Source of the DNA: a virus
DNA length: 39,280 bases
Strand: one strand, 5' to 3'
Virus record (IMG/VR): IMGVR_UViG_3300030061_002149
Location: 1-39,280 of that record
Under the pieces are notes generated by a model. It ran no database searches. It was not told the origin of the DNA and saw only the letters and a program-made list of their open reading frames with translations. The translations under genes were made by a program, and so were the position numbers. Shown piece after piece: positions 1 through 39,280 of this stretch (position 1 is the first letter of the stretch; the number at the start of each line of letters is the position of its first letter).

Positions 1-15
1 TCAGTGTAACTTGAG

Positions 16-37
16 CGCCCCACGTTGCCATGGGGCG
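16..37 (-). terminator. Possible terminator hairpin after the last tail-fibre gene
   Basis: A 7-bp perfect inverted repeat (CGCCCCA at 16-22, TGGGGCG at 31-37) with an 8-base loop lies 8 bases past the stop codon of the last tail-fibre gene. It is in the right place to end the long minus-strand structural transcript. No clear run of T follows before the window ends, so a factor-independent terminator is not proven. The same hairpin could equally stabilise the 3' end of the message. Confidence 0.4.
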
Positions 38-45
38 GGATACCG

Positions 46-2346
46 CTAGGCGATACCAGCATCAGATAGACGCTGTTTAAGAGTTTCAATTTCTCCAATT
101 GCTTCTTTCAATGCAGCAGTCAGCAACGGTACAAGCTTGGATTGGTCAATGCCTTGCATATCTTCGCCATCCTTTTCACCAGTAACTGCTTCTGGTACGA
201 CGGTTTGTGCTTCGTGAGCAAGGAAACCATCGACTGTTGTATCAGCGTCAGCAATGAAGTTAAAACGCCTTGGTGATAATTGTTTGACACGAGTGATGCC
301 GTCAGCAATATCAACAACGTTTTCTTTTAAGCGGTAGTCAGAAGAAGTGTTATAAGAAGTAGAAGTTCCGCTAGTGGCAATTGAACCCACTTGCCCATTT
401 GAATTACTAAAAATTGCTACTGGTACGTTACTTGAAGTGGTAGAGGACGCTATTAGAGTCCGCCGTCCACTTGATTCTGCCAGAAAAGCAACTCCTCCAG
501 TTCCGCTAACAGGGTTAGAAGTACAGCCTATAAATACGCTGCCCGAGCTATCAATTCGCATCCGCTCGGTACTATTAGTTGCGAATGCAAGCGTATTAGC
601 AGCAGGTGAAACAAAACCGTTTCCAAGACCACTTACATTGCCATAGTTATCTCGGACAGAAAATCTATTTGCTTCAATAGTCCCAGCTGTGGAGCTTGCA
701 TTATGTACGGTTAGTTCGTGTGTAGGCGACGTTGTCCCAATCCCAACATTTCCCGAGGTGTCGATACGCATCCGCTCGGTATTATTTGTTCTAAAGCAAA
801 AACTATTACCGAGAAGAGTCCCAATGTAAACCTGGTGCTCAACCCCGGGATTTAGAACACCAAAACGTGCCACACGAGAACCATTTGCCTCCAGTTCAAT
901 ACCTTTATCTGCTGAGGCAGCTTTGACAATTACAGTGCCAGAGCTGTCGATTCGCATCCGCTCGGTAGAAGAGGTTGAAGCACCAGTTGTTCGAAAACGA
1001 ATGTCATCAGTGCCACTGCCTCCTCCAAATAAAATATTGCCACCAGGATTTGTTGCGCCACCCTGAATTTGTAAAGTGCCAGTAGAACTAGCACCTTTTA
1101 CAGCATTTGCAGGTCCTAACACAATATTGCCATCTACTTCTAATTTTTCTATGAGACTAGAAACGCCAATCCCAACTCTGCCCGAGCTGTCGATTCGCAT
1201 CCGCTCGGTATCGTTATTTGTGTAGGCAATAATGCTTCCATTCGTACTTGCAGCATGAATGCCGATATCGTTAATTTCACTACCTGTAGGATTAGAACTA
1301 ATTCGTGTATTAGCTGTAGCAGTCGTGCTGTTGTAAAGTGAGATTACACCGCCAGTTGTTCCATTAGCGACAGCTAAAACTTGCCTGCTTCCAAAAGCAA
1401 CTGCATTTGTCGTGCCCAGCAACATTCTGCCACTTGAGTCGACCCTGAATCGCTCCGTCGGAGAAGACGCACCATCAGCGGTTGTGTAAAAAAGTAAAGC
1501 GCCGGGTTTATCATTTGCACCTGATGCCCCATCAGCAATACAAGTAATCCTGCCATGTTCTTGTTTGCTGCTACCTGCATTACTATAAAAACGAATTAGC
1601 CCAAGGCTATCTGCATTGCTAACAGACGAATTATCTCTATAGAGCACCATATTGGCACCGGCTGATGCCGCAAGTTGCACAAGTGCATTAGAAGTGTCGA
1701 GAACTGCACTAGACGTTCCCATCAATAGCCTGCCCGAGCTGTCAACAGTGACGCGCTGCGCTCCACCCGTTGCAATCGCTAACGAATCCGCTCCAGGTTG
1801 AAATAAACCACTATTTACATCGCCATTAAATACAAGTGCAGGCGCTCCCGCTGTTCCTGCTGTCAGATTTAAAGCCTGATTGAATGTCCAGCAATCAGTA
1901 CTATTAACCCAAGTAAGAGTTTTGTCAGTTGCGCCCTTTAGCGTGATGCCACCGCCATCAGCTGTCGTATCAGTTGGCGTTGAAACAACCGCAATCTCAA
2001 TGTTCTTATCCTTAATCGACAGCGTGTTGCTTGAGACTGTTGTCGTCGTTCCATTAACAGTCAAATCTCCCTGGATCGTTGTATTGCCAGACGCATCAAT
2101 TAATAGGCGCTGCGTTCCACCAGTCGTAACCGCAAACTGATTTGCCCCAGGGCTGTATATCCCTGTATCAAGGTCGCCAGTAAAGGCAAAACTGGGTAGC
2201 GCCTCCGTTCCAAGGCCAAACTTTTTAAGCAAATCCTCAACCTTGACCTTTTTGGTCTGATCGTTGACCAAGTCAACAATCGGCAAAACGTCAGTGGCGA
2301 CCGGATCCGTATAAGCGGTCAGCCCAGAAATTTTGACGTTTGCCAT
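46..2346 (-). CDS. Tail fibre with C-terminal S74 self-cleaving chaperone domain
   Basis: This 766-residue protein is likely a receptor-facing tail fibre. The N-terminal 50 residues resemble phage fibre attachment segments. The shaft holds seven modules, each built round a TERMRIDSSG-like motif followed by a G-I-G-T-like turn. The last 98 residues form an intramolecular chaperone of the endosialidase type (peptidase S74): it starts at S669-D-Y-R-L-K674 and carries H711, matching the Ser, Lys and His known to drive autocleavage in that family. In the family, the domain trimerises the fibre and is then released. The C-terminal coiled coil (about 745-762) fits. It is the last gene of the minus-strand structural operon, 24 bases after the next fibre gene. 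The function call is firm; the receptor is unknown. Confidence 0.85.
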   Translation of the reverse strand: MANVKISGLTAYTDPVATDVLPIVDLVNDQTKKVKVEDLLKKFGLGTEALPSFAFTGDLDTGIYSPGANQFAVTTGGTQRLLIDASGNTTIQGDLTVNGTTTTVSSNTLSIKDKNIEIAVVSTPTDTTADGGGITLKGATDKTLTWVNSTDCWTFNQALNLTAGTAGAPALVFNGDVNSGLFQPGADSLAIATGGAQRVTVDSSGRLLMGTSSAVLDTSNALVQLAASAGANMVLYRDNSSVSNADSLGLIRFYSNAGSSKQEHGRITCIADGASGANDKPGALLFYTTADGASSPTERFRVDSSGRMLLGTTNAVAFGSRQVLAVANGTTGGVISLYNSTTATANTRISSNPTGSEINDIGIHAASTNGSIIAYTNNDTERMRIDSSGRVGIGVSSLIEKLEVDGNIVLGPANAVKGASSTGTLQIQGGATNPGGNILFGGGSGTDDIRFRTTGASTSSTERMRIDSSGTVIVKAASADKGIELEANGSRVARFGVLNPGVEHQVYIGTLLGNSFCFRTNNTERMRIDTSGNVGIGTTSPTHELTVHNASSTAGTIEANRFSVRDNYGNVSGLGNGFVSPAANTLAFATNSTERMRIDSSGSVFIGCTSNPVSGTGGVAFLAESSGRRTLIASSTTSSNVPVAIFSNSNGQVGSIATSGTSTSYNTSSDYRLKENVVDIADGITRVKQLSPRRFNFIADADTTVDGFLAHEAQTVVPEAVTGEKDGEDMQGIDQSKLVPLLTAALKEAIGEIETLKQRLSDAGIA
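544..1210 (-). repeat. Near-identical 27-bp repeats inside the tail-fibre gene
   Basis: Four copies of a roughly 27-bp stretch with core TCGCATCCGCTCGGTA or a one-base variant lie at about 544-571, 752-780, 941-967 and 1181-1210. They encode the T-E-R-M-R-I-D-[ST]-S-G motif at the edge of each shaft module. Three more diverged copies lie at about 1431-1461, 1731-1762 and 2090-2118. The four leftmost copies are much closer in DNA sequence than the protein motif requires, which suggests recent duplication or exchange between modules. Confidence 0.8.
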
Positions 2347-2370
2347 GACTGTCGATGCTTTAGCTTAATT

Positions 2371-3471
2371 TTAAGACCAAGTGCCAATCGCCACTCGTTT
2401 CCAAGTGTTCGTGGCAGTGCAAACGTAGATGTAGTTTGCGTCCCATGTCACCTCACCCAACGTTCCAGCAGCCGTAGCTGACGCAGGAGTATGAGTTGGC
2501 AAAATAGGCCGTGACCCTAACGTCACATTTGCAGCAGTGATCGCTGCCATGCTCGTTAACGTCCCAGCAGCTTTAACCTTCAGATCAAGCTTTCCATCTT
2601 CAGTTGTGTCGCTGGCATCAACAATGCTGGCCTCAAGTTCTGCAAATTGAATCTGCTCAGGCGTCGACGCATCGTTATTACCTTGGAAGTTGATGCTGCT
2701 CAGAACATCGTTGTCTTGACCCGCAACGGAGCTGCCACGGTGGTGATAAAGCGTAATGTCAGCGGCACTAACAGCAACAGCTTCTGCCGACTCAATAAAC
2801 AGGCCAGTGTTAGCCACTGATTCTGTGATGTGGAGCGGATGCTGTGGGTCAGATTCGTTGACGCCAACCTTGTCGCTTTTAAGCGTGATCCGAGCAGCTG
2901 TTGTGCCAGCGGCTGCAGTCATCAACTGCAGTATGCCGTCTTCACTAGCGTTAGTCGTATCAGCAATACGAGCCAGGATTTGCCCGTAACTGATGTCTTC
3001 ACTCGCGGCGTTACGACCACGGAACTCAAGATTGCCAAGGTTGTCATTGGCAGCAGGTGATGCAGAGTTGCGATACAACACCACATCTGGCGCAGTATCA
3101 AGCCCAGCATCAGTGTTCTCAATAATAACCTGATCAGTCGTATCGGTACTAAACAGATGCAATTGAGCTGCCGCCGTTCCAATGCCTAGCTGAAAACCTG
3201 CAGTCGTGAACTTTGCGACATAACTGCTGTTAGCAGTAATGGCAATCTCATTTGATGCGCTGCGATAGAAGCCAGTAACGCTTGAATCAGTCAGAAAGCT
3301 GATTGCTGGCGCAGAAGCTGATCCATCAGGGACTGCTTTATGAATCGTTCCAAACGTAATGCTCTTGTTTTTGTCAGCACTAGACGGTTGATCAATATCA
3401 ACAACAACAAAAGTATCGCCGGAGGCGGGCGATGTCAGGCTATTTAATTGTGAGATTTTGCGATTAGCCAT
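2371..3471 (-). CDS. Tail-fibre protein without chaperone domain
   Basis: This 366-residue protein starts like the fibre at 46-2346 (M-A-N-x-K-I-S-x-L) and holds a module of the form A-P-x-I-S-F-L-T-D-S-x-V-T-G-F-Y-R that also occurs in both neighbouring fibres. It then runs through repeated beta-rich segments, including two related stretches of D-V-V-L-Y-R / D-I-T-L-Y-H type. The C-terminal 40 residues (PTHTPASATAAGTLGEVTWD and on) resemble a small carbohydrate-binding or tip domain common at the ends of phage fibres. There is no S74 domain. The stop and start of this gene and the next upstream fibre share position 3471, so the two are translationally coupled. Probably a side or accessory fibre. 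Confidence 0.7.
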   Translation of the reverse strand: MANRKISQLNSLTSPASGDTFVVVDIDQPSSADKNKSITFGTIHKAVPDGSASAPAISFLTDSSVTGFYRSASNEIAITANSSYVAKFTTAGFQLGIGTAAAQLHLFSTDTTDQVIIENTDAGLDTAPDVVLYRNSASPAANDNLGNLEFRGRNAASEDISYGQILARIADTTNASEDGILQLMTAAAGTTAARITLKSDKVGVNESDPQHPLHITESVANTGLFIESAEAVAVSAADITLYHHRGSSVAGQDNDVLSSINFQGNNDASTPEQIQFAELEASIVDASDTTEDGKLDLKVKAAGTLTSMAAITAANVTLGSRPILPTHTPASATAAGTLGEVTWDANYIYVCTATNTWKRVAIGTWS

Positions 3472-4379
3472 CAGCCAGCCTCCAGGGTTTCAATGCGTGT
3501 TGTCAGTGCAGCAATCTCAGCAAAAGCTTCCTGCAACGCAGCAGTTAGAAGAGGAACCAATTTGCTCTGATCAATCCCCTGATAAACAGGATCGCCGTTG
3601 CTGTCAACCTCGTCTTTTGTGCCAGTAACGCATTCCGGAACGACAGTGGCAGCCTCGTGTGCCAAGAATCCATCAACCGTTGTGCCTGGAACGCTAATAA
3701 AATTAAAACGTTTGACTAACAGTTGGTTTAATCGTGTCTTTGCTCCAGTAAGAGCAACAACGTTTTGCTTCAAACGGTAATCAGAGCTTGTGTTGTAAGC
3801 AGTACTAGAACCTGTAACTGAAATCGTTCCAACAGCAGTTGTTGCGTAGTGGAAGCCAACAATGTTGCCGGTTGATGTGTGGCGATTTAAACCAAGACAT
3901 TCACTAAAATTTCCAACGTTGATTCGGCCACTATCGGTAAATTGAATCCCGTCAGAGTTGTTAAGTACAGGGTTGTTAGCTGTTTTCCATAACAACGATG
4001 GCCCGCCATTGTTAGTGTCAAGGGCTCCACCGATGATCATTCGTTTTGTGGCATTGGTTGAGAAACCAATGGTGTCAGCCTCAGGACGATAAATTCCTGT
4101 ATTTGTGTCGGATGAAAAATTAAGGCTTGGAGTACCTACCGCGCCATCAGCAATATTGAATGATCCGTCAAGGCCACGAAGGGTTATAAACCCATCGTTT
4201 GCTTTTGTGCGAATTTTAAGCTGATCATTGCCGGTATCTGCCCAAAGCTGACAAGGAAAGGTAGTCGATGGAGCTGTGTCGCCGCTGTTGGTCGTAAAGG
4301 CAGCGGCTAACTGATTGTTAATGTCAGTCCTTACGGCTGCTCCGCTGCCATTCGCTACAACTCCATCCGCCTGTGCCAT
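3471..4379 (-). CDS. Second S74-type tail-fibre protein
   Basis: A 302-residue fibre protein. The N-terminal 90 residues form a structural segment, followed by one fibre module (T-P-S-L-N-F-x-x-D-T-N-T-G-I-Y-R-P). The C-terminal 104 residues are an S74 intramolecular chaperone with S199, K204 and H241 in the same spacing as the 766-residue fibre (Ser +5 Lys, +42 His). The chaperone domains of the two fibres are clearly homologous (shared DGFLAHEA and GIDQSKLVPLLTAAL), so one gene probably arose by duplication or both were acquired from related fibres. It starts 8 bases after the stop of the J-like gene, so it belongs to the same transcript. Confidence 0.85.
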   Translation of the reverse strand: MAQADGVVANGSGAAVRTDINNQLAAAFTTNSGDTAPSTTFPCQLWADTGNDQLKIRTKANDGFITLRGLDGSFNIADGAVGTPSLNFSSDTNTGIYRPEADTIGFSTNATKRMIIGGALDTNNGGPSLLWKTANNPVLNNSDGIQFTDSGRINVGNFSECLGLNRHTSTGNIVGFHYATTAVGTISVTGSSTAYNTSSDYRLKQNVVALTGAKTRLNQLLVKRFNFISVPGTTVDGFLAHEAATVVPECVTGTKDEVDSNGDPVYQGIDQSKLVPLLTAALQEAFAEIAALTTRIETLEAG

Positions 4380-4387
4380 GACAAACC

Positions 4388-7300
4388 TTAAGCTTGCTGT
4401 GTTCCGTATCCTATCGCAGTGTACTGAAAATCTCGATTAACAACACGGGTGCCATTCTTAAACGTAATTGTAAAACCAGATCCTGTTGGTTCTGACATGA
4501 CGTAATAATCCCCAGCTCCAAGACCAAAGGCAACAATTCCGACAGTGACTTTAGTGTCGTTATCGGTGTAAAAAGCCTTGTCGAAAGTTACTGCTTTCCC
4601 AGACGCTGACGTTCCAGAAATTAAAGTTCCGCTGTTTTCAGTCCTGCGCTCAAATTGCACAGACACTCCTAGCTGATCAACTAATGGCGTTTGGTCAAGG
4701 TGCTCAGTGCTAAGGACAGCTTTGAATTGGAATGATCTGCCGACATAACCATTGTTTTCTAGCGGTATCCACTCTTCAAAAGCGAGCGTTGATTGCTGTA
4801 ACAAATTTGGGCACGCTTGGCCGCGAATCGTGCATAATCTTCCATTTGTTAAAACTGTTGCGGTCATCAAACTTTGAGCAGGACAATAATAAAAAAGCCC
4901 TGGCGCATTGTTGGCTACATTAATCTGTGTGTAAGCACCTGGTGATCCTGGCGTACCAACAACGGTAACGCCAGTTGTATATTCAGAGCCTCCGCCATGT
5001 GTTCCATTTGATGTTTCGCTAAATCTAAGCGAGAATCCTGAGTTGCTGGAATGAGACTGATCAAAAATATAAACGTTCCCTTCGTCCAAAGATTGCGCTG
5101 GGTTATTGATATTTGACCCGTCAAATCTAAACGCTTTTGGGGTCGGATTTCCGTCAGCGACTTGCACCGTAATTGTCACCGTGTCACCTTCAAGCTCAAT
5201 GTAACCGCTATCTTCGAAAACAATGCTGCCAGCAGCTTCCGCAGAATCAGACTTCCTAAAATAAACTTCAACGTTAGTGTCGTCAGGGATTAATCCGTCA
5301 AAGTCTGACCAGAGATCAATAAGCTCAGTGCGGTCGTCGATTAAATCGCTCTTATACAATCCTCTCGTAGTAAGAATGCGACTCAAGCGAACGTTATATT
5401 TCGCCCCAAGGTCGACTACTTTTTGGAATATATACTCCCCATCAGAGAACTGCGTTCCAAAATGACTGTCAATGTTGTCTGTAAAACCAGCAAGATCTGG
5501 TATGGCGTCAAACGACGCATCCCCGTCAAAGATCAACCCGTCGTAAGTATCGCTGTAAACAACATTGTTCTTTTGCCCAGGAAACTCGCCAGGTGAGGCG
5601 TCTTCACGAGTTACTTCATAGTTGTATTTAGGCAATGCGTCTGGAACATTAATAATTGCACTAGCAGCATTGGCGCTACGTTGCTTTTGGTCATTAACAA
5701 ACTTGACAAGATATTCTCCATTTAGCAGCGGCAAAACAACAGAAGTTGTTCTAGCCTCAACGCTGCGAAGCAAAACACTGTTCGGCCATGATCCGCTGCC
5801 GTCCGTTTTTGAATTATGTCGAATTTGTGCAACAAAACTTTCAAGCTTTTGACCGCTTGCTGTTGCTGCCCAACTTAAAACAACTTGATCAGCGCCAATA
5901 AGTTCAATTTGTACGTTCTCCGGATCAGGAGGCAGAACAACAATGGCTAGACCGTCTGATGTATCACTCGTTCCACCAACACCAATAACCCTATTGGCGA
6001 ACACAGCATCGGACTGCCTGCGATCTGGGTCAGGGCCAATAGCCCTAACCTCAACATACAAACGCTTGCCAGTGGCCAAGTTAGTGTTGATGTCAATCGA
6101 ATTATCAGAAGTAGTAACAGTTGTGTAATTGCCACCTAAGCCAATTTTGTGCCTTACTTTAAATTCAACGGCTGAAGCGGATAGCCCTCGGGTCCACGAT
6201 ACTGTGGCACGGTTTGTTGTATTACGACCATCGTCTATTTGCTGGAACGCAATCGCTAAATTTTGCGGACTTGCAGGCTTGCCGCCATAAACAGATGGAG
6301 AAGGCAGGGCAAGACTTGCGTCCAAGTCATCAACAATGTTGTAAATACCGTCAACATGTTTAACTCCAATAATGCTATAAATTCCACCCTCACCTTCTCC
6401 GACAGAAAGGCAGCGATATTTATTTAGAACAACTGAGTCATTTTTAATTGCATATAACGCATTATCCGGCGGCGGCTGAGTGAAAGGGCTTGAAAGGGTT
6501 ACCTTGACGCCACTGACGCTTGCAATGGCTTGGGTTTCTACCGTTCCATCAGCCATCACAACGGTCAGCTTGTTGCTTGACCCAGCAGGCAATACTGCTG
6601 TTTGGTCTAAATTCACAAAGTCACGAGTTGCCCCAACGACCCTGCCCGCAAGTCGCGTGGCAAGCCGCATTTCGTCAGACACCTCAAAGACCTGACCAGG
6701 CAATACGTTTAAGCCCTCAAGGCCAACAGAAAAAGTAATCGTTTCGTCATGCAGCTTTTCAGACTGCATAACCCAACGTCCCATACGCTGTGCTTGGTAC
6801 TTAGACGTGCAGCCAAACGCAACTACGCTTTTTTCTTGTATGCCATACTTTTCAATTAAAGCCTGGTCTTCAATGATAATAAAGTTGGATTTGTAGAAAT
6901 TGTCTGGATCGTTGTAGCGAACACGAACCCTGGTACTACGAGTCTTGAGAGATGAACCGTTATAAACAAAACTACCATTGACAACATTTGAGTTGCTAAA
7001 GACATGGATAGCATCAACATTTTGTTTGTCTAGCTCACCATGGTCTGCAGCAAGCTGTACGTTATCTGCCTTCCAGAACACCATGCCACGAAAGACGCTA
7101 GCCATGTCTTGTATGACGCTATAAGCTTCCGCCTGCGACCCAATAACAGTATTGATTGCAAAGCGTGGCTCTGTTCCGTCCGGTGTAGTGACTAGTTCAT
7201 TGCAGTACCTAGCAATATCAATCAAATCAACCCAGTTTAAATTTGCTTGATCAATAAAATCACCAGCGCCAAATCGGGTGTTGGTAAGCATGTTGTAAAA

Positions 7301-8275
7301 ACAACAAACCGGACATGTCGTCCAGTGCAGATCTGTTGTCAGGCTTCCGTCGAAAGGAATATCGGAAGATTTGAAAGCAAGGCTGCCATCAGCTCGGATG
7401 CTGCTGTAATTAGACGGCAGCTGCACCTTCATGCCTTTTACTTCGTAAGCCCTTGCAGGCAACGTGTTGTACTCCTCCGAGTCAAGGCTCAAATATGCAA
7501 TAGCTGTAAACGGGTACGAGGTTTTAATTCGCTTGCCAAGGACCATGCTCGTCCAGAAAATCTCATCGGCACGCTTGTCTGCTAAAGGAGTTCTTTTAGG
7601 CAAATCCTCAAGATCTTCAAAGCTGATCTCAAACGCATCTTCAGGGTCTGCAAATTCACGCTTCCTCACTCTAATGCGATAAGGAAACTTGTATTCGCGC
7701 AAATCAATCTCTTGCGTTTCAAATTGATACCCAGACCTAGATATACCTTTGATGACGTTCTTTCGTTCTGTATTAATCGAAGCTATGTCAATTTTATCAA
7801 AATTGCCGTTTTGATCTTCTATTTCAACGTTTAGTTTTATTTGAGCAGAGAATAGTTGTCCACGCGCCAGGCCCTCTGGTGCAACGCAAAATAGCTTGTT
7901 GACGGTAAAAATTAGTTTTACAAAATCAACTTCCGGGTCCGTAATGTCACGAATAACCTGCCCTGCTCCGTAGTCCCGTCCATTCTTTTTGACTAGGTCT
8001 TGTGCCGTTAACTCTTCAGTGTAATTAGAGCCAATCTGCTCGTTAACTTGCTCAATAGTTGTCTGAGCGTTGTAGAAACTTGTGCCTCTAGTAACGTCGC
8101 CCTGTTCTTGTGCTCCTTTGGCGCCTTTTACATAAACAGCTCTTTGCTCAAGCTGTTCAAACGACACCTCTGTTTCGTTTAAAAATATGCTCTTGCGATG
8201 ATGGACAAAGCCTTCAATAGGCCCTTCACAAATGGCATCGATCAGCTTGAGATTGGTTTTTGAATTAAGAGCCAT
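4388..8275 (-). CDS. J: Tail tip / host-specificity protein, lambda J-like
   Basis: At 1295 residues this is slightly longer than lambda gpJ (about 1130). The N-terminus (N-L-K-L-I-D-A-I-C-E-G-P-I-E-G) is the classic start of J proteins, and the first 650 residues keep the J baseplate-hub order. Two fibronectin type III-like domains follow at about 660-740 and 780-860. The C-terminal 400 residues are beta-rich and differ from lambda, as expected for the part that meets the host surface. The protein forms the central tip of a flexible tail and starts assembly of the tail. Its ATG overlaps the stop of the I-like gene by one base, in the lambda order L-K-I-J. Confidence 0.88.
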   Translation of the reverse strand: MALNSKTNLKLIDAICEGPIEGFVHHRKSIFLNETEVSFEQLEQRAVYVKGAKGAQEQGDVTRGTSFYNAQTTIEQVNEQIGSNYTEELTAQDLVKKNGRDYGAGQVIRDITDPEVDFVKLIFTVNKLFCVAPEGLARGQLFSAQIKLNVEIEDQNGNFDKIDIASINTERKNVIKGISRSGYQFETQEIDLREYKFPYRIRVRKREFADPEDAFEISFEDLEDLPKRTPLADKRADEIFWTSMVLGKRIKTSYPFTAIAYLSLDSEEYNTLPARAYEVKGMKVQLPSNYSSIRADGSLAFKSSDIPFDGSLTTDLHWTTCPVCCFYNMLTNTRFGAGDFIDQANLNWVDLIDIARYCNELVTTPDGTEPRFAINTVIGSQAEAYSVIQDMASVFRGMVFWKADNVQLAADHGELDKQNVDAIHVFSNSNVVNGSFVYNGSSLKTRSTRVRVRYNDPDNFYKSNFIIIEDQALIEKYGIQEKSVVAFGCTSKYQAQRMGRWVMQSEKLHDETITFSVGLEGLNVLPGQVFEVSDEMRLATRLAGRVVGATRDFVNLDQTAVLPAGSSNKLTVVMADGTVETQAIASVSGVKVTLSSPFTQPPPDNALYAIKNDSVVLNKYRCLSVGEGEGGIYSIIGVKHVDGIYNIVDDLDASLALPSPSVYGGKPASPQNLAIAFQQIDDGRNTTNRATVSWTRGLSASAVEFKVRHKIGLGGNYTTVTTSDNSIDINTNLATGKRLYVEVRAIGPDPDRRQSDAVFANRVIGVGGTSDTSDGLAIVVLPPDPENVQIELIGADQVVLSWAATASGQKLESFVAQIRHNSKTDGSGSWPNSVLLRSVEARTTSVVLPLLNGEYLVKFVNDQKQRSANAASAIINVPDALPKYNYEVTREDASPGEFPGQKNNVVYSDTYDGLIFDGDASFDAIPDLAGFTDNIDSHFGTQFSDGEYIFQKVVDLGAKYNVRLSRILTTRGLYKSDLIDDRTELIDLWSDFDGLIPDDTNVEVYFRKSDSAEAAGSIVFEDSGYIELEGDTVTITVQVADGNPTPKAFRFDGSNINNPAQSLDEGNVYIFDQSHSSNSGFSLRFSETSNGTHGGGSEYTTGVTVVGTPGSPGAYTQINVANNAPGLFYYCPAQSLMTATVLTNGRLCTIRGQACPNLLQQSTLAFEEWIPLENNGYVGRSFQFKAVLSTEHLDQTPLVDQLGVSVQFERRTENSGTLISGTSASGKAVTFDKAFYTDNDTKVTVGIVAFGLGAGDYYVMSEPTGSGFTITFKNGTRVVNRDFQYTAIGYGTQQA

Positions 8276-9588
8276 TAGCCTGTGAGAAGACGGTATCCAT
8301 AACCCTGAAGCTCAAACGTAGCATTGTCATGCACTGCTGCGTCAATGATTTCAACTGTTATATCCATTCCATCGCCATTGCGCCCAGTAACGCTTGGCAT
8401 CTCCATGCGATGGCCATACGTAAAATTTTGAGATTCGTTTACCAATCCCTGCAAAGTTACTTGCGCCGACGCAACGTCAATGTCAGGACCATTCCGAGCT
8501 ATAGTAATAGTTATCTTGTAAGTGATAAAGCCCTCTATCTTAGTTGTTCCTTCTCCGGCTACATAATCATACAACCCATTTTTTACAGAAAATATAACAT
8601 CTAACTCTTTTCTTTTGTCTTTGTTCTTTTTGTACTCAAGATGGTCGCGATCATCCGCTCCGGTATTAGTAGTGTACTCGGCACCTTCCTCAATTTTTTG
8701 ATCTTGATTTTTGCCAAAAATTTTACTTATTTTATGCCGCTTACTAGGCAGCTTTGAAACCGTAATTGGCGAAACATCTCTTTTACTATCCAGACCACCA
8801 CAAGGTTTTAATTCTCGTTTTAATTTATCGCTGTTGATTTTTAATGTTCGCAGCGATGGCTTTTGGGTTTCAAGCTTAAGCGGATCAGAGTCATCAGAAA
8901 CCTCAAGATCAGCCGCTAACAAGTGACCACCTGTAATCACACGCCCGTAAATAACAGGCAATGTTGCTCCCGTTCCAACGGTATTGGCTGGACCGGTAAA
9001 GGCATAAGACTGCTGTCCTGATCCACCTCGTGTAACACCATCAGGACCGGGGCCGCGAACGTTAGTGCCTTTACCCCGTATCCTGTCACCGCCAAGATTT
9101 CCAAGCTGCGGCTGCGGTGAAAGTAACTGGGCCGTACCGCTAAGAATTAACCCGATACCAAGGGTGCCGCCTGCTGCAACAAGAGTCGCGCCAAGGGTCG
9201 CACTTGCTGCTCCAGCCACGGCTCCTGCGCCAAAACCTGCCGCACCGCCTAATCCAAAGCCAACGGCAGGGTTGATAATTGCCAGCGCAACTAAACCAAC
9301 GCCAAGCAAAATCTGGCCCGTCGAACCGCCACTGCCGCTGATCACCGGCACTACCAGCAATGGCTTACTGCCAAACGGCAGCTGCAGCTCGTCGTATCCC
9401 ATTGACGCACCACCTTGGATCACCTTGTATCCAACGCCGTTATGGTGCGCCTGAATTAGCTCCTGCTTCAACTTTGGATAGTTAAAACACAGCAGCTTGA
9501 TCGCATCCGCTGGTGTCTGCAGGTTGTAATACTCGTGTTGCTTGCCGTATTTCTCGCCAAGCTCACCTGCCAGCAGGACAAGTTGCAT
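8275..9588 (-). CDS. I: Tail assembly protein, lambda I-like
   Basis: This is a 437-residue protein; lambda gpI is about 223 residues. Residues 1-90 look like the ubiquitin-like beta-grasp domain of gpI. A long Gly/Ala-rich hydrophobic stretch (about 90-165) follows, then a Gly/Arg-rich linker (PQLGNLGGDRIRGKG region). The last 250 residues are an added domain that I do not recognise, rich in Lys and Asp in the middle and beta-like at the end. The gene overlaps the NlpC/P60 gene by 26 bases and the J gene by one, as in the lambda tail-tip cassette. It is needed for tail-tip assembly in lambda; the role of the extra C-terminal part is unknown. Confidence 0.75.
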   Translation of the reverse strand: MQLVLLAGELGEKYGKQHEYYNLQTPADAIKLLCFNYPKLKQELIQAHHNGVGYKVIQGGASMGYDELQLPFGSKPLLVVPVISGSGGSTGQILLGVGLVALAIINPAVGFGLGGAAGFGAGAVAGAASATLGATLVAAGGTLGIGLILSGTAQLLSPQPQLGNLGGDRIRGKGTNVRGPGPDGVTRGGSGQQSYAFTGPANTVGTGATLPVIYGRVITGGHLLAADLEVSDDSDPLKLETQKPSLRTLKINSDKLKRELKPCGGLDSKRDVSPITVSKLPSKRHKISKIFGKNQDQKIEEGAEYTTNTGADDRDHLEYKKNKDKRKELDVIFSVKNGLYDYVAGEGTTKIEGFITYKITITIARNGPDIDVASAQVTLQGLVNESQNFTYGHRMEMPSVTGRNGDGMDITVEIIDAAVHDNATFELQGYGYRLLTG

Positions 9589-9952
9589 GACGATAAACAG
9601 CTGCAGTCCTCCGCCAATAGTACTGCCGCAAAGGCTCTACCGCACTTATGCCATTCATTCGTTGATGCAAGATTTTGTCTCCTCCGACATAAATCGCAGC
9701 ATGCATTGGGTTTTTGGTCCCAAGCCTCATGATCAATACATCATGTTGCCTGCGGTCAGCAAATGACACACGCTCAAACCCTACTGTTTTTGCATATTTT
9801 AAAAAGATGCTTTCCGTATACTCCAAGCTGTCAGGTCTGGGGAAGTCCGGGATATCAATTTTGAGGAGCTGGTAATAATCCTGCAATAACGAAAAGCAGT
9901 CAGACTTGCCGTACTCCCACTGTCGTCCGACTAAGGTTCGATAATTAACCAT
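9563..9952 (-). CDS. NlpC/P60-family tail peptidase (C-terminal half of lambda K)
   Basis: A 129-residue NlpC/P60 cysteine peptidase. The catalytic Cys19 lies in GKSDCFSLL, His84 in NPMHAAIYVG and His96 in KILHQR, giving the usual Cys-His-His order. Tail-associated members cut peptidoglycan during DNA entry. I chose the ATG at 9952, which overlaps the end of the JAMM gene by 22 bases; an in-frame ATG at 10003 is further upstream but adds residues without family match. In lambda the same domain is the C-terminal half of gpK; here it is a separate gene. Confidence 0.8.
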   Translation of the reverse strand: MVNYRTLVGRQWEYGKSDCFSLLQDYYQLLKIDIPDFPRPDSLEYTESIFLKYAKTVGFERVSFADRRQHDVLIMRLGTKNPMHAAIYVGGDKILHQRMNGISAVEPLRQYYWRRTAAVYRHATCPAGR

Positions 9953-10242
9953 TTTTGGTCTGGCACAGAGTAAACGTACCAAGGCAGCTTGGTTTGCCTG
10001 CAAGCAATGCGGTCATAGTCACTAGCCGGTGTGCCCTGTGGATGTGAATGCACAACCGCTTCAATCGTTCCAACAAGCATTGCCCGCGCATAGTCCACCG
10101 GACTAATTACAAAGGTAGCTTCTGGATCGGAAGCAATATTTCTACAGGGGAAATAGCTTCCGTTGACGACTAGACCTGTTGATTCTTCTGGGCTTTGCTG
10201 CTCTGCGTGCCGTTCAGCATCACGCTTGAAGTCGTGCGCCAT
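9931..10242 (-). CDS. JAMM/Mov34 metallopeptidase tail protein (N-terminal half of lambda K)
   Basis: A 103-residue JAB/MPN (JAMM) zinc metallopeptidase-like protein. The motif is visible as E20 followed by H65-S-H67-P...S74-D-Y-D77, the family's E / H-x-H / S-x-x-D set. In lambda-like phages this domain sits at the N-terminus of gpK, with NlpC/P60 at its C-terminus; here the NlpC/P60 half is the next gene, overlapping by 22 bases. The start at 10242 (M-A-H-D-F) overlaps the L gene by 23 bases; in-frame ATGs at 10269 and 10302 would extend deeper into the L gene. Substrate in the tail is not known. Confidence 0.8.
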   Translation of the reverse strand: MAHDFKRDAERHAEQQSPEESTGLVVNGSYFPCRNIASDPEATFVISPVDYARAMLVGTIEAVVHSHPQGTPASDYDRIACRQTKLPWYVYSVPDQKWLIIEP

Positions 10243-11245
10243 AGAACCCACCAAAAGGCAACTCTGCATTTTGTCCAAACCTGGCCTGACAGCTAGAGAC
10301 ACGCTTGCCGCAAATGTCGTTAGTCACCGTGCCATCAACAATAACTTTGTCGCTTTGAGGAATGGCGACATCATTGACGGTGAAGCAAGAGTCTCCGGTG
10401 TAGCCGCATTCAGCACCTCTATACCTCCACGGGCAGAACTCCTCAATAGTTCGACCAGGCAATGGAACATTGGTTAGATCGAGCTTAGGGGCCAGCTCAA
10501 ACTCAACAAACTGCTGGTTTTCAGATGAGACCCTGTCGATATACCAAGTCTCAACAATTTTGGCATCAGGGTCAGAAGTGTCGTTAAACGTCTCCATGAT
10601 GAAACTATCTGAACCTTCAGTCACCAATACGTCGGTTACGTCTTGGTCTGGCGCAAACGACGAACCTTGGCTGAAATTTGTTGTATCGATAAATTTGGCA
10701 AAAGTGCGAATGCGCCTGACCTTTGCTGCCAACGGGTCATATTGCAGAATTAAATTAGTGATTGCATTGTTTACGTTTGCCACACGCATCGTGGGGCGTG
10801 GCAACGTACCTTTAGCTGAAAACTCAAACCCGTCAATCTCAACGGGCACAGCTGCATAAGTTTGACTGTCAAATTTAAGATCTTCCGTTAAACCGTTTTT
10901 GCCTGGGTGATAACGCAACGTATCGTTGATACCATTAACTGCCAGCGTCAACTCAACCTCAAATAAGTCAATAATTGCTGTCGGGTCAAGCTTTAGCAGC
11001 TCTTCTGCTAACGGCTCAAAAGCCTCCCACGTACAAGTCCCATCAACAAGGGTTTGCGTAATCTTGAAGGGAAACGCAGGTTCTTGGCTTGCAAAAGTCG
11101 CATACTCATCTGCGCTAGCTGTCGTACCAGCAACAATGCACTTAAAGGCAAGAGTGTTCCCCTTGGGTGGACTGGCCCGAACGACATCGCCAACCTCAAA
11201 GGCCGTCTCGGCTAGCCACCTATGAAGAGCGTAGGGATAAGCCAT
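10220..11245 (-). CDS. L: Minor tail protein, lambda L-like, with probable iron-sulfur domain
   Basis: At 341 residues it is longer than lambda gpL (about 232), the added part being N-terminal (about 1-85). The C-terminal domain holds C271, C280, C312 and C319. Their spacing (9 between the first two, 7 between the last two) matches the four cysteines that bind a [4Fe-4S] cluster in lambda gpL; C287 is extra. The protein is part of the tail-tip complex. It lies between M (one-base overlap) and the split K genes, which is the lambda order. Confidence 0.85.
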   Translation of the reverse strand: MAYPYALHRWLAETAFEVGDVVRASPPKGNTLAFKCIVAGTTASADEYATFASQEPAFPFKITQTLVDGTCTWEAFEPLAEELLKLDPTAIIDLFEVELTLAVNGINDTLRYHPGKNGLTEDLKFDSQTYAAVPVEIDGFEFSAKGTLPRPTMRVANVNNAITNLILQYDPLAAKVRRIRTFAKFIDTTNFSQGSSFAPDQDVTDVLVTEGSDSFIMETFNDTSDPDAKIVETWYIDRVSSENQQFVEFELAPKLDLTNVPLPGRTIEEFCPWRYRGAECGYTGDSCFTVNDVAIPQSDKVIVDGTVTNDICGKRVSSCQARFGQNAELPFGGFYGARLQA

Positions 11246-11583
11246 TACGCCTCAAACACTTGCTCGAAAGTAGCTGTCACCGTGGCACGGTTCAAATATG
11301 GAATGGTTTTCTCCCATTGCCTGCAAATAAACTTTGCACTGACTGACTCGCCTGGCGGCGTAAAAGTAAAATTCTCCACCCCGCCGCGAGCATCCAAAAA
11401 TGTTTCAATAGTGTCAGCATCAGTTTCTGAGACCTCAAAAGTCAATCCATACACTTTGGGATTCTGGTTGATCCCAAATGTCGCGCGTTGTTGGTAGCCA
11501 GATCCAAACCGTATTGTTCGCACTGCTGGCGCACTACTTTTTGAAGTGCCGTAAGTCGGTTGTATAGAAGGGAATGCAGCCAT
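11245..11583 (-). CDS. M: Minor tail protein, lambda M-like
   Basis: A 112-residue protein, close to the length of lambda gpM (109). It carries the family features in order: an N-terminal P-x-Y-G-T segment, a V-x-x-x-R-F-G-x-G-Y-x-Q-R core (about residues 22-34), a L-x-F-E-V strand pair, and a late W-E-K segment. The protein caps the tail side of the tip complex. Start and stop overlap its neighbours by one base on each side, so translation with the tape measure and L is coupled. Confidence 0.85.
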   Translation of the reverse strand: MAAFPSIQPTYGTSKSSAPAVRTIRFGSGYQQRATFGINQNPKVYGLTFEVSETDADTIETFLDARGGVENFTFTPPGESVSAKFICRQWEKTIPYLNRATVTATFEQVFEA

Positions 11584-14078
11584 CAGCTCAATAAACCTCC
11601 AGGACGTTTTTGTTTGATCAATTCAGCCTGTACGGCTGCACCAATTGCAGAGCCAAGAGCTTTGGCGTCAGGCTGGTTGCCTTGCACGTTAGAGCCAGAG
11701 GCGTCAACGTTCACAGTCACATTAGCGCCACCCATCGCACTGTTTGGCGCAATGCTGCCAGAACGGCCAGGGGTGAATAATTCAGGGCCACTCTCGCCAA
11801 TTATGTAAGACGTGCCGCCTTTAACAGTGCCACCAGAAGCCCTGCCACCGCCAAACAACATTGAAAGAAGCCCACCACTTGGTCCCATGCCGCCAACTAC
11901 ACCAAACAGTTGGCTTATGCCAGAACGCAAAAACTGACTAGCAAGATCTTTCAAAATCCCCATAGCCGATTCTCCAAGAGATTTAGTCCCATCGATTGCA
12001 GCAATAATTGAATCGGTAACTTTACTTTTAATTGCATCCCCAACTTGCTTGTATTTCTCTTTTAAAGCTTCAGCAGCAACGGCTTGTTCTTCAAGCTGTT
12101 TGGTCTGTGCGTCTTTGTTTTTAATGATTTCAGCCGTTGCGTCTTCTTGTTCGTGCAGATTAGTTAAAATATCAAGCTCTTTTTTAAGTTGCGTGTCGCT
12201 TAAGTTGTTTTTATTCTGCAATAAATTGCTGATCGCAATTTGACGTTTAAAGTTTTTTGCTTCTTCTTCATTAAGCGCAGAGGCCAGTAATGTTTGTTGC
12301 TCCATCTTTCTTACGCGATCGGCATGTGCTTCAGCAATTTTCGCTAACTCGTTTGCTTTTTGTTGAGCTGTTTTCCCTGCAGATGAAGTAACTAAATTGT
12401 TGTTTGTTGAAATAATATTGCTTTGAGGTTTTGACTGTTGCGTAGATGTCGTGCCAAATCCTCCAGCAGCAGCAAGATCCTGAACAACGCCTTGAGCTTT
12501 GCCAACCCCAATTCCAACAACGTTTGAAACCGCACTACTGATTGCACCAGCAGCATTCATTGCCTGATCAACAATAAATTTTATTGGACCGGGTAAATTT
12601 TCATACACCGACTTAAGTTGATCTCCAATAAATTGTCCGATGCCACTAAATGTTTCTACAATCCCACCACGTATTTGATTCGCAAAACTTAAAAAATTGC
12701 CAACCAATGTAAAAGCGCCTTCATAAAATTTGCGAAAAAACCCAGCAATTACAGCCGTGCCAAACTCAACGGCTTTCATGACCGCCTTGAAGCCCTCCTC
12801 AAGCTCGTAAGCAATGTTTACTGAATCCTCCAATGGAGAAACTGACTTAATAAAATCTTGAATGCCTTGTGCTGCCCCACGGAAAGGAGCTAATAACGCC
12901 TTAATAGCGGCTCCAAAAACTTCAACAGTGACTGCTGCAACTTTGAATGTGGACTTGAGCAAAAGACCCAATTCAGAGCCATCTGAAAATATATTTTGAA
13001 ACGCTGTTGATAATCTTTTAATTGATCCTTCAATCGTGTCAGAAGCTTCAAAAGCAGCCTTGCCAGCAGCCCCTTGAGCGTTCTTCTGATTCTCAAGTAA
13101 TTTGTTGTATTTTTCTGTGTCATTTAACAACGCCAAAATAGATGGGCCCGCCTCTGTGCCAAAAGCTTTGATCACCGTGCCAGCATCAGCGCCTGATTTT
13201 TTGATCTTTTCAAGAGTGCCAGCTAAACCATCAGACTTCAAAGTTGAAGCGTTAATTTCAACGCCAAGAGCCTCAAACTCTTTCCCAACCTTGCCTGCTG
13301 CTACCTGCGACAATGCAGTTTTCAACGCAGTGAACGTAACTTCTGCTCCTTGACCACCTGCTGTGATTTGAGCCACAGCCGCGTTAACTTCTTCTAGCGG
13401 TACACCTAAAGCAGCCGCAACAGGAGCTACTTTTGCGATATTGGCCGCATATTCACCAATAACAATCTTGCCGTCGTTTTGAGTTTGAATAAACCCATCT
13501 ACTAGCTTGGCCGCCTTGTCAGCCTCTAAGCCGTAAGCGTTTAAAACAGAAGTCGTTGCGTCTCCAACGGTATTAAGATCAGAAAAACCACCTGTGGCCC
13601 CTTGGCTTGCTGCTTTTAAAATTAACGACGCATCAGCCGCATTGTTAAATCCAGCCGACGCTACGTCATAGGCCGCAGAGGTTAAATCCAAAACGCTGGC
13701 CTGTCCTGAAAGCTCTCTACTAACGCCCGCTAATCGTCCTTTTAATTCTTCGCTGTTGACCCCAAGAGTTCTGACTTTTGCCTCCGCAAAGTCTTGAGCT
13801 TTTAAAATGTCAAAAACCTGCCCTAAACCACCAACCGCTGCAACCACCGCTGTTATCGGACCAAGAGCTGTTGATAGTGCCGCCCCAAACCCTTTAACGC
13901 CAACAGAGGCCGCTTGCGCACTGCTACCAAAAGCCTTAAAACCAGAGCCTGCAGTTTTAGTTGTGCCGCCAGCTTTTAAAACTGCTATTTCAAGCTTTTG
14001 TACTTGCTTTTCAAGCTGCGCAACTTTTTTGTTGGCATCACGAGTTTCGACCTTAAAGCGAATACTCGTTTCTGCCAC
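11583..14078 (-). CDS. H: Tail tape measure protein
   Basis: This 831-residue protein sets tail length and is ejected with the DNA. The first 45 residues are a coiled coil. A TP901-type core follows (about 100-360), with recognisable stretches such as G-G-Q-G-A-E-V-T-F-T-A-L-K-T and F-G-T-E-A-G. Hydrophobic, possibly membrane-inserting segments lie at about 375-400 and 515-560, and a long helical region at about 590-690. A Gly-rich tail (730-831) contains Y-I-I-G-E-S-G-P-E-L-F, typical of the C-terminal end of lambdoid tape measures. It starts 24 bases after the end of the T reading frame, in the usual G-T-H order. By the common rule of about 1.5 angstrom per residue, a tail near 120 nm would be expected. 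Confidence 0.9.
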   Translation of the reverse strand: MAETSIRFKVETRDANKKVAQLEKQVQKLEIAVLKAGGTTKTAGSGFKAFGSSAQAASVGVKGFGAALSTALGPITAVVAAVGGLGQVFDILKAQDFAEAKVRTLGVNSEELKGRLAGVSRELSGQASVLDLTSAAYDVASAGFNNAADASLILKAASQGATGGFSDLNTVGDATTSVLNAYGLEADKAAKLVDGFIQTQNDGKIVIGEYAANIAKVAPVAAALGVPLEEVNAAVAQITAGGQGAEVTFTALKTALSQVAAGKVGKEFEALGVEINASTLKSDGLAGTLEKIKKSGADAGTVIKAFGTEAGPSILALLNDTEKYNKLLENQKNAQGAAGKAAFEASDTIEGSIKRLSTAFQNIFSDGSELGLLLKSTFKVAAVTVEVFGAAIKALLAPFRGAAQGIQDFIKSVSPLEDSVNIAYELEEGFKAVMKAVEFGTAVIAGFFRKFYEGAFTLVGNFLSFANQIRGGIVETFSGIGQFIGDQLKSVYENLPGPIKFIVDQAMNAAGAISSAVSNVVGIGVGKAQGVVQDLAAAGGFGTTSTQQSKPQSNIISTNNNLVTSSAGKTAQQKANELAKIAEAHADRVRKMEQQTLLASALNEEEAKNFKRQIAISNLLQNKNNLSDTQLKKELDILTNLHEQEDATAEIIKNKDAQTKQLEEQAVAAEALKEKYKQVGDAIKSKVTDSIIAAIDGTKSLGESAMGILKDLASQFLRSGISQLFGVVGGMGPSGGLLSMLFGGGRASGGTVKGGTSYIIGESGPELFTPGRSGSIAPNSAMGGANVTVNVDASGSNVQGNQPDAKALGSAIGAAVQAELIKQKRPGGLLS

Positions 14079-14102
14079 AACGCCTCTAGCAATGCACCAA
14101 TC

Positions 14103-14632
14103 TTACCGCCGTCTTGTCTTTGCGCGATCCATTGCCTGCTGTTCCCGTTCACCCTTCAATTCGTAGTACGCAGCAAAATGCACAAGCTCCGCATCGGTCA
14201 GTTCCGTGCGAAGCCTGCTAAGCGTCATTCCCAATTCGCAGCACAAGAAAAACTCAAAATTGAGCCAACTGTCCTGCTTCAGTCGTTTTTTGCTTCTTCT
14301 AAACCTTCTTGCTCTGCAAGGCCAAACAAGAACAGCTCAAGATCGTTCAACACAGATTCAGGCAACTGCCGCTGAAGCTTCGGGGCGTCAGCAGAGGAAA
14401 ACGCTTTTGAGCCGTCCTCAAGCTCTGCCATTTGGCACAGCATCTGCGTGCTGATGTCTAATGCTTCTTCAGTGCCGGAAAGACTTTGCGCTTTTTTACG
14501 GTCAGCGCGTGTGATCGGCTTAAAAAACAGATCTACAACCTTCTTGCCTTCAGCGTTTTTTAGTTCAAACTTGCGACGCTGGTTGAGATCAAACGCCCCA
14601 ACCAGCAGATCGACGGTGCGATTTTGAGCCAT
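14103..14632 (-). CDS. GT: Tail assembly chaperone G-T, made by -1 frameshift
   Basis: The upstream frame (G, 117 residues, stop at 14279) reads from ATG 14632. At 14285-14291 the sequence A-AAA-AAC lies exactly in frame. A -1 slip there opens a 60-codon frame that ends with TAA at 14103, giving a fused product of about 176 residues. The T part contains L-T-D-A-E-L-V-H-F-A-A-Y-Y-E, a motif typical of gpT-like tail chaperones, and no start of its own. G and GT coat the tape measure protein while the tail tube forms and do not stay in the virion. The gene sits between the tail tube and the tape measure, where this frameshift is conserved in most siphoviruses. Residues before the slip site include a V-V-D-L-F-F-K-P-I-T-R-A-D-R core. 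Confidence 0.85.
14279..14632 (-). CDS. G: Tail assembly chaperone G (unshifted product)
   Basis: A 117-residue product read without frameshift; it ends two codons after the slippery site (N-D-stop). It shares its first 116 residues with the GT fusion. In lambda the G to GT ratio is set by frameshift frequency and is needed for correct tails; the same is expected here. ATG 14632 lies 27 bases downstream of a perfect TATAAT hexamer, and 35 bases separate it from the tail tube stop codon. Confidence 0.8.
   Translation of the reverse strand: MAQNRTVDLLVGAFDLNQRRKFELKNAEGKKVVDLFFKPITRADRKKAQSLSGTEEALDISTQMLCQMAELEDGSKAFSSADAPKLQRQLPESVLNDLELFLFGLAEQEGLEEAKND
14285..14291 (-). promoter_or_regulatory. 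-1 ribosomal frameshift site A_AAA_AAC
   Basis: The seven bases read A AAA AAC in the minus-strand G frame: the first A is the third base of a GCA codon, then the codons AAA and AAC. This is the X-XXY-YYZ form, in which both tRNAs can re-pair after slipping back one base. The T frame opens directly after it and runs to 14103. No strong stimulatory stem was seen just downstream, which is also true of some other phage GT sites. Confidence 0.85.
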
Positions 14633-14653
14633 TAAATAGAAGCTTGCGCTTAA

Positions 14654-14659
14654 ATTATA
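14654..14659 (-). promoter_or_regulatory. Possible -10 box upstream of the G gene
   Basis: The short gap between the tail tube stop and the G start contains a perfect TATAAT on the minus strand, about 22 bases before the ATG. The matching -35 position (about 14677-14683) is poor (ATGAAC), and a TTGCAA at 14671-14676 is too close. It may be an internal promoter or chance in an AT-rich gap. Confidence 0.3.
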
Positions 14660-14667
14660 GCCCTAGA

Positions 14668-15090
14668 TCATTGCAAGTTCATAGCGATTGTGCCGCTAGT
14701 GACGAAGCTGCAAGACACAACAACTAATTCACCAACATTTGAAGTGATCTCCATGTCAGTAATGATGCCTGTGAAAACAACAGAATCAGTACCTGTAGTG
14801 GTTCCGGTTGTAAACAGCTCGAACGATGCGTCTGCCGGATCTGCTGCTGTGATCACATCCTCAAGGAACGCCGCTTGACCTGTTGCGTCTGGGTCGTAAA
14901 CCAGCTCAACGGTGCCAGAGCCAGAAACCATGCTGCCAACAAAGCTGCGAAAGGTATCGCCCTGCTTTGAAGTGTCAAGCGTTTCTTTCGTAGTGGTTAA
15001 GCTCCAACTACGGGTGCCAACAACTGTTGCATTGCTGCCGCCAGAAGCTGAAAACTGGACTGCTCCTTGTTCGCCTCGGATTGTGGCCAT
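14668..15090 (-). CDS. Major tail tube protein
   Basis: A 140-residue, beta-rich protein without cysteines near the N-terminus, starting M-A-T-I-R-G-E-Q-G-A-V. Length, composition and position (after the terminator-like gene and before the GT chaperone) fit a siphovirus tail tube subunit. The S-W-S-L-T-T-T-K-E-T-L-D segment (28-39) and the late G-I-I-T-D-M-E-I-T-S strand (109-118) are typical of tube proteins that stack as hexamer rings. The assignment rests on context and pattern, not on a catalytic motif. Confidence 0.75.
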   Translation of the reverse strand: MATIRGEQGAVQFSASGGSNATVVGTRSWSLTTTKETLDTSKQGDTFRSFVGSMVSGSGTVELVYDPDATGQAAFLEDVITAADPADASFELFTTGTTTGTDSVVFTGIITDMEITSNVGELVVVSCSFVTSGTIAMNLQ

Positions 15091-15092
15091 GG

Positions 15093-15518
15093 TCAGAGTT
15101 CCTCGATGGATTCAAAGGTCACACGGACCTGGGTTTGGAAGTAGCCCTCGGGTGCTGCTGAAAGCAGTGCCTCTGGACCTGTTGCAGCGTCGAAGAAAAC
15201 CCCCGACACGATGACCCTATTGTAAAGGTCTCGAATCCTTTTGCCGATAACGAAATTGGCTCCAGGGCCAACACCTTTCGCGGAAAAGATGCTGATTACA
15301 ACAAGACCAACGATTCGATTTTGAGAATTAGTTGTAAGCCCTTGGCCTAAATACTCGCTTGCACCAAAGCTGACAAGGCATTGCACCCATGACGAATTAG
15401 GCGTTGGCTCATACGCCATATTGTGAAACACAACTGGAATGGCAGGGCTGCCAGCCAGCTCGGTTGCAAGCCTGCCTTCAATGGTGGCCCTAATTGCATT
15501 CAGATCAGCAGCAGCCAT
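15093..15518 (-). CDS. Tail terminator-like protein
   Basis: A 141-residue protein in the position of lambda U, between the HK97 gp10-like gene and the tail tube. The opening helix (about 3-20), the P-I-P-V-V-F-H-N segment and a later I-S-I-F-S-A-K-G strand match tail terminator-like families (pfam Phage_tail_terminator_5/DUF4128 type, from memory). Such proteins cap the finished tail tube and offer the docking face for the head. ATG at 15518 overlaps the stop of the gene upstream by one base; two bases separate its own stop from the tube gene. Confidence 0.65.
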   Translation of the reverse strand: MAAADLNAIRATIEGRLATELAGSPAIPVVFHNMAYEPTPNSSWVQCLVSFGASEYLGQGLTTNSQNRIVGLVVISIFSAKGVGPGANFVIGKRIRDLYNRVIVSGVFFDAATGPEALLSAAPEGYFQTQVRVTFESIEEL

Positions 15519-15874
15519 CAGCCCATACCTCTAACAATTTTTTGATATTCCTTTTCGGCCCATGATTCAAGTTCTTTGGCAATCAAGTCAGGGAAGCCCG
15601 GAACCGTGCCTTGCCGTGTTTTGTATTCGCCTTTCCATGAAGGTGGGAGGTTGGTTCCATAACAAACAGGCTCGGCATATTCCATATTGTTGATTACTTC
15701 GCCTTCGTATGGTCCGTTGAACTTGCTTTGCCAAGCATTACGCAACGTGCCTGTATCAACAGGCGTTGCAGTTTTAATTCGTGCCTCAGCTTCAAACGTT
15801 GTGACTTTCACGAGCGTTTCAACCTGCTTGGCAAAATATGGCGCAACCTGATTGAGCTGAATTTTGCGTGCCAT
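15518..15874 (-). CDS. HK97 gp10-like head-tail protein
   Basis: A 118-residue protein with the signature T-P-V-D-T-G-T-L-R-N-A-W (about residues 36-47), shared by HK97 gp10-like/tail completion proteins. A later Y-A-E-P-V-x-Y-G-T segment (66-74) is also typical. It acts at the head-tail interface during joining. It is transcribed between the head closure candidate (2-base gap) and the tail terminator (1-base overlap). Confidence 0.75.
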   Translation of the reverse strand: MARKIQLNQVAPYFAKQVETLVKVTTFEAEARIKTATPVDTGTLRNAWQSKFNGPYEGEVINNMEYAEPVCYGTNLPPSWKGEYKTRQGTVPGFPDLIAKELESWAEKEYQKIVRGMG

Positions 15875-15876
15875 CG

Positions 15877-16233
15877 TTATGCCCTCAGGATTAGTTCGTG
15901 AGTGATCGCCGTGTTGTCTTGCTCCGTAGTTTCAACACGAATAATTTGATGCACAATCGTGCTGATCACAACGCGATCTTTGGTTTCCGGGGCTGATGGC
16001 AAATCAGTAGCGGCAACCGTCAAACGCTTGTCACCTTGTTGAACAAGCTCATTTACCTCGCGAACGCTCACGCCTTCCAGCACACCTTTCACGTCGGTGT
16101 CGCTGGTTGTCTCGGTAATTGCGCCGGTTGTGGCGTTATACGTGCCCGCAGAAACGTAACGAACTGTCACATCACCGCCGAACTTTGAGATAACTGTTTT
16201 GGCCGCGTTCCCAGCCTTTTGAGCAAGTCCCAT
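15877..16233 (-). CDS. Head closure / head-tail adaptor candidate
   Basis: A 118-residue beta-rich protein. An N-terminal helix carries K-T-V-I-S-K-F-G, followed by a T-V-R-Y-V strand, a threonine-rich loop and a V-K-G-V-L segment, all common in SPP1 gp16/HK97-type head closure proteins that bind under the connector ring. Order in the operon (after the connector, before gp10-like) supports the call. No catalytic function is expected. Confidence 0.55.
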   Translation of the reverse strand: MGLAQKAGNAAKTVISKFGGDVTVRYVSAGTYNATTGAITETTSDTDVKGVLEGVSVREVNELVQQGDKRLTVAATDLPSAPETKDRVVISTIVHQIIRVETTEQDNTAITHELILRA

Positions 16234-16478
16234 CAGACGCTATAAACAACGACATGACCAGAGGTCAAAGTAATCGAAGTGAAAATTACGCCTTCAATGC
16301 AAGCGCCAGTATTAATGTTGATTGCAGACGGAGCACCTGATCCGTTTTCTTTGATGCCTTCAGAGGTCATCGCGGCAATAACCGAGTCTTTCAAGGCTTC
16401 CACCTTGTAAAACCTGCCAGTGTGCGCAGCTTGATCAGTAATGATGATTGCCTTTGACGGCGAATAACCCATGCCCAT
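16233..16478 (-). CDS. Small beta-rich structural protein, function unknown
   Basis: An 81-residue protein that I do not recognise firmly. The second half (A-C-I-E-G-V-I-F-T-S-I-T-L-T-S-G-H-V-V-V-Y) resembles short beta proteins found next to connectors in several marine phages, possibly a head or neck decoration. The first 20 residues could carry a short helix. It overlaps the downstream gene by one base and follows the connector gene by two, so it is made with the head-tail joining set. Confidence 0.55.
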   Translation of the reverse strand: MGMGYSPSKAIIITDQAAHTGRFYKVEALKDSVIAAMTSEGIKENGSGAPSAININTGACIEGVIFTSITLTSGHVVVYSV

Positions 16479-16480
16479 GA

Positions 16481-17041
16481 TCAGCTCCGTTTGATTGCGA
16501 TGTTGCCTGGTCCGCTAATTCTAAGCCCTGTTAAGTAACGCTCGACCATTGGCGGGATTCGATCCGCACCAACAGCACCGGTCTTGTCAGGCGTTACGTC
16601 AAGGCTGCCGATCTTGACGTTCTTAAAGTCTTCAAGACCGCCAAGGCTGATTCCATCAACATTGTTTTTTAGATAAACGGCAAGCTCAATTTGAGCACGC
16701 TTGACCTGATCAGGAACTTCGGTGTCTGCGAAGTAATCGTCGGATATGCGGAACGGAAACCCGGTCGCGTAAGTATTGACGTAAGTATCGGGCTTTCGCA
16801 CGCCAGTACGCGGCCATTGCAGTGCCTGTGTGTCGGTGGCGCGTGCGCCTAAAAACCTTTCGCGGTCAAGCCGCTGTGTTGCTGCTGTCAACGCACGATT
16901 GCGCGAATCTGCATTGCCTGTCGTCCACTTGGCAGCGTCAGTGCTTTCAACCATCGCTTCAACAAAAGCGTCAGCCTCAGCCAGCGTTATGTAGCTGTTG
17001 GCGCTTGCGTCGCCCGCTGTTGCGTTGATTGTTACTGCCAT
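16481..17041 (-). CDS. Head-tail connector (DnaT-like / gp6-like family)
   Basis: A 186-residue protein. S-Y-I-T-L-A-E-A-D-A-F (16-26), the helix with A-L-T-A-A-T-Q-R-L-D (51-60), L-Q-W-P-R-T-G (73-79) and V-P-D-Q-V-K-R-A-Q-I-E-L-A (109-121) are the markers of a phage family often labelled DnaT-like ssDNA-binding protein. By gene position these proteins are head-tail connectors of HK97 gp6 type and not replication proteins. The ATG at 17041 lies inside the preceding 56-residue gene (65-base overlap). The N-terminus matches the family, so this start is preferred. Confidence 0.7.
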   Translation of the reverse strand: MAVTINATAGDASANSYITLAEADAFVEAMVESTDAAKWTTGNADSRNRALTAATQRLDRERFLGARATDTQALQWPRTGVRKPDTYVNTYATGFPFRISDDYFADTEVPDQVKRAQIELAVYLKNNVDGISLGGLEDFKNVKIGSLDVTPDKTGAVGADRIPPMVERYLTGLRISGPGNIAIKRS

Positions 17042-17147
17042 CGGGCTTCACGTCAGAAGTCTTTGATTTTGGCTTTTCAGGGGCGGAGGCCACCGCTTGT
17101 GCAGCAGCCTCACGTTCCTTCATTCGCCTAAAAGCGAATAAACCCAT
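16977..17147 (-). CDS. Small basic head protein (MGLFAFRRMKEREAAA type)
   Basis: A 56-residue gene, read from ATG 17147 to TGA 16977. It opens with an amphipathic segment (M-G-L-F-A-F-R-R), then a charged Ala-rich helix (M-K-E-R-E-A-A-A-Q-A-V-A) and ends in a strongly basic tail (G-R-R-K-R-Q-Q). I have seen this type of short protein just after the capsid/decoration genes of other phages; its role is unknown. Its ATG shares one base with the stop of the decoration-candidate gene (TGATG), and its last 65 bases overlap the connector gene in another frame. Confidence 0.6.
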   Translation of the reverse strand: MGLFAFRRMKEREAAAQAVASAPEKPKSKTSDVKPDGSNNQRNSGRRKRQQLHNAG

Positions 17148-17512
17148 CAGGAGCTTGCGCCCTTCAGAGCTACGAAGGACAAGACAATTGCCTCGCCCAA
17201 TGAACCTGCGGACAGGTTCGCAACGGTGATCTTGAATGAACCAGCAGCGATGTTGGTTGCTTGCGCCAAGTAAGCGCCAGCAGTACCAGCAGAACTGTGA
17301 TTCACCACCACTACATCAGTGGCGCTGATCTCGCTGTTGGTGACCACAAAGGTCACCTCAGCGGCAGCCGCTAGGGCTGCATCGTCAAGGGTGATTTGAC
17401 CTGAAGCTGCGTTCAGAGTCACACCTGTCGCTTTGCTGGTGGCCTGGGTGACAGTACCGCCAGTTGTCGGGCCAATAAGTTTGCCCGCTGTTGCCTCAAA
17501 AATGGATGCCAT
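17147..17512 (-). CDS. Head decoration protein candidate
   Basis: A 121-residue protein, very rich in Ala, Thr, Val and Ser, with alternating hydrophobic residues that suggest a beta-sandwich (for example A-E-V-T-F-V-V-T-N and G-S-F-K-I-T-V-A-N-L). It lies directly after the capsid gene with a 14-base gap, the usual place for a capsid decoration or stabilising protein. No signal peptide and no cysteine. The call is from context and composition only. Confidence 0.5.
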   Translation of the reverse strand: MASIFEATAGKLIGPTTGGTVTQATSKATGVTLNAASGQITLDDAALAAAAEVTFVVTNSEISATDVVVVNHSSAGTAGAYLAQATNIAAGSFKITVANLSAGSLGEAIVLSFVALKGASS

Positions 17513-17526
17513 GGTTAATTACTCCC

Positions 17527-18549
17527 TCAATCAAGGTTAGAAGTGGAAGTAATCCGCACGATCCCAATGTTGTTGGTCTCGTAAACCTTCGTCCAGTTTC
17601 CAACCGTTTGCAGTTGTGCGCGAGTTGGATTTGAAACAGCAGAGGAGAACTTCGAACCTACCGGGTGGTAGACGTAGTGCAAGTCGATGCTGAGTGCATC
17701 ACTTTTAGCTAATATGTCTCTATCCGTTTCTGTTTGAAGGCCAAGCTGTTCGCCAGAAGCGATTGCACCTTGGGTAAACAGATAGGAAACGTACTCTTTG
17801 TTCGGGGAAGCCCCTGCACTTTGTACGTCAGCACTAATAATTACTCGAAGACCCATAAATGTGGGCACTTGAGGCTGACCGAATGCGTTTGCAGTTGAAC
17901 CTTGAGTTGCCCCAGTGTCAGGAGCACCGGTGTCGTCATAGATGAAGTCGATTGCTCGACGCTCCATCAAGTCGTAGTACACATTGGGGTGTACGCAGAT
18001 CGCAGCGAGCTTTTCGCCTTGATCGCCAAGCAATGCTTTGGCTTGCACGATTTGACGTGGTCCAAGCAAGGTTGGAGTGTCACCAGATGCGCCATCAACG
18101 GCTAGGCCGAGGAAAGCACCGCCAGCGGTGTCACCAACTGCACCGAACACACCACCAAGACATGCCAGAAGATCCTTTTGGCGTTGGTTGGCAATGTAGT
18201 CAGCAATCTTGGCGCCAATGGCAGCCATCGGATCAGAACCAGCAGCCAAGGCGGCTAAATCTCGTGATTCGAAGGCCCGACCCCTGTGGAGCACGACCCC
18301 AACTTGTTTGTCGGCTGTGATCTTGCCTGGGGTCAGTGAAGAACTATCAGTGAGAACTTCAAAGTCACCAGAAAGGTTGGCTTTGTAAAAAGGGATTTGG
18401 ACGAAGTCTCCACCATCCTCTGCAGCGTTCAACTCCGCCATTGGCTGAACAACACCGCTAGCCAAGAAGGCGTCGCGAAGGGTTGTCTGCTCAAGCAAAT
18501 ACGGGGTAAAAACCTCAGGGATGATGATGTCGCTCCTAAGAGTCGCCAT
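17527..18549 (-). CDS. Major capsid protein
   Basis: A 340-residue protein with the pattern of HK97-fold capsids of the 330-350 residue class: an N-terminal arm with I-I-I-P-E-V-F-T-P-Y (8-17), an E-loop-like stretch with the aromatic/basic strand F-V-Q-I-P-F-Y-K (49-56), the L-H-R-G-R-A-F-E-S-R-D-L-A segment (87-99) and a long alpha-helical spine (A-K-I-A-D-Y-I-A-N-Q-R-Q-K-D). It follows the scaffold gene. There is no propeptide protease gene nearby, so maturation probably relies on scaffold exit and not on cutting. The base run before the ATG lacks a clear Shine-Dalgarno sequence. Confidence 0.82.
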   Translation of the reverse strand: MATLRSDIIIPEVFTPYLLEQTTLRDAFLASGVVQPMAELNAAEDGGDFVQIPFYKANLSGDFEVLTDSSSLTPGKITADKQVGVVLHRGRAFESRDLAALAAGSDPMAAIGAKIADYIANQRQKDLLACLGGVFGAVGDTAGGAFLGLAVDGASGDTPTLLGPRQIVQAKALLGDQGEKLAAICVHPNVYYDLMERRAIDFIYDDTGAPDTGATQGSTANAFGQPQVPTFMGLRVIISADVQSAGASPNKEYVSYLFTQGAIASGEQLGLQTETDRDILAKSDALSIDLHYVYHPVGSKFSSAVSNPTRAQLQTVGNWTKVYETNNIGIVRITSTSNLD

Positions 18550-18623
18550 CTGTCAAAAAAGAGAATGTTTACAGTGTGGGCACAGCCCTTAGGCGCAGCA
18601 CAGCTTTGCCATTAGGTCACATA

Positions 18624-19295
18624 CTAACGGTTAGCTGCGTTTTTCAACCTTTCATACATGTCACGATCAGTTTTAAATAACCGTGATTGTTCTGTGAGGT
18701 TGAACGTTTCTTTGCTGAATGGATTTTTGACACCAGCAACAGAATCACTTGTTGCACGGCCAGATGGTGCGCCACTGCCTTGTGGCTTGGGTTGCTTTTG
18801 CATCCAGGCTGGCAAAGTCTTGGCCCATTCACCGACAGGCGTTCTTTGATAGCCATCAACAACAACGACGGTGCCATCAGCCTCACGCTCGATTTGTTCA
18901 CTCGTCAACTTGGTTTTTAAAATCAAGTCAGGGTCATGAACAACATCAGCCAAAGCACTGACAGCAGGTGTGATTAACTCCAGCTCACGAACACGCGCTT
19001 CGAGTTCAGAAATGCGCTTGTCCTTCTCCGCCGTCGCCTCACGGAACTGTTGCTCCAAAGCTTGTCGGGCTTCGCCGTACTTGCCTTGCTTTTCCAGGTC
19101 TGCTTGTTCCGCCTTAGCTTTGAAGTCCAGTAACTCCTGAACATCAACGCCATCAGGCACAGCCTTCGCTTGAGCTTTTGCTTTTTTGTACTCATCGAGC
19201 AATTCAGCGTTTTTACGCCTCATTGATTCGAGTTCTGTTTTTAATTCGCTGGTGTCAACAGATTGCTCCACAGGAGCAGTTTGTTCTTCGGACAT
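18624..19295 (-). CDS. Scaffold protein
   Basis: A 223-residue, highly charged protein. Residues 14-115 are predicted coiled coil (S-E-L-K-T-E-L-E-S-M-R-R-K-N and K-D-K-R-I-S-E-L-E-A-R-V-R-E-L-E). A more globular middle carries a V-V-V-V-D-G-Y-Q-R-T-P strand, and the tail has R-D-M-Y-E-R-L-K-N-A-A. Length, composition and position just before the capsid gene match internal scaffolds that guide procapsid assembly and then leave. The ATG is preceded by a small hairpin (19299-19313) and has no adjacent ribosome binding site. Confidence 0.75.
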   Translation of the reverse strand: MSEEQTAPVEQSVDTSELKTELESMRRKNAELLDEYKKAKAQAKAVPDGVDVQELLDFKAKAEQADLEKQGKYGEARQALEQQFREATAEKDKRISELEARVRELELITPAVSALADVVHDPDLILKTKLTSEQIEREADGTVVVVDGYQRTPVGEWAKTLPAWMQKQPKPQGSGAPSGRATSDSVAGVKNPFSKETFNLTEQSRLFKTDRDMYERLKNAANR

Positions 19296-19298
19296 GAA

Positions 19299-19313
19299 TT
19301 AGCCACAGGCTAA
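19299..19313 (-). promoter_or_regulatory. Hairpin directly upstream of the scaffold start
   Basis: The inverted repeat TTAGCC-tgt-GGCTAA forms a 6-bp stem that ends three bases before the scaffold ATG. The nearest Shine-Dalgarno-like AAGG lies 4 bases on the other side of the stem. With the hairpin folded, the AAGG to ATG distance becomes about 7 bases; unfolded it is 22. The stem could therefore place the ribosome or control scaffold output. Confidence 0.4.
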
Positions 19314-19327
19314 ATTGCCTTATTACC

Positions 19328-19561
19328 TTACTTTTTTTTGGCTTTTTTGGCAGGGCTCAGCTCTGAGCGCCTTTTCAAGACAGTGTTGCCAGTCACGTCT
19401 GACTTGATCCGCACAATCGGATCATCAGCAGAGCCAACCCTGGTAACAGTGCCACCACTGCGGGTCTTAATTGACACGCGATTAGATTTGGCAACGCTTT
19501 GAACCACTCCTGTTGTCTTGGCCCCTCCGTAGGACCAAGCAACGCGAGAACCTTCCCTCAC
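19328..19561 (-). CDS. Small Tudor-like (HVA1/DUF2945-type) protein
   Basis: A 77-residue protein. R-E-G-S-R-V-A-W-S-Y-G-G-A-K-T-T-G-V-V-Q (2-21) followed by beta strands V-S-I-K-T and I-V-R-I-K-S matches, from memory, the small Tudor-like family once called DUF2945/HVA1, in which a short barrel opens with a G-x-x-V-x-W-x-Y/W pattern. The C-terminus is basic (P-A-K-K-A-K-K-K). It starts with GTG, which overlaps the stop of the 25-residue lysine-rich gene by four bases. Function unknown; it may bind nucleic acid or protein in the prohead. Confidence 0.6.
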   Translation of the reverse strand: MREGSRVAWSYGGAKTTGVVQSVAKSNRVSIKTRSGGTVTRVGSADDPIVRIKSDVTGNTVLKRRSELSPAKKAKKK

Positions 19562-19635
19562 TTTTTCTTGCCTCCTTTTTTCTTCTTTTTAGAAGCAGTC
19601 GTCTGGGGCTTTTTGGGTCCGGAATAACGAGGCAT
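19558..19635 (-). CDS. 25-residue lysine-rich peptide
   Basis: A mini-gene from ATG 19635 to TGA 19558. Ten of its 25 residues are lysine, arranged as K-K, a run of five and a final run of three. It has the best Shine-Dalgarno sequence of the region (AAGGAGG, 6 bases before the ATG), and its ends overlap both neighbours (TGATG upstream, GTGA downstream), which argues for real translation in a chain. Function is unknown; such polycations can neutralise packaged DNA or bind RNA. Confidence 0.55.
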   Translation of the reverse strand: MPRYSGPKKPQTTASKKKKKGGKKK

Positions 19636-19748
19636 CAGGATTCCTCCTTAGCTTCTGCTTTCTTGGCTACAGCTTTTTTAGCTGCAGGTTTGGCCTTCTT
19701 CTCTTCGCCCGGAAGCGTAAGTTGAAATCTGCTATGAAGCTTTGCCAC
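19635..19748 (-). CDS. 37-residue Lys/Ala-rich small protein
   Basis: The frame runs from GTG 19748 to TGA 19635, whose last base is the A of the next ATG. The first part is V-A-K-L-H-S-R-F-Q-L-T-L-P-G-E, then a Lys-Ala histone-H1-like tail (P-A-A-K-K-A-V-A-K-K-A-E-A-K). An in-frame stop lies a few codons before the GTG, and no ATG is available, so the start is the weak point. Likely part of the same coupled set as the 25-residue peptide and the Tudor-like protein. Confidence 0.45.
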   Translation of the reverse strand: MAKLHSRFQLTLPGEEKKAKPAAKKAVAKKAEAKEES

Positions 19749-19800
19749 TTGAATTGAGGCGTTTGAGCTGATTCTAGGCTAACCCTTGCAGCAGCACGGT

Positions 19801-19980
19801 TCAATCAACAGCAGGCTTCTTAGGTTTTTTTGTGTCGTCAACAAACTTGATGCCGTTTGCTGCTGCGAACTTTTCCATAAAATCTGGGTCTTCAGCCGTC
19901 AGCTCAGGCATGAAGTCAGGATCGACCTTCCCCATCTCGAGGGACATGCCAAACCTGTCGTCGCGTGACTCCTCAGCCAT
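19801..19980 (-). CDS. 59-residue acidic hypothetical protein
   Basis: The product starts at ATG 19980, which shares its first base with the stop of the head morphogenesis gene (TGATG). It is acidic, with two copies of D-P-D-F-M (about residues 20 and 31), and a lysine-rich end (D-T-K-K-P-K-K-P). I do not recognise a family. Coupling to the large head gene suggests a role in head assembly. Confidence 0.55.
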   Translation of the reverse strand: MAEESRDDRFGMSLEMGKVDPDFMPELTAEDPDFMEKFAAANGIKFVDDTKKPKKPAVD

Positions 19981-22190
19981 CAAAGCTGTTCTATCTCAAT
20001 AAACCAACGATACACCCCCTGGGAGGTTTTGTATTCGTCAATCTCCTCCTTCCTCTGGCTCTTGATTTTGTATTTAGCACCAGCAGGCTGTAAGACCTCG
20101 CCTTCTTCCTCAAATATGCTCTTAACATCGCCTGAAATGTCAACACCACGTTTGTTTTTCATAGACAAAATAACTTCATTATTGTTGCCATTAAGAAACT
20201 CTCGCTTCAACGTTGGATTCTTGGTCCAGCTTTCCATCGCTAAGGTCTCGTTGCCTGACTCAATTCCTTTGACAAGCTGCTCCAGCCTATTGTTATCCAT
20301 ATTCATTCCACGTTTTACGACGCCTTCATATTTGGGCCCGCCTTCTAAATATCCTTCCATCTTGGCAATTTTATTTCTTAACCCTTTTGGTGTCTTCTCA
20401 TAAACAGACACCTGAAAATCTTCGTAGTAGTTAAGCCCAACGCCTTGCTCTTTGGCCATCTTGAACTGTTCCGCACGCATCTTGCGGAAGTCACGACCAG
20501 ACCATGCTTCAATTTCTTCTTTAGGTGCTGTTGTTGATTTATACGTTTTTGATTGCTCTTTCAAGACCTTTTGATATTTGATTCTGCCTTCTTTCGATGC
20601 TTTTACGCTCGCATCAGCTTGTACTTTTGCTTTTAACTCCTGCAGCTCTGCAGATACTTTCTTGTATTTCGTTAATACGTCTTTAGATGGCTTGGCTTTG
20701 ACTAGCTCTGGCGTAAGGTTTTTTAACTCAGTTTGCAATGTTGCCAACCGTTTCTCAGAAGCAGCCAAAGGGGCGCTCGCTTGCGGTTTCAGTGTTTCTT
20801 TTAGTTCTTGTTCTAAGTTTTTAGCTTTTGCTTTGGCCGTGTCAGCCGCTGCTTTTGCTTTGGCAGTATTTTTCTTAGCTTCGTCAAGCTGTGCCTGAAG
20901 CTGTTTAGTTGTTTGAGGCTTAGGAGCAGGCTGTGGCTTGGGTTTAGGTGCAACCTTTGGTTTGGGTTTAGCTTTTGGCTTTGCTTTGATCTTTGATGGA
21001 TCGCCATAAGCCCTCTTTAAATCTTCAATTGTTTTCTCTGATCCGTCCTCACGCACAAAACGCCGGATCGCTCCATCAGGGCCGTACTTGCGCGACAACG
21101 CATTGAAGTAACCGACCTGACCTTGATCGCCAAGCACTTTTTCCTGCACAGCCTTCGGCTGCCGCTTCAGCCATGGGCCATAGTTCTCGCCATTTGGAAT
21201 GTTTTTGTCCCCACCTGGCCTGCCTAATTTGCTTGGTGGCGGTGGATCAAAACCAAGCTTTTCATAATCAACAATTGGAACTGTGGTTGATCTGCAGTTG
21301 AAATGCTGTGGTGGGATTGGCCCTTTGCCGTAAGGGTGCTCCGTACCATCCAAGGCTCTACAAACAGGGGAAGTCCTGCTGTCCAGAGTTGCTGTGTATC
21401 GATACTTTGTCGTGATGTCTTGGTTGGCCTCATAAGCTTTCATGCTCGCCGCGTTGGCTACTTGATTCACACTGGTGCGGACAAGCGTGCGAATTTGATT
21501 ATTGGCACGAACAGTTGACTCACCACCGGCACGAAGGATCTGAGAAATAGGCCCAGCGTCTCCTTCAGTCAAGCGACCTTTGAGCCTTCTAATAATTGAG
21601 TCTGTTGACTCACCCGTTAAAAACCCATTGCGAACTGCTTGGCCAAAAAACGCGGCCTCCTTTTGGGCCATGTTTGCAAACGAGTTTTTTAAGACCTGAC
21701 CGTTAGGCAGCGTCATCGTCACCCCATCAGCAACCGTGACCCTGACCACATCTTTGGCCCCTTTTACGGCGGCCTCTAAATCGTCGCTAAGTGAGACGAT
21801 CCCCTGTTGTGTTGGATCTGCTGTTGCTACAGCCTCAGCGAAACGCGGGCTAATCTCAACTGATCGGACTTGATTGCGAAATTCAAGCGGTATTGCTTCC
21901 CTTAGCTGTTCTTCAACAAAGCCAGCTTGAACGCCTGCCAATTCTTCCAGCTCTCGCACAGACAAAGCCGTGCTGTTTGACGCCCACTCGTTGAGGGATG
22001 TTTTTAATTGGCCCAACGTGGCCCTTAACCGTGCAGCTTTTGCAGGCGCAGAAACAGCATCAAGCCCAGCAAGGCGCTGAGCAGTATCCACAAGTAAATC
22101 GTTGTATGAAACGATGATCCGCTTAGCAACGCTGTTGCTATAGCGGTTGAGGTCGATGGCATTGCGGTAAAGCTCGGCGGGTGTGCTCAT
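19980..22190 (-). CDS. Mu F/SPP1 gp7-like head protein fused to an ADP-ribosyltransferase-like domain
   Basis: A 736-residue protein. Residues about 1-330 form the Mu gpF/SPP1 gp7-like minor head domain, with R-T-S-V-N-Q-V-A-N-A-A (238-248), Y-R-Y-T-A-T-L-D-S-R-T-S-P-V-C-R-A-L-D-G (262-281) and H-F-N-C-R-S-T (295-301). A long linker follows (about 400-560): Lys-Pro/Ala repeats, then coiled coil rich in Lys, Ala and Glu. The last 170 residues look like an R-S-E type ADP-ribosyltransferase: R627 (V-V-K-R-G), S654-W-T656 and E696-G-E698 followed by V-L-Q-P-A-G-A-K-Y-K-I, the usual order of the NAD-binding Arg, the STS motif and the catalytic E-x-E. Gp7-like proteins bind the portal and enter the head in few copies, so the enzyme could be delivered with the DNA. 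The fold call is strong from motifs; activity is inference. Confidence 0.8.
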   Translation of the reverse strand: MSTPAELYRNAIDLNRYSNSVAKRIIVSYNDLLVDTAQRLAGLDAVSAPAKAARLRATLGQLKTSLNEWASNSTALSVRELEELAGVQAGFVEEQLREAIPLEFRNQVRSVEISPRFAEAVATADPTQQGIVSLSDDLEAAVKGAKDVVRVTVADGVTMTLPNGQVLKNSFANMAQKEAAFFGQAVRNGFLTGESTDSIIRRLKGRLTEGDAGPISQILRAGGESTVRANNQIRTLVRTSVNQVANAASMKAYEANQDITTKYRYTATLDSRTSPVCRALDGTEHPYGKGPIPPQHFNCRSTTVPIVDYEKLGFDPPPPSKLGRPGGDKNIPNGENYGPWLKRQPKAVQEKVLGDQGQVGYFNALSRKYGPDGAIRRFVREDGSEKTIEDLKRAYGDPSKIKAKPKAKPKPKVAPKPKPQPAPKPQTTKQLQAQLDEAKKNTAKAKAAADTAKAKAKNLEQELKETLKPQASAPLAASEKRLATLQTELKNLTPELVKAKPSKDVLTKYKKVSAELQELKAKVQADASVKASKEGRIKYQKVLKEQSKTYKSTTAPKEEIEAWSGRDFRKMRAEQFKMAKEQGVGLNYYEDFQVSVYEKTPKGLRNKIAKMEGYLEGGPKYEGVVKRGMNMDNNRLEQLVKGIESGNETLAMESWTKNPTLKREFLNGNNNEVILSMKNKRGVDISGDVKSIFEEEGEVLQPAGAKYKIKSQRKEEIDEYKTSQGVYRWFIEIEQL

Positions 22191-22483
22191 TTTTCATAGA
22201 TGCCAAGGGCTTGAGGTTCTTCTATGCAAACAACAGAAGCATCAGCGCCAAGCTTTAAGGCGTTATCCAAGATTGACGTAAATTCTTCCACCACATCTTT
22301 GTCATAAGTCGCAATACTGCTTTCGGTCACGGCGCAAACCTTGCCGTCCAAATACCACGTCAGTCTGATGACTGCAAAATATTGATTGGCAAGCCTGTCA
22401 TGCGAATAAAAGAAATCTCGACTTGATGGTTGCTCTGATGGTTGTTCTGCCTTTGGTCTGCGCAAATCATCAAGCCACCCCAT
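22187..22483 (-). CDS. Hypothetical protein between portal and head protein genes
   Basis: A 98-residue protein that I do not recognise. A proline/serine-rich N-terminus (about 8-25) is followed by a compact alpha/beta part: Y-F-A-V-I-R-L-T-W-Y-L-D-G-K-V-C-A-V strands, a helix over E-E-F-T-S-I-L-D-N-A-L-K and a final V-V-C-I-E-E-P strand. The gene overlaps the portal gene by 14 bases upstream and the head protein gene by four bases (ATGA) downstream, so it is part of the packaging/head transcript. Confidence 0.6.
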   Translation of the reverse strand: MGWLDDLRRPKAEQPSEQPSSRDFFYSHDRLANQYFAVIRLTWYLDGKVCAVTESSIATYDKDVVEEFTSILDNALKLGADASVVCIEEPQALGIYEK

Positions 22484-23903
22484 CGGTTACCTCCGGTTCA
22501 CCTTCAGGCATTGTGACCTCTTGCTGCGGAACTGGCTGCGGTGTTTCAAGTAATCCGCCAGCCTGCGTTGCCTCAAGCTCGGCCTCAACATCAAAATCAT
22601 CGCCAAGCACTTCGCCCGCTTCAAGCTGTAACAGCAACGTTTCTTGTGTCACCGTGCCAGCGGTGTAAAGCTGCAACAACGCTTGAATCTCTTGTGGCTC
22701 AAGCCTTGCGCCCATAAAGTCACGATTGACAAGGCTGCTGCCAGCTTGTGACTCCTGCAGATAATCAGCATGGAACCGCAAGCAGTTGTCGATCATGTCT
22801 TGCATCTGCATAGCCACTTGCATCATCGTTGCATCGCCTTGACTGCGATCTATGCGCTTAGCCTCGGCCGTCTCACCCACAAGTTTTGCGCCCACCACAG
22901 CAGCTAAACCCAACTCGTTGATCTGCGACTCGATTTGTTCAAGCCTGCGAAACTGCGCGTCGTAGCTATTGCCAGCCGGTTCTACATATTCGGCCCTTGC
23001 ATCTGAGGGGAGTGCAAAAGCTTCTCCGGGACCGGCACTGATCTCTTCAGCAGACTGCGGGAAGCCAAACAACGCAAGCATCGGTACTGCGCTGATGTGC
23101 AATTGATTCCCAAGATCAGATTGCACTTGATAGTGCTGCAGGTTCAACTCTGCAATATCGGCCAACGGTGGGAACGACTCCAAAACGCCAATTCGGTTTG
23201 AATAGGCAACGCTGAACGGGATCTCGCTCAAACTTGTCGTGCCTTCATCAACAACACGGAAGTCACCTTTTTGATCTTTTTGAAAAATTTCAAATGCGCC
23301 AGGAGTCAAAACACGTACTTGTTCAACTTGCTTTTCGCCATACAATCCATCGGGCACGATGATCTTTTCAGAAAGACGAAGCTGCGTCAGCTCTTGTTTA
23401 CCGTCTTTAAGTTCTGAACGCCAGCCAATGATGTCGCGAGGAGAAATCGCAATCCAATATGGCCTTCCGTCTTCGCCAGCCTTGGGCGCATCAACAAGGA
23501 CACCGACGTGACCGTACCTCAGGCAAATCCTTGATGTAGAAAAAAGCCAGCTTTGTAGGTCGTTGCCCTGCAAATCAACGTCAAATAATTGCTCGCGAAT
23601 TTGATCAGTTACGTCGTCAAGCCTGACCGGTTTGCGGGTCAACATGCCCGCCAACATCCGCTCGATTCGAATTGTGAAAGGAGAACAAACGGATCGCTGG
23701 AGCCTGACGTCGTAGCTGGAATCTTGCTCTCTGGGCTCCTGCGGAAGATATTTTCTATGGCCTTTTCTTATTGCAAACGTCCCACCCTGCAATGCTTCTA
23801 ACAGTTCCCAGTGGGGCTCCATGTTTGCCCAAGCTGTGTTCGGGCTATCTACCGTCGTAACGTTGCCAACACGTTGGCGACCACCAGAAAAGCCTGAATA
23901 CAC
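22470..23903 (-). CDS. Portal protein, DUF4055 type
   Basis: At 477 residues the length fits phage portals. The N-terminal region (P-N-T-A-W-A-N-M-E-P-H-W-E-L-L, about 20-34; G-T-F-A-I-R-K-G-H-R-K-Y-L-P, 41-54; F-T-I-R-I-E-R-M-L-A-G-M, 76-87) matches, from memory, the DUF4055 family, which stands in the place of the portal in many siphoviruses. A crown-like tail with Gln/Glu-rich helices (about 400-450) and an acidic end complete it. It is the dodecameric ring through which DNA enters. It follows the large terminase by 27 bases. Confidence 0.75.
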   Translation of the reverse strand: MYSGFSGGRQRVGNVTTVDSPNTAWANMEPHWELLEALQGGTFAIRKGHRKYLPQEPREQDSSYDVRLQRSVCSPFTIRIERMLAGMLTRKPVRLDDVTDQIREQLFDVDLQGNDLQSWLFSTSRICLRYGHVGVLVDAPKAGEDGRPYWIAISPRDIIGWRSELKDGKQELTQLRLSEKIIVPDGLYGEKQVEQVRVLTPGAFEIFQKDQKGDFRVVDEGTTSLSEIPFSVAYSNRIGVLESFPPLADIAELNLQHYQVQSDLGNQLHISAVPMLALFGFPQSAEEISAGPGEAFALPSDARAEYVEPAGNSYDAQFRRLEQIESQINELGLAAVVGAKLVGETAEAKRIDRSQGDATMMQVAMQMQDMIDNCLRFHADYLQESQAGSSLVNRDFMGARLEPQEIQALLQLYTAGTVTQETLLLQLEAGEVLGDDFDVEAELEATQAGGLLETPQPVPQQEVTMPEGEPEVTDGVA

Positions 23904-23930
23904 AGTTAAATCCCGCCCGATGCCGTCAGT

Positions 23931-25277
23931 TTAGTAAAGCCTGATGCCAGTGCCTCGGCCAGCGCGAGCATGAATCATGCTGAAATCGCGGTAGACAAGA
24001 TAACCAAGAGCGTCATTCATGTGATCATACCCCGCATCTTTATCAGGATCACCGGCCTCGGTATAGCTCTGCAGCTCTAAACATTCGATCGTTCGTTTGC
24101 AATTTGCGGCGACCTGCAACCTGACTTCGCCCTTTCCGTTTTCCAACAAAGCTTGAACAGAAGCCACCCGATCGCGGACGGGAGGGTTGGCCTTTGGCGA
24201 TTGATTGCTGAAGCCATAGGACTCAAGGATCTGGATGTCAGTTCGCGAGGCGTTCGTGCTTCTATTTCCGCCAGATGCGTCAGGGTAGACGTAAACCTGG
24301 CGTCCTTGAGCACGTCGTTGTATTTCTTGGGCCATGGCGTCGGTGTCATGCGCACCGCTGATCTCGTCGATCAGGAGAAGGTTGTTCCCAAGACGAACAC
24401 CGATAACTGCTGACATGTTCCCGATATTGAAGTCAACGCCGACGCGAAGGGGCTCGTTGCTGACATCAGGAATATCGGTGATTACATGTTTGGCGCGATC
24501 AAAACGGTCATAAACCTGACCGGTTGTCAGGTTCGTGAACTCTCCAAGCAAATACGCCTTCAACAGGCTGGGATCGTAATTGGCTTCGAGACGTTCGATG
24601 AAGTCTTTTGGGAGGTGGGGATTATCCACCGATCGCATTTTAATCAGCTTCCGATCAGGGCGCTGTTGTGCCTCTTCTGTGCCGAACGTGTTCCACATCC
24701 AGCGGAAGCCCTCAGGCGTTGACACCGCAGCGAATTGTCGAACGTTCCCGGCGCGAAGACGGCCAAGGATTTTGGGGAATGCTTTGTTCGCGATGCCAGG
24801 CGAAACAACATCTACTTCGTCGGCAAGAATGTGCGAAAAATTAGAGCCAATGATTCTTTGCCAGTTCTCAAAACTGCGGCAAAGCAACTTGGTGTCTTTT
24901 TCTAGGTGCAGTGTGTATTCAGGAAGCGGCGATGCTCGGAAGGTGTAAGGGACTTCATACTCCTCCAAAAAATTTTCAAAGTCTGTTTGCCAGATGTCGC
25001 GAATTAAAGGCCCAGTTGGCTCCATGACGCAGCCTGTAAAGCCTTGGTTGGCCGCGGCCATGAATACAGCTTTGGCACACAAGGCCCGCGTCTTACCTGC
25101 GCCATACCCAGCAGAGACACCGATGATTTCGGTGCTTTGGTCGTCTACAAACTGACGCTGCCCAGGGTGTAAATCTGCCCTGATTCTGTTGAGAATATCT
25201 TCGGTTGCTTTTTGGTCTGGTGGCTCAGCAAATGCAAGGAGCCGTGTCGGTTCGCAAAGACCAGTCAGCAACGGCAT
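23931..25277 (-). CDS. terL: Terminase large subunit
   Basis: A 448-residue packaging motor. The ATPase half has Walker A A56-G-Y-G-A-G-K-T63 and Walker B I-L-A-D153-E154. The nuclease half has the RNase H-like acidic set D282 (V-G-V-D-F-N), D333 (Y-P-D-A-S-G-G) and D418/D422 (D-H-M-N-D-A-L-G-Y). It cuts concatemers and pumps DNA into the prohead through the portal. ATG at 25277 shares one base with the stop of the small subunit. I cannot tell from sequence alone whether packaging is headful or site-specific. Confidence 0.93.
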   Translation of the reverse strand: MPLLTGLCEPTRLLAFAEPPDQKATEDILNRIRADLHPGQRQFVDDQSTEIIGVSAGYGAGKTRALCAKAVFMAAANQGFTGCVMEPTGPLIRDIWQTDFENFLEEYEVPYTFRASPLPEYTLHLEKDTKLLCRSFENWQRIIGSNFSHILADEVDVVSPGIANKAFPKILGRLRAGNVRQFAAVSTPEGFRWMWNTFGTEEAQQRPDRKLIKMRSVDNPHLPKDFIERLEANYDPSLLKAYLLGEFTNLTTGQVYDRFDRAKHVITDIPDVSNEPLRVGVDFNIGNMSAVIGVRLGNNLLLIDEISGAHDTDAMAQEIQRRAQGRQVYVYPDASGGNRSTNASRTDIQILESYGFSNQSPKANPPVRDRVASVQALLENGKGEVRLQVAANCKRTIECLELQSYTEAGDPDKDAGYDHMNDALGYLVYRDFSMIHARAGRGTGIRLY

Positions 25278-25597
25278 CAGTTCATGTCGAAGCGAAGGAG
25301 CTTGGCTTGAGTCTCAAGAGCCTTGATTGCAACCTGCAAATTTTCGTCACGCCCTGCCTTCTGTTCATATTTAACAAGGCGTGCAATTGCAGCAGCTAAC
25401 CATTCAGGGCGTTCAATCTCTGAGTCTTTTTGAATTAACAGGCGAGCCCGCTGCATGTAGATATCAGCAGTTCTTTCGCTAACACCCCACTGCTCGGCTG
25501 CATATTGCAAAATTTCAAAGCGGGAATATGACTTGATAAACAAGCCATACACAGTTGAAACCCTGTGCTCCATCTCCGCGTTAGTGGATTTAGCCAT
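25277..25597 (-). CDS. terS: Terminase small subunit
   Basis: A 106-residue protein with an N-terminal helix-turn-helix: I-L-Q-Y-A-A-E-Q-W-G-V-S-E-R-T-A-D-I-Y (about 28-46), as in small terminases that bind the packaging start. The rest is helical (A-A-A-I-A-R-L-V-K-Y-E-Q and V-A-I-K-A-L-E-T-Q-A-K-L-L), fitting oligomerisation and contact with the large subunit. It is immediately upstream of terL. Confidence 0.82.
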   Translation of the reverse strand: MAKSTNAEMEHRVSTVYGLFIKSYSRFEILQYAAEQWGVSERTADIYMQRARLLIQKDSEIERPEWLAAAIARLVKYEQKAGRDENLQVAIKALETQAKLLRFDMN

Positions 25598-25633
25598 GCC
25601 CTGAAGTTAACAGGGGAAACAAAAGATGGTCGG

Positions 25634-25789
25634 TCAAAGATCAAGGTGTGGATGGGCTTTCCGGTAAGCCTCTTGCATCTGATAAATCTTGGGAGTGATT
25701 AGGTGGTGGCTACTCACATAGCCCTTCAGCGCCCCGAGGCTTATTTGCACTGTGCCGTCTTCGAGGTTTCGGATTCTGGCTGCGGGCAT
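25634..25789 (-). CDS. Small hypothetical protein, overlapping frame
   Basis: A 51-residue reading from ATG 25789 (in-frame ATGs at 25813 and 25828 would extend it). It contains R-N-L-E-D-G-T-V-Q-I-S-L-G-A-L-K-G-Y and I-Y-Q-M-Q-E-A-Y-R-K-A, which look like a real protein with a strand-turn-strand and a helix. It overlaps the 55-residue gene at 25710-25877 by 80 bases in another frame. It lies just upstream of the small terminase. No family recognised. Confidence 0.5.
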   Translation of the reverse strand: MPAARIRNLEDGTVQISLGALKGYVSSHHLITPKIYQMQEAYRKAHPHLDL

Positions 25790-25877
25790 AAGCGAGCTTG
25801 AGCTTGGCTTCATAAGAAAGGAAGGCACGGAGCGTATTTTGACGCGCTTTGGCGCGAAGGGAATCGTCTTGAGTCAT
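25710..25877 (-). CDS. Small basic hypothetical protein
   Basis: A 55-residue reading whose ATG (25877) comes one base after the stop of the 138-residue gene. The first 30 residues form a likely helix (S-L-R-A-K-A-R-Q-N-T-L-R-A-F-L-S-Y-E-A-K-L-K-L-A); the end is Arg/Lys-rich. The second half lies over the 51-residue frame at 25634-25789, so it may be that only the first half is under selection. Confidence 0.45.
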   Translation of the reverse strand: MTQDDSLRAKARQNTLRAFLSYEAKLKLAYARSQNPKPRRRHSANKPRGAEGLCE

Positions 25878-25878
25878 T

Positions 25879-26295
25879 TCAACCGCCACAAACAAATCTG
25901 GGGGGCATTGCTCCGTCCAAGTCCAAGGGATGCGCTGTTTCAACCCAATTACCTGCAAAGGCTTCAGAATCTATTTTCACAACTCGCTGCCGCGCATACT
26001 CGGCGCTTGGCCGTTTGTCTTGGCAAAAAAGCAATGTCTTAACTTCGCCCTGCGAATGAAGAATCCAAAAAGCACCTTCACAATCGTCAACAATCATATA
26101 GGCAGGAGTTTCATTTTCTTTTGGTTTCCAGGCAGTGGCATATGCCAAAACAGGGTAAAAGCCATCACACCATTCAGTTTCTAAAATTTCGCTGCCGTCT
26201 TCATTGTGAAGATCCCAAGAGCTAAAGATGTAAAGCCAAGCTTTTTGGGCAGCAGGTGTTACATGCAACAAATCCTTGTAAAAGAAAAAAGCCAT
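25879..26295 (-). CDS. Hypothetical protein, 138 residues
   Basis: No family recognised. The sequence is rich in Trp and Tyr, with W-L-Y-I-F-S-S-W-D (20-28), E-W-C-D-G-F-Y-P-V (41-49) and D-C-E-G-A-F-W-I-L (71-79), suggesting a compact soluble fold. The start codon is in an AT-rich stretch without a clear Shine-Dalgarno sequence, about 46 bases downstream of the structured element at 26341-26444, so that element would lie in its 5' leader. Confidence 0.6.
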   Translation of the reverse strand: MAFFFYKDLLHVTPAAQKAWLYIFSSWDLHNEDGSEILETEWCDGFYPVLAYATAWKPKENETPAYMIVDDCEGAFWILHSQGEVKTLLFCQDKRPSAEYARQRVVKIDSEAFAGNWVETAHPLDLDGAMPPRFVCGG

Positions 26296-26340
26296 GGTTT
26301 TGAAAATAAAAAAACAGTAGTAGTTAATTAATTTTTAGTT

Positions 26341-26444
26341 GTCGGGGTATTGATCGGGACATCAGGCCCGCCCTGCTTTTCCCACGGGGGTGGGTGTTGT
26401 ATGGCTTTCAGCCCTGGAAGAGACTGGGCATCAGGCGCCCCGAC
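26341..26444. other. Structured non-coding element with paired hairpins
   Basis: The gap 26296-26452 holds no good gene. GTCGGGG (26341-26347) can pair with CCCCGAC (26438-26444). Inside lie CGGG/CCCG (26355-26358/26367-26370), CCCAC/GTGGG with a four-base G loop (26381-26394), GCCC/GGGC (26411-26429) and GGGC/GCCC (26426-26440), the last two partly exclusive. The first and last small hairpins share the loop sequence CATCAGG (plus strand; CCTGATG on minus). This could be a multi-branch RNA, either the 5' leader of the 138-residue gene or a small RNA on either strand. Confidence 0.45.
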
Positions 26445-26452
26445 GGGAATAA

Positions 26453-26698
26453 TTACGGTTTTTGTCGTTTCATGTACTCCGCTTCTTCTAACAATTCAAC
26501 TAAGCGACCAAACCTGCCTTTAGGGTGCGTTTCTGAAAAAGCAGGCGAAAAAGCTTCTAAAGAAAGGCTGATGTCGCTTAACGCAGAGCTATGGCTATTA
26601 AGAGCTTCTAGGTTTAGCTCTATGCTTTTTAATGAGCTTGCGATGTGCCACATGGCAGAACATAAGTTGTCAAGTTGACTGTCGTTTAATTCAGGCAT
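26453..26698 (-). CDS. Small helical hypothetical protein
   Basis: An 81-residue protein of mostly helical pattern with heptads of Leu/Ile (L-D-N-L-C-S-A-M-W-H-I-A-S-S-L-K-S-I-E-L-N-L-E-A-L), likely a coiled coil. A second helix near the end carries R-L-V-E-L-L-E-E-A-E-Y-M-K. No family recognised. Its ATG overlaps the end of the 85-residue gene by 8 bases. Confidence 0.55.
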   Translation of the reverse strand: MPELNDSQLDNLCSAMWHIASSLKSIELNLEALNSHSSALSDISLSLEAFSPAFSETHPKGRFGRLVELLEEAEYMKRQKP

Positions 26699-26948
26699 TG
26701 TCGTCGTCCTCTAGGCGAACAGTAAAAGTACAGCCAGAGTCGATAGCGTCATTTTTGAGGTTTTGAAGCTCACGTTCGTCGTAGGCGTACTCAGTCCATT
26801 CAGGATTGCCGTTAAAGAATGCCTCGACGTAAAAGGTGTGACTTGGCGCGGCGTCAAGAGCTAACAGGCTGTTACGTGATTGAAGCTCATCTTGATGACG
26901 CTCGAAAGCTTCGAACAAGTTAAGGCTGGTGTGGTGGTAGCCAAGCAT
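26691..26948 (-). CDS. Small acidic hypothetical protein
   Basis: An 85-residue acidic protein. It has an N-terminal helix (L-F-E-A-F-E-R-H-Q-D-E-L), then strands F-Y-V-E-A-F-F-N-G and C-T-F-T-V-R-L-E-D flanking a helix with E-R-E-L-Q-N-L-K-N-D-A-I. An alpha/beta fold is likely. No family recognised. A terminator lies just upstream of it, so expression needs read-through or its own start; none was found. Confidence 0.55.
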   Translation of the reverse strand: MLGYHHTSLNLFEAFERHQDELQSRNSLLALDAAPSHTFYVEAFFNGNPEWTEYAYDERELQNLKNDAIDSGCTFTVRLEDDDNA

Positions 26949-26961
26949 GGTATTAAAGCAA

Positions 26962-26991
26962 AGGAAAAAGAGAGGCCCTGTCTCCAGAGCC
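26962..26991 (-). terminator. Intrinsic terminator after the 109-residue gene
   Basis: On the minus strand GGCTCTG-gaga-CAGGGCC forms a 7-bp stem with a GNRA tetraloop (26974-26991), followed by TCTCTTTTTCC. It lies 10 bases past the stop codon of the gene at 27002-27331. Stem, loop and U-rich tail together are a good factor-independent terminator. Confidence 0.7.
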
Positions 26992-27001
26992 GAGGGTGTA
27001 A

Positions 27002-27331
27002 TTAATCCCAGGAATTGACGTAGCAGGGTTGGCCGTCCCAGATTTGAAAAACGTCAATGCGATCAAAAGCGCATTGTGAGCCGTCGTCGTTGAGCTGGAT
27101 CTTCATGCGAAAAACGCAATGATCAGGAGCTTGACGCAGTGGGTTTGGAACAACTGTTCCTTGGCCGTGGGACGTGTCAGTTGTGAACTTGCTGATTGAA
27201 CGAAACCAAACGCTTTTGGCGGTTACTCGGTCAACAACAAAAAAGCTGACGTGGGTCATCGTGCAGCCTGATTGCGCGTAAACGATTTGACCTGGCTGAA
27301 AGGTTTGAGCTTGAGCAGTTGCGACGGTCAT
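27002..27331 (-). CDS. Conserved hypothetical protein under operator-promoter control
   Basis: A 109-residue protein. The pattern P-G-Q-I-V-Y (13-18), T-H-V-S-F-F-V-V (26-33), T-A-K-S-V-W-F-R-S-I (37-46) and W-D-G-Q-P-C-Y (98-104) resembles, from memory, a widespread small phage/bacterial family of unknown function with the ending W-D-G-x-P-x-Y-x-S-W. It is predicted to be a beta-rich cytoplasmic protein. It has its own promoter (27366-27394) and its own terminator (26962-26991), making it a single-gene unit. That is rare in this window and suggests separately timed expression. Confidence 0.65.
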   Translation of the reverse strand: MTVATAQAQTFQPGQIVYAQSGCTMTHVSFFVVDRVTAKSVWFRSISKFTTDTSHGQGTVVPNPLRQAPDHCVFRMKIQLNDDGSQCAFDRIDVFQIWDGQPCYVNSWD

Positions 27332-27365
27332 TTGTTTTTGATGATGCGGTCTCCCGCTTGATCAA

Positions 27366-27394
27366 AGTATGGCATACCCGCAAGCAAGCGTCAA
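27366..27394 (-). promoter_or_regulatory. Sigma70-type promoter with operator-like octamer
   Basis: Minus strand: TTGACG (27389-27394), a 17-base spacer, then CATACT (27366-27371). The octamer GGTATGCC (27371-27378) overlaps the upstream edge of the -10 box. The -35 box includes the TGA stop of the HTH gene. Expected transcript start is near 27359, giving a leader of about 28 bases before ATG 27331. The same octamer family occurs in the promoters at 27694-27722 and 31091-31119. Confidence 0.6.
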
Positions 27395-27675
27395 GCCATA
27401 GACCAACGGCGCACCGTTGTTACGCTCACGCCATAGCGGGAAGCGATTGATTTCCATTTGTGATTGTTCGCCCGCAGGCGACAGATCCGGGCACCCTTGG
27501 TCTCGGTAGCGCGAAGCAACAGCACTACAGGCAAGGACAGGATGACCGCGACCCATACGAAAAAACAGGTCATCAGTTTGATTGCGAAATGGTTGGGCGG
27601 GTCTCTTGTACCGCCCCCGGCATTCGCCGACAGCTCACCTCTCTTGTCTAGGGGCCGAGAATCCGGGCCATACAT
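27391..27675 (-). CDS. Small HTH protein with a possible membrane segment
   Basis: Read from ATG 27675, the product has 94 residues. Residues 60-94 form a resolvase-like helix-turn-helix (W-K-S-I-A-S-R-Y-G-V-S-V-T-T-V-R-R-W). Before it, about residues 36-54 are strongly hydrophobic (F-F-V-W-V-A-V-I-L-S-L-P-V-V-L-L-L), long enough for one membrane helix. Other starts are possible: ATG 27573 would begin right at the hydrophobic part, and a GTG just inside it would leave an HTH of about 45 residues. The gene lies between two operator-promoters, downstream of one and upstream of the other, so it is a candidate for the protein that binds them. Confidence 0.55.
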   Translation of the reverse strand: MYGPDSRPLDKRGELSANAGGGTRDPPNHFAIKLMTCFFVWVAVILSLPVVLLLRATETKGARICRLRANNHKWKSIASRYGVSVTTVRRWSMA

Positions 27676-27684
27676 CCGGCTTGT

Positions 27685-27722
27685 GGCATGCCAACAATAC
27701 CATGGGGGTATACCCGCGTCAA
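27685..27722 (-). promoter_or_regulatory. Sigma70-type promoter with two operator-like octamers
   Basis: Minus strand: TTGACG (27717-27722), a 17-base spacer, then TATTGT (27694-27699). The palindrome GGTATACC (27707-27714) fills the spacer, and a second palindrome GGCATGCC (27685-27692) lies just past the -10 box. Their centres are 22 bp apart, close to two helix turns. The -35 box overlaps the TGA stop of the RHH gene. Transcription would start near 27687, just before the HTH gene. Confidence 0.6.
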
Positions 27723-28024
27723 CCTTTTGCGTTCAGGGCGCAAATCACCGTGCAGATCAACGGCTCTAATTGCTTGCTAGGAATGTCATAGCGGCGGCTG
27801 ACAGCATCCATGGCCCTGTCGATGACATCGCGGCCTTTGGAGTAATGCACGGGCTTGATCGGCGGGACAGGGGCAGGCTGGTTCGCTTCGCTCAACACAC
27901 GAGCCCTGAGCAGCTCCTGGCGCGGAATGCCGCGTTGCATTGCTTCAGCGTTCAAGGCGTCGCGTTCCTCAACGGTCAAACGGACATCCACCCTGATAGG
28001 GAATTTTCTACCAGATTCAGACAT
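27719..28024 (-). CDS. Ribbon-helix-helix protein
   Basis: A 101-residue protein. The N-terminus reads as a ribbon-helix-helix DNA-binding domain: strand I-R-V-D-V-R-L (10-16), helix V-E-E-R-D-A-L-N-A-E-A (18-28), turn with R-G-I-P, then helix R-Q-E-L-L-R-A-R-V-L. A proline-rich linker (A-P-V-P-P-I-K-P) leads to a helical C-terminal part of unknown role. RHH proteins are dimeric repressors or partners in plasmid/phage replication. It follows the helicase gene with one-base overlap. Confidence 0.65.
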   Translation of the reverse strand: MSESGRKFPIRVDVRLTVEERDALNAEAMQRGIPRQELLRARVLSEANQPAPVPPIKPVHYSKGRDVIDRAMDAVSRRYDIPSKQLEPLICTVICALNAKG

Positions 28025-29640
28025 TAGAAATCAAATAGTTCAGTTGGTTCAGGCTCTTGCGAGCCAGTTTGACAAGGGCGCACGTCTAGCTCCCAACGCA
28101 GGTTGCTAATCGTCACCATTGGATTGCCAAGACGCTCAACAGAAATCTTGTTGAGGTCAGAGCCGTTGCGAACGATAAACCCACCGGCCCATTCGTCACC
28201 CCTGCGGATTTCGACTTTGGTCTTTGGATCTATTGATTTTGAGCTTGGATCTTTTGCTTCAGAGGGTAGTACGCTTGTATCGTCCTGGGAGTTAGATATA
28301 TTGGATTTAATGGATTTAATTGGAAAAGATCCAACAGATCCATTAGATCCTGGTTCTGAGCCCCCCAGGGACCATTCCATCGCCGCAGGGCTCGCCATCC
28401 AATAAATTCGTGGCCTTGATCCTGTTTCTTCTGTCCTTACAGGCTCAGCCAAACCCTTCGCCTTGAGTGCTCTCAGCTCACGCGAAACATGGCCTTTTTG
28501 CTTGTCCAGCTCCGTAGCAAGCTCCTCAGCCGATACGTCTGCGTTTAATCCTGTCCGCAGGGTCAGGTAATCAAAGACCGATGCGCGTACCCCGCCCAGT
28601 TCCATAATGCGCTGCCCAGCACGCTCAACTTTTTGAGCCTCTTCCAATCCATCTAGGTAGGTCCAACCGCCTTCTGGCATGTACTGGCCCATCACCCCGC
28701 CAGACTCATTGGCGCCGCGACCCTTGCCAGCAAATCCCACGCGCTTGTCGATGCGGGCTAAGCCCTCTTCCTCTTGTGCAACCCAGCGCATCAAAACGCC
28801 CCAGCTAAAAACCGAGCTGATCGAGCTGCTGCCCCGACATTCCGTGATCCAATCCCACGTCGTCGGGCGTTTTACAGAGTGATGGATAACAACCAAAGTG
28901 GCCCCAGTTTTGCGTAACTGGCTAATCGCATTTCGTATGGGTTGTGCATAACGCGACGTATTTTCTTCAATGCCAGTTGGCTCCATCATTGAACTCAACG
29001 AGTCAATAATTACAAGCGGAAATTGGTGCTTTTCAATCTCCTCACGCATCCGACGAATACCATCTTTCGTAAAGTTGTATTGCTCGCCAGTTTCCATGCT
29101 GCAGAAAAAATCAACCGAGTCACTTTTCAGTGTTTGATCTTCTGCAACCAAGCTTTCGCGATGCAACAAATGCAGCCAGTCACCCTCGCTTTGGTCTGTG
29201 CCAAATACAAGAACAGGCATGCGCTCATTTGGCGTTGCTAAATCACGCCCCAAAAACTGAGGTATGCGATCGCGTAGTGCTGCAATCAGACCGGTTGAAA
29301 AGGATGACTTGCCAACCTTGGGCTGACCAATAATTACGTTGGACTCGCCAAGCTTGATCATGCCGTCGAGCAAGAAAACAGATTCGGTGGCCTGTAGCTG
29401 TTGACCTGCTCTGTAAACGTTGCCTTTGTGAAGTCGACGTTCTGCTGCGTCAAGATATGCCTTTAGCTCAGGATCGCGAGCATCGTCGTGAACGGCGAGG
29501 TCGAAAGCCTTGTTTCGCATTAGGGGCATCCAATCCCGTTCCCTTTCGGACTGGATCAACGTTTCCGCGTGCAGAGCTAGGGCTGTTAACGCTTGCTGAA
29601 GTGGTGGCGTGCTGCTTAAGGGTTTTTCGGTAGAAGGCAT
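28024..29640 (-). CDS. RepA-like RecA-fold ATPase, probable replicative helicase
   Basis: The AAA_25/RepA-type core has Walker A G-Q-P-K-V-G-K-S-S (105-113 from this start), Walker B L-V-I-I-D (209-213) and a V-V-I-H-H segment at the end of the core (about 250-254), as in hexameric plasmid RepA and phage helicases. A winged-helix-like region follows (about 350-415: E-L-A-T-E-L-D-K-Q-K-G-H-V-S-R-E-L). The tail has a Ser/Asp-rich linker and ends E-L-F-D-F. It probably unwinds phage DNA at the origin for the host polymerase. I chose ATG 29640; the frame opens at 29688, and ATG 29532 is also possible because the gene overlaps the upstream frame by about 170 bases. Confidence 0.75.
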   Translation of the reverse strand: MPSTEKPLSSTPPLQQALTALALHAETLIQSERERDWMPLMRNKAFDLAVHDDARDPELKAYLDAAERRLHKGNVYRAGQQLQATESVFLLDGMIKLGESNVIIGQPKVGKSSFSTGLIAALRDRIPQFLGRDLATPNERMPVLVFGTDQSEGDWLHLLHRESLVAEDQTLKSDSVDFFCSMETGEQYNFTKDGIRRMREEIEKHQFPLVIIDSLSSMMEPTGIEENTSRYAQPIRNAISQLRKTGATLVVIHHSVKRPTTWDWITECRGSSSISSVFSWGVLMRWVAQEEEGLARIDKRVGFAGKGRGANESGGVMGQYMPEGGWTYLDGLEEAQKVERAGQRIMELGGVRASVFDYLTLRTGLNADVSAEELATELDKQKGHVSRELRALKAKGLAEPVRTEETGSRPRIYWMASPAAMEWSLGGSEPGSNGSVGSFPIKSIKSNISNSQDDTSVLPSEAKDPSSKSIDPKTKVEIRRGDEWAGGFIVRNGSDLNKISVERLGNPMVTISNLRWELDVRPCQTGSQEPEPTELFDF

Positions 29641-29911
29641 CAGAGGCCAATGATGGTGAAAAATAATCGTCGTCGGTGTAAACGCCAAGGCGTCTCAACT
29701 CGCGAAAGGATGTCAGCTCTTCGCTCGACTCATAAGGGTTTTTTAAATCCCATGCGTCTAGCGCAGCGTCTGAGCGTTGCCGTTGCATGGCGCTGTATTT
29801 GCCGCACATTGCTTTCTCTTCGTCGTATTCCGACGGCAGCGAATACGGCACCCACTGCAACAGATCAAAGGCTCGCTCTTCTGCGTTGAGATCAGTCACG
29901 AGGGAGTGCAT
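29468..29911 (-). CDS. Hypothetical protein upstream of and overlapping the helicase
   Basis: The frame gives 147 residues. The first 100 look real (R-A-F-D-L-L-Q-W-V-P-Y, R-E-L-R-R-L-G-V-Y-T-D-D-D-Y-F); the last 45 are Arg/Ser-rich and lie over the helicase start in another frame, so they may not be selected. It overlaps the 54-residue RHH gene by 20 bases. No family recognised. It may be a helicase partner, given the tight overlap; a frameshift link to the helicase was considered but no good slip site was seen. Confidence 0.5.
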   Translation of the reverse strand: MHSLVTDLNAEERAFDLLQWVPYSLPSEYDEEKAMCGKYSAMQRQRSDAALDAWDLKNPYESSEELTSFRELRRLGVYTDDDYFSPSLASDAFYRKTLKQHATTSASVNSPSSARGNVDPVRKGTGLDAPNAKQGFRPRRSRRCSRS

Positions 29912-30056
29912 CCGGCTCTGATGCGATGGCTTTTTGAAGCAGCAGGTTGACCCACCCGGTTCGAGACACCCCTATAGGACGCTTGGCCTCTACGGCCTCC
30001 AGCACGCGAGGATCCAGCCTTACGTGAGTACCTGCAATTGGTTCCAATTCGCGCAT
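29892..30056 (-). CDS. 54-residue ribbon-helix-helix-like protein
   Basis: The gene is read from ATG 30056 to TGA 29892. It has the strand T-H-V-R-L-D (10-15), helix P-R-V-L-E-A-V-E-A-K-R (16-26) and helix R-T-G-W-V-N-L-L-L-Q-K-A-I (32-44), the layout of a minimal CopG/Arc-type repressor. It is the first minus-strand gene at the divergent centre of the genome, 60 bases from the first plus-strand gene, a classic place for a switch regulator. Confidence 0.6.
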   Translation of the reverse strand: MRELEPIAGTHVRLDPRVLEAVEAKRPIGVSRTGWVNLLLQKAIASEPDALPRD

Positions 30057-30116
30057 GGTTTGCTATTGCTTTGCTGGCAAATTATGCCCATACTGCGCAC
30101 AGTCTGCAACCCTTTA
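30057..30116. promoter_or_regulatory. Divergent intergenic region between leftward and rightward genes
   Basis: About 60 bases separate ATG 30056 (minus) and ATG 30117 (plus). Transcription of the helicase side and the recombination side must begin in or near it. The plus strand has TTGCTA/TTGCTT boxes at about 30059-30073 and an AT-rich AAATTAT at about 30079-30085; the minus strand has CATAAT within the same stretch. None is a strong match. A nearby GCATTATGGGC-like element does not match the octamer GGYATRCC seen elsewhere. Confidence 0.35.
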
Positions 30117-30764
30117 ATGCTTGACCCGGTCCCAGAGCTTGAGCTTCATGAGCCTTCCCATCGTTATCGATGGCGCGGCGAATGGCTAGCGCACAACGTT
30201 TCTGATGTGTTGAACGTTGACATGACGCCGTTCAAGCGAGCAATGATCGACAAATACAAAGACGGCCCTGATGGATGGGCTGCCAGAGGAACAGCAATCC
30301 ATAAGGCGCTGGAACTGCAGCTTCTTAATGAGCCACAGATTGTTGATGACAAATGGTCGCCGTGGCTTGATCCACTGCTTGACGATCCATTTTTCAAAGG
30401 CGTTGAAACCTTGGCCACTGAATACAGGGTCATGGACAGATACAAAAGCCTCGGCGGCAGCTTTGACTTTTTGATTCGCTTGAAAGAGGAAGGGCTGGAG
30501 CCCAGCAAGCAACTGGTCATCTTGGGAGATCTGAAAACGGTCAGCAGCAAAAAAGCAATTGCAGCCCGCAAGCCAGCAACGGCCCAGCTAGGGGCATATT
30601 GCAGCCTGCTTTCTGGTTGCCAGCCAAATATCACGGTTGGGATGTGCGTCACCGTTGTAAGCGGCCCCGAAAAATGTAAGGTGATCAAGCAAGACCCAGA
30701 AGAATGCCTCGAAGCCTGGCAGCAGGCTTGGGATCGATTTTCTGTTGAGTTGCCTGATTTCTGA
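30117..30764 (+). CDS. RecB/Cas4-like PD-(D/E)XK nuclease
   Basis: A 215-residue protein. The motifs run in the usual order: R-G-T-A-I-H62-K-A-L-E (57-66), D117 in G-S-F-D-F-L-I, D138-L-K140 in L-G-D-L-K-T and Q157-L-G-A-Y161. This is the RecB-like exonuclease set also found in Cas4 and phage recombination nucleases. No four-cysteine iron-sulfur signature was seen. With ERF further down the same transcript it probably makes an exonuclease-annealase pair. The open frame extends up to 29934, but that part lies over the divergent RHH gene; ATG 30117 or 30084 is more likely. Confidence 0.75.
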   Translation: MLDPVPELELHEPSHRYRWRGEWLAHNVSDVLNVDMTPFKRAMIDKYKDGPDGWAARGTAIHKALELQLLNEPQIVDDKWSPWLDPLLDDPFFKGVETLATEYRVMDRYKSLGGSFDFLIRLKEEGLEPSKQLVILGDLKTVSSKKAIAARKPATAQLGAYCSLLSGCQPNITVGMCVTVVSGPEKCKVIKQDPEECLEAWQQAWDRFSVELPDF

Positions 30765-31094
30765 ATGGATTGCCCAAAGTGCTCGAGCAGCAGTCGTGTC
30801 ATCTCTATCAACAAAAAAAAGCCAGGAGAAATTCGTCGTTACAGGAAATGCACTGTCTGTGACCACAAGTTTGTGACCACTCAAGGCCCAGAAGAGATCG
30901 CACAAAGGAAGCAGGTTCTTTATCGCAAGGGAGAAGAACAGCCCAATTCAAAACTGACTGATGACACGGTGCGCGAAATGAGAGCACTTGCAGCCACTGG
31001 TGTCAGCTCTTTTGAGTGCGGGCTGATTTGGGATGTATCCCAGAAGGTGGCTTGGAATGCAATTGTTGGCAGGACGTGGAAGCACGTTGCTTGA
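30765..31094 (+). CDS. Zinc-ribbon HTH regulator
   Basis: A 109-residue protein. The N-terminal zinc ribbon has C3-x-x-C6 and C29-x-x-C32 with the R-R-Y-R-K-C-T-V-C layout of NrdR-type ribbons. The C-terminus (about 63-108) looks like a small HTH found in phage endonuclease-associated domains: K-L-T-D-D-T-V-R-E-M-R-A-L-A-A-T-G then G-R-T-W-K-H-V. Two DNA-binding modules and no enzyme suggest a transcription factor. The ATG follows the nuclease stop directly, and its own stop is embedded in the -35 box of the next promoter. Confidence 0.65.
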   Translation: MDCPKCSSSSRVISINKKKPGEIRRYRKCTVCDHKFVTTQGPEEIAQRKQVLYRKGEEQPNSKLTDDTVREMRALAATGVSSFECGLIWDVSQKVAWNAIVGRTWKHVA

Positions 31095-31119
31095 CAGGTA
31101 TGCCCGGGTATGCCACCAT
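31091..31119 (+). promoter_or_regulatory. Promoter-like element with tandem operator octamers
   Basis: TTGACA (31091-31096) is a consensus -35 box that contains the TGA stop of the zinc-ribbon gene. Two copies of GGTATGCC (31097-31104 and 31107-31114) follow, 10 bp apart, about one helix turn. The -10 position after 17 bases is CACCAT (31114-31119), weak, so the promoter may need an activator. It would drive 31158-31343 and the genes beyond. Confidence 0.55.
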
Positions 31120-31157
31120 TTGTTCAGGCGAGAGCCCCACATCATCCCTTCTTCTTC

Positions 31158-31343
31158 ATGAAATCACGTCCCCGCTATTACAACCCTGGCAACAAGCCTG
31201 AAAAGACAAACTTCCTTGTTTGCGCTGTGTTTGGTGTGCTTTTTTGTGCCGCTACTTGGGTCACATTGACCAGCGTTCACAACCAGCAACAGGTCACACA
31301 CTGCGAGCAGGGCTGGCAACGCGCTTGTAAAGGGTTGCGCTAA
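31158..31343 (+). CDS. Small single-span membrane protein
   Basis: A 61-residue protein. A basic N-terminus (M-K-S-R-P-R-Y-Y, with K-P-E-K) precedes one hydrophobic helix (about 19-41: F-L-V-C-A-V-F-G-V-L-F-C-A-A-T-W-V). The tail holds two cysteines (C-E-Q-G-W-Q-R-A-C). I chose ATG 31158 because an upstream in-frame ATG at 31110 lies inside the promoter element. The stop overlaps the next ATG by one base. Function unknown. Confidence 0.55.
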   Translation: MKSRPRYYNPGNKPEKTNFLVCAVFGVLFCAATWVTLTSVHNQQQVTHCEQGWQRACKGLR

Positions 31344-31660
31344 TGCCCTTTTACAACACTAATCAAGAAAACCTTGAGGAGGCTTCTGAGTCGTCTGCAA
31401 AAGCTGCGAAACAATCAGACGTCATCCTTGGACTGTTTGAAATGACAAGGACGCCCATGAGCCCGTCGATGGTTTACAAGGCCCTTGGCCAAGAGTGGCC
31501 CATCACGTCGATTAGGCGAGCAATGACAAACTTGACTGATGACGAAAAAATCGTCAAAACACAGAAAACAACAAAAGGTATTTACGGCAAAAAAGAGCAC
31601 CTATGGGCTTTGCCTCAGAAGCCTACAACTATCGAACAACCCGAATTGTTTGATTTTTGA
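31343..31660 (+). CDS. Winged-helix DNA-binding protein
   Basis: A 105-residue protein with a winged-helix pattern: L-G-L-F-E-M-T (29-35), P-M-S-P-S-M-V-Y-K-A-L (38-48), W-P-I-T-S-I-R-R-A-M-T-N-L (52-64) as recognition helix, then a wing with K-T-T-K-G-I-Y-G-K-K. It ends Q-P-E-L-F-D-F, nearly the same final peptide as the helicase. It could be a regulator or a replication adaptor. It follows the small membrane protein in the same transcript. Confidence 0.6.
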   Translation: MPFYNTNQENLEEASESSAKAAKQSDVILGLFEMTRTPMSPSMVYKALGQEWPITSIRRAMTNLTDDEKIVKTQKTTKGIYGKKEHLWALPQKPTTIEQPELFDF

Positions 31661-31663
31661 CCT

Positions 31664-32299
31664 ATGAGAAAAACACTTGCCTTTTTTGAAAACAAATTTG
31701 TCGCATTCGGAGGATGGGAGACAGGCACGCGACACAATAGAGCATGGATTTGCTTGTCCAAGCCTTATGTAGTGCCGTGGGATAAAGATGGTTCTGTGCA
31801 AGAATCTCTAAAAAGAAAGAATGGCCATAGGTTTGACCACCTTTGGCTAACAGGCGATCAAAAGCAGATGCCCAAGCAACGTATTTCAACGTTCAAAAAA
31901 ATAGGTGGGGTTGGAATAGTTCGCAAGTACAGGCGCAATGATGGCACCGTTGATTACACCGTAAAAATACCTGATCAAAGGATAATCATTGAAGACTTTC
32001 TTGACATGTATAACGATTCTTTTGATAGCACCACGCAGGTAGAAAAAGTTGAAATGATTGAAAATGCTCTTGAGTGCGTCGCTTTGCATAAAGACGAATC
32101 TAAGGAAGATATACTTTTCGGGATGGCTAGATCTGTTTCCTCTTTTTATTCTGAGCTTTTAGAGCTTCACAAAAAGATGAAGAGATCAATTGAGATAACT
32201 GAAAAGACTTTGAAAACCGTCAAAGCAAAGGGCAAATGCAAGTCGCTTGATGTGGTTAATTTTCGTTCTGGATCTTTGCCGCCTGCGTCAGGTTTTTAA
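31664..32299 (+). CDS. Hypothetical protein, 211 residues
   Basis: No family recognised. It has an N-terminal alpha/beta part rich in Trp and Phe (L-A-F-F-E-N-K-F-V-A-F-G-G-W-E), a basic middle (K-Y-R-R-N-D-G-T-V-D-Y-T-V), and a long helical part with acidic and basic heptads (about 125-195) that may form a coiled coil. Base composition is more A-rich than that of its neighbours, which may mean recent acquisition. Starts 3 bases after the winged-helix gene. Confidence 0.6.
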   Translation: MRKTLAFFENKFVAFGGWETGTRHNRAWICLSKPYVVPWDKDGSVQESLKRKNGHRFDHLWLTGDQKQMPKQRISTFKKIGGVGIVRKYRRNDGTVDYTVKIPDQRIIIEDFLDMYNDSFDSTTQVEKVEMIENALECVALHKDESKEDILFGMARSVSSFYSELLELHKKMKRSIEITEKTLKTVKAKGKCKSLDVVNFRSGSLPPASGF

Positions 32300-32345
32300 A
32301 CCTTGGGCGGCTATTGCGTAAGTCCCGTTCTCTCCAACTAACACC

Positions 32346-32549
32346 ATGAAATCAGTCGCTATCAACCTTGACGCTGACCGCGCAGAAAAGCTCATGAAGC
32401 TTTCAGACACGACTTCTGGCTATACCGTTGAAGTCGAAGTTGCAGGCCAAACAATTGAAGTGCAGCAACGCAAAGTCGCACCGACTACGCTTGCCTTGGC
32501 TTTGCTGAACTCTGCAATTGACAACGCTTTCGACAACCTGCCCAAGTAG
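32346..32549 (+). CDS. Small hypothetical protein, 67 residues
   Basis: The 67-residue product begins K-S-V-A-I-N-L-D-A-D-R-A-E-K-L-M-K-L (2-18), has a short beta pair (Y-T-V-E-V-E-V-A-G-Q-T-I-E-V) and ends with a helix (A-L-A-L-L-N-S-A-I-D-N-A-F). No family recognised. The last 32 bases overlap the RusA frame. Confidence 0.55.
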   Translation: MKSVAINLDADRAEKLMKLSDTTSGYTVEVEVAGQTIEVQQRKVAPTTLALALLNSAIDNAFDNLPK

Positions 32550-32973
32550 TTTCACGTTTACCGTCCTTGGTAAACCTGCCCCACAAGGCAGCAAGCGTCA
32601 TGTCGGCAGAGGTATTTTGCTTGAGTCAAGTAAAAGGCTGAAACCATGGAGACAAGACGTTAAACATGCCGCTCTTGAGGCTTTACCTGATGGCTGGTAT
32701 GCCATGATGGATAAGCCCATTTTGGTCTCGGTCACTTTCATATTTGCCAGACCAAAAGGCCACTTCCGCACTAACGGAGAACTCAAGCCAAAAGCCCCTT
32801 CTCATTGCACCGCACGCATCGGGGACGTAGACAAATTAAGCCGCGCTGTTTTAGATGGCTTGACTGAAATTTGTTTTAACGACGATGCCCAGGTGATTGC
32901 TCTAAATGCTCAAAAACGTTATGCCAGAAACGAACAACCCTCCGCCATCATCACCATTGCAGCCATTAGTTGA
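32518..32973 (+). CDS. rusA: RusA-like Holliday junction resolvase
   Basis: A 151-residue protein if started at TTG 32518; the conserved part begins near F-T-V-L-G-K-P-A-P-Q-G-S-K (13-25). The active-site pattern is D103-V-D105-K-L-S-R109 followed by L-D-G-L-T and N-D-D123-A-Q-V, matching Asp70, Asp72, Lys76 and Asp91 of E. coli RusA, with Arg in the lysine place and one residue fewer in between. It cuts four-way junctions made by annealing/recombination and clears branches before packaging. It overlaps the ERF gene start by 53 bases. Confidence 0.85.
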   Translation: MTTLSTTCPSSFTFTVLGKPAPQGSKRHVGRGILLESSKRLKPWRQDVKHAALEALPDGWYAMMDKPILVSVTFIFARPKGHFRTNGELKPKAPSHCTARIGDVDKLSRAVLDGLTEICFNDDAQVIALNAQKRYARNEQPSAIITIAAIS

Positions 32974-33598
32974 AGCTTTAGTCAACTTTCACAAAACCGT
33001 TCCAGCAATCAACAAAACAGCAAAAGCCCAGTATGGAAATTTTGCTGATCTTGAGACTGTCCTTTCGACTGTGACCCCGCATCTAATCAAGAACGGGTTG
33101 GCTGTCTCGCAAGGTTTTGAGCCAAGCAGCCATGACAACAACCCTGTGCTTGTCACACAGTTGCTCCATGTCAGCGGTGGTCAACTCATCAGCCGTTTGC
33201 CCATGGTCGTCGGTGGTCGAGGGAAAAATCCACTGCACGACTTTGGTGGAAGCTGTACTTATTCAAGGCGTTATAGCCTACTCGCCATCCTTGGCCTTAC
33301 AGCCGACATGGATGTTGACGGTGACTTTGCCGATTCCGCAGAGATCAAACCAGCAAAAGCAGCGGCTAAGCCTGCAGCAAAGATTGAAGGCATTGCCGAC
33401 AAAGATCAACCGCTATCAAAAGAAGATCGAGAGTTATGCCTTGGCCTTGTCAAAGAGCTAACGCCTGACAACCTTGCTCGATTTTGTGCGGACTTTCGAC
33501 GGGACTTTAATCTCGGGCCTGACGCAAAGGTTGCCCCAGCATTGACGGCCAAGCGCCATCAAGATTGGATGAATACCCATTTGAAAAACTATGTCTGA
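32921..33598 (+). CDS. erf: ERF-family single-strand annealing protein
   Basis: A 225-residue protein from ATG 32921 (the frame opens at 32906). The ERF core is clear: A-Q-Y-G-N-F-A-D-L-E-T-V-L (36-48), L-I-K-N-G-L-A-V-S-Q (55-64), G-G-S-C-T-Y-S-R-R-Y-S-L-L-A-I-L-G-L (109-126), then acidic D-M-D-V-D-G-D (129-135). An Ala/Lys linker leads to a helical C-terminus. ERF proteins anneal complementary strands in phage recombination and in circularising linear DNA. Confidence 0.88.
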   Translation: MPETNNPPPSSPLQPLVEALVNFHKTVPAINKTAKAQYGNFADLETVLSTVTPHLIKNGLAVSQGFEPSSHDNNPVLVTQLLHVSGGQLISRLPMVVGGRGKNPLHDFGGSCTYSRRYSLLAILGLTADMDVDGDFADSAEIKPAKAAAKPAAKIEGIADKDQPLSKEDRELCLGLVKELTPDNLARFCADFRRDFNLGPDAKVAPALTAKRHQDWMNTHLKNYV

Positions 33599-33782
33599 CG
33601 ATGAAAAGACAGCACAAGCCAAGCGTGACAGAGAACGAAGTCACCTTCATTTCCAAGTTCGGCTGGACACTGATCTAGCCATGTCGGTCCGGCACTTCAT
33701 GAAGTCTCGGGGCTACAACCAAAACCAGGCTTTAAGCCTGATCATTTCTCAATTCTTTCGCAACAAAAAACCTAATGGCTGA
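33591..33782 (+). CDS. Ribbon-helix-helix-like small protein
   Basis: A 63-residue protein. A charged N-terminus (Q-A-K-R-D-R-E-R) is followed by the strand H-L-H-F-Q-V-R-L (18-25), helix A-M-S-V-R-H-F-M-K-S-R-G and helix Q-N-Q-A-L-S-L-I-I-S-Q-F-F, the RHH arrangement. It overlaps the ERF gene and the following gene by 8 bases each. It is the third RHH-type protein in the window. Confidence 0.55.
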   Translation: MSDDEKTAQAKRDRERSHLHFQVRLDTDLAMSVRHFMKSRGYNQNQALSLIISQFFRNKKPNG

Positions 33783-34095
33783 TTTCGTCCCCGCTCTTAC
33801 CCACCAAATCAAATGGTCTGTCGGTGAAAACCGTTTTGATACAGAAGGCAAGCAACCTAAGCAGTTGTCCTTATTCGTGACCAAGCAATCGATCCTTGAG
33901 CTTGCGTCTTACCTGCAAAAGCTGGCTGGCGAATCTGATCGCATCAAGCCAGGCAAGGTCTGGGACTTTGCCAAGAAAGAAGAGATTGAAGTCGAAGGCT
34001 TCTACTTAAACGGCAAGGGTCAGACCGGTCAATACGGTGATTTTGGCTCGATCAACCTGCAACAAATCTCAGGCAACAGCTCAGTTGATTTCTGA
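33775..34095 (+). CDS. Hypothetical protein of the recombination operon
   Basis: A 106-residue protein with a beta-rich N-terminus (I-K-W-S-V-G-E-N-R-F) and the pentapeptide Q30-L-S-L-F34, identical to the consensus clamp-binding motif QL[SD]LF, though here it may simply be a buried strand. The middle is helical and the end beta-like with a Gly-rich loop, closing in S-S-V-D-F. Its position after ERF and its acidic end recall ssDNA-binding accessory proteins, but I see no OB-fold signature. A terminator follows. Confidence 0.55.
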   Translation: MADFVPALTHQIKWSVGENRFDTEGKQPKQLSLFVTKQSILELASYLQKLAGESDRIKPGKVWDFAKKEEIEVEGFYLNGKGQTGQYGDFGSINLQQISGNSSVDF

Positions 34096-34105
34096 TTGAT
34101 TCAAG

Positions 34106-34135
34106 GGCACGGCTAACCACCGTGCCTATTCTTTT
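34106..34135 (+). terminator. Intrinsic terminator after the recombination operon
   Basis: GGCACGG (34106-34112) and CCGTGCC (34120-34126) make a perfect 7-bp stem with a 7-base loop, followed by TATTCTTTT. It starts 11 bases past the stop codon at 34095. The T-tract is interrupted, so some read-through into the next two small genes is likely. Confidence 0.6.
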
Positions 34136-34138
34136 GAG

Positions 34139-34297
34139 ATGAAGCCAACTATTGAGCAGGTCGAAAAAGATGGCAAGTTGGTTTGGCGCGTAGAAGCTGC
34201 TGGCGTTGTTCGTTATCACGAGCAGGACTGGCAGGCCGAATGGCTTTACAACTATTTGACACGTCTCTATAACGGCGATGAGACCAAATCTGAATAA
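34139..34297 (+). CDS. 52-residue hypothetical protein
   Basis: The reading runs ATG 34139 to TAA 34297. It contains K-L-V-W-R-V-E-A-A-G-V-V-R-Y-H (13-27), which reads as two strands, then W-Q-A-E-W-L-Y-N-Y-L-T-R-L-Y (31-44), an amphipathic helix rich in aromatics. No family recognised. It follows the terminator, so it depends on read-through or an unseen promoter. Confidence 0.55.
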   Translation: MKPTIEQVEKDGKLVWRVEAAGVVRYHEQDWQAEWLYNYLTRLYNGDETKSE

Positions 34298-34304
34298 TTA
34301 AGCC

Positions 34305-34490
34305 ATGGCTGCAAACCCGAATTGGACGACACGTCCTATGGACAACATCCGTGCAGCTCAAAACCGCGTGCAAGAAACTATGCACGAATCCAACCCAAGG
34401 CTAACCGCACTTGAAAAAGCTTTTAGGGATTCTGCTCTCCGCCAGAAAGCACGGCATCAAGTAAGGCAATATGGCCAACCGCCTGCTTGA
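34305..34490 (+). CDS. 61-residue hypothetical protein
   Basis: A basic, helical small protein: N-I-R-A-A-Q-N-R-V-Q-E-T-M-H-E (14-28) and L-T-A-L-E-K-A-F-R-D-S-A-L-R-Q-K-A-R (33-50). No family recognised. It is the last rightward gene here, and its 3' end overlaps the end of the convergent minus-strand gene by 68 bases. Confidence 0.5.
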   Translation: MAANPNWTTRPMDNIRAAQNRVQETMHESNPRLTALEKAFRDSALRQKARHQVRQYGQPPA

Positions 34491-34701
34491 GCAGTTTTCC
34501 TTGGCTGAAATTTTGGCGGGCCATGGATACGCATAACTGAGACAACACCTCGACGTTGTCACAGTCTTCGATGGACCTCACCGATCGCTCAAGGGTTAAT
34601 TCTTCTTCGAGGGTCGGCGGCTTGACCACCATCCAATCGAAACTGTTCAAGGGCTCGTTTTTCACTGGCGTAAATCCCTTCTCTAAACCGAATGTAATCA
34701 T
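34423..34701 (-). CDS. Small acidic hypothetical protein
   Basis: A 92-residue protein. The second half is a likely helical bundle: L-E-E-E-L-T-L-E-R-S-V-R-S-I-E-D-C-D-N-V-E-V-L-S-Q-L then L-L-K-Q-A-V-G-H-I-A-L-L-D-A. I recall similar short acidic proteins in marine cyanobacteria and their phages, without a known role. It is last in the minus-strand set that includes the C39-like peptidase. Confidence 0.55.
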   Translation of the reverse strand: MITFGLEKGFTPVKNEPLNSFDWMVVKPPTLEEELTLERSVRSIEDCDNVEVLSQLCVSMARQNFSQGKLLKQAVGHIALLDAVLSGGEQNP

Positions 34702-34771
34702 GCGCGGCAGGGATTAGCCACTCATGCACCGGTAAACAAGCTTCCCAATTGACGGGTTGAACACAGTTCAT
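34589..34771 (-). CDS. Possible 60-residue protein overlapping its neighbour
   Basis: A frame from ATG 34771 to 34589. The first 40 residues (P-V-N-W-E-A-C-L-P-V-H-E-W-L-I-P-A-A-H-D) look protein-like and fill the gap between the peptidase stop and the next gene start. The rest overlaps the 92-residue gene in another frame and ends Arg/Pro-rich, as shadow frames do. Uncertain; listed because the gap would otherwise be empty. Confidence 0.3.
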   Translation of the reverse strand: MNCVQPVNWEACLPVHEWLIPAAHDYIRFREGIYASEKRALEQFRLDGGQAADPRRRINP

Positions 34772-34809
34772 CACGACTGTCGTCCAAAACGCACTGATAT
34801 ATCCCCAAT

Positions 34810-35535
34810 TCACAAATCGTCCACCAAGATTACCCAGCCTGTTCCAGGGCCATCGACCTGCCAACGTGGTCTGAACTCTGATTGCCTTACCTCTACTCGC
34901 TCGCCTGCAGCACTTGAATGCCCTCCACGGGCCAGGTCAATTTTCCCCTTTGGATCATTAACCACCCAGCCAGGATCGCTGCTGTTTTTACCTGTATAGC
35001 CCGTCACAACCACCCAATGACCGCACCCATTCCCATTACACATTGGTGACTCGCCGCGTAGCAGGTCGCCCCGGTGCATAATTCCTGCCAGGACCACTCT
35101 GCCCATTTCAATCTCCATCTCGATCATTTCTTCGTCACCATCAGTCCGAAACTGAGCGTTCAACCCCAAACTCTCAAGCGTTTTTATTTGTGCCTCAACA
35201 GAGGTTGAATCCCCAAACTTGTCACGGATTTTGTTGTACTCATCATCTGTCTTGACGCGCGAAAAATGCGCTGCAACCATCGCGGCTGCACTTGAGAAAC
35301 ATTCTCGATAACCTTGGCCGCTGCCGTTGTCGAGCTGGCTGAAGTAGGGAATGTAAACCTGTTGATCAATGCCTGATGCTTTCCACGCATCAACCCAGGC
35401 GGCGTCTTCCTCAAGTAGCTCTTGAGGCAAGGATTCTTCAAGCTCTTTAACAGCGGCAAGTTGGTGAGGAGTGCCACGGAACCAATGGAAGAAAGGAAGC
35501 AACGATAGAGCCACAACTACGACCCAAACCCACAT
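34810..35535 (-). CDS. Membrane-anchored C39-like cysteine peptidase, probable lysis enzyme
   Basis: A 241-residue protein. A hydrophobic N-terminal segment (3-15) acts as signal anchor. After a helical spacer, a papain-like C39_2 domain shows Q67 (Y-F-S-Q-L-D), C79 (Y-R-E-C-F-S-S-A-A-A-M), H173 (C-G-H-W-V-V-V-T-G-Y) and D194 (V-V-N-D-P-K-G), the full catalytic set. Export and family suggest cutting of peptide bonds in the envelope, most simply the peptidoglycan stem; it is the best endolysin candidate in the window. Its ATG comes directly after the stop of the 57-residue gene, and small membrane proteins surround it, as in a lysis cassette. Confidence 0.75.
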   Translation of the reverse strand: MWVWVVVVALSLLPFFHWFRGTPHQLAAVKELEESLPQELLEEDAAWVDAWKASGIDQQVYIPYFSQLDNGSGQGYRECFSSAAAMVAAHFSRVKTDDEYNKIRDKFGDSTSVEAQIKTLESLGLNAQFRTDGDEEMIEMEIEMGRVVLAGIMHRGDLLRGESPMCNGNGCGHWVVVTGYTGKNSSDPGWVVNDPKGKIDLARGGHSSAAGERVEVRQSEFRPRWQVDGPGTGWVILVDDL

Positions 35536-35709
35536 TTAGTGCTCAACGCGAGTTCCTGGGAATAGGTTTACTTTGACGAAATCCACCACCTTGTCGTCAA
35601 CGGTATTGTCGGTGGTTTTGCAATATGCGGTCAAAAGATCAACCACGAGCTTTTTGACGCCGTTTGATTGCAAGAAACGAAACAGGATCGGGCGGATTAA
35701 TAGAAGCAT
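35536..35709 (-). CDS. 57-residue hypothetical protein next to the peptidase
   Basis: The gene is read from ATG 35709 to TAA 35536 and ends just before the peptidase ATG. It has an amphipathic start (L-L-L-I-R-P-I-L-F-R-F-L, 2-13), then helices K-L-V-V-D-L-L-T-A-Y and D-D-K-V-V-D-F-V-K-V-N-L-F. I recall short phage proteins of this type next to lysis genes. It may associate with membrane; there is no full transmembrane span. Confidence 0.6.
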   Translation of the reverse strand: MLLLIRPILFRFLQSNGVKKLVVDLLTAYCKTTDNTVDDKVVDFVKVNLFPGTRVEH

Positions 35710-35733
35710 CGGAAACCTGAATGTGCCGAAAGT

Positions 35734-35988
35734 CTAATTCCTATTAGCGTGTCCCTCAAGCCTTGCCACATCTTGCTCCAACGTTGATATGCGCTGAAAT
35801 AGCTCTTGATCCCTAACCCTCAGATCAGCGTGGAGCACATCCATTCGATTGGCTAAATTATCGACAGCTGAAGTCAGACGCACTAACGAATCCCTTCCAT
35901 GCTGTGTCTCACGGTTAGCTGTTTTGAAGGAGGAGGCCACGACTCCCGCACTAGCACCTGCCACAGCAGCCCAGATTTCAACCACCAT
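35734..35988 (-). CDS. Small protein with N-terminal membrane segment and coiled coil
   Basis: An 84-residue protein. Residues about 3-20 are hydrophobic (E-I-W-A-A-V-A-G-A-S-A-G-V-V-A), and 30-78 form a heptad-rich coiled coil (V-D-N-L-A-N-R-M-D-V-L and I-S-T-L-E-Q-D-V-A-R-L-E). This layout is seen in membrane-attached lysis helpers (spanin-like or holin-partner), but no lipobox is present. It starts 23 bases from the divergent holin candidate at 36012. Confidence 0.6.
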   Translation of the reverse strand: MVVEIWAAVAGASAGVVASSFKTANRETQHGRDSLVRLTSAVDNLANRMDVLHADLRVRDQELFQRISTLEQDVARLEGHANRN

Positions 35989-36011
35989 TCGACCTCTAGC
36001 GTGAACTCATC

Positions 36012-36278
36012 ATGGCAGAAGAACAGGTTAAGCAAGAGCAAGAAAACGACAACTCACGTTTAGGTGATGTCATCAAGGTTGTTTTGCTTGCGTGGGCAAT
36101 GGCAATCTTGACGGCAAACTACCTTGGTGTGTTCAAGCAGTCACTAGACCCAACCTACCCAGCTTCCATTTTGAGTGGCACGGCAGCCTCTTTTGGCTTA
36201 GCTGTTGGTGGCAACAAAAAGTCCAAAAAAGAAGAGCCTACAATTAAGGAACAAACCCCTACGTCTAAACCCAAATGA
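36012..36278 (+). CDS. Two-helix membrane protein, holin candidate
   Basis: An 88-residue protein. A charged N-terminus (about 1-16) precedes hydrophobic helix 1 (V-I-K-V-V-L-L-A-W-A-M-A-I-L-T-A, about 20-36), a short loop, hydrophobic helix 2 (A-S-I-L-S-G-T-A-A-S-F-G-L-A-V-G, about 51-66) and a highly charged Lys/Glu/Pro tail. Size and topology fit class II holins, which time lysis by opening the inner membrane. Its stop overlaps the next ATG (ATGA), so it is made together with the exported proteins. Confidence 0.6.
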   Translation: MAEEQVKQEQENDNSRLGDVIKVVLLAWAMAILTANYLGVFKQSLDPTYPASILSGTAASFGLAVGGNKKSKKEEPTIKEQTPTSKPK

Positions 36279-36772
36279 GACGTTTTCTCTTTGTATCGTG
36301 CCTAACATTCTTTGCGATAAGTCCTGCTTCGGCAGACATTACGCACGCTATCAAGTCTTCAATTTCGCTAACTGTTGATGGAGCGGGATCAATCTCAACG
36401 CGCGTACCTTCTTCAGTGGCGGTATCTGGCTCTAACGTCACTTTGGGTACTGCTCCTACTTTGGGGACACTTACTTCCGGCACTGCTCTTGGCTACACTC
36501 CTGGTGCTTACAGTATTACTACTGCTGGTGACAGCTTTTCATATACAGAGTCGTACATAGAAGGTGATGACGTTCCAACCGTATTGTCTACGACTGTCAC
36601 TGCTGGGGTAGTTCCTGCTTTGCCAATCTTTGGCAATACAACAACAACTTCTGGCGGTGTTGCTGGTACTTTAGCTGGAACAATTGCGACTGATGGTGCA
36701 ATAGCGATTACAGCAGGGTCGGCTGGTACTACTGCGATTGGCCAAGTTATTCAGGAGCTGACTATCAAGTGA
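36275..36772 (+). CDS. Exported Thr/Ser/Gly-rich protein of marine cyanophage type
   Basis: A 165-residue protein. The signal peptide is M-R-R-F-L-F-V-S-C-L-T-F-F-A-I-S-P-A-S-A, cut before D21. The mature part is almost all Thr, Ser, Gly, Ala and Val with alternating pattern, so a beta-rich fold. Internal similarities include T-V-D-G-A-G-S and the closing G-T-L-A-G-T-I-A-T-D-G-A-I. I recognise, from memory, the same type in T4-like marine cyanophages, where its role is unknown. It overlaps the next gene by four bases. Confidence 0.65.
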   Translation: MRRFLFVSCLTFFAISPASADITHAIKSSISLTVDGAGSISTRVPSSVAVSGSNVTLGTAPTLGTLTSGTALGYTPGAYSITTAGDSFSYTESYIEGDDVPTVLSTTVTAGVVPALPIFGNTTTTSGGVAGTLAGTIATDGAIAITAGSAGTTAIGQVIQELTIK

Positions 36773-37188
36773 AAATCCTGCTGTTGTTGCTTTTGGCTGC
36801 CCCAGCAGTAGCCGTACCAATCGTTCCTAACTTCCAGCAAGGCACGCTTTCGAGCACAACAAAGACAACGTCCAAAGTTATTGAAGTCATCAACTCCTAC
36901 GAATATCGCACGGGTTATGAATACACAGCTAGCGGCACAAATATTCAGTCTTCTGGCGGGCTTGCCCCACAAAGCTTGACCACGACCACTAATACATTAA
37001 ACGGTGTTTCAAGTAAGTGGACTGGGCTTGATCCTGCATCTAGACCAACATGGAGCATCGTTAAGCCAGGCGCTGCTTTCTCCATAGTTGAGACTCTTTC
37101 TGGACCAGGGCTTACAAATCACACGATTATAAATAGAGAAACTGACATCGAATCACTTACGGAGACCACCAGCACCTTTACACAATGA
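36769..37188 (+). CDS. Exported protein of marine cyanophage type, second in operon
   Basis: A 139-residue protein with a very short, strong signal peptide (M-K-I-L-L-L-L-L-L-A-A-P-A-V-A, cut about 15/16). The mature part begins V-P-I-V-P-N-F-Q-Q-G-T-L and contains W-T-G-L-D (about 84-88) and repeated Thr-rich stretches. No cysteine remains after cleavage. The pattern F-Q-Q-G-x-L...W-T-G-L recurs in marine cyanophages by my recollection. No enzyme motif is visible. Coupled to both neighbours through ATGA overlaps. Confidence 0.65.
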   Translation: MKILLLLLLAAPAVAVPIVPNFQQGTLSSTTKTTSKVIEVINSYEYRTGYEYTASGTNIQSSGGLAPQSLTTTTNTLNGVSSKWTGLDPASRPTWSIVKPGAAFSIVETLSGPGLTNHTIINRETDIESLTETTSTFTQ

Positions 37189-37916
37189 AGCGTGTCTTAG
37201 CAGCCCTGCTGTTGTTTGCTGGGCCGGTAAATGCTCAGGTCTCAAGCACTGCCGCTCCAGTCGCAAACAGCAGTGGATCGGTTACAAACCAGGCTGTCCA
37301 GGTCGTTCCAAGCAAAACGTTCAACTCTGTGATTAATGGCGTCAGCTGCCAAGGTGCAACCCTGACGATCAACCCTTTTCTCAGCTCAACCACTGGCTGG
37401 TCTGATCCCTATGAACGCTATTACAACGAACCGGTTTACGACACTCTCGATTTAGTTGGTGCGACTGACCCAGAAGGCAATCCCGTTCCAGATGGCAGAC
37501 CTGATAATCCAGGTAACGTGCTGTTCTACAAGCCAGTCAGGACAGGCCAAAAAACAAACTTCTCAGTCAATGGCGGCATTACTGCACAGATCTCGATCCC
37601 ACTAGACCGCAGTCATATCCGCACTTGCCGCAAAGCAGCAGAAAAGCAAGTCGAGCTAATGGAAGCCAGCCTTGCCGATAAACGCCTTAATTACGAAATA
37701 GCTAGGTTGCGTAACTGCGCTGACCTGATGAAGGAAGGCGTGATGTTTCACCCCAAGAGTCCTTATGCGTCAATTTGTGCCGATGTCGTCTTAGTCAATC
37801 CGCCTGGCGTCTTGCCGCCCCACACACATTCAATCCCTACTTCTTCAAAGACCGCTGAAAACGCCGACGCTGCCAAGCTGACTCAACAAAGTCCTTCTTC
37901 CCAAGCTTCTCCTTAA
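37185..37916 (+). CDS. Exported protein with four cysteines, third in operon
   Basis: A 243-residue protein. The signal peptide is M-K-R-V-L-A-A-L-L-L-F-A-G-P-V-N-A, with cleavage near residue 17. The mature start V-A-N-S-S-G-S-V-T-N-Q-A-V-Q (26-39) and the later R-T-C-R-K-A-A-E-K-Q and R-N-C-A-D-L-M-K are recognisable in a family I know from T4-like marine cyanophages. C55, C148, C178 and C198 could form two disulfides outside the cytoplasm. A helical hairpin (about 145-185) lies near the end. The last 80 bases overlap, tail to tail, the minus-strand gene at 37837. Confidence 0.65.
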   Translation: MKRVLAALLLFAGPVNAQVSSTAAPVANSSGSVTNQAVQVVPSKTFNSVINGVSCQGATLTINPFLSSTTGWSDPYERYYNEPVYDTLDLVGATDPEGNPVPDGRPDNPGNVLFYKPVRTGQKTNFSVNGGITAQISIPLDRSHIRTCRKAAEKQVELMEASLADKRLNYEIARLRNCADLMKEGVMFHPKSPYASICADVVLVNPPGVLPPHTHSIPTSSKTAENADAAKLTQQSPSSQASP

Positions 37917-38592
37917 TTTTCTTGATCGTCTTTTTGACAAGGGGCTTGATCACCTTCAGCAAAATATCGCCTAATGGTTTGGCTAGAACTGCCGCTGTTG
38001 TTGCGACAACCGCAATCGTTGCAGTCGTGACCACAACAGGCGAGCCAGGTAAGTGGTTGCCGAGAATCGCTGGTATGTCCAACGACTTGAATTGCGGCTT
38101 GCATTCTCCATCGACACGCTTATAGCCAGTTATGACAGCAGTCTGAAGTTTATTTTTAGCTCCAATAGGTATTGCGTCTGGTGGCGGACATGGCAATTCC
38201 GTGTCTACATTCGGAATGTCAGCAGGTGCAGCTGCTGGCGGAGGGGACTTTACCGGTTGCTGGGAGGCTGCCGGTTTTTCTTTTGGGTTTATTGCTGGCG
38301 GCTTGGCTGATCCATAAGTCAACGTGCCAGGCGTAAAGTCCAGTGCTGCAGGAAACGATGGCATCGTTCCATCGCAAACCGTAAAGTTGCCTTTCGGGTC
38401 TGTCGTATAAGCATCTGCATTCCCAGGTTGAGTATTACGTGTCTCAACGCAGCCAGGCATATCCCCAACGGGAAAGCCAAGCATTAATGTGATTGGTGGC
38501 TCAGACGGAATGCTTTGCGGCGGGATACTTCTCCAGGTTGGTATTTCTGGAACGCCAATACGCCCCACACCAATCTCAGGTATTTCAGGCAC
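37837..38592 (-). CDS. Proline-rich membrane protein with basic tail
   Basis: A 251-residue protein from a GTG at 38592, just past the stop of the 83-residue gene. Residues 1-180 are Pro-rich, with four cysteines (48, 73, 135, 164). One hydrophobic helix lies at about 186-204 (V-V-V-T-T-A-T-I-A-V-V-A-T-T-A-A-V-L-A). The end (210-251) is strongly basic (I-K-P-L-V-K-K-T-I-K-K-I-K-E-K-L and R-R-R-F-Q-R). The cysteine-rich part is probably periplasmic and the basic tail cytoplasmic. Known to me as a conserved marine-cyanophage type, role unknown. Confidence 0.6.
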   Translation of the reverse strand: MPEIPEIGVGRIGVPEIPTWRSIPPQSIPSEPPITLMLGFPVGDMPGCVETRNTQPGNADAYTTDPKGNFTVCDGTMPSFPAALDFTPGTLTYGSAKPPAINPKEKPAASQQPVKSPPPAAAPADIPNVDTELPCPPPDAIPIGAKNKLQTAVITGYKRVDGECKPQFKSLDIPAILGNHLPGSPVVVTTATIAVVATTAAVLAKPLGDILLKVIKPLVKKTIKKIKEKLGKKDFVESAWQRRRFQRSLKK

Positions 38593-38595
38593 CTA

Positions 38596-38847
38596 TCAGA
38601 ACGGTGACTTAGGTAGCTCGAATGCAGGCTCAATGACAGGGCCTGTTGCTGATGGCAGTTCAGGCATCACGTCATCAATCTGACCTGGCACCATGTCAGT
38701 GACGAGTTTGGTTAGCTCAAGCTTTAGCTCACTCATGTAATACTTCGTCAGCGATGGGATGCGGGTGTAAAGCACCAACGTTCCAACAACCATTGCTCCA
38801 GACATCAGAAATGCTGTAGCGCCGAGCAGGTTAAAAACTTTTTGCAT
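38596..38847 (-). CDS. Small single-span membrane protein
   Basis: An 83-residue protein. The hydrophobic helix at about 5-27 (F-N-L-L-G-A-T-A-F-L-M-S-G-A-M-V-V-G-T-L-V) is followed by an amphipathic helix (Y-M-S-E-L-K-L-E-L-T-K-L-V) and a Pro/acidic tail. I recall the same plan next to the Pro-rich membrane protein in other marine cyanophages. It is first of the two-gene set after the terminator at 38859-38887, so it needs its own promoter; none was clear. Confidence 0.6.
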   Translation of the reverse strand: MQKVFNLLGATAFLMSGAMVVGTLVLYTRIPSLTKYYMSELKLELTKLVTDMVPGQIDDVMPELPSATGPVIEPAFELPKSPF

Positions 38848-38858
38848 GATGATCCTAG

Positions 38859-38887
38859 ATAAAACAAAAGGCCCCCTTGCGGGAGCC
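38859..38887 (-). terminator. Intrinsic terminator after the porin-like gene
   Basis: On the minus strand GGCTCCC-gcaa-GGGGGCC forms a 7-bp stem with a GNRA loop (38870-38887), followed directly by TTTTGTTTT. It is 39 bases past the stop of the porin-like gene. A strong, typical terminator that separates it from the two membrane protein genes. Confidence 0.8.
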
Positions 38888-38926
38888 CCTTGTTGGTTCG
38901 TGTGAGAAACCTAAGCTAGTTATAGC

Positions 38927-39280
38927 TCAGAAAGACCACTTGACGCCAAGCTTAGTTCCAACAGAAGGATCGTCTTCTGCCGTCAAAAAGCTGAGTTCGC
39001 CATAAATGCCAACGCTTTCAGCGACTTGAACGTTTCCGCCAACTTTGCCGGACAGTTCAAACTCACCGTCTTCGCCTTGTGGGCTGACGAAAGCTGGACC
39101 GCCCTGAGCGTAGTAGCTGTAAACGCCATCGCTGCCTTCAAAACCAATGTGGAAATCTGTGGTTGCGCCTAAGTAGTCGCCACCCGAATAACCAGCGTTA
39201 TTCTCCACGTTGACATAAGGGTTTGCCCAGGCAACTGAACCAGCGAGAACACCAGAAACAGCTACTGCGAGTGCTTTGAT
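38927..39280 (-). CDS. Outer-membrane beta-barrel (porin-like) protein, start cut by window edge
   Basis: The frame is open to the right edge, so the start codon is outside. Visible are 117 residues. They open with I-K-A-L-A-V-A-V-S-G-V-L-A-G-S-V-A-W-A, the hydrophobic part and cleavage site of a signal peptide, then N-P-Y-V-N-V-E-N-N-A-G-Y-S-G. Alternating strands (T-D-F-H-I-G-F-E-G, Y-S-Y-Y-A-Q-G-G-P, G-I-Y-G-E-L-S-F-L-T) and a final G-V-K-W-S-F with C-terminal Phe are marks of outer-membrane barrels. Eight short strands would fit. Similar proteins occur in marine cyanobacteria and cyanophages. The GTG at 39208 is internal, not the start. Confidence 0.75.
   Translation of the reverse strand: MKALAVAVSGVLAGSVAWANPYVNVENNAGYSGGDYLGATTDFHIGFEGSDGVYSYYAQGGPAFVSPQGEDGEFELSGKVGGNVQVAESVGIYGELSFLTAEDDPSVGTKLGVKWSF

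What the first reader, a model, noticed from the sequence alone, without database searches (positions are those of the whole stretch)
19980..20520. ADP-ribosyltransferase-like domain fused to the minor head protein
The last 170 residues of the Mu F/gp7-like protein hold R627, S654-x-T656 and E696-x-E698 with the sequence V-L-x-P-x-G-x-K-Y behind the E-x-E, the order and spacing of R-S-E class toxins and effectors. A Lys/Pro linker and coiled coil separate it from the head domain. Since gp7-like proteins sit in the head in few copies, the enzyme might be injected with the DNA to modify host proteins at once, as T4 Alt does. From general knowledge, ART domains on phage head proteins occur in other phages, but I know of no characterised case in a cyanophage.
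Basis: partly seen in the sequence, partly recalled or inferred. Interest (0 to 1): 0.72.

Follow-up and report, generated by a model that had tools for sequence, protein, structure and literature searches.

The report
Swappable enzyme on a phage head protein
A marine phage, probably of cyanobacteria, carries an ADP-ribosylating enzyme fused to a minor head protein; the enzyme and a small neighbouring gene form a cassette that related phages keep, lack, or replace with a protease of the same layout, which suggests phages trade virion-borne weapons together with matching antidotes.

Summary
In detail: the last 175 residues (562-736; window 19983-20507, minus strand) of the 736-aa MuF/gp7-like head protein form an ADP-ribosyltransferase (ART) domain. 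A model from 20 relatives (pLDDT 88) matches ART structures (Z up to 12.6). R627, S654, E696 and E698 are invariant in all 20. dN/dS is 0.03-0.12.

A 59-aa gene (19801-19980) starts on the MuF stop codon. Other phages with 97-98% identical MuF N-termini carry an HExxH metalloprotease instead. DNA homology stops at codon 412-416 and resumes in the last 8 bases of the small gene, so domain and small gene swap as one unit. The ART-type partner follows 31/31 ART cassettes, an unrelated partner follows 19/19 protease cassettes, and 72/72 short MuF genes have neither. ART and partner distances correlate at r=0.94, ART and backbone at 0.30.

Best reading: a virion-borne arginine-type ART effector with a cognate inhibitor, a MuF polymorphic toxin. 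ART-MuF fusions are known (Bxa, Enterococcus EFV). New here: marine, probably cyanobacterial, phages without a detectable integrase (MuF toxins were reported only from temperate phages) and direct evidence of cassette exchange. Injection, target and inhibitor role are inferred.

The parts
20991..22190 (-). MuF/SPP1 gp7-like head backbone, residues 1-400 (Phage_Mu_F domain at residues 184-303)
   Evidence: Pfam E=2.9e-13, TIGR01641 E=2.6e-16, PHROG head morphogenesis E=3.3e-78; 97-98% identical to backbones that carry other cassettes
20508..20990 (-). Lys/Pro-rich linker and helical-looking stretch, residues 401-561; the 5' exchange point lies at codons 412-416
   Evidence: blastn homology to metalloprotease-type relatives ends at window 20944-20958
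19983..20507 (-). ADP-ribosyltransferase domain, residues 562-736
   Evidence: AlphaFold2 pLDDT 87.9, pTM 0.82; Foldseek/VIA hits to ART structures; profile hits HopU1 1e-7 and Vis 9e-7; dN/dS 0.03-0.12
20310..20312 (-). R627, predicted catalytic Arg of the R-S-E motif
   Evidence: invariant in 20 homologues
20223..20231 (-). S654-W655-T656, the S-x-T/S motif
   Evidence: S and W invariant, third position T or S, in 20 homologues
20097..20105 (-). E696-G697-E698, the E-x-E motif with VLQP behind it
   Evidence: both Glu invariant in 20 homologues
19801..19980 (-). 59-aa partner gene, predicted cognate inhibitor; its ATG overlaps the MuF stop (TGATG); carries the family's conserved [DENQ]RF motif
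   Evidence: ART-type partner follows 31/31 ART cassettes and 0/72 short MuF genes; distances track the ART domain, r=0.94; RF motif in 15/15 distinct partners
19809..20943 (-). Whole exchange cassette: distal linker, ART domain and partner gene except its last 8 bases
   Evidence: no DNA homology to L016, L017, L018 inside, homology on both sides
19635..19748 (-). 37-aa gene shared by cassette-bearing phages; in many cassette-free relatives a homologue abuts or overlaps the MuF stop directly
   Evidence: downstream gene comparison

Best explanation
The MuF head protein carries a swappable virion effector. Shown by sequence and model: its C-terminus is an R-S-E / E-x-E ART, kept by purifying selection, and it travels with a small downstream gene as one cassette. 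Inferred: the ART (arginine-specific by its E-x-E motif) is built into the head at the portal, is held inactive in the producing cell by the small protein, enters the next cell with the DNA and ADP-ribosylates host protein at the start of infection. The small protein is a cognate inhibitor ('immunity'), which in a phage without an integrase would protect the virus-producing cell rather than a lysogen. Exchange of cassettes at the Lys/Pro linker and at the end of the small gene lets phages change effector type while keeping the head protein.
For: ART: pLDDT 87.9 model; VIA Z 12.6 to the ART chain of 6dre (an ART toxin/immunity pair), 12.1 to HopU1, 12.0 to Vis, over nearly the whole domain; Foldseek E down to 4e-7 in the PDB and to head proteins in the viral library; profile against PDB sequences HopU1 1e-7, Vis 9e-7; R, S, E, E invariant over 20 sequences; Pfam ART families match 14 and 11 of 20 members; dN/dS 0.03-0.12. 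Cassette: DNA breakpoints at codon 412-416 and in the last 8 bases of the partner gene; the reverse case, L013 and L009, has diverged backbones (42% and 61% identical) with nearly the same ART and partner. Partner: 31/31 ART, 0/19 metalloprotease, 0/72 short; Mantel r 0.94 versus 0.30 for the backbone. Virion: P-SS2 ORF030 by mass spectrometry (PMC2784084). Precedent: Bxa, a prophage MuF-ART neutralised by a small adjacent protein (PMC11699363).
Against: No assay. Inhibition by the partner is untested, and no complex could be modelled here. The window's ART alone hits no Pfam ART family. Distal ART relatives (L165-L170, P-SS2) lack a convincing same-strand partner of this family directly downstream; weakly similar antisense ORFs sit there. 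P-SS2 ORF032, which resembles one of these antisense ORFs (E 1.4e-7 in a 9-sequence set), was itself reported in virions with 1 peptide on average, which a pure producer-cell inhibitor would not predict. Whether the P-SS2 ORF030 peptides cover the ART part is not stated in the text read.
Confidence: 0.6

Rival explanations
1. Ordinary MuF polymorphic toxin of a temperate phage: the toxin harms competitors and the small gene protects lysogens.
For: Same anatomy as Jamet 2017 MuF toxins (PMC5576092) and Bxa. One ART-plus-partner contig, G008 (L044), has both tyrosine- and serine-type recombinase hits.
Against: No integrase or resolvase hit in the window, in other close relatives or in S-H1, KBS-S-2A, MED4-184, MED4-117; KBS-S-2A is described as possibly exclusively lytic (PMC3751600). 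Caution: the same search missed the published P-SS2 integrase, and several contigs are fragments.
Confidence: 0.2
2. The small protein is not an inhibitor but a chaperone, loading factor or co-packaged cofactor of the C-terminal domain.
For: Both cassette types tested have their own partner, as expected of a dedicated chaperone too; P-SS2 ORF032, a possible distant partner, was reported in the virion.
Against: Cassette-specific small genes directly behind the toxin gene are the typical immunity arrangement (PMC5576092, PMC11699363).
Confidence: 0.2
3. The ART works inside the producing cell or on the virion itself (for example modifying portal or head proteins) and is not an injected effector.
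For: Encoded in the late head module; Iyer 2022 raises an alternative in which head-linked ARTs counter immune processes that target the packaging apparatus (PMC9503650).
Against: Most close relatives found have a 400-residue MuF and no cassette, and others replace it with a protease, so the ART is not needed for head assembly.
Confidence: 0.12
4. Degenerate ART retained as a structural or binding module without catalysis.
For: No enzymology; Pfam does not recognise the window's copy alone.
Against: Catalytic residues invariant in 20 sequences down to about 24% identity; dN/dS 0.03-0.12.
Confidence: 0.04

Closest known systems
MuF polymorphic toxins (Jamet et al. 2017, PMC5576092)
   Same: MuF N-terminus, exchangeable C-terminal toxin domain (ART and metallopeptidase are among the reported kinds), small ORF directly downstream, encoded near the portal gene
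   Different: Reported only from temperate phages, mostly of Firmicutes, and none in phages predicted virulent; here marine phages related to cyanosiphoviruses with no integrase found
Bxa with Bsi/BAH (Bacteroides stercoris prophage, PMC11699363)
   Same: MuF-ART fusion with adjacent small genes, one of them a binding inhibitor
   Different: Prophage; has an ADP-ribosyl hydrolase as second immunity protein, none seen among the window proteins scanned; sequence kinship of the partner to Bsi was not tested
P-SS2 ORF030/gp030 (Prochlorococcus siphovirus)
   Same: MuF head protein with a homologous ART domain (32% identity, E=5e-13); present in the virion
   Different: 1499 aa with a Zeta-toxin-like domain as well; no clear same-family partner directly downstream
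Tre1/Tri1-type ART toxin-immunity pairs (PDB 6dre, 6drh)
   Same: Best structural match of the ART domain (Z 12.6, tied with HopU1 and Vis); ART paired with a cognate immunity protein
   Different: Linked to a PAAR-repeat protein rather than a phage head protein; the structure of the partner here was not compared
T4 Alt
   Same: ART carried in the phage head; T4-like RNA-polymerase ADP-ribosyltransferases are among the fold matches
   Different: From general knowledge and PMC9503650, Alt is a separate internal head protein, not a MuF fusion; no cassette exchange with a partner gene is known to me

Membership tests
ADP-ribosyltransferase superfamily, R-S-E clade | ART fold | tested here: met
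   pLDDT 87.9 model; the 50 VIA entries listed are ARTs or ART toxins, Z 10.4-12.6
ADP-ribosyltransferase superfamily, R-S-E clade | Arg on strand 1, S-x-S/T, (E/Q)-x-E in order | tested here: met
   R627, S654-W-T656, E696-G-E698; R, S and both E invariant in 20 homologues
ADP-ribosyltransferase superfamily, R-S-E clade | Curated family profile above cut-off | tested here: inconclusive
   Homologues L024 and L011 pass PF03496 and PF01129; the window's own copy does not reach E 0.01
ADP-ribosyltransferase superfamily, R-S-E clade | NAD+-dependent transfer to protein | not testable with these tools
   needs an enzyme assay
MuF polymorphic toxins | MuF N-terminal domain encoded next to the portal gene | tested here: met
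   Phage_Mu_F E=2.9e-13; portal at 22470-23903, one small gene between
MuF polymorphic toxins | Variable C-terminal domain on a conserved N-terminus | tested here: met
   ART, metalloprotease or no domain on closely related backbones; a kinase-like domain on a 45% identical backbone
MuF polymorphic toxins | Small downstream gene specific to the toxin domain | tested here: met
   31/31 ART, 19/19 metalloprotease, 0/72 short
MuF polymorphic toxins | Small gene confers immunity | not testable with these tools
   needs co-expression or binding assay
MuF polymorphic toxins | Association with temperate phages (reported correlate, not a mechanism) | tested here: inconclusive
   no integrase or resolvase in the window or most relatives; one ART-plus-partner contig has both; known P-SS2 integrase missed
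Virion-packaged injected effectors (T4 Alt-like) | Protein present in the virion | not testable with these tools
   published only for the distant relative P-SS2 ORF030 (PMC2784084)
Virion-packaged injected effectors (T4 Alt-like) | Enters the host cell and modifies host protein | not testable with these tools
   needs translocation and ADP-ribose proteomics

The most novel reading that the evidence does not exclude
Cassettes act as kin markers among co-infecting lytic phages: the inhibitor made in an infected cell protects that cell against ART delivered by later-arriving phages of the same type but not against a different cassette, so exchange of cassette plus inhibitor is driven by phage-phage competition rather than by lysogeny.
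Probability: 0.12. Interest if true: 0.85.

Novelty: new variant of a known kind. Interest (0 to 1): 0.6.

Why it matters
MuF toxins were described as a feature of temperate phages, with lysogeny offered as the reason. A toxin-plus-partner cassette exchanged between phages for which no integrase is found asks why such a phage would need an antidote, and makes that testable, since metalloprotease-bearing isolates of the group exist (MED4-184/P-HS2, MED4-117). It also provides a defined ART and partner pair from marine phages, probably infecting picocyanobacteria, for which effectors delivered at the start of infection are, to my knowledge, largely undescribed.

Tried and rejected
First AlphaFold2 job (15 sequences) gave only pLDDT 55.6 and was not used; adding distant homologues solved it. 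phmmer with the single ART sequence against PDB gave only a weak HopU1 match. The genome-contig scan found one locus, a contig labelled Gammaproteobacteria MAG with this same phage head gene, so no cyanobacterial prophage was found; the scan uses few peptide patterns and is not exhaustive. PF00589/PF00239 searches cannot prove a lytic lifestyle because the published P-SS2 integrase was missed and contigs are fragments. The partner matched no PHROG, Pfam or NCBIfam family and no phage record. The partner HMM scored the antisense ORFs beside L165, L166 and L168 highest in the region, but only weakly (E 0.01-0.3), so their homology is a lead, not a result. The partner HMM seeds came partly from the same loci that were counted; the zero counts in the other classes are the independent part. 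Counts are contigs, not independent evolutionary events, so the Fisher p-value is not relied on. The cassette tally depends on how loci were found and is not a frequency estimate: the 80 best backbone hits favour short MuF proteins.

Full report
Observation. The window is a 39,280-base virus record. ORF 19980-22190 (-) encodes 736 aa with a Phage_Mu_F domain at residues 184-303. The genome is related to cyanosiphovirus KBS-S-2A (terminase 75%, portal 70%, major head protein 70% identity), so a picocyanobacterial host is inferred, not shown.

The ART domain. The domain alone hits no Pfam ART family, but related cassettes do so above the curated cut-offs. A profile of 15 homologues finds solved ARTs first: HopU1 (1e-7), Vis (9e-7), then Tre1-type, XopAI and SpvB. 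A model built with 20 homologues has pLDDT 87.9 and pTM 0.82. VIA-align gives Z 12.6 (rmsd 2.6, 134 residues) to 6dre chain B, 12.1 (3.1, 147) to HopU1 and 12.0 (3.2, 143) to Vis. Foldseek agrees and, among viral proteins, finds head-morphogenesis proteins and T4-like RNA-polymerase ADP-ribosyltransferases. Thirteen positions are invariant over the 20 sequences, among them R627, S654, E696 and E698. Pairwise dN/dS of 0.03-0.12, where dS is not saturated, shows purifying selection.

The cassette. Loci L016-L018 share 97-98% of MuF residues 1-395 with the window but carry an HExxH domain instead of the ART. A profile of these domains matches lethal-factor-type zincins weakly, E 7e-5, and Pfam ATLF is below its cut-off, so 'metalloprotease' is a probable assignment. 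By blastn the DNA is homologous up to codon 412-416, then not until window 19808, the last 8 bases of the small downstream gene, then homologous again. L013 and L009 are the mirror case: backbones 42% and 61% identical, ART 96-97%, partner 90-93%. Seventy-two of the closest backbones are short, about 400 aa, without a cassette.

The partner gene. The 59-aa gene at 19801-19980 starts on the MuF stop codon. A profile of such genes, searched against six-frame ORFs of all loci, hits directly after ART domains; a second, unrelated profile hits directly after metalloprotease domains. By contig: 31/31 ART, 19/19 metalloprotease, 0/72 short. Distances of ART and partner correlate at r=0.94, ART and backbone at 0.30, and the partial correlation given the backbone is 0.94. 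All 15 distinct ART partners hold a [DENQ]RF motif. An arginine-bearing motif in a presumed inhibitor of an arginine-type ART could act as a pseudosubstrate; that is speculation.

Mechanism. Shown by sequence and model: ART fold, intact active site, selection, exchange as a unit with the partner. Published for a distant relative only: the MuF-ART protein is in the virion (P-SS2 ORF030, 96.5 peptides on average; PMC2784084). Inferred: assembly at the portal, silencing by the partner in the producing cell, injection, modification of host protein.

Comparison with the known. ART-MuF fusions and MuF polymorphic toxins are described (PMC5576092, PMC9503650, PMC11699363). Jamet et al. found toxin-bearing MuF only in temperate phages and none in phages predicted virulent. 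Here no integrase or resolvase was found in the window, close relatives or four isolates of the group, and KBS-S-2A is described as possibly exclusively lytic (PMC3751600), though KBS-S-2A itself has no cassette and the negative search missed the P-SS2 integrase. One ART-plus-partner contig with a different backbone (G008) has both recombinase types, so the cassette also occurs in an apparently temperate phage. No paper on MuF effectors of cyanophages was found.

Verdict. Ordinary in kind, new in variant: a member of the MuF effector-plus-partner kind, in marine phages probably infecting cyanobacteria, with unusually direct evidence of cassette exchange.

Noticed in passing
L016-L019, L053-L066; MED4-184 (L035), MED4-117 (L036): MuF proteins with an HExxH metalloprotease-like C-terminal domain and their own partner gene of about 63 aa, including two Prochlorococcus phage isolates; in MED4-117 the MuF gene is annotated as two overlapping ORFs.
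   Followed up: partly
L029 6462-8621, L030 10001-12160: MuF with a protein-kinase-like C-terminal domain (Pkinase E 8e-7, just under the Pfam cut-off) and a small ORF on the opposite strand at its 3' end.
   Followed up: partly
L165 4031-4246, L166 4666-4872, L168 1184-1345 (minus strand): In distant ART relatives a small RF-motif ORF lies on the opposite strand, convergent with the MuF-ART gene and overlapping its end; homology to the same-strand partners is weak.
   Followed up: partly
L034 (P-SS2) 2388-6887 and 7090-7275: P-SS2 gp030 combines MuF, a Zeta-toxin-like domain (E 1e-21) and an ART; gp032 downstream resembles the L168 antisense ORF and was reported in virions with 1 peptide on average.
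   Followed up: partly
G008 (L044), 25,059-base contig: ART-plus-partner cassette on a different MuF backbone in a contig with both tyrosine-type and serine-type recombinase hits.
   Followed up: no
L051 (PAFU01000001.1): A contig binned as a gammaproteobacterial MAG carries this same phage head gene with a 94% identical ART; probably a mis-binned viral contig.
   Followed up: no
L022 3761-4981: MuF of 406 aa that ends inside the Lys/Pro linker with no cassette, consistent with loss of a cassette.
   Followed up: no
window 36012-38847: Block of small genes matching PHROGs 721, 564, 650, 848 and 570 (unknown function) and 568 ('plasmid stability'), not shared with KBS-S-2A by tblastn.
   Followed up: no
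window 46-2346 and 3471-4379: Two tail-region proteins each with a Peptidase_S74 intramolecular chaperone domain.
   Followed up: no

Follow-up and report, generated by a model that had tools for sequence, protein, structure and literature searches.

A palindromic octamer conserved in early promoters of cyanobacterial siphoviruses, and a small ribbon-helix-helix protein as its probable repressor

In this study, we propose that the palindromic octamer GGYATRCC is probably the operator of a phage regulon run by RHH63, an autoregulating ribbon-helix-helix (RHH) repressor that would act by occluding the host polymerase. This reading comes from sequence comparison, starting from an IMG/VR virus contig of 39,280 bases, analysed over its whole length and hereafter called the window, whose early proteins have relatives in S-CBS1 and S-CBS3, two siphoviruses of marine Synechococcus. 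We hold with high confidence that the octamer site and its regulon are real: a repeated site lies over several promoters, its position is conserved, and the regulator gene co-occurs with it. The preliminary description of this DNA had postulated a phage-coded regulator and a small regulon that would tie the HTH gene and the 109-residue gene to the early rightward genes; both proposals are supported. Little has been described of how cyanobacterial siphoviruses control their early genes, and our literature search found no paper reporting the GGYATRCC motif. The outcome is a precise candidate operator with one candidate repressor, and in S-CBS3 a cultured phage for testing them, its sister S-CBS1 serving as natural negative. 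A small orthogonal set of repressor and promoters for Synechococcus could follow.

Octamer promoters and genes of the window

The window contains six octamers (27371-27378, 27685-27692, 27707-27714, 31097-31104, 31107-31114 and 32696-32703). Five lie inside three short promoter-like TTGACR sites and the sixth within the RusA gene, as stated in the preliminary description, every coordinate of which holds on this point. The main features are as follows:

27002..27331, minus strand: gene of the 109-residue protein (phrog_37844), predicted target of promoter 1
27366..27394, minus strand: promoter 1, TTGACG - 17 bp - CATACT, with octamer GGTATGCC at 27371-27378 overlapping the -10 box
27391..27675, minus strand: HTH gene, a predicted target, for which relatives use a start methionine corresponding to about 27573
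27685..27722, minus strand: promoter 2, TTGACG - 17 bp - TATTGT, reading into the HTH gene
31091..31119, plus strand: promoter 3, TTGACA with two octamers 10 bp apart that fill the spacer, and a -10-like CACCAT at 31114-31119
31158..31343, plus strand: gene of a 61-residue single-TM protein, first gene behind promoter 3
32696..32703, plus strand: octamer GGTATGCC within the RusA gene, encoding W-Y-A
33591..33782, plus strand: gene of RHH63, the proposed octamer-binding repressor, a 63-residue ribbon-helix-helix protein, after Erf in the rightward operon

The -35 boxes (TTGACG at 27394-27389 and 27722-27717 on the minus strand, TTGACA at 31091-31096 on the plus strand) each overlap the TGA of the preceding ORF, and box and octamer are separated by 10, 2, 0 and 10 bases. 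An independent call returned sites 1 and 2 as TTGACG-17-CATACT and TTGACG-17-TATTGT, and they are the sole promoter-like matches within 25.5-36 kb having TG ahead of the second hexamer. Promoter 1 reads into the 109-residue gene, an arrangement also present in the related loci L002, L005, L030, L032, L033 and L037. At promoter 2, one octamer (GGTATACC, 27707-27714) is in the spacer near the -35 box and the other (GGCATGCC, 27685-27692) near +1, 22 bp apart; orthologues of this promoter in L006, L014 and L033 show an octamer spacing of 21-22 bp. Promoter 3, with its octamers at 31097-31104 and 31107-31114, is directed towards the early rightward genes. The mechanical ORF start at 31110, which falls within an octamer, is probably wrong, the conserved start of the TM protein being at 31158.

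Read from the start at about 27573, the HTH protein consists of a short membrane segment and the HTH. This membrane-anchored, DNA-binding-like product is conserved in S-CBS3 (28585-28821). In S-CBS3, L016, L019, L020, L204 and L210, an octamer promoter precedes the HTH gene.

The fusion of -35 box and stop codon, initially described as common to the three promoters, stands at all three sites of the window and is frequent in close relatives, but it does not hold as a shared device, since the wider family does not keep it throughout. The stop of the gene ahead of site 3 falls just before TTGACA in L004-L008, and the octamer promoters of S-CBS3, L134 and L191 stand in other contexts. The overlap looks like an incidental product of tight gene packing rather than a component of the mechanism.

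Abundance and conservation of the octamer

The 6 copies in the window compare with 1.65 expected from dinucleotide shuffles (sd 1.32), 1 of 100 shuffles reaching 6. Over 19 whole records, GGYATRCC was found 57 times and the reversed pattern 6 times. Contigs picked by RHH63 sequence alone hold 71 octamers in 352 kb, a density 3.7 times the average for 192 comparable sets, yet only rank 8 among them; since several palindrome sets are as frequent there as GGYATRCC, it is the promoter linkage alone that stands out in these contigs. A TTGACA-like box is nearby for 41 of the 71 octamers, vs 139 of 603 control palindromes (23%).

Relatives were gathered by the RepA-like helicase and by the Zn-ribbon protein. 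A scan of related phages for GGYATRCC with TTGAC, the check put forward at the outset, was run; it showed the octamers of the helicase lineage at conserved positions with respect to promoters, as far as L026 with 60% helicase identity, and likewise in cultured S-CBS3. This phage has two octamer promoters, with octamers at 26120-26127 and 28920-28927 of its genome and the boxes CATACT and CATAGT, respectively. Related contigs have up to seven octamers each, mostly ahead of small early genes. Past the exo/Zn genes, close relatives mostly show TTGACA-GGTATGCC-C(A/G)-GGYATGCC-ATGCT, and L003, L009 and L011 have one GGTATACC, then TGTGATACTAT. Octamers are also kept downstream of the RHH101 gene, in the promoters of the HTH and 109-residue genes or of their replacements. 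An exact double-site scan of all IMG/VR contigs (pattern TTGACAGGYATRCCNNGGYATRCC) returned 29 stretches, every one from this phage family; the loose pattern TTGACAN{8,12}GGTATGCCAT gave many chance matches in unrelated phages.

The Zn-ribbon loci L039-L080 were rejected as relatives: they belong to other phage groups, have the Zn gene alone in common, and their site is without octamer. The NrdR-like Zn-ribbon protein itself (30765-31094, plus strand) reaches 92% identity in L038, a mosaic phage, and 54-81% in L039-L080, phages otherwise unlike the window, a case of horizontal exchange. The sister phages S-CBS3 (L083) and S-CBS1 (L084) have TerL proteins 88% identical and differ in their early modules; S-CBS3 carries RHH63, HTH and octamers, S-CBS1 none of these three. 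A genome-contig search for hosts or prophages gave just one likely mis-binned contig and one weak match. L286 (PAFU01000001.1), filed under a gammaproteobacterial MAG, codes for a phage-helicase relative, has an octamer promoter with a GAGA leader, and is probably a mis-binned phage contig.

Geometry of octamer and promoter

In 92 of 263 distinct cases, the octamer starts 16 bases past the first base of TTGACA, and in 75 it starts 6-8 bases past it. At offset 16, with a 17-bp spacer, it overlaps the -10 box (CATACT, CATGCT, CATCAT or CATAAT); at 6-8 it abuts the -35 box, so that about one helical turn separates these alternatives. Of 37 distinct octamer pairs within 80 bp, 34 show a spacing of 10-11 or 21-22 bp, which supports the helix-turn phasing suggested earlier and fits the needs of protein dimers on one DNA face. 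Control palindromes are mostly without close pairs; for GCYATRGC the only pattern is a 6-bp tandem-repeat ladder, its pairs at 6, 12, 18 ... bp being short tandem repeats in some relatives.

The octamer within RusA

The RusA copy of the window is without a good -35 box and has only an extended -10-like TGCCATGAT, so that its promoter activity is uncertain; in L026 and L118 the octamer is preceded, at 10 bp, by a perfect TTGACA. Among 49 distinct haplotypes, the middle codon is TAT in 34, CAT in 12 and CGT in 3, with TAC/CAC at 0, and the following codon is GCC in 47 and ACC in 2, no other synonym being used. In the RusA genes compared, TAT accounts for 71% of Tyr, CAT for 45% of His, GCC for 40% of Ala and ACC for 33% of Thr codons. 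As a result of this restricted codon choice, GGYATRCC is kept in 46 of the 49 haplotypes, though the protein reads WYA, WHA or WHT. This copy had been put down to chance; judged by its codons, it is conserved as DNA. In relatives with a different RusA type, this octamer is absent.

Leader hairpins downstream of octamer promoters

Two hairpins with a GAGA loop follow octamer promoters in the window:

27346..27357, minus strand: hairpin GCGG-GAGA-CCGC, just past promoter 1 (z = -3.66)
31127..31136, plus strand: hairpin GGC-GAGA-GCC, past promoter 3, weak, with a 3 bp stem (z = +0.30, hence not significant alone)

A GNRA hairpin with a stem of at least 4 comes after 43 of 137 distinct octamer promoter sites vs 2.3% of random windows, and unconstrained folding of 108 leaders yielded 30 with a GAGA loop and 9 with GAGAT. 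Most strong G(A/C)GA hairpins of the window, L256 and L191 are within 60 bases after an octamer; in S-CBS1 and S-CBS3 no such hairpin is so placed. Leader stems vary (GCGG, GCCG, GGCG, GGGG, CCCA) and their partners match. GAGA-loop leader hairpins with changing, matched stems also occur in L155, L183 and L026. A covariation test anchored on the first GAGA gave a mild excess only, with many leaders out of register, and the Rfam search of the window found no match. Possible roles of the GAGA leader hairpin are mRNA stabilisation or protein binding.

Which protein tracks the octamer

Co-occurrence was assessed in loci spanning exo to Erf, a sample partly fetched by the octamer pattern and made of related, partial contigs. 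All 66 loci with RHH63 carry octamers (mean 3.0), vs 1 of the 4 without RHH63 (Fisher's exact p about 7e-5, calculated by hand on these related contigs and this partly octamer-chosen sample). Of the RHH63-negative loci, S-CBS1, L201 and L027 are without octamer, and L075 has two, neither of them TTGACA-linked; a search for further RHH63-negative kin of L027 found L027 alone. In a wider table of all Erf loci the RHH63 signal was not significant (p about 0.2), because unrelated octamer-fetched phages and fragments without the promoter region were mixed in. From this distribution, RHH63 is probably the octamer binder.

The octamer might instead be the operator of the HTH protein (27391), RHH101 (27719), RHH54 (29892) or the Zn-ribbon protein (30765), all four being small, DNA-binding-like and encoded beside the sites, and RHH54 being nearly universal in the helicase lineage. 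We consider this unlikely. Each of the four is without a homologue in some octamer-bearing loci: none was found in 28 of the 66 RHH63 loci for RHH54, 32 for RHH101, 54 for HTH and 7 for Zn, absences that contig ends may explain. Additionally, L207 keeps octamers though its RHH54 position is taken by a very divergent RHH protein (E 0.001), S-CBS1 has RHH54 with the octamer absent, and phages sharing the same octamer differ in the outward strand residues of their RHH54 and RHH101. The four proteins were rejected as binders on the grounds of co-occurrence. The HTH protein, offered in the preliminary description as a candidate binder, is an unlikely one because its gene, behind an octamer promoter, is a predicted target and because the 54 octamer-bearing loci mentioned above are without it; as to the three RHH proteins also named there, the one at 33591 tracks the octamer and is retained, whereas the other two are not.

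RHH54 (29892-30056, minus strand), the second RHH protein, has 54 residues, is encoded at the divergent exo/helicase junction and shows variable strand residues; very different RHH proteins occupy its position in L207 and L038. It may have its own, different operator.

The RHH63 protein

The alignment-based model of RHH63 has an N-terminal helix, an extended stretch at 18-26 (HLHFQVRLD) and helices at 27-40 and 44-56 (mean pLDDT 69.9), i.e. as a predicted monomer the strand followed by two helices of the ribbon-helix-helix fold (MetJ/Arc superfamily). It was adopted over a single-sequence model that merged the strand into a helix. Its top Foldseek matches in the PDB are nearly all RHH proteins (SvtR, CopASO, Arc, CopG, AmrZ), at E 0.1-1 and individually not significant. 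Profile matches are weak but consistent, with Pfam Arc at E 0.015 and RHH_1 at E 0.044 for some members, and extend to CopG and AmrZ (AmrZ E 0.48); in PHROGs, RHH63 matches phrog_582, 'Arc-like repressor', at E 0.0007.

The strand HFQVRLD is near-invariant, and among 21 sequences R24 and N45 are invariant and Q22 nearly so; exceptions in the strand are RQVQARLP in S-CBS3 (where the counterpart is gp32, 23375-23569) and FHVRL in the L204 clade. RHH63 thus has the conserved outward strand residues and the Asn at the start of helix B that are expected of an RHH protein. In AmrZ/Arc, the positions of Q22, R24 and N45 correspond to the strand that contacts DNA and to the start of helix B.

Proposed mechanism and alternatives

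From these comparisons, we infer binding, repression, autoregulation and timing as follows. One RHH63 dimer would bind one octamer via its two-stranded ribbon. The operators would lie in the spacer of TTGACR-17-CATNNT promoters, directly past the -35 box or one helical turn on, over the -10 box, and bound dimers, single or stacked on one DNA face, would occlude host RNA polymerase. Both the double-octamer promoter and the octamer of RusA precede the RHH63 gene, which suggests negative feedback: RHH63 would repress its own synthesis, and early genes would be turned down as infection proceeds. Repression by occlusion is a model and the most likely reading; an activator role for the octamer regulator is also conceivable. 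We class the system among the phage repressor-operator systems, to which it adds a new case. More tentatively, TTGACA, spacer octamer, CATNNT, GAGA-tetraloop leader hairpin and start codon may make up a portable cassette, with one RHH63 controlling all copies and the hairpin adding RNA-level control, a picture that we find doubtful as it stands.

It is improbable that the octamer is bound by a regulator of the Synechococcus host whose site was adopted by the phages. These phages do use host-type promoters, and an 8-bp site near -10 boxes is known for TrcR, an RHH repressor of cyanobacteria (PMC10272220), but the octamer follows a phage gene, is missing from the sister phage S-CBS1 (TerL 88% identical, related host strain), and is unlike the quoted TrcR site TGTAGTAT. 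Still less probable is a core-promoter element, i.e. an extended -10 or the box of a phage sigma factor. GGTATGC-CATACT has TGC ahead of the -10 box, with TG before the second hexamer, and both S-CBS1 and S-CBS3 encode a sigma factor. However, S-CBS1 has its sigma factor with the octamer absent, many sites, such as those of L003, L134 and L191, have an octamer beside the -35 box plus a separate -10 box, double sites stack by helical turn, and the palindrome is conserved in both halves. Finally, chance arising from base composition and gene packing can be dismissed for practical purposes: some other palindromes are equally common in distant relatives, but conserved position, spacing and codon choice and the excess over shuffles contradict it, and the comparative data have already refuted it.

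Comparison with known systems

The proposed RHH63 system resembles Arc/Mnt of phage P22 in its small phage protein of predicted RHH fold (strand QFNLRW in Arc, HFQVRL in RHH63) and in an operator over the promoter, where adjacent dimers are here proposed to sit about one helical turn apart. The best of the weak matches of RHH63 include Pfam Arc and PHROGs 'Arc-like repressor'; a significant sequence match to Arc is absent. Unlike in Arc/Mnt, a lone or paired 8-bp palindrome is found at several promoters, with one copy within a gene. No lysogeny genes were recognised among the genes examined.

Dimers of the RHH protein MetJ bind 8-bp palindromic met boxes in tandem. The met boxes are contiguous, whereas the octamers are 10-11 bp apart, many sites have a single box, and a link to S-adenosylmethionine is absent here. 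In cluster A mycobacteriophages, one phage repressor recognises many scattered short sites, the stoperators, which are asymmetric and act largely on elongation; the octamers, by contrast, sit in promoter spacers.

AmrZ of Pseudomonas aeruginosa has the strand ..KFVVRL.., in which Lys18 and Arg22 recognise 5'-GGC half sites (PMC3325190). R24, N45 and Q22 of RHH63 correspond to Arg22, Asn43 and Val20 of AmrZ, and the octamer is bounded by GG and CC. RHH63 differs in having no Lys18 equivalent (H20 or other), and AmrZ in its extended N-terminus and further domains. TrcR of Anabaena is an RHH autorepressor with an 8-bp consensus overlapping or near the -10 box at several promoters (PMC10272220). 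TrcR is chromosomal, with a site such as TGTAGTAT and other targets; the operator here is GGYATRCC and not a TGTAGTAT-like motif, which makes the present system alike in working and, on this evidence, not a member of the TrcR family. With TrcR in cyanobacteria, the octamer-promoter design has a precedent in this host group.
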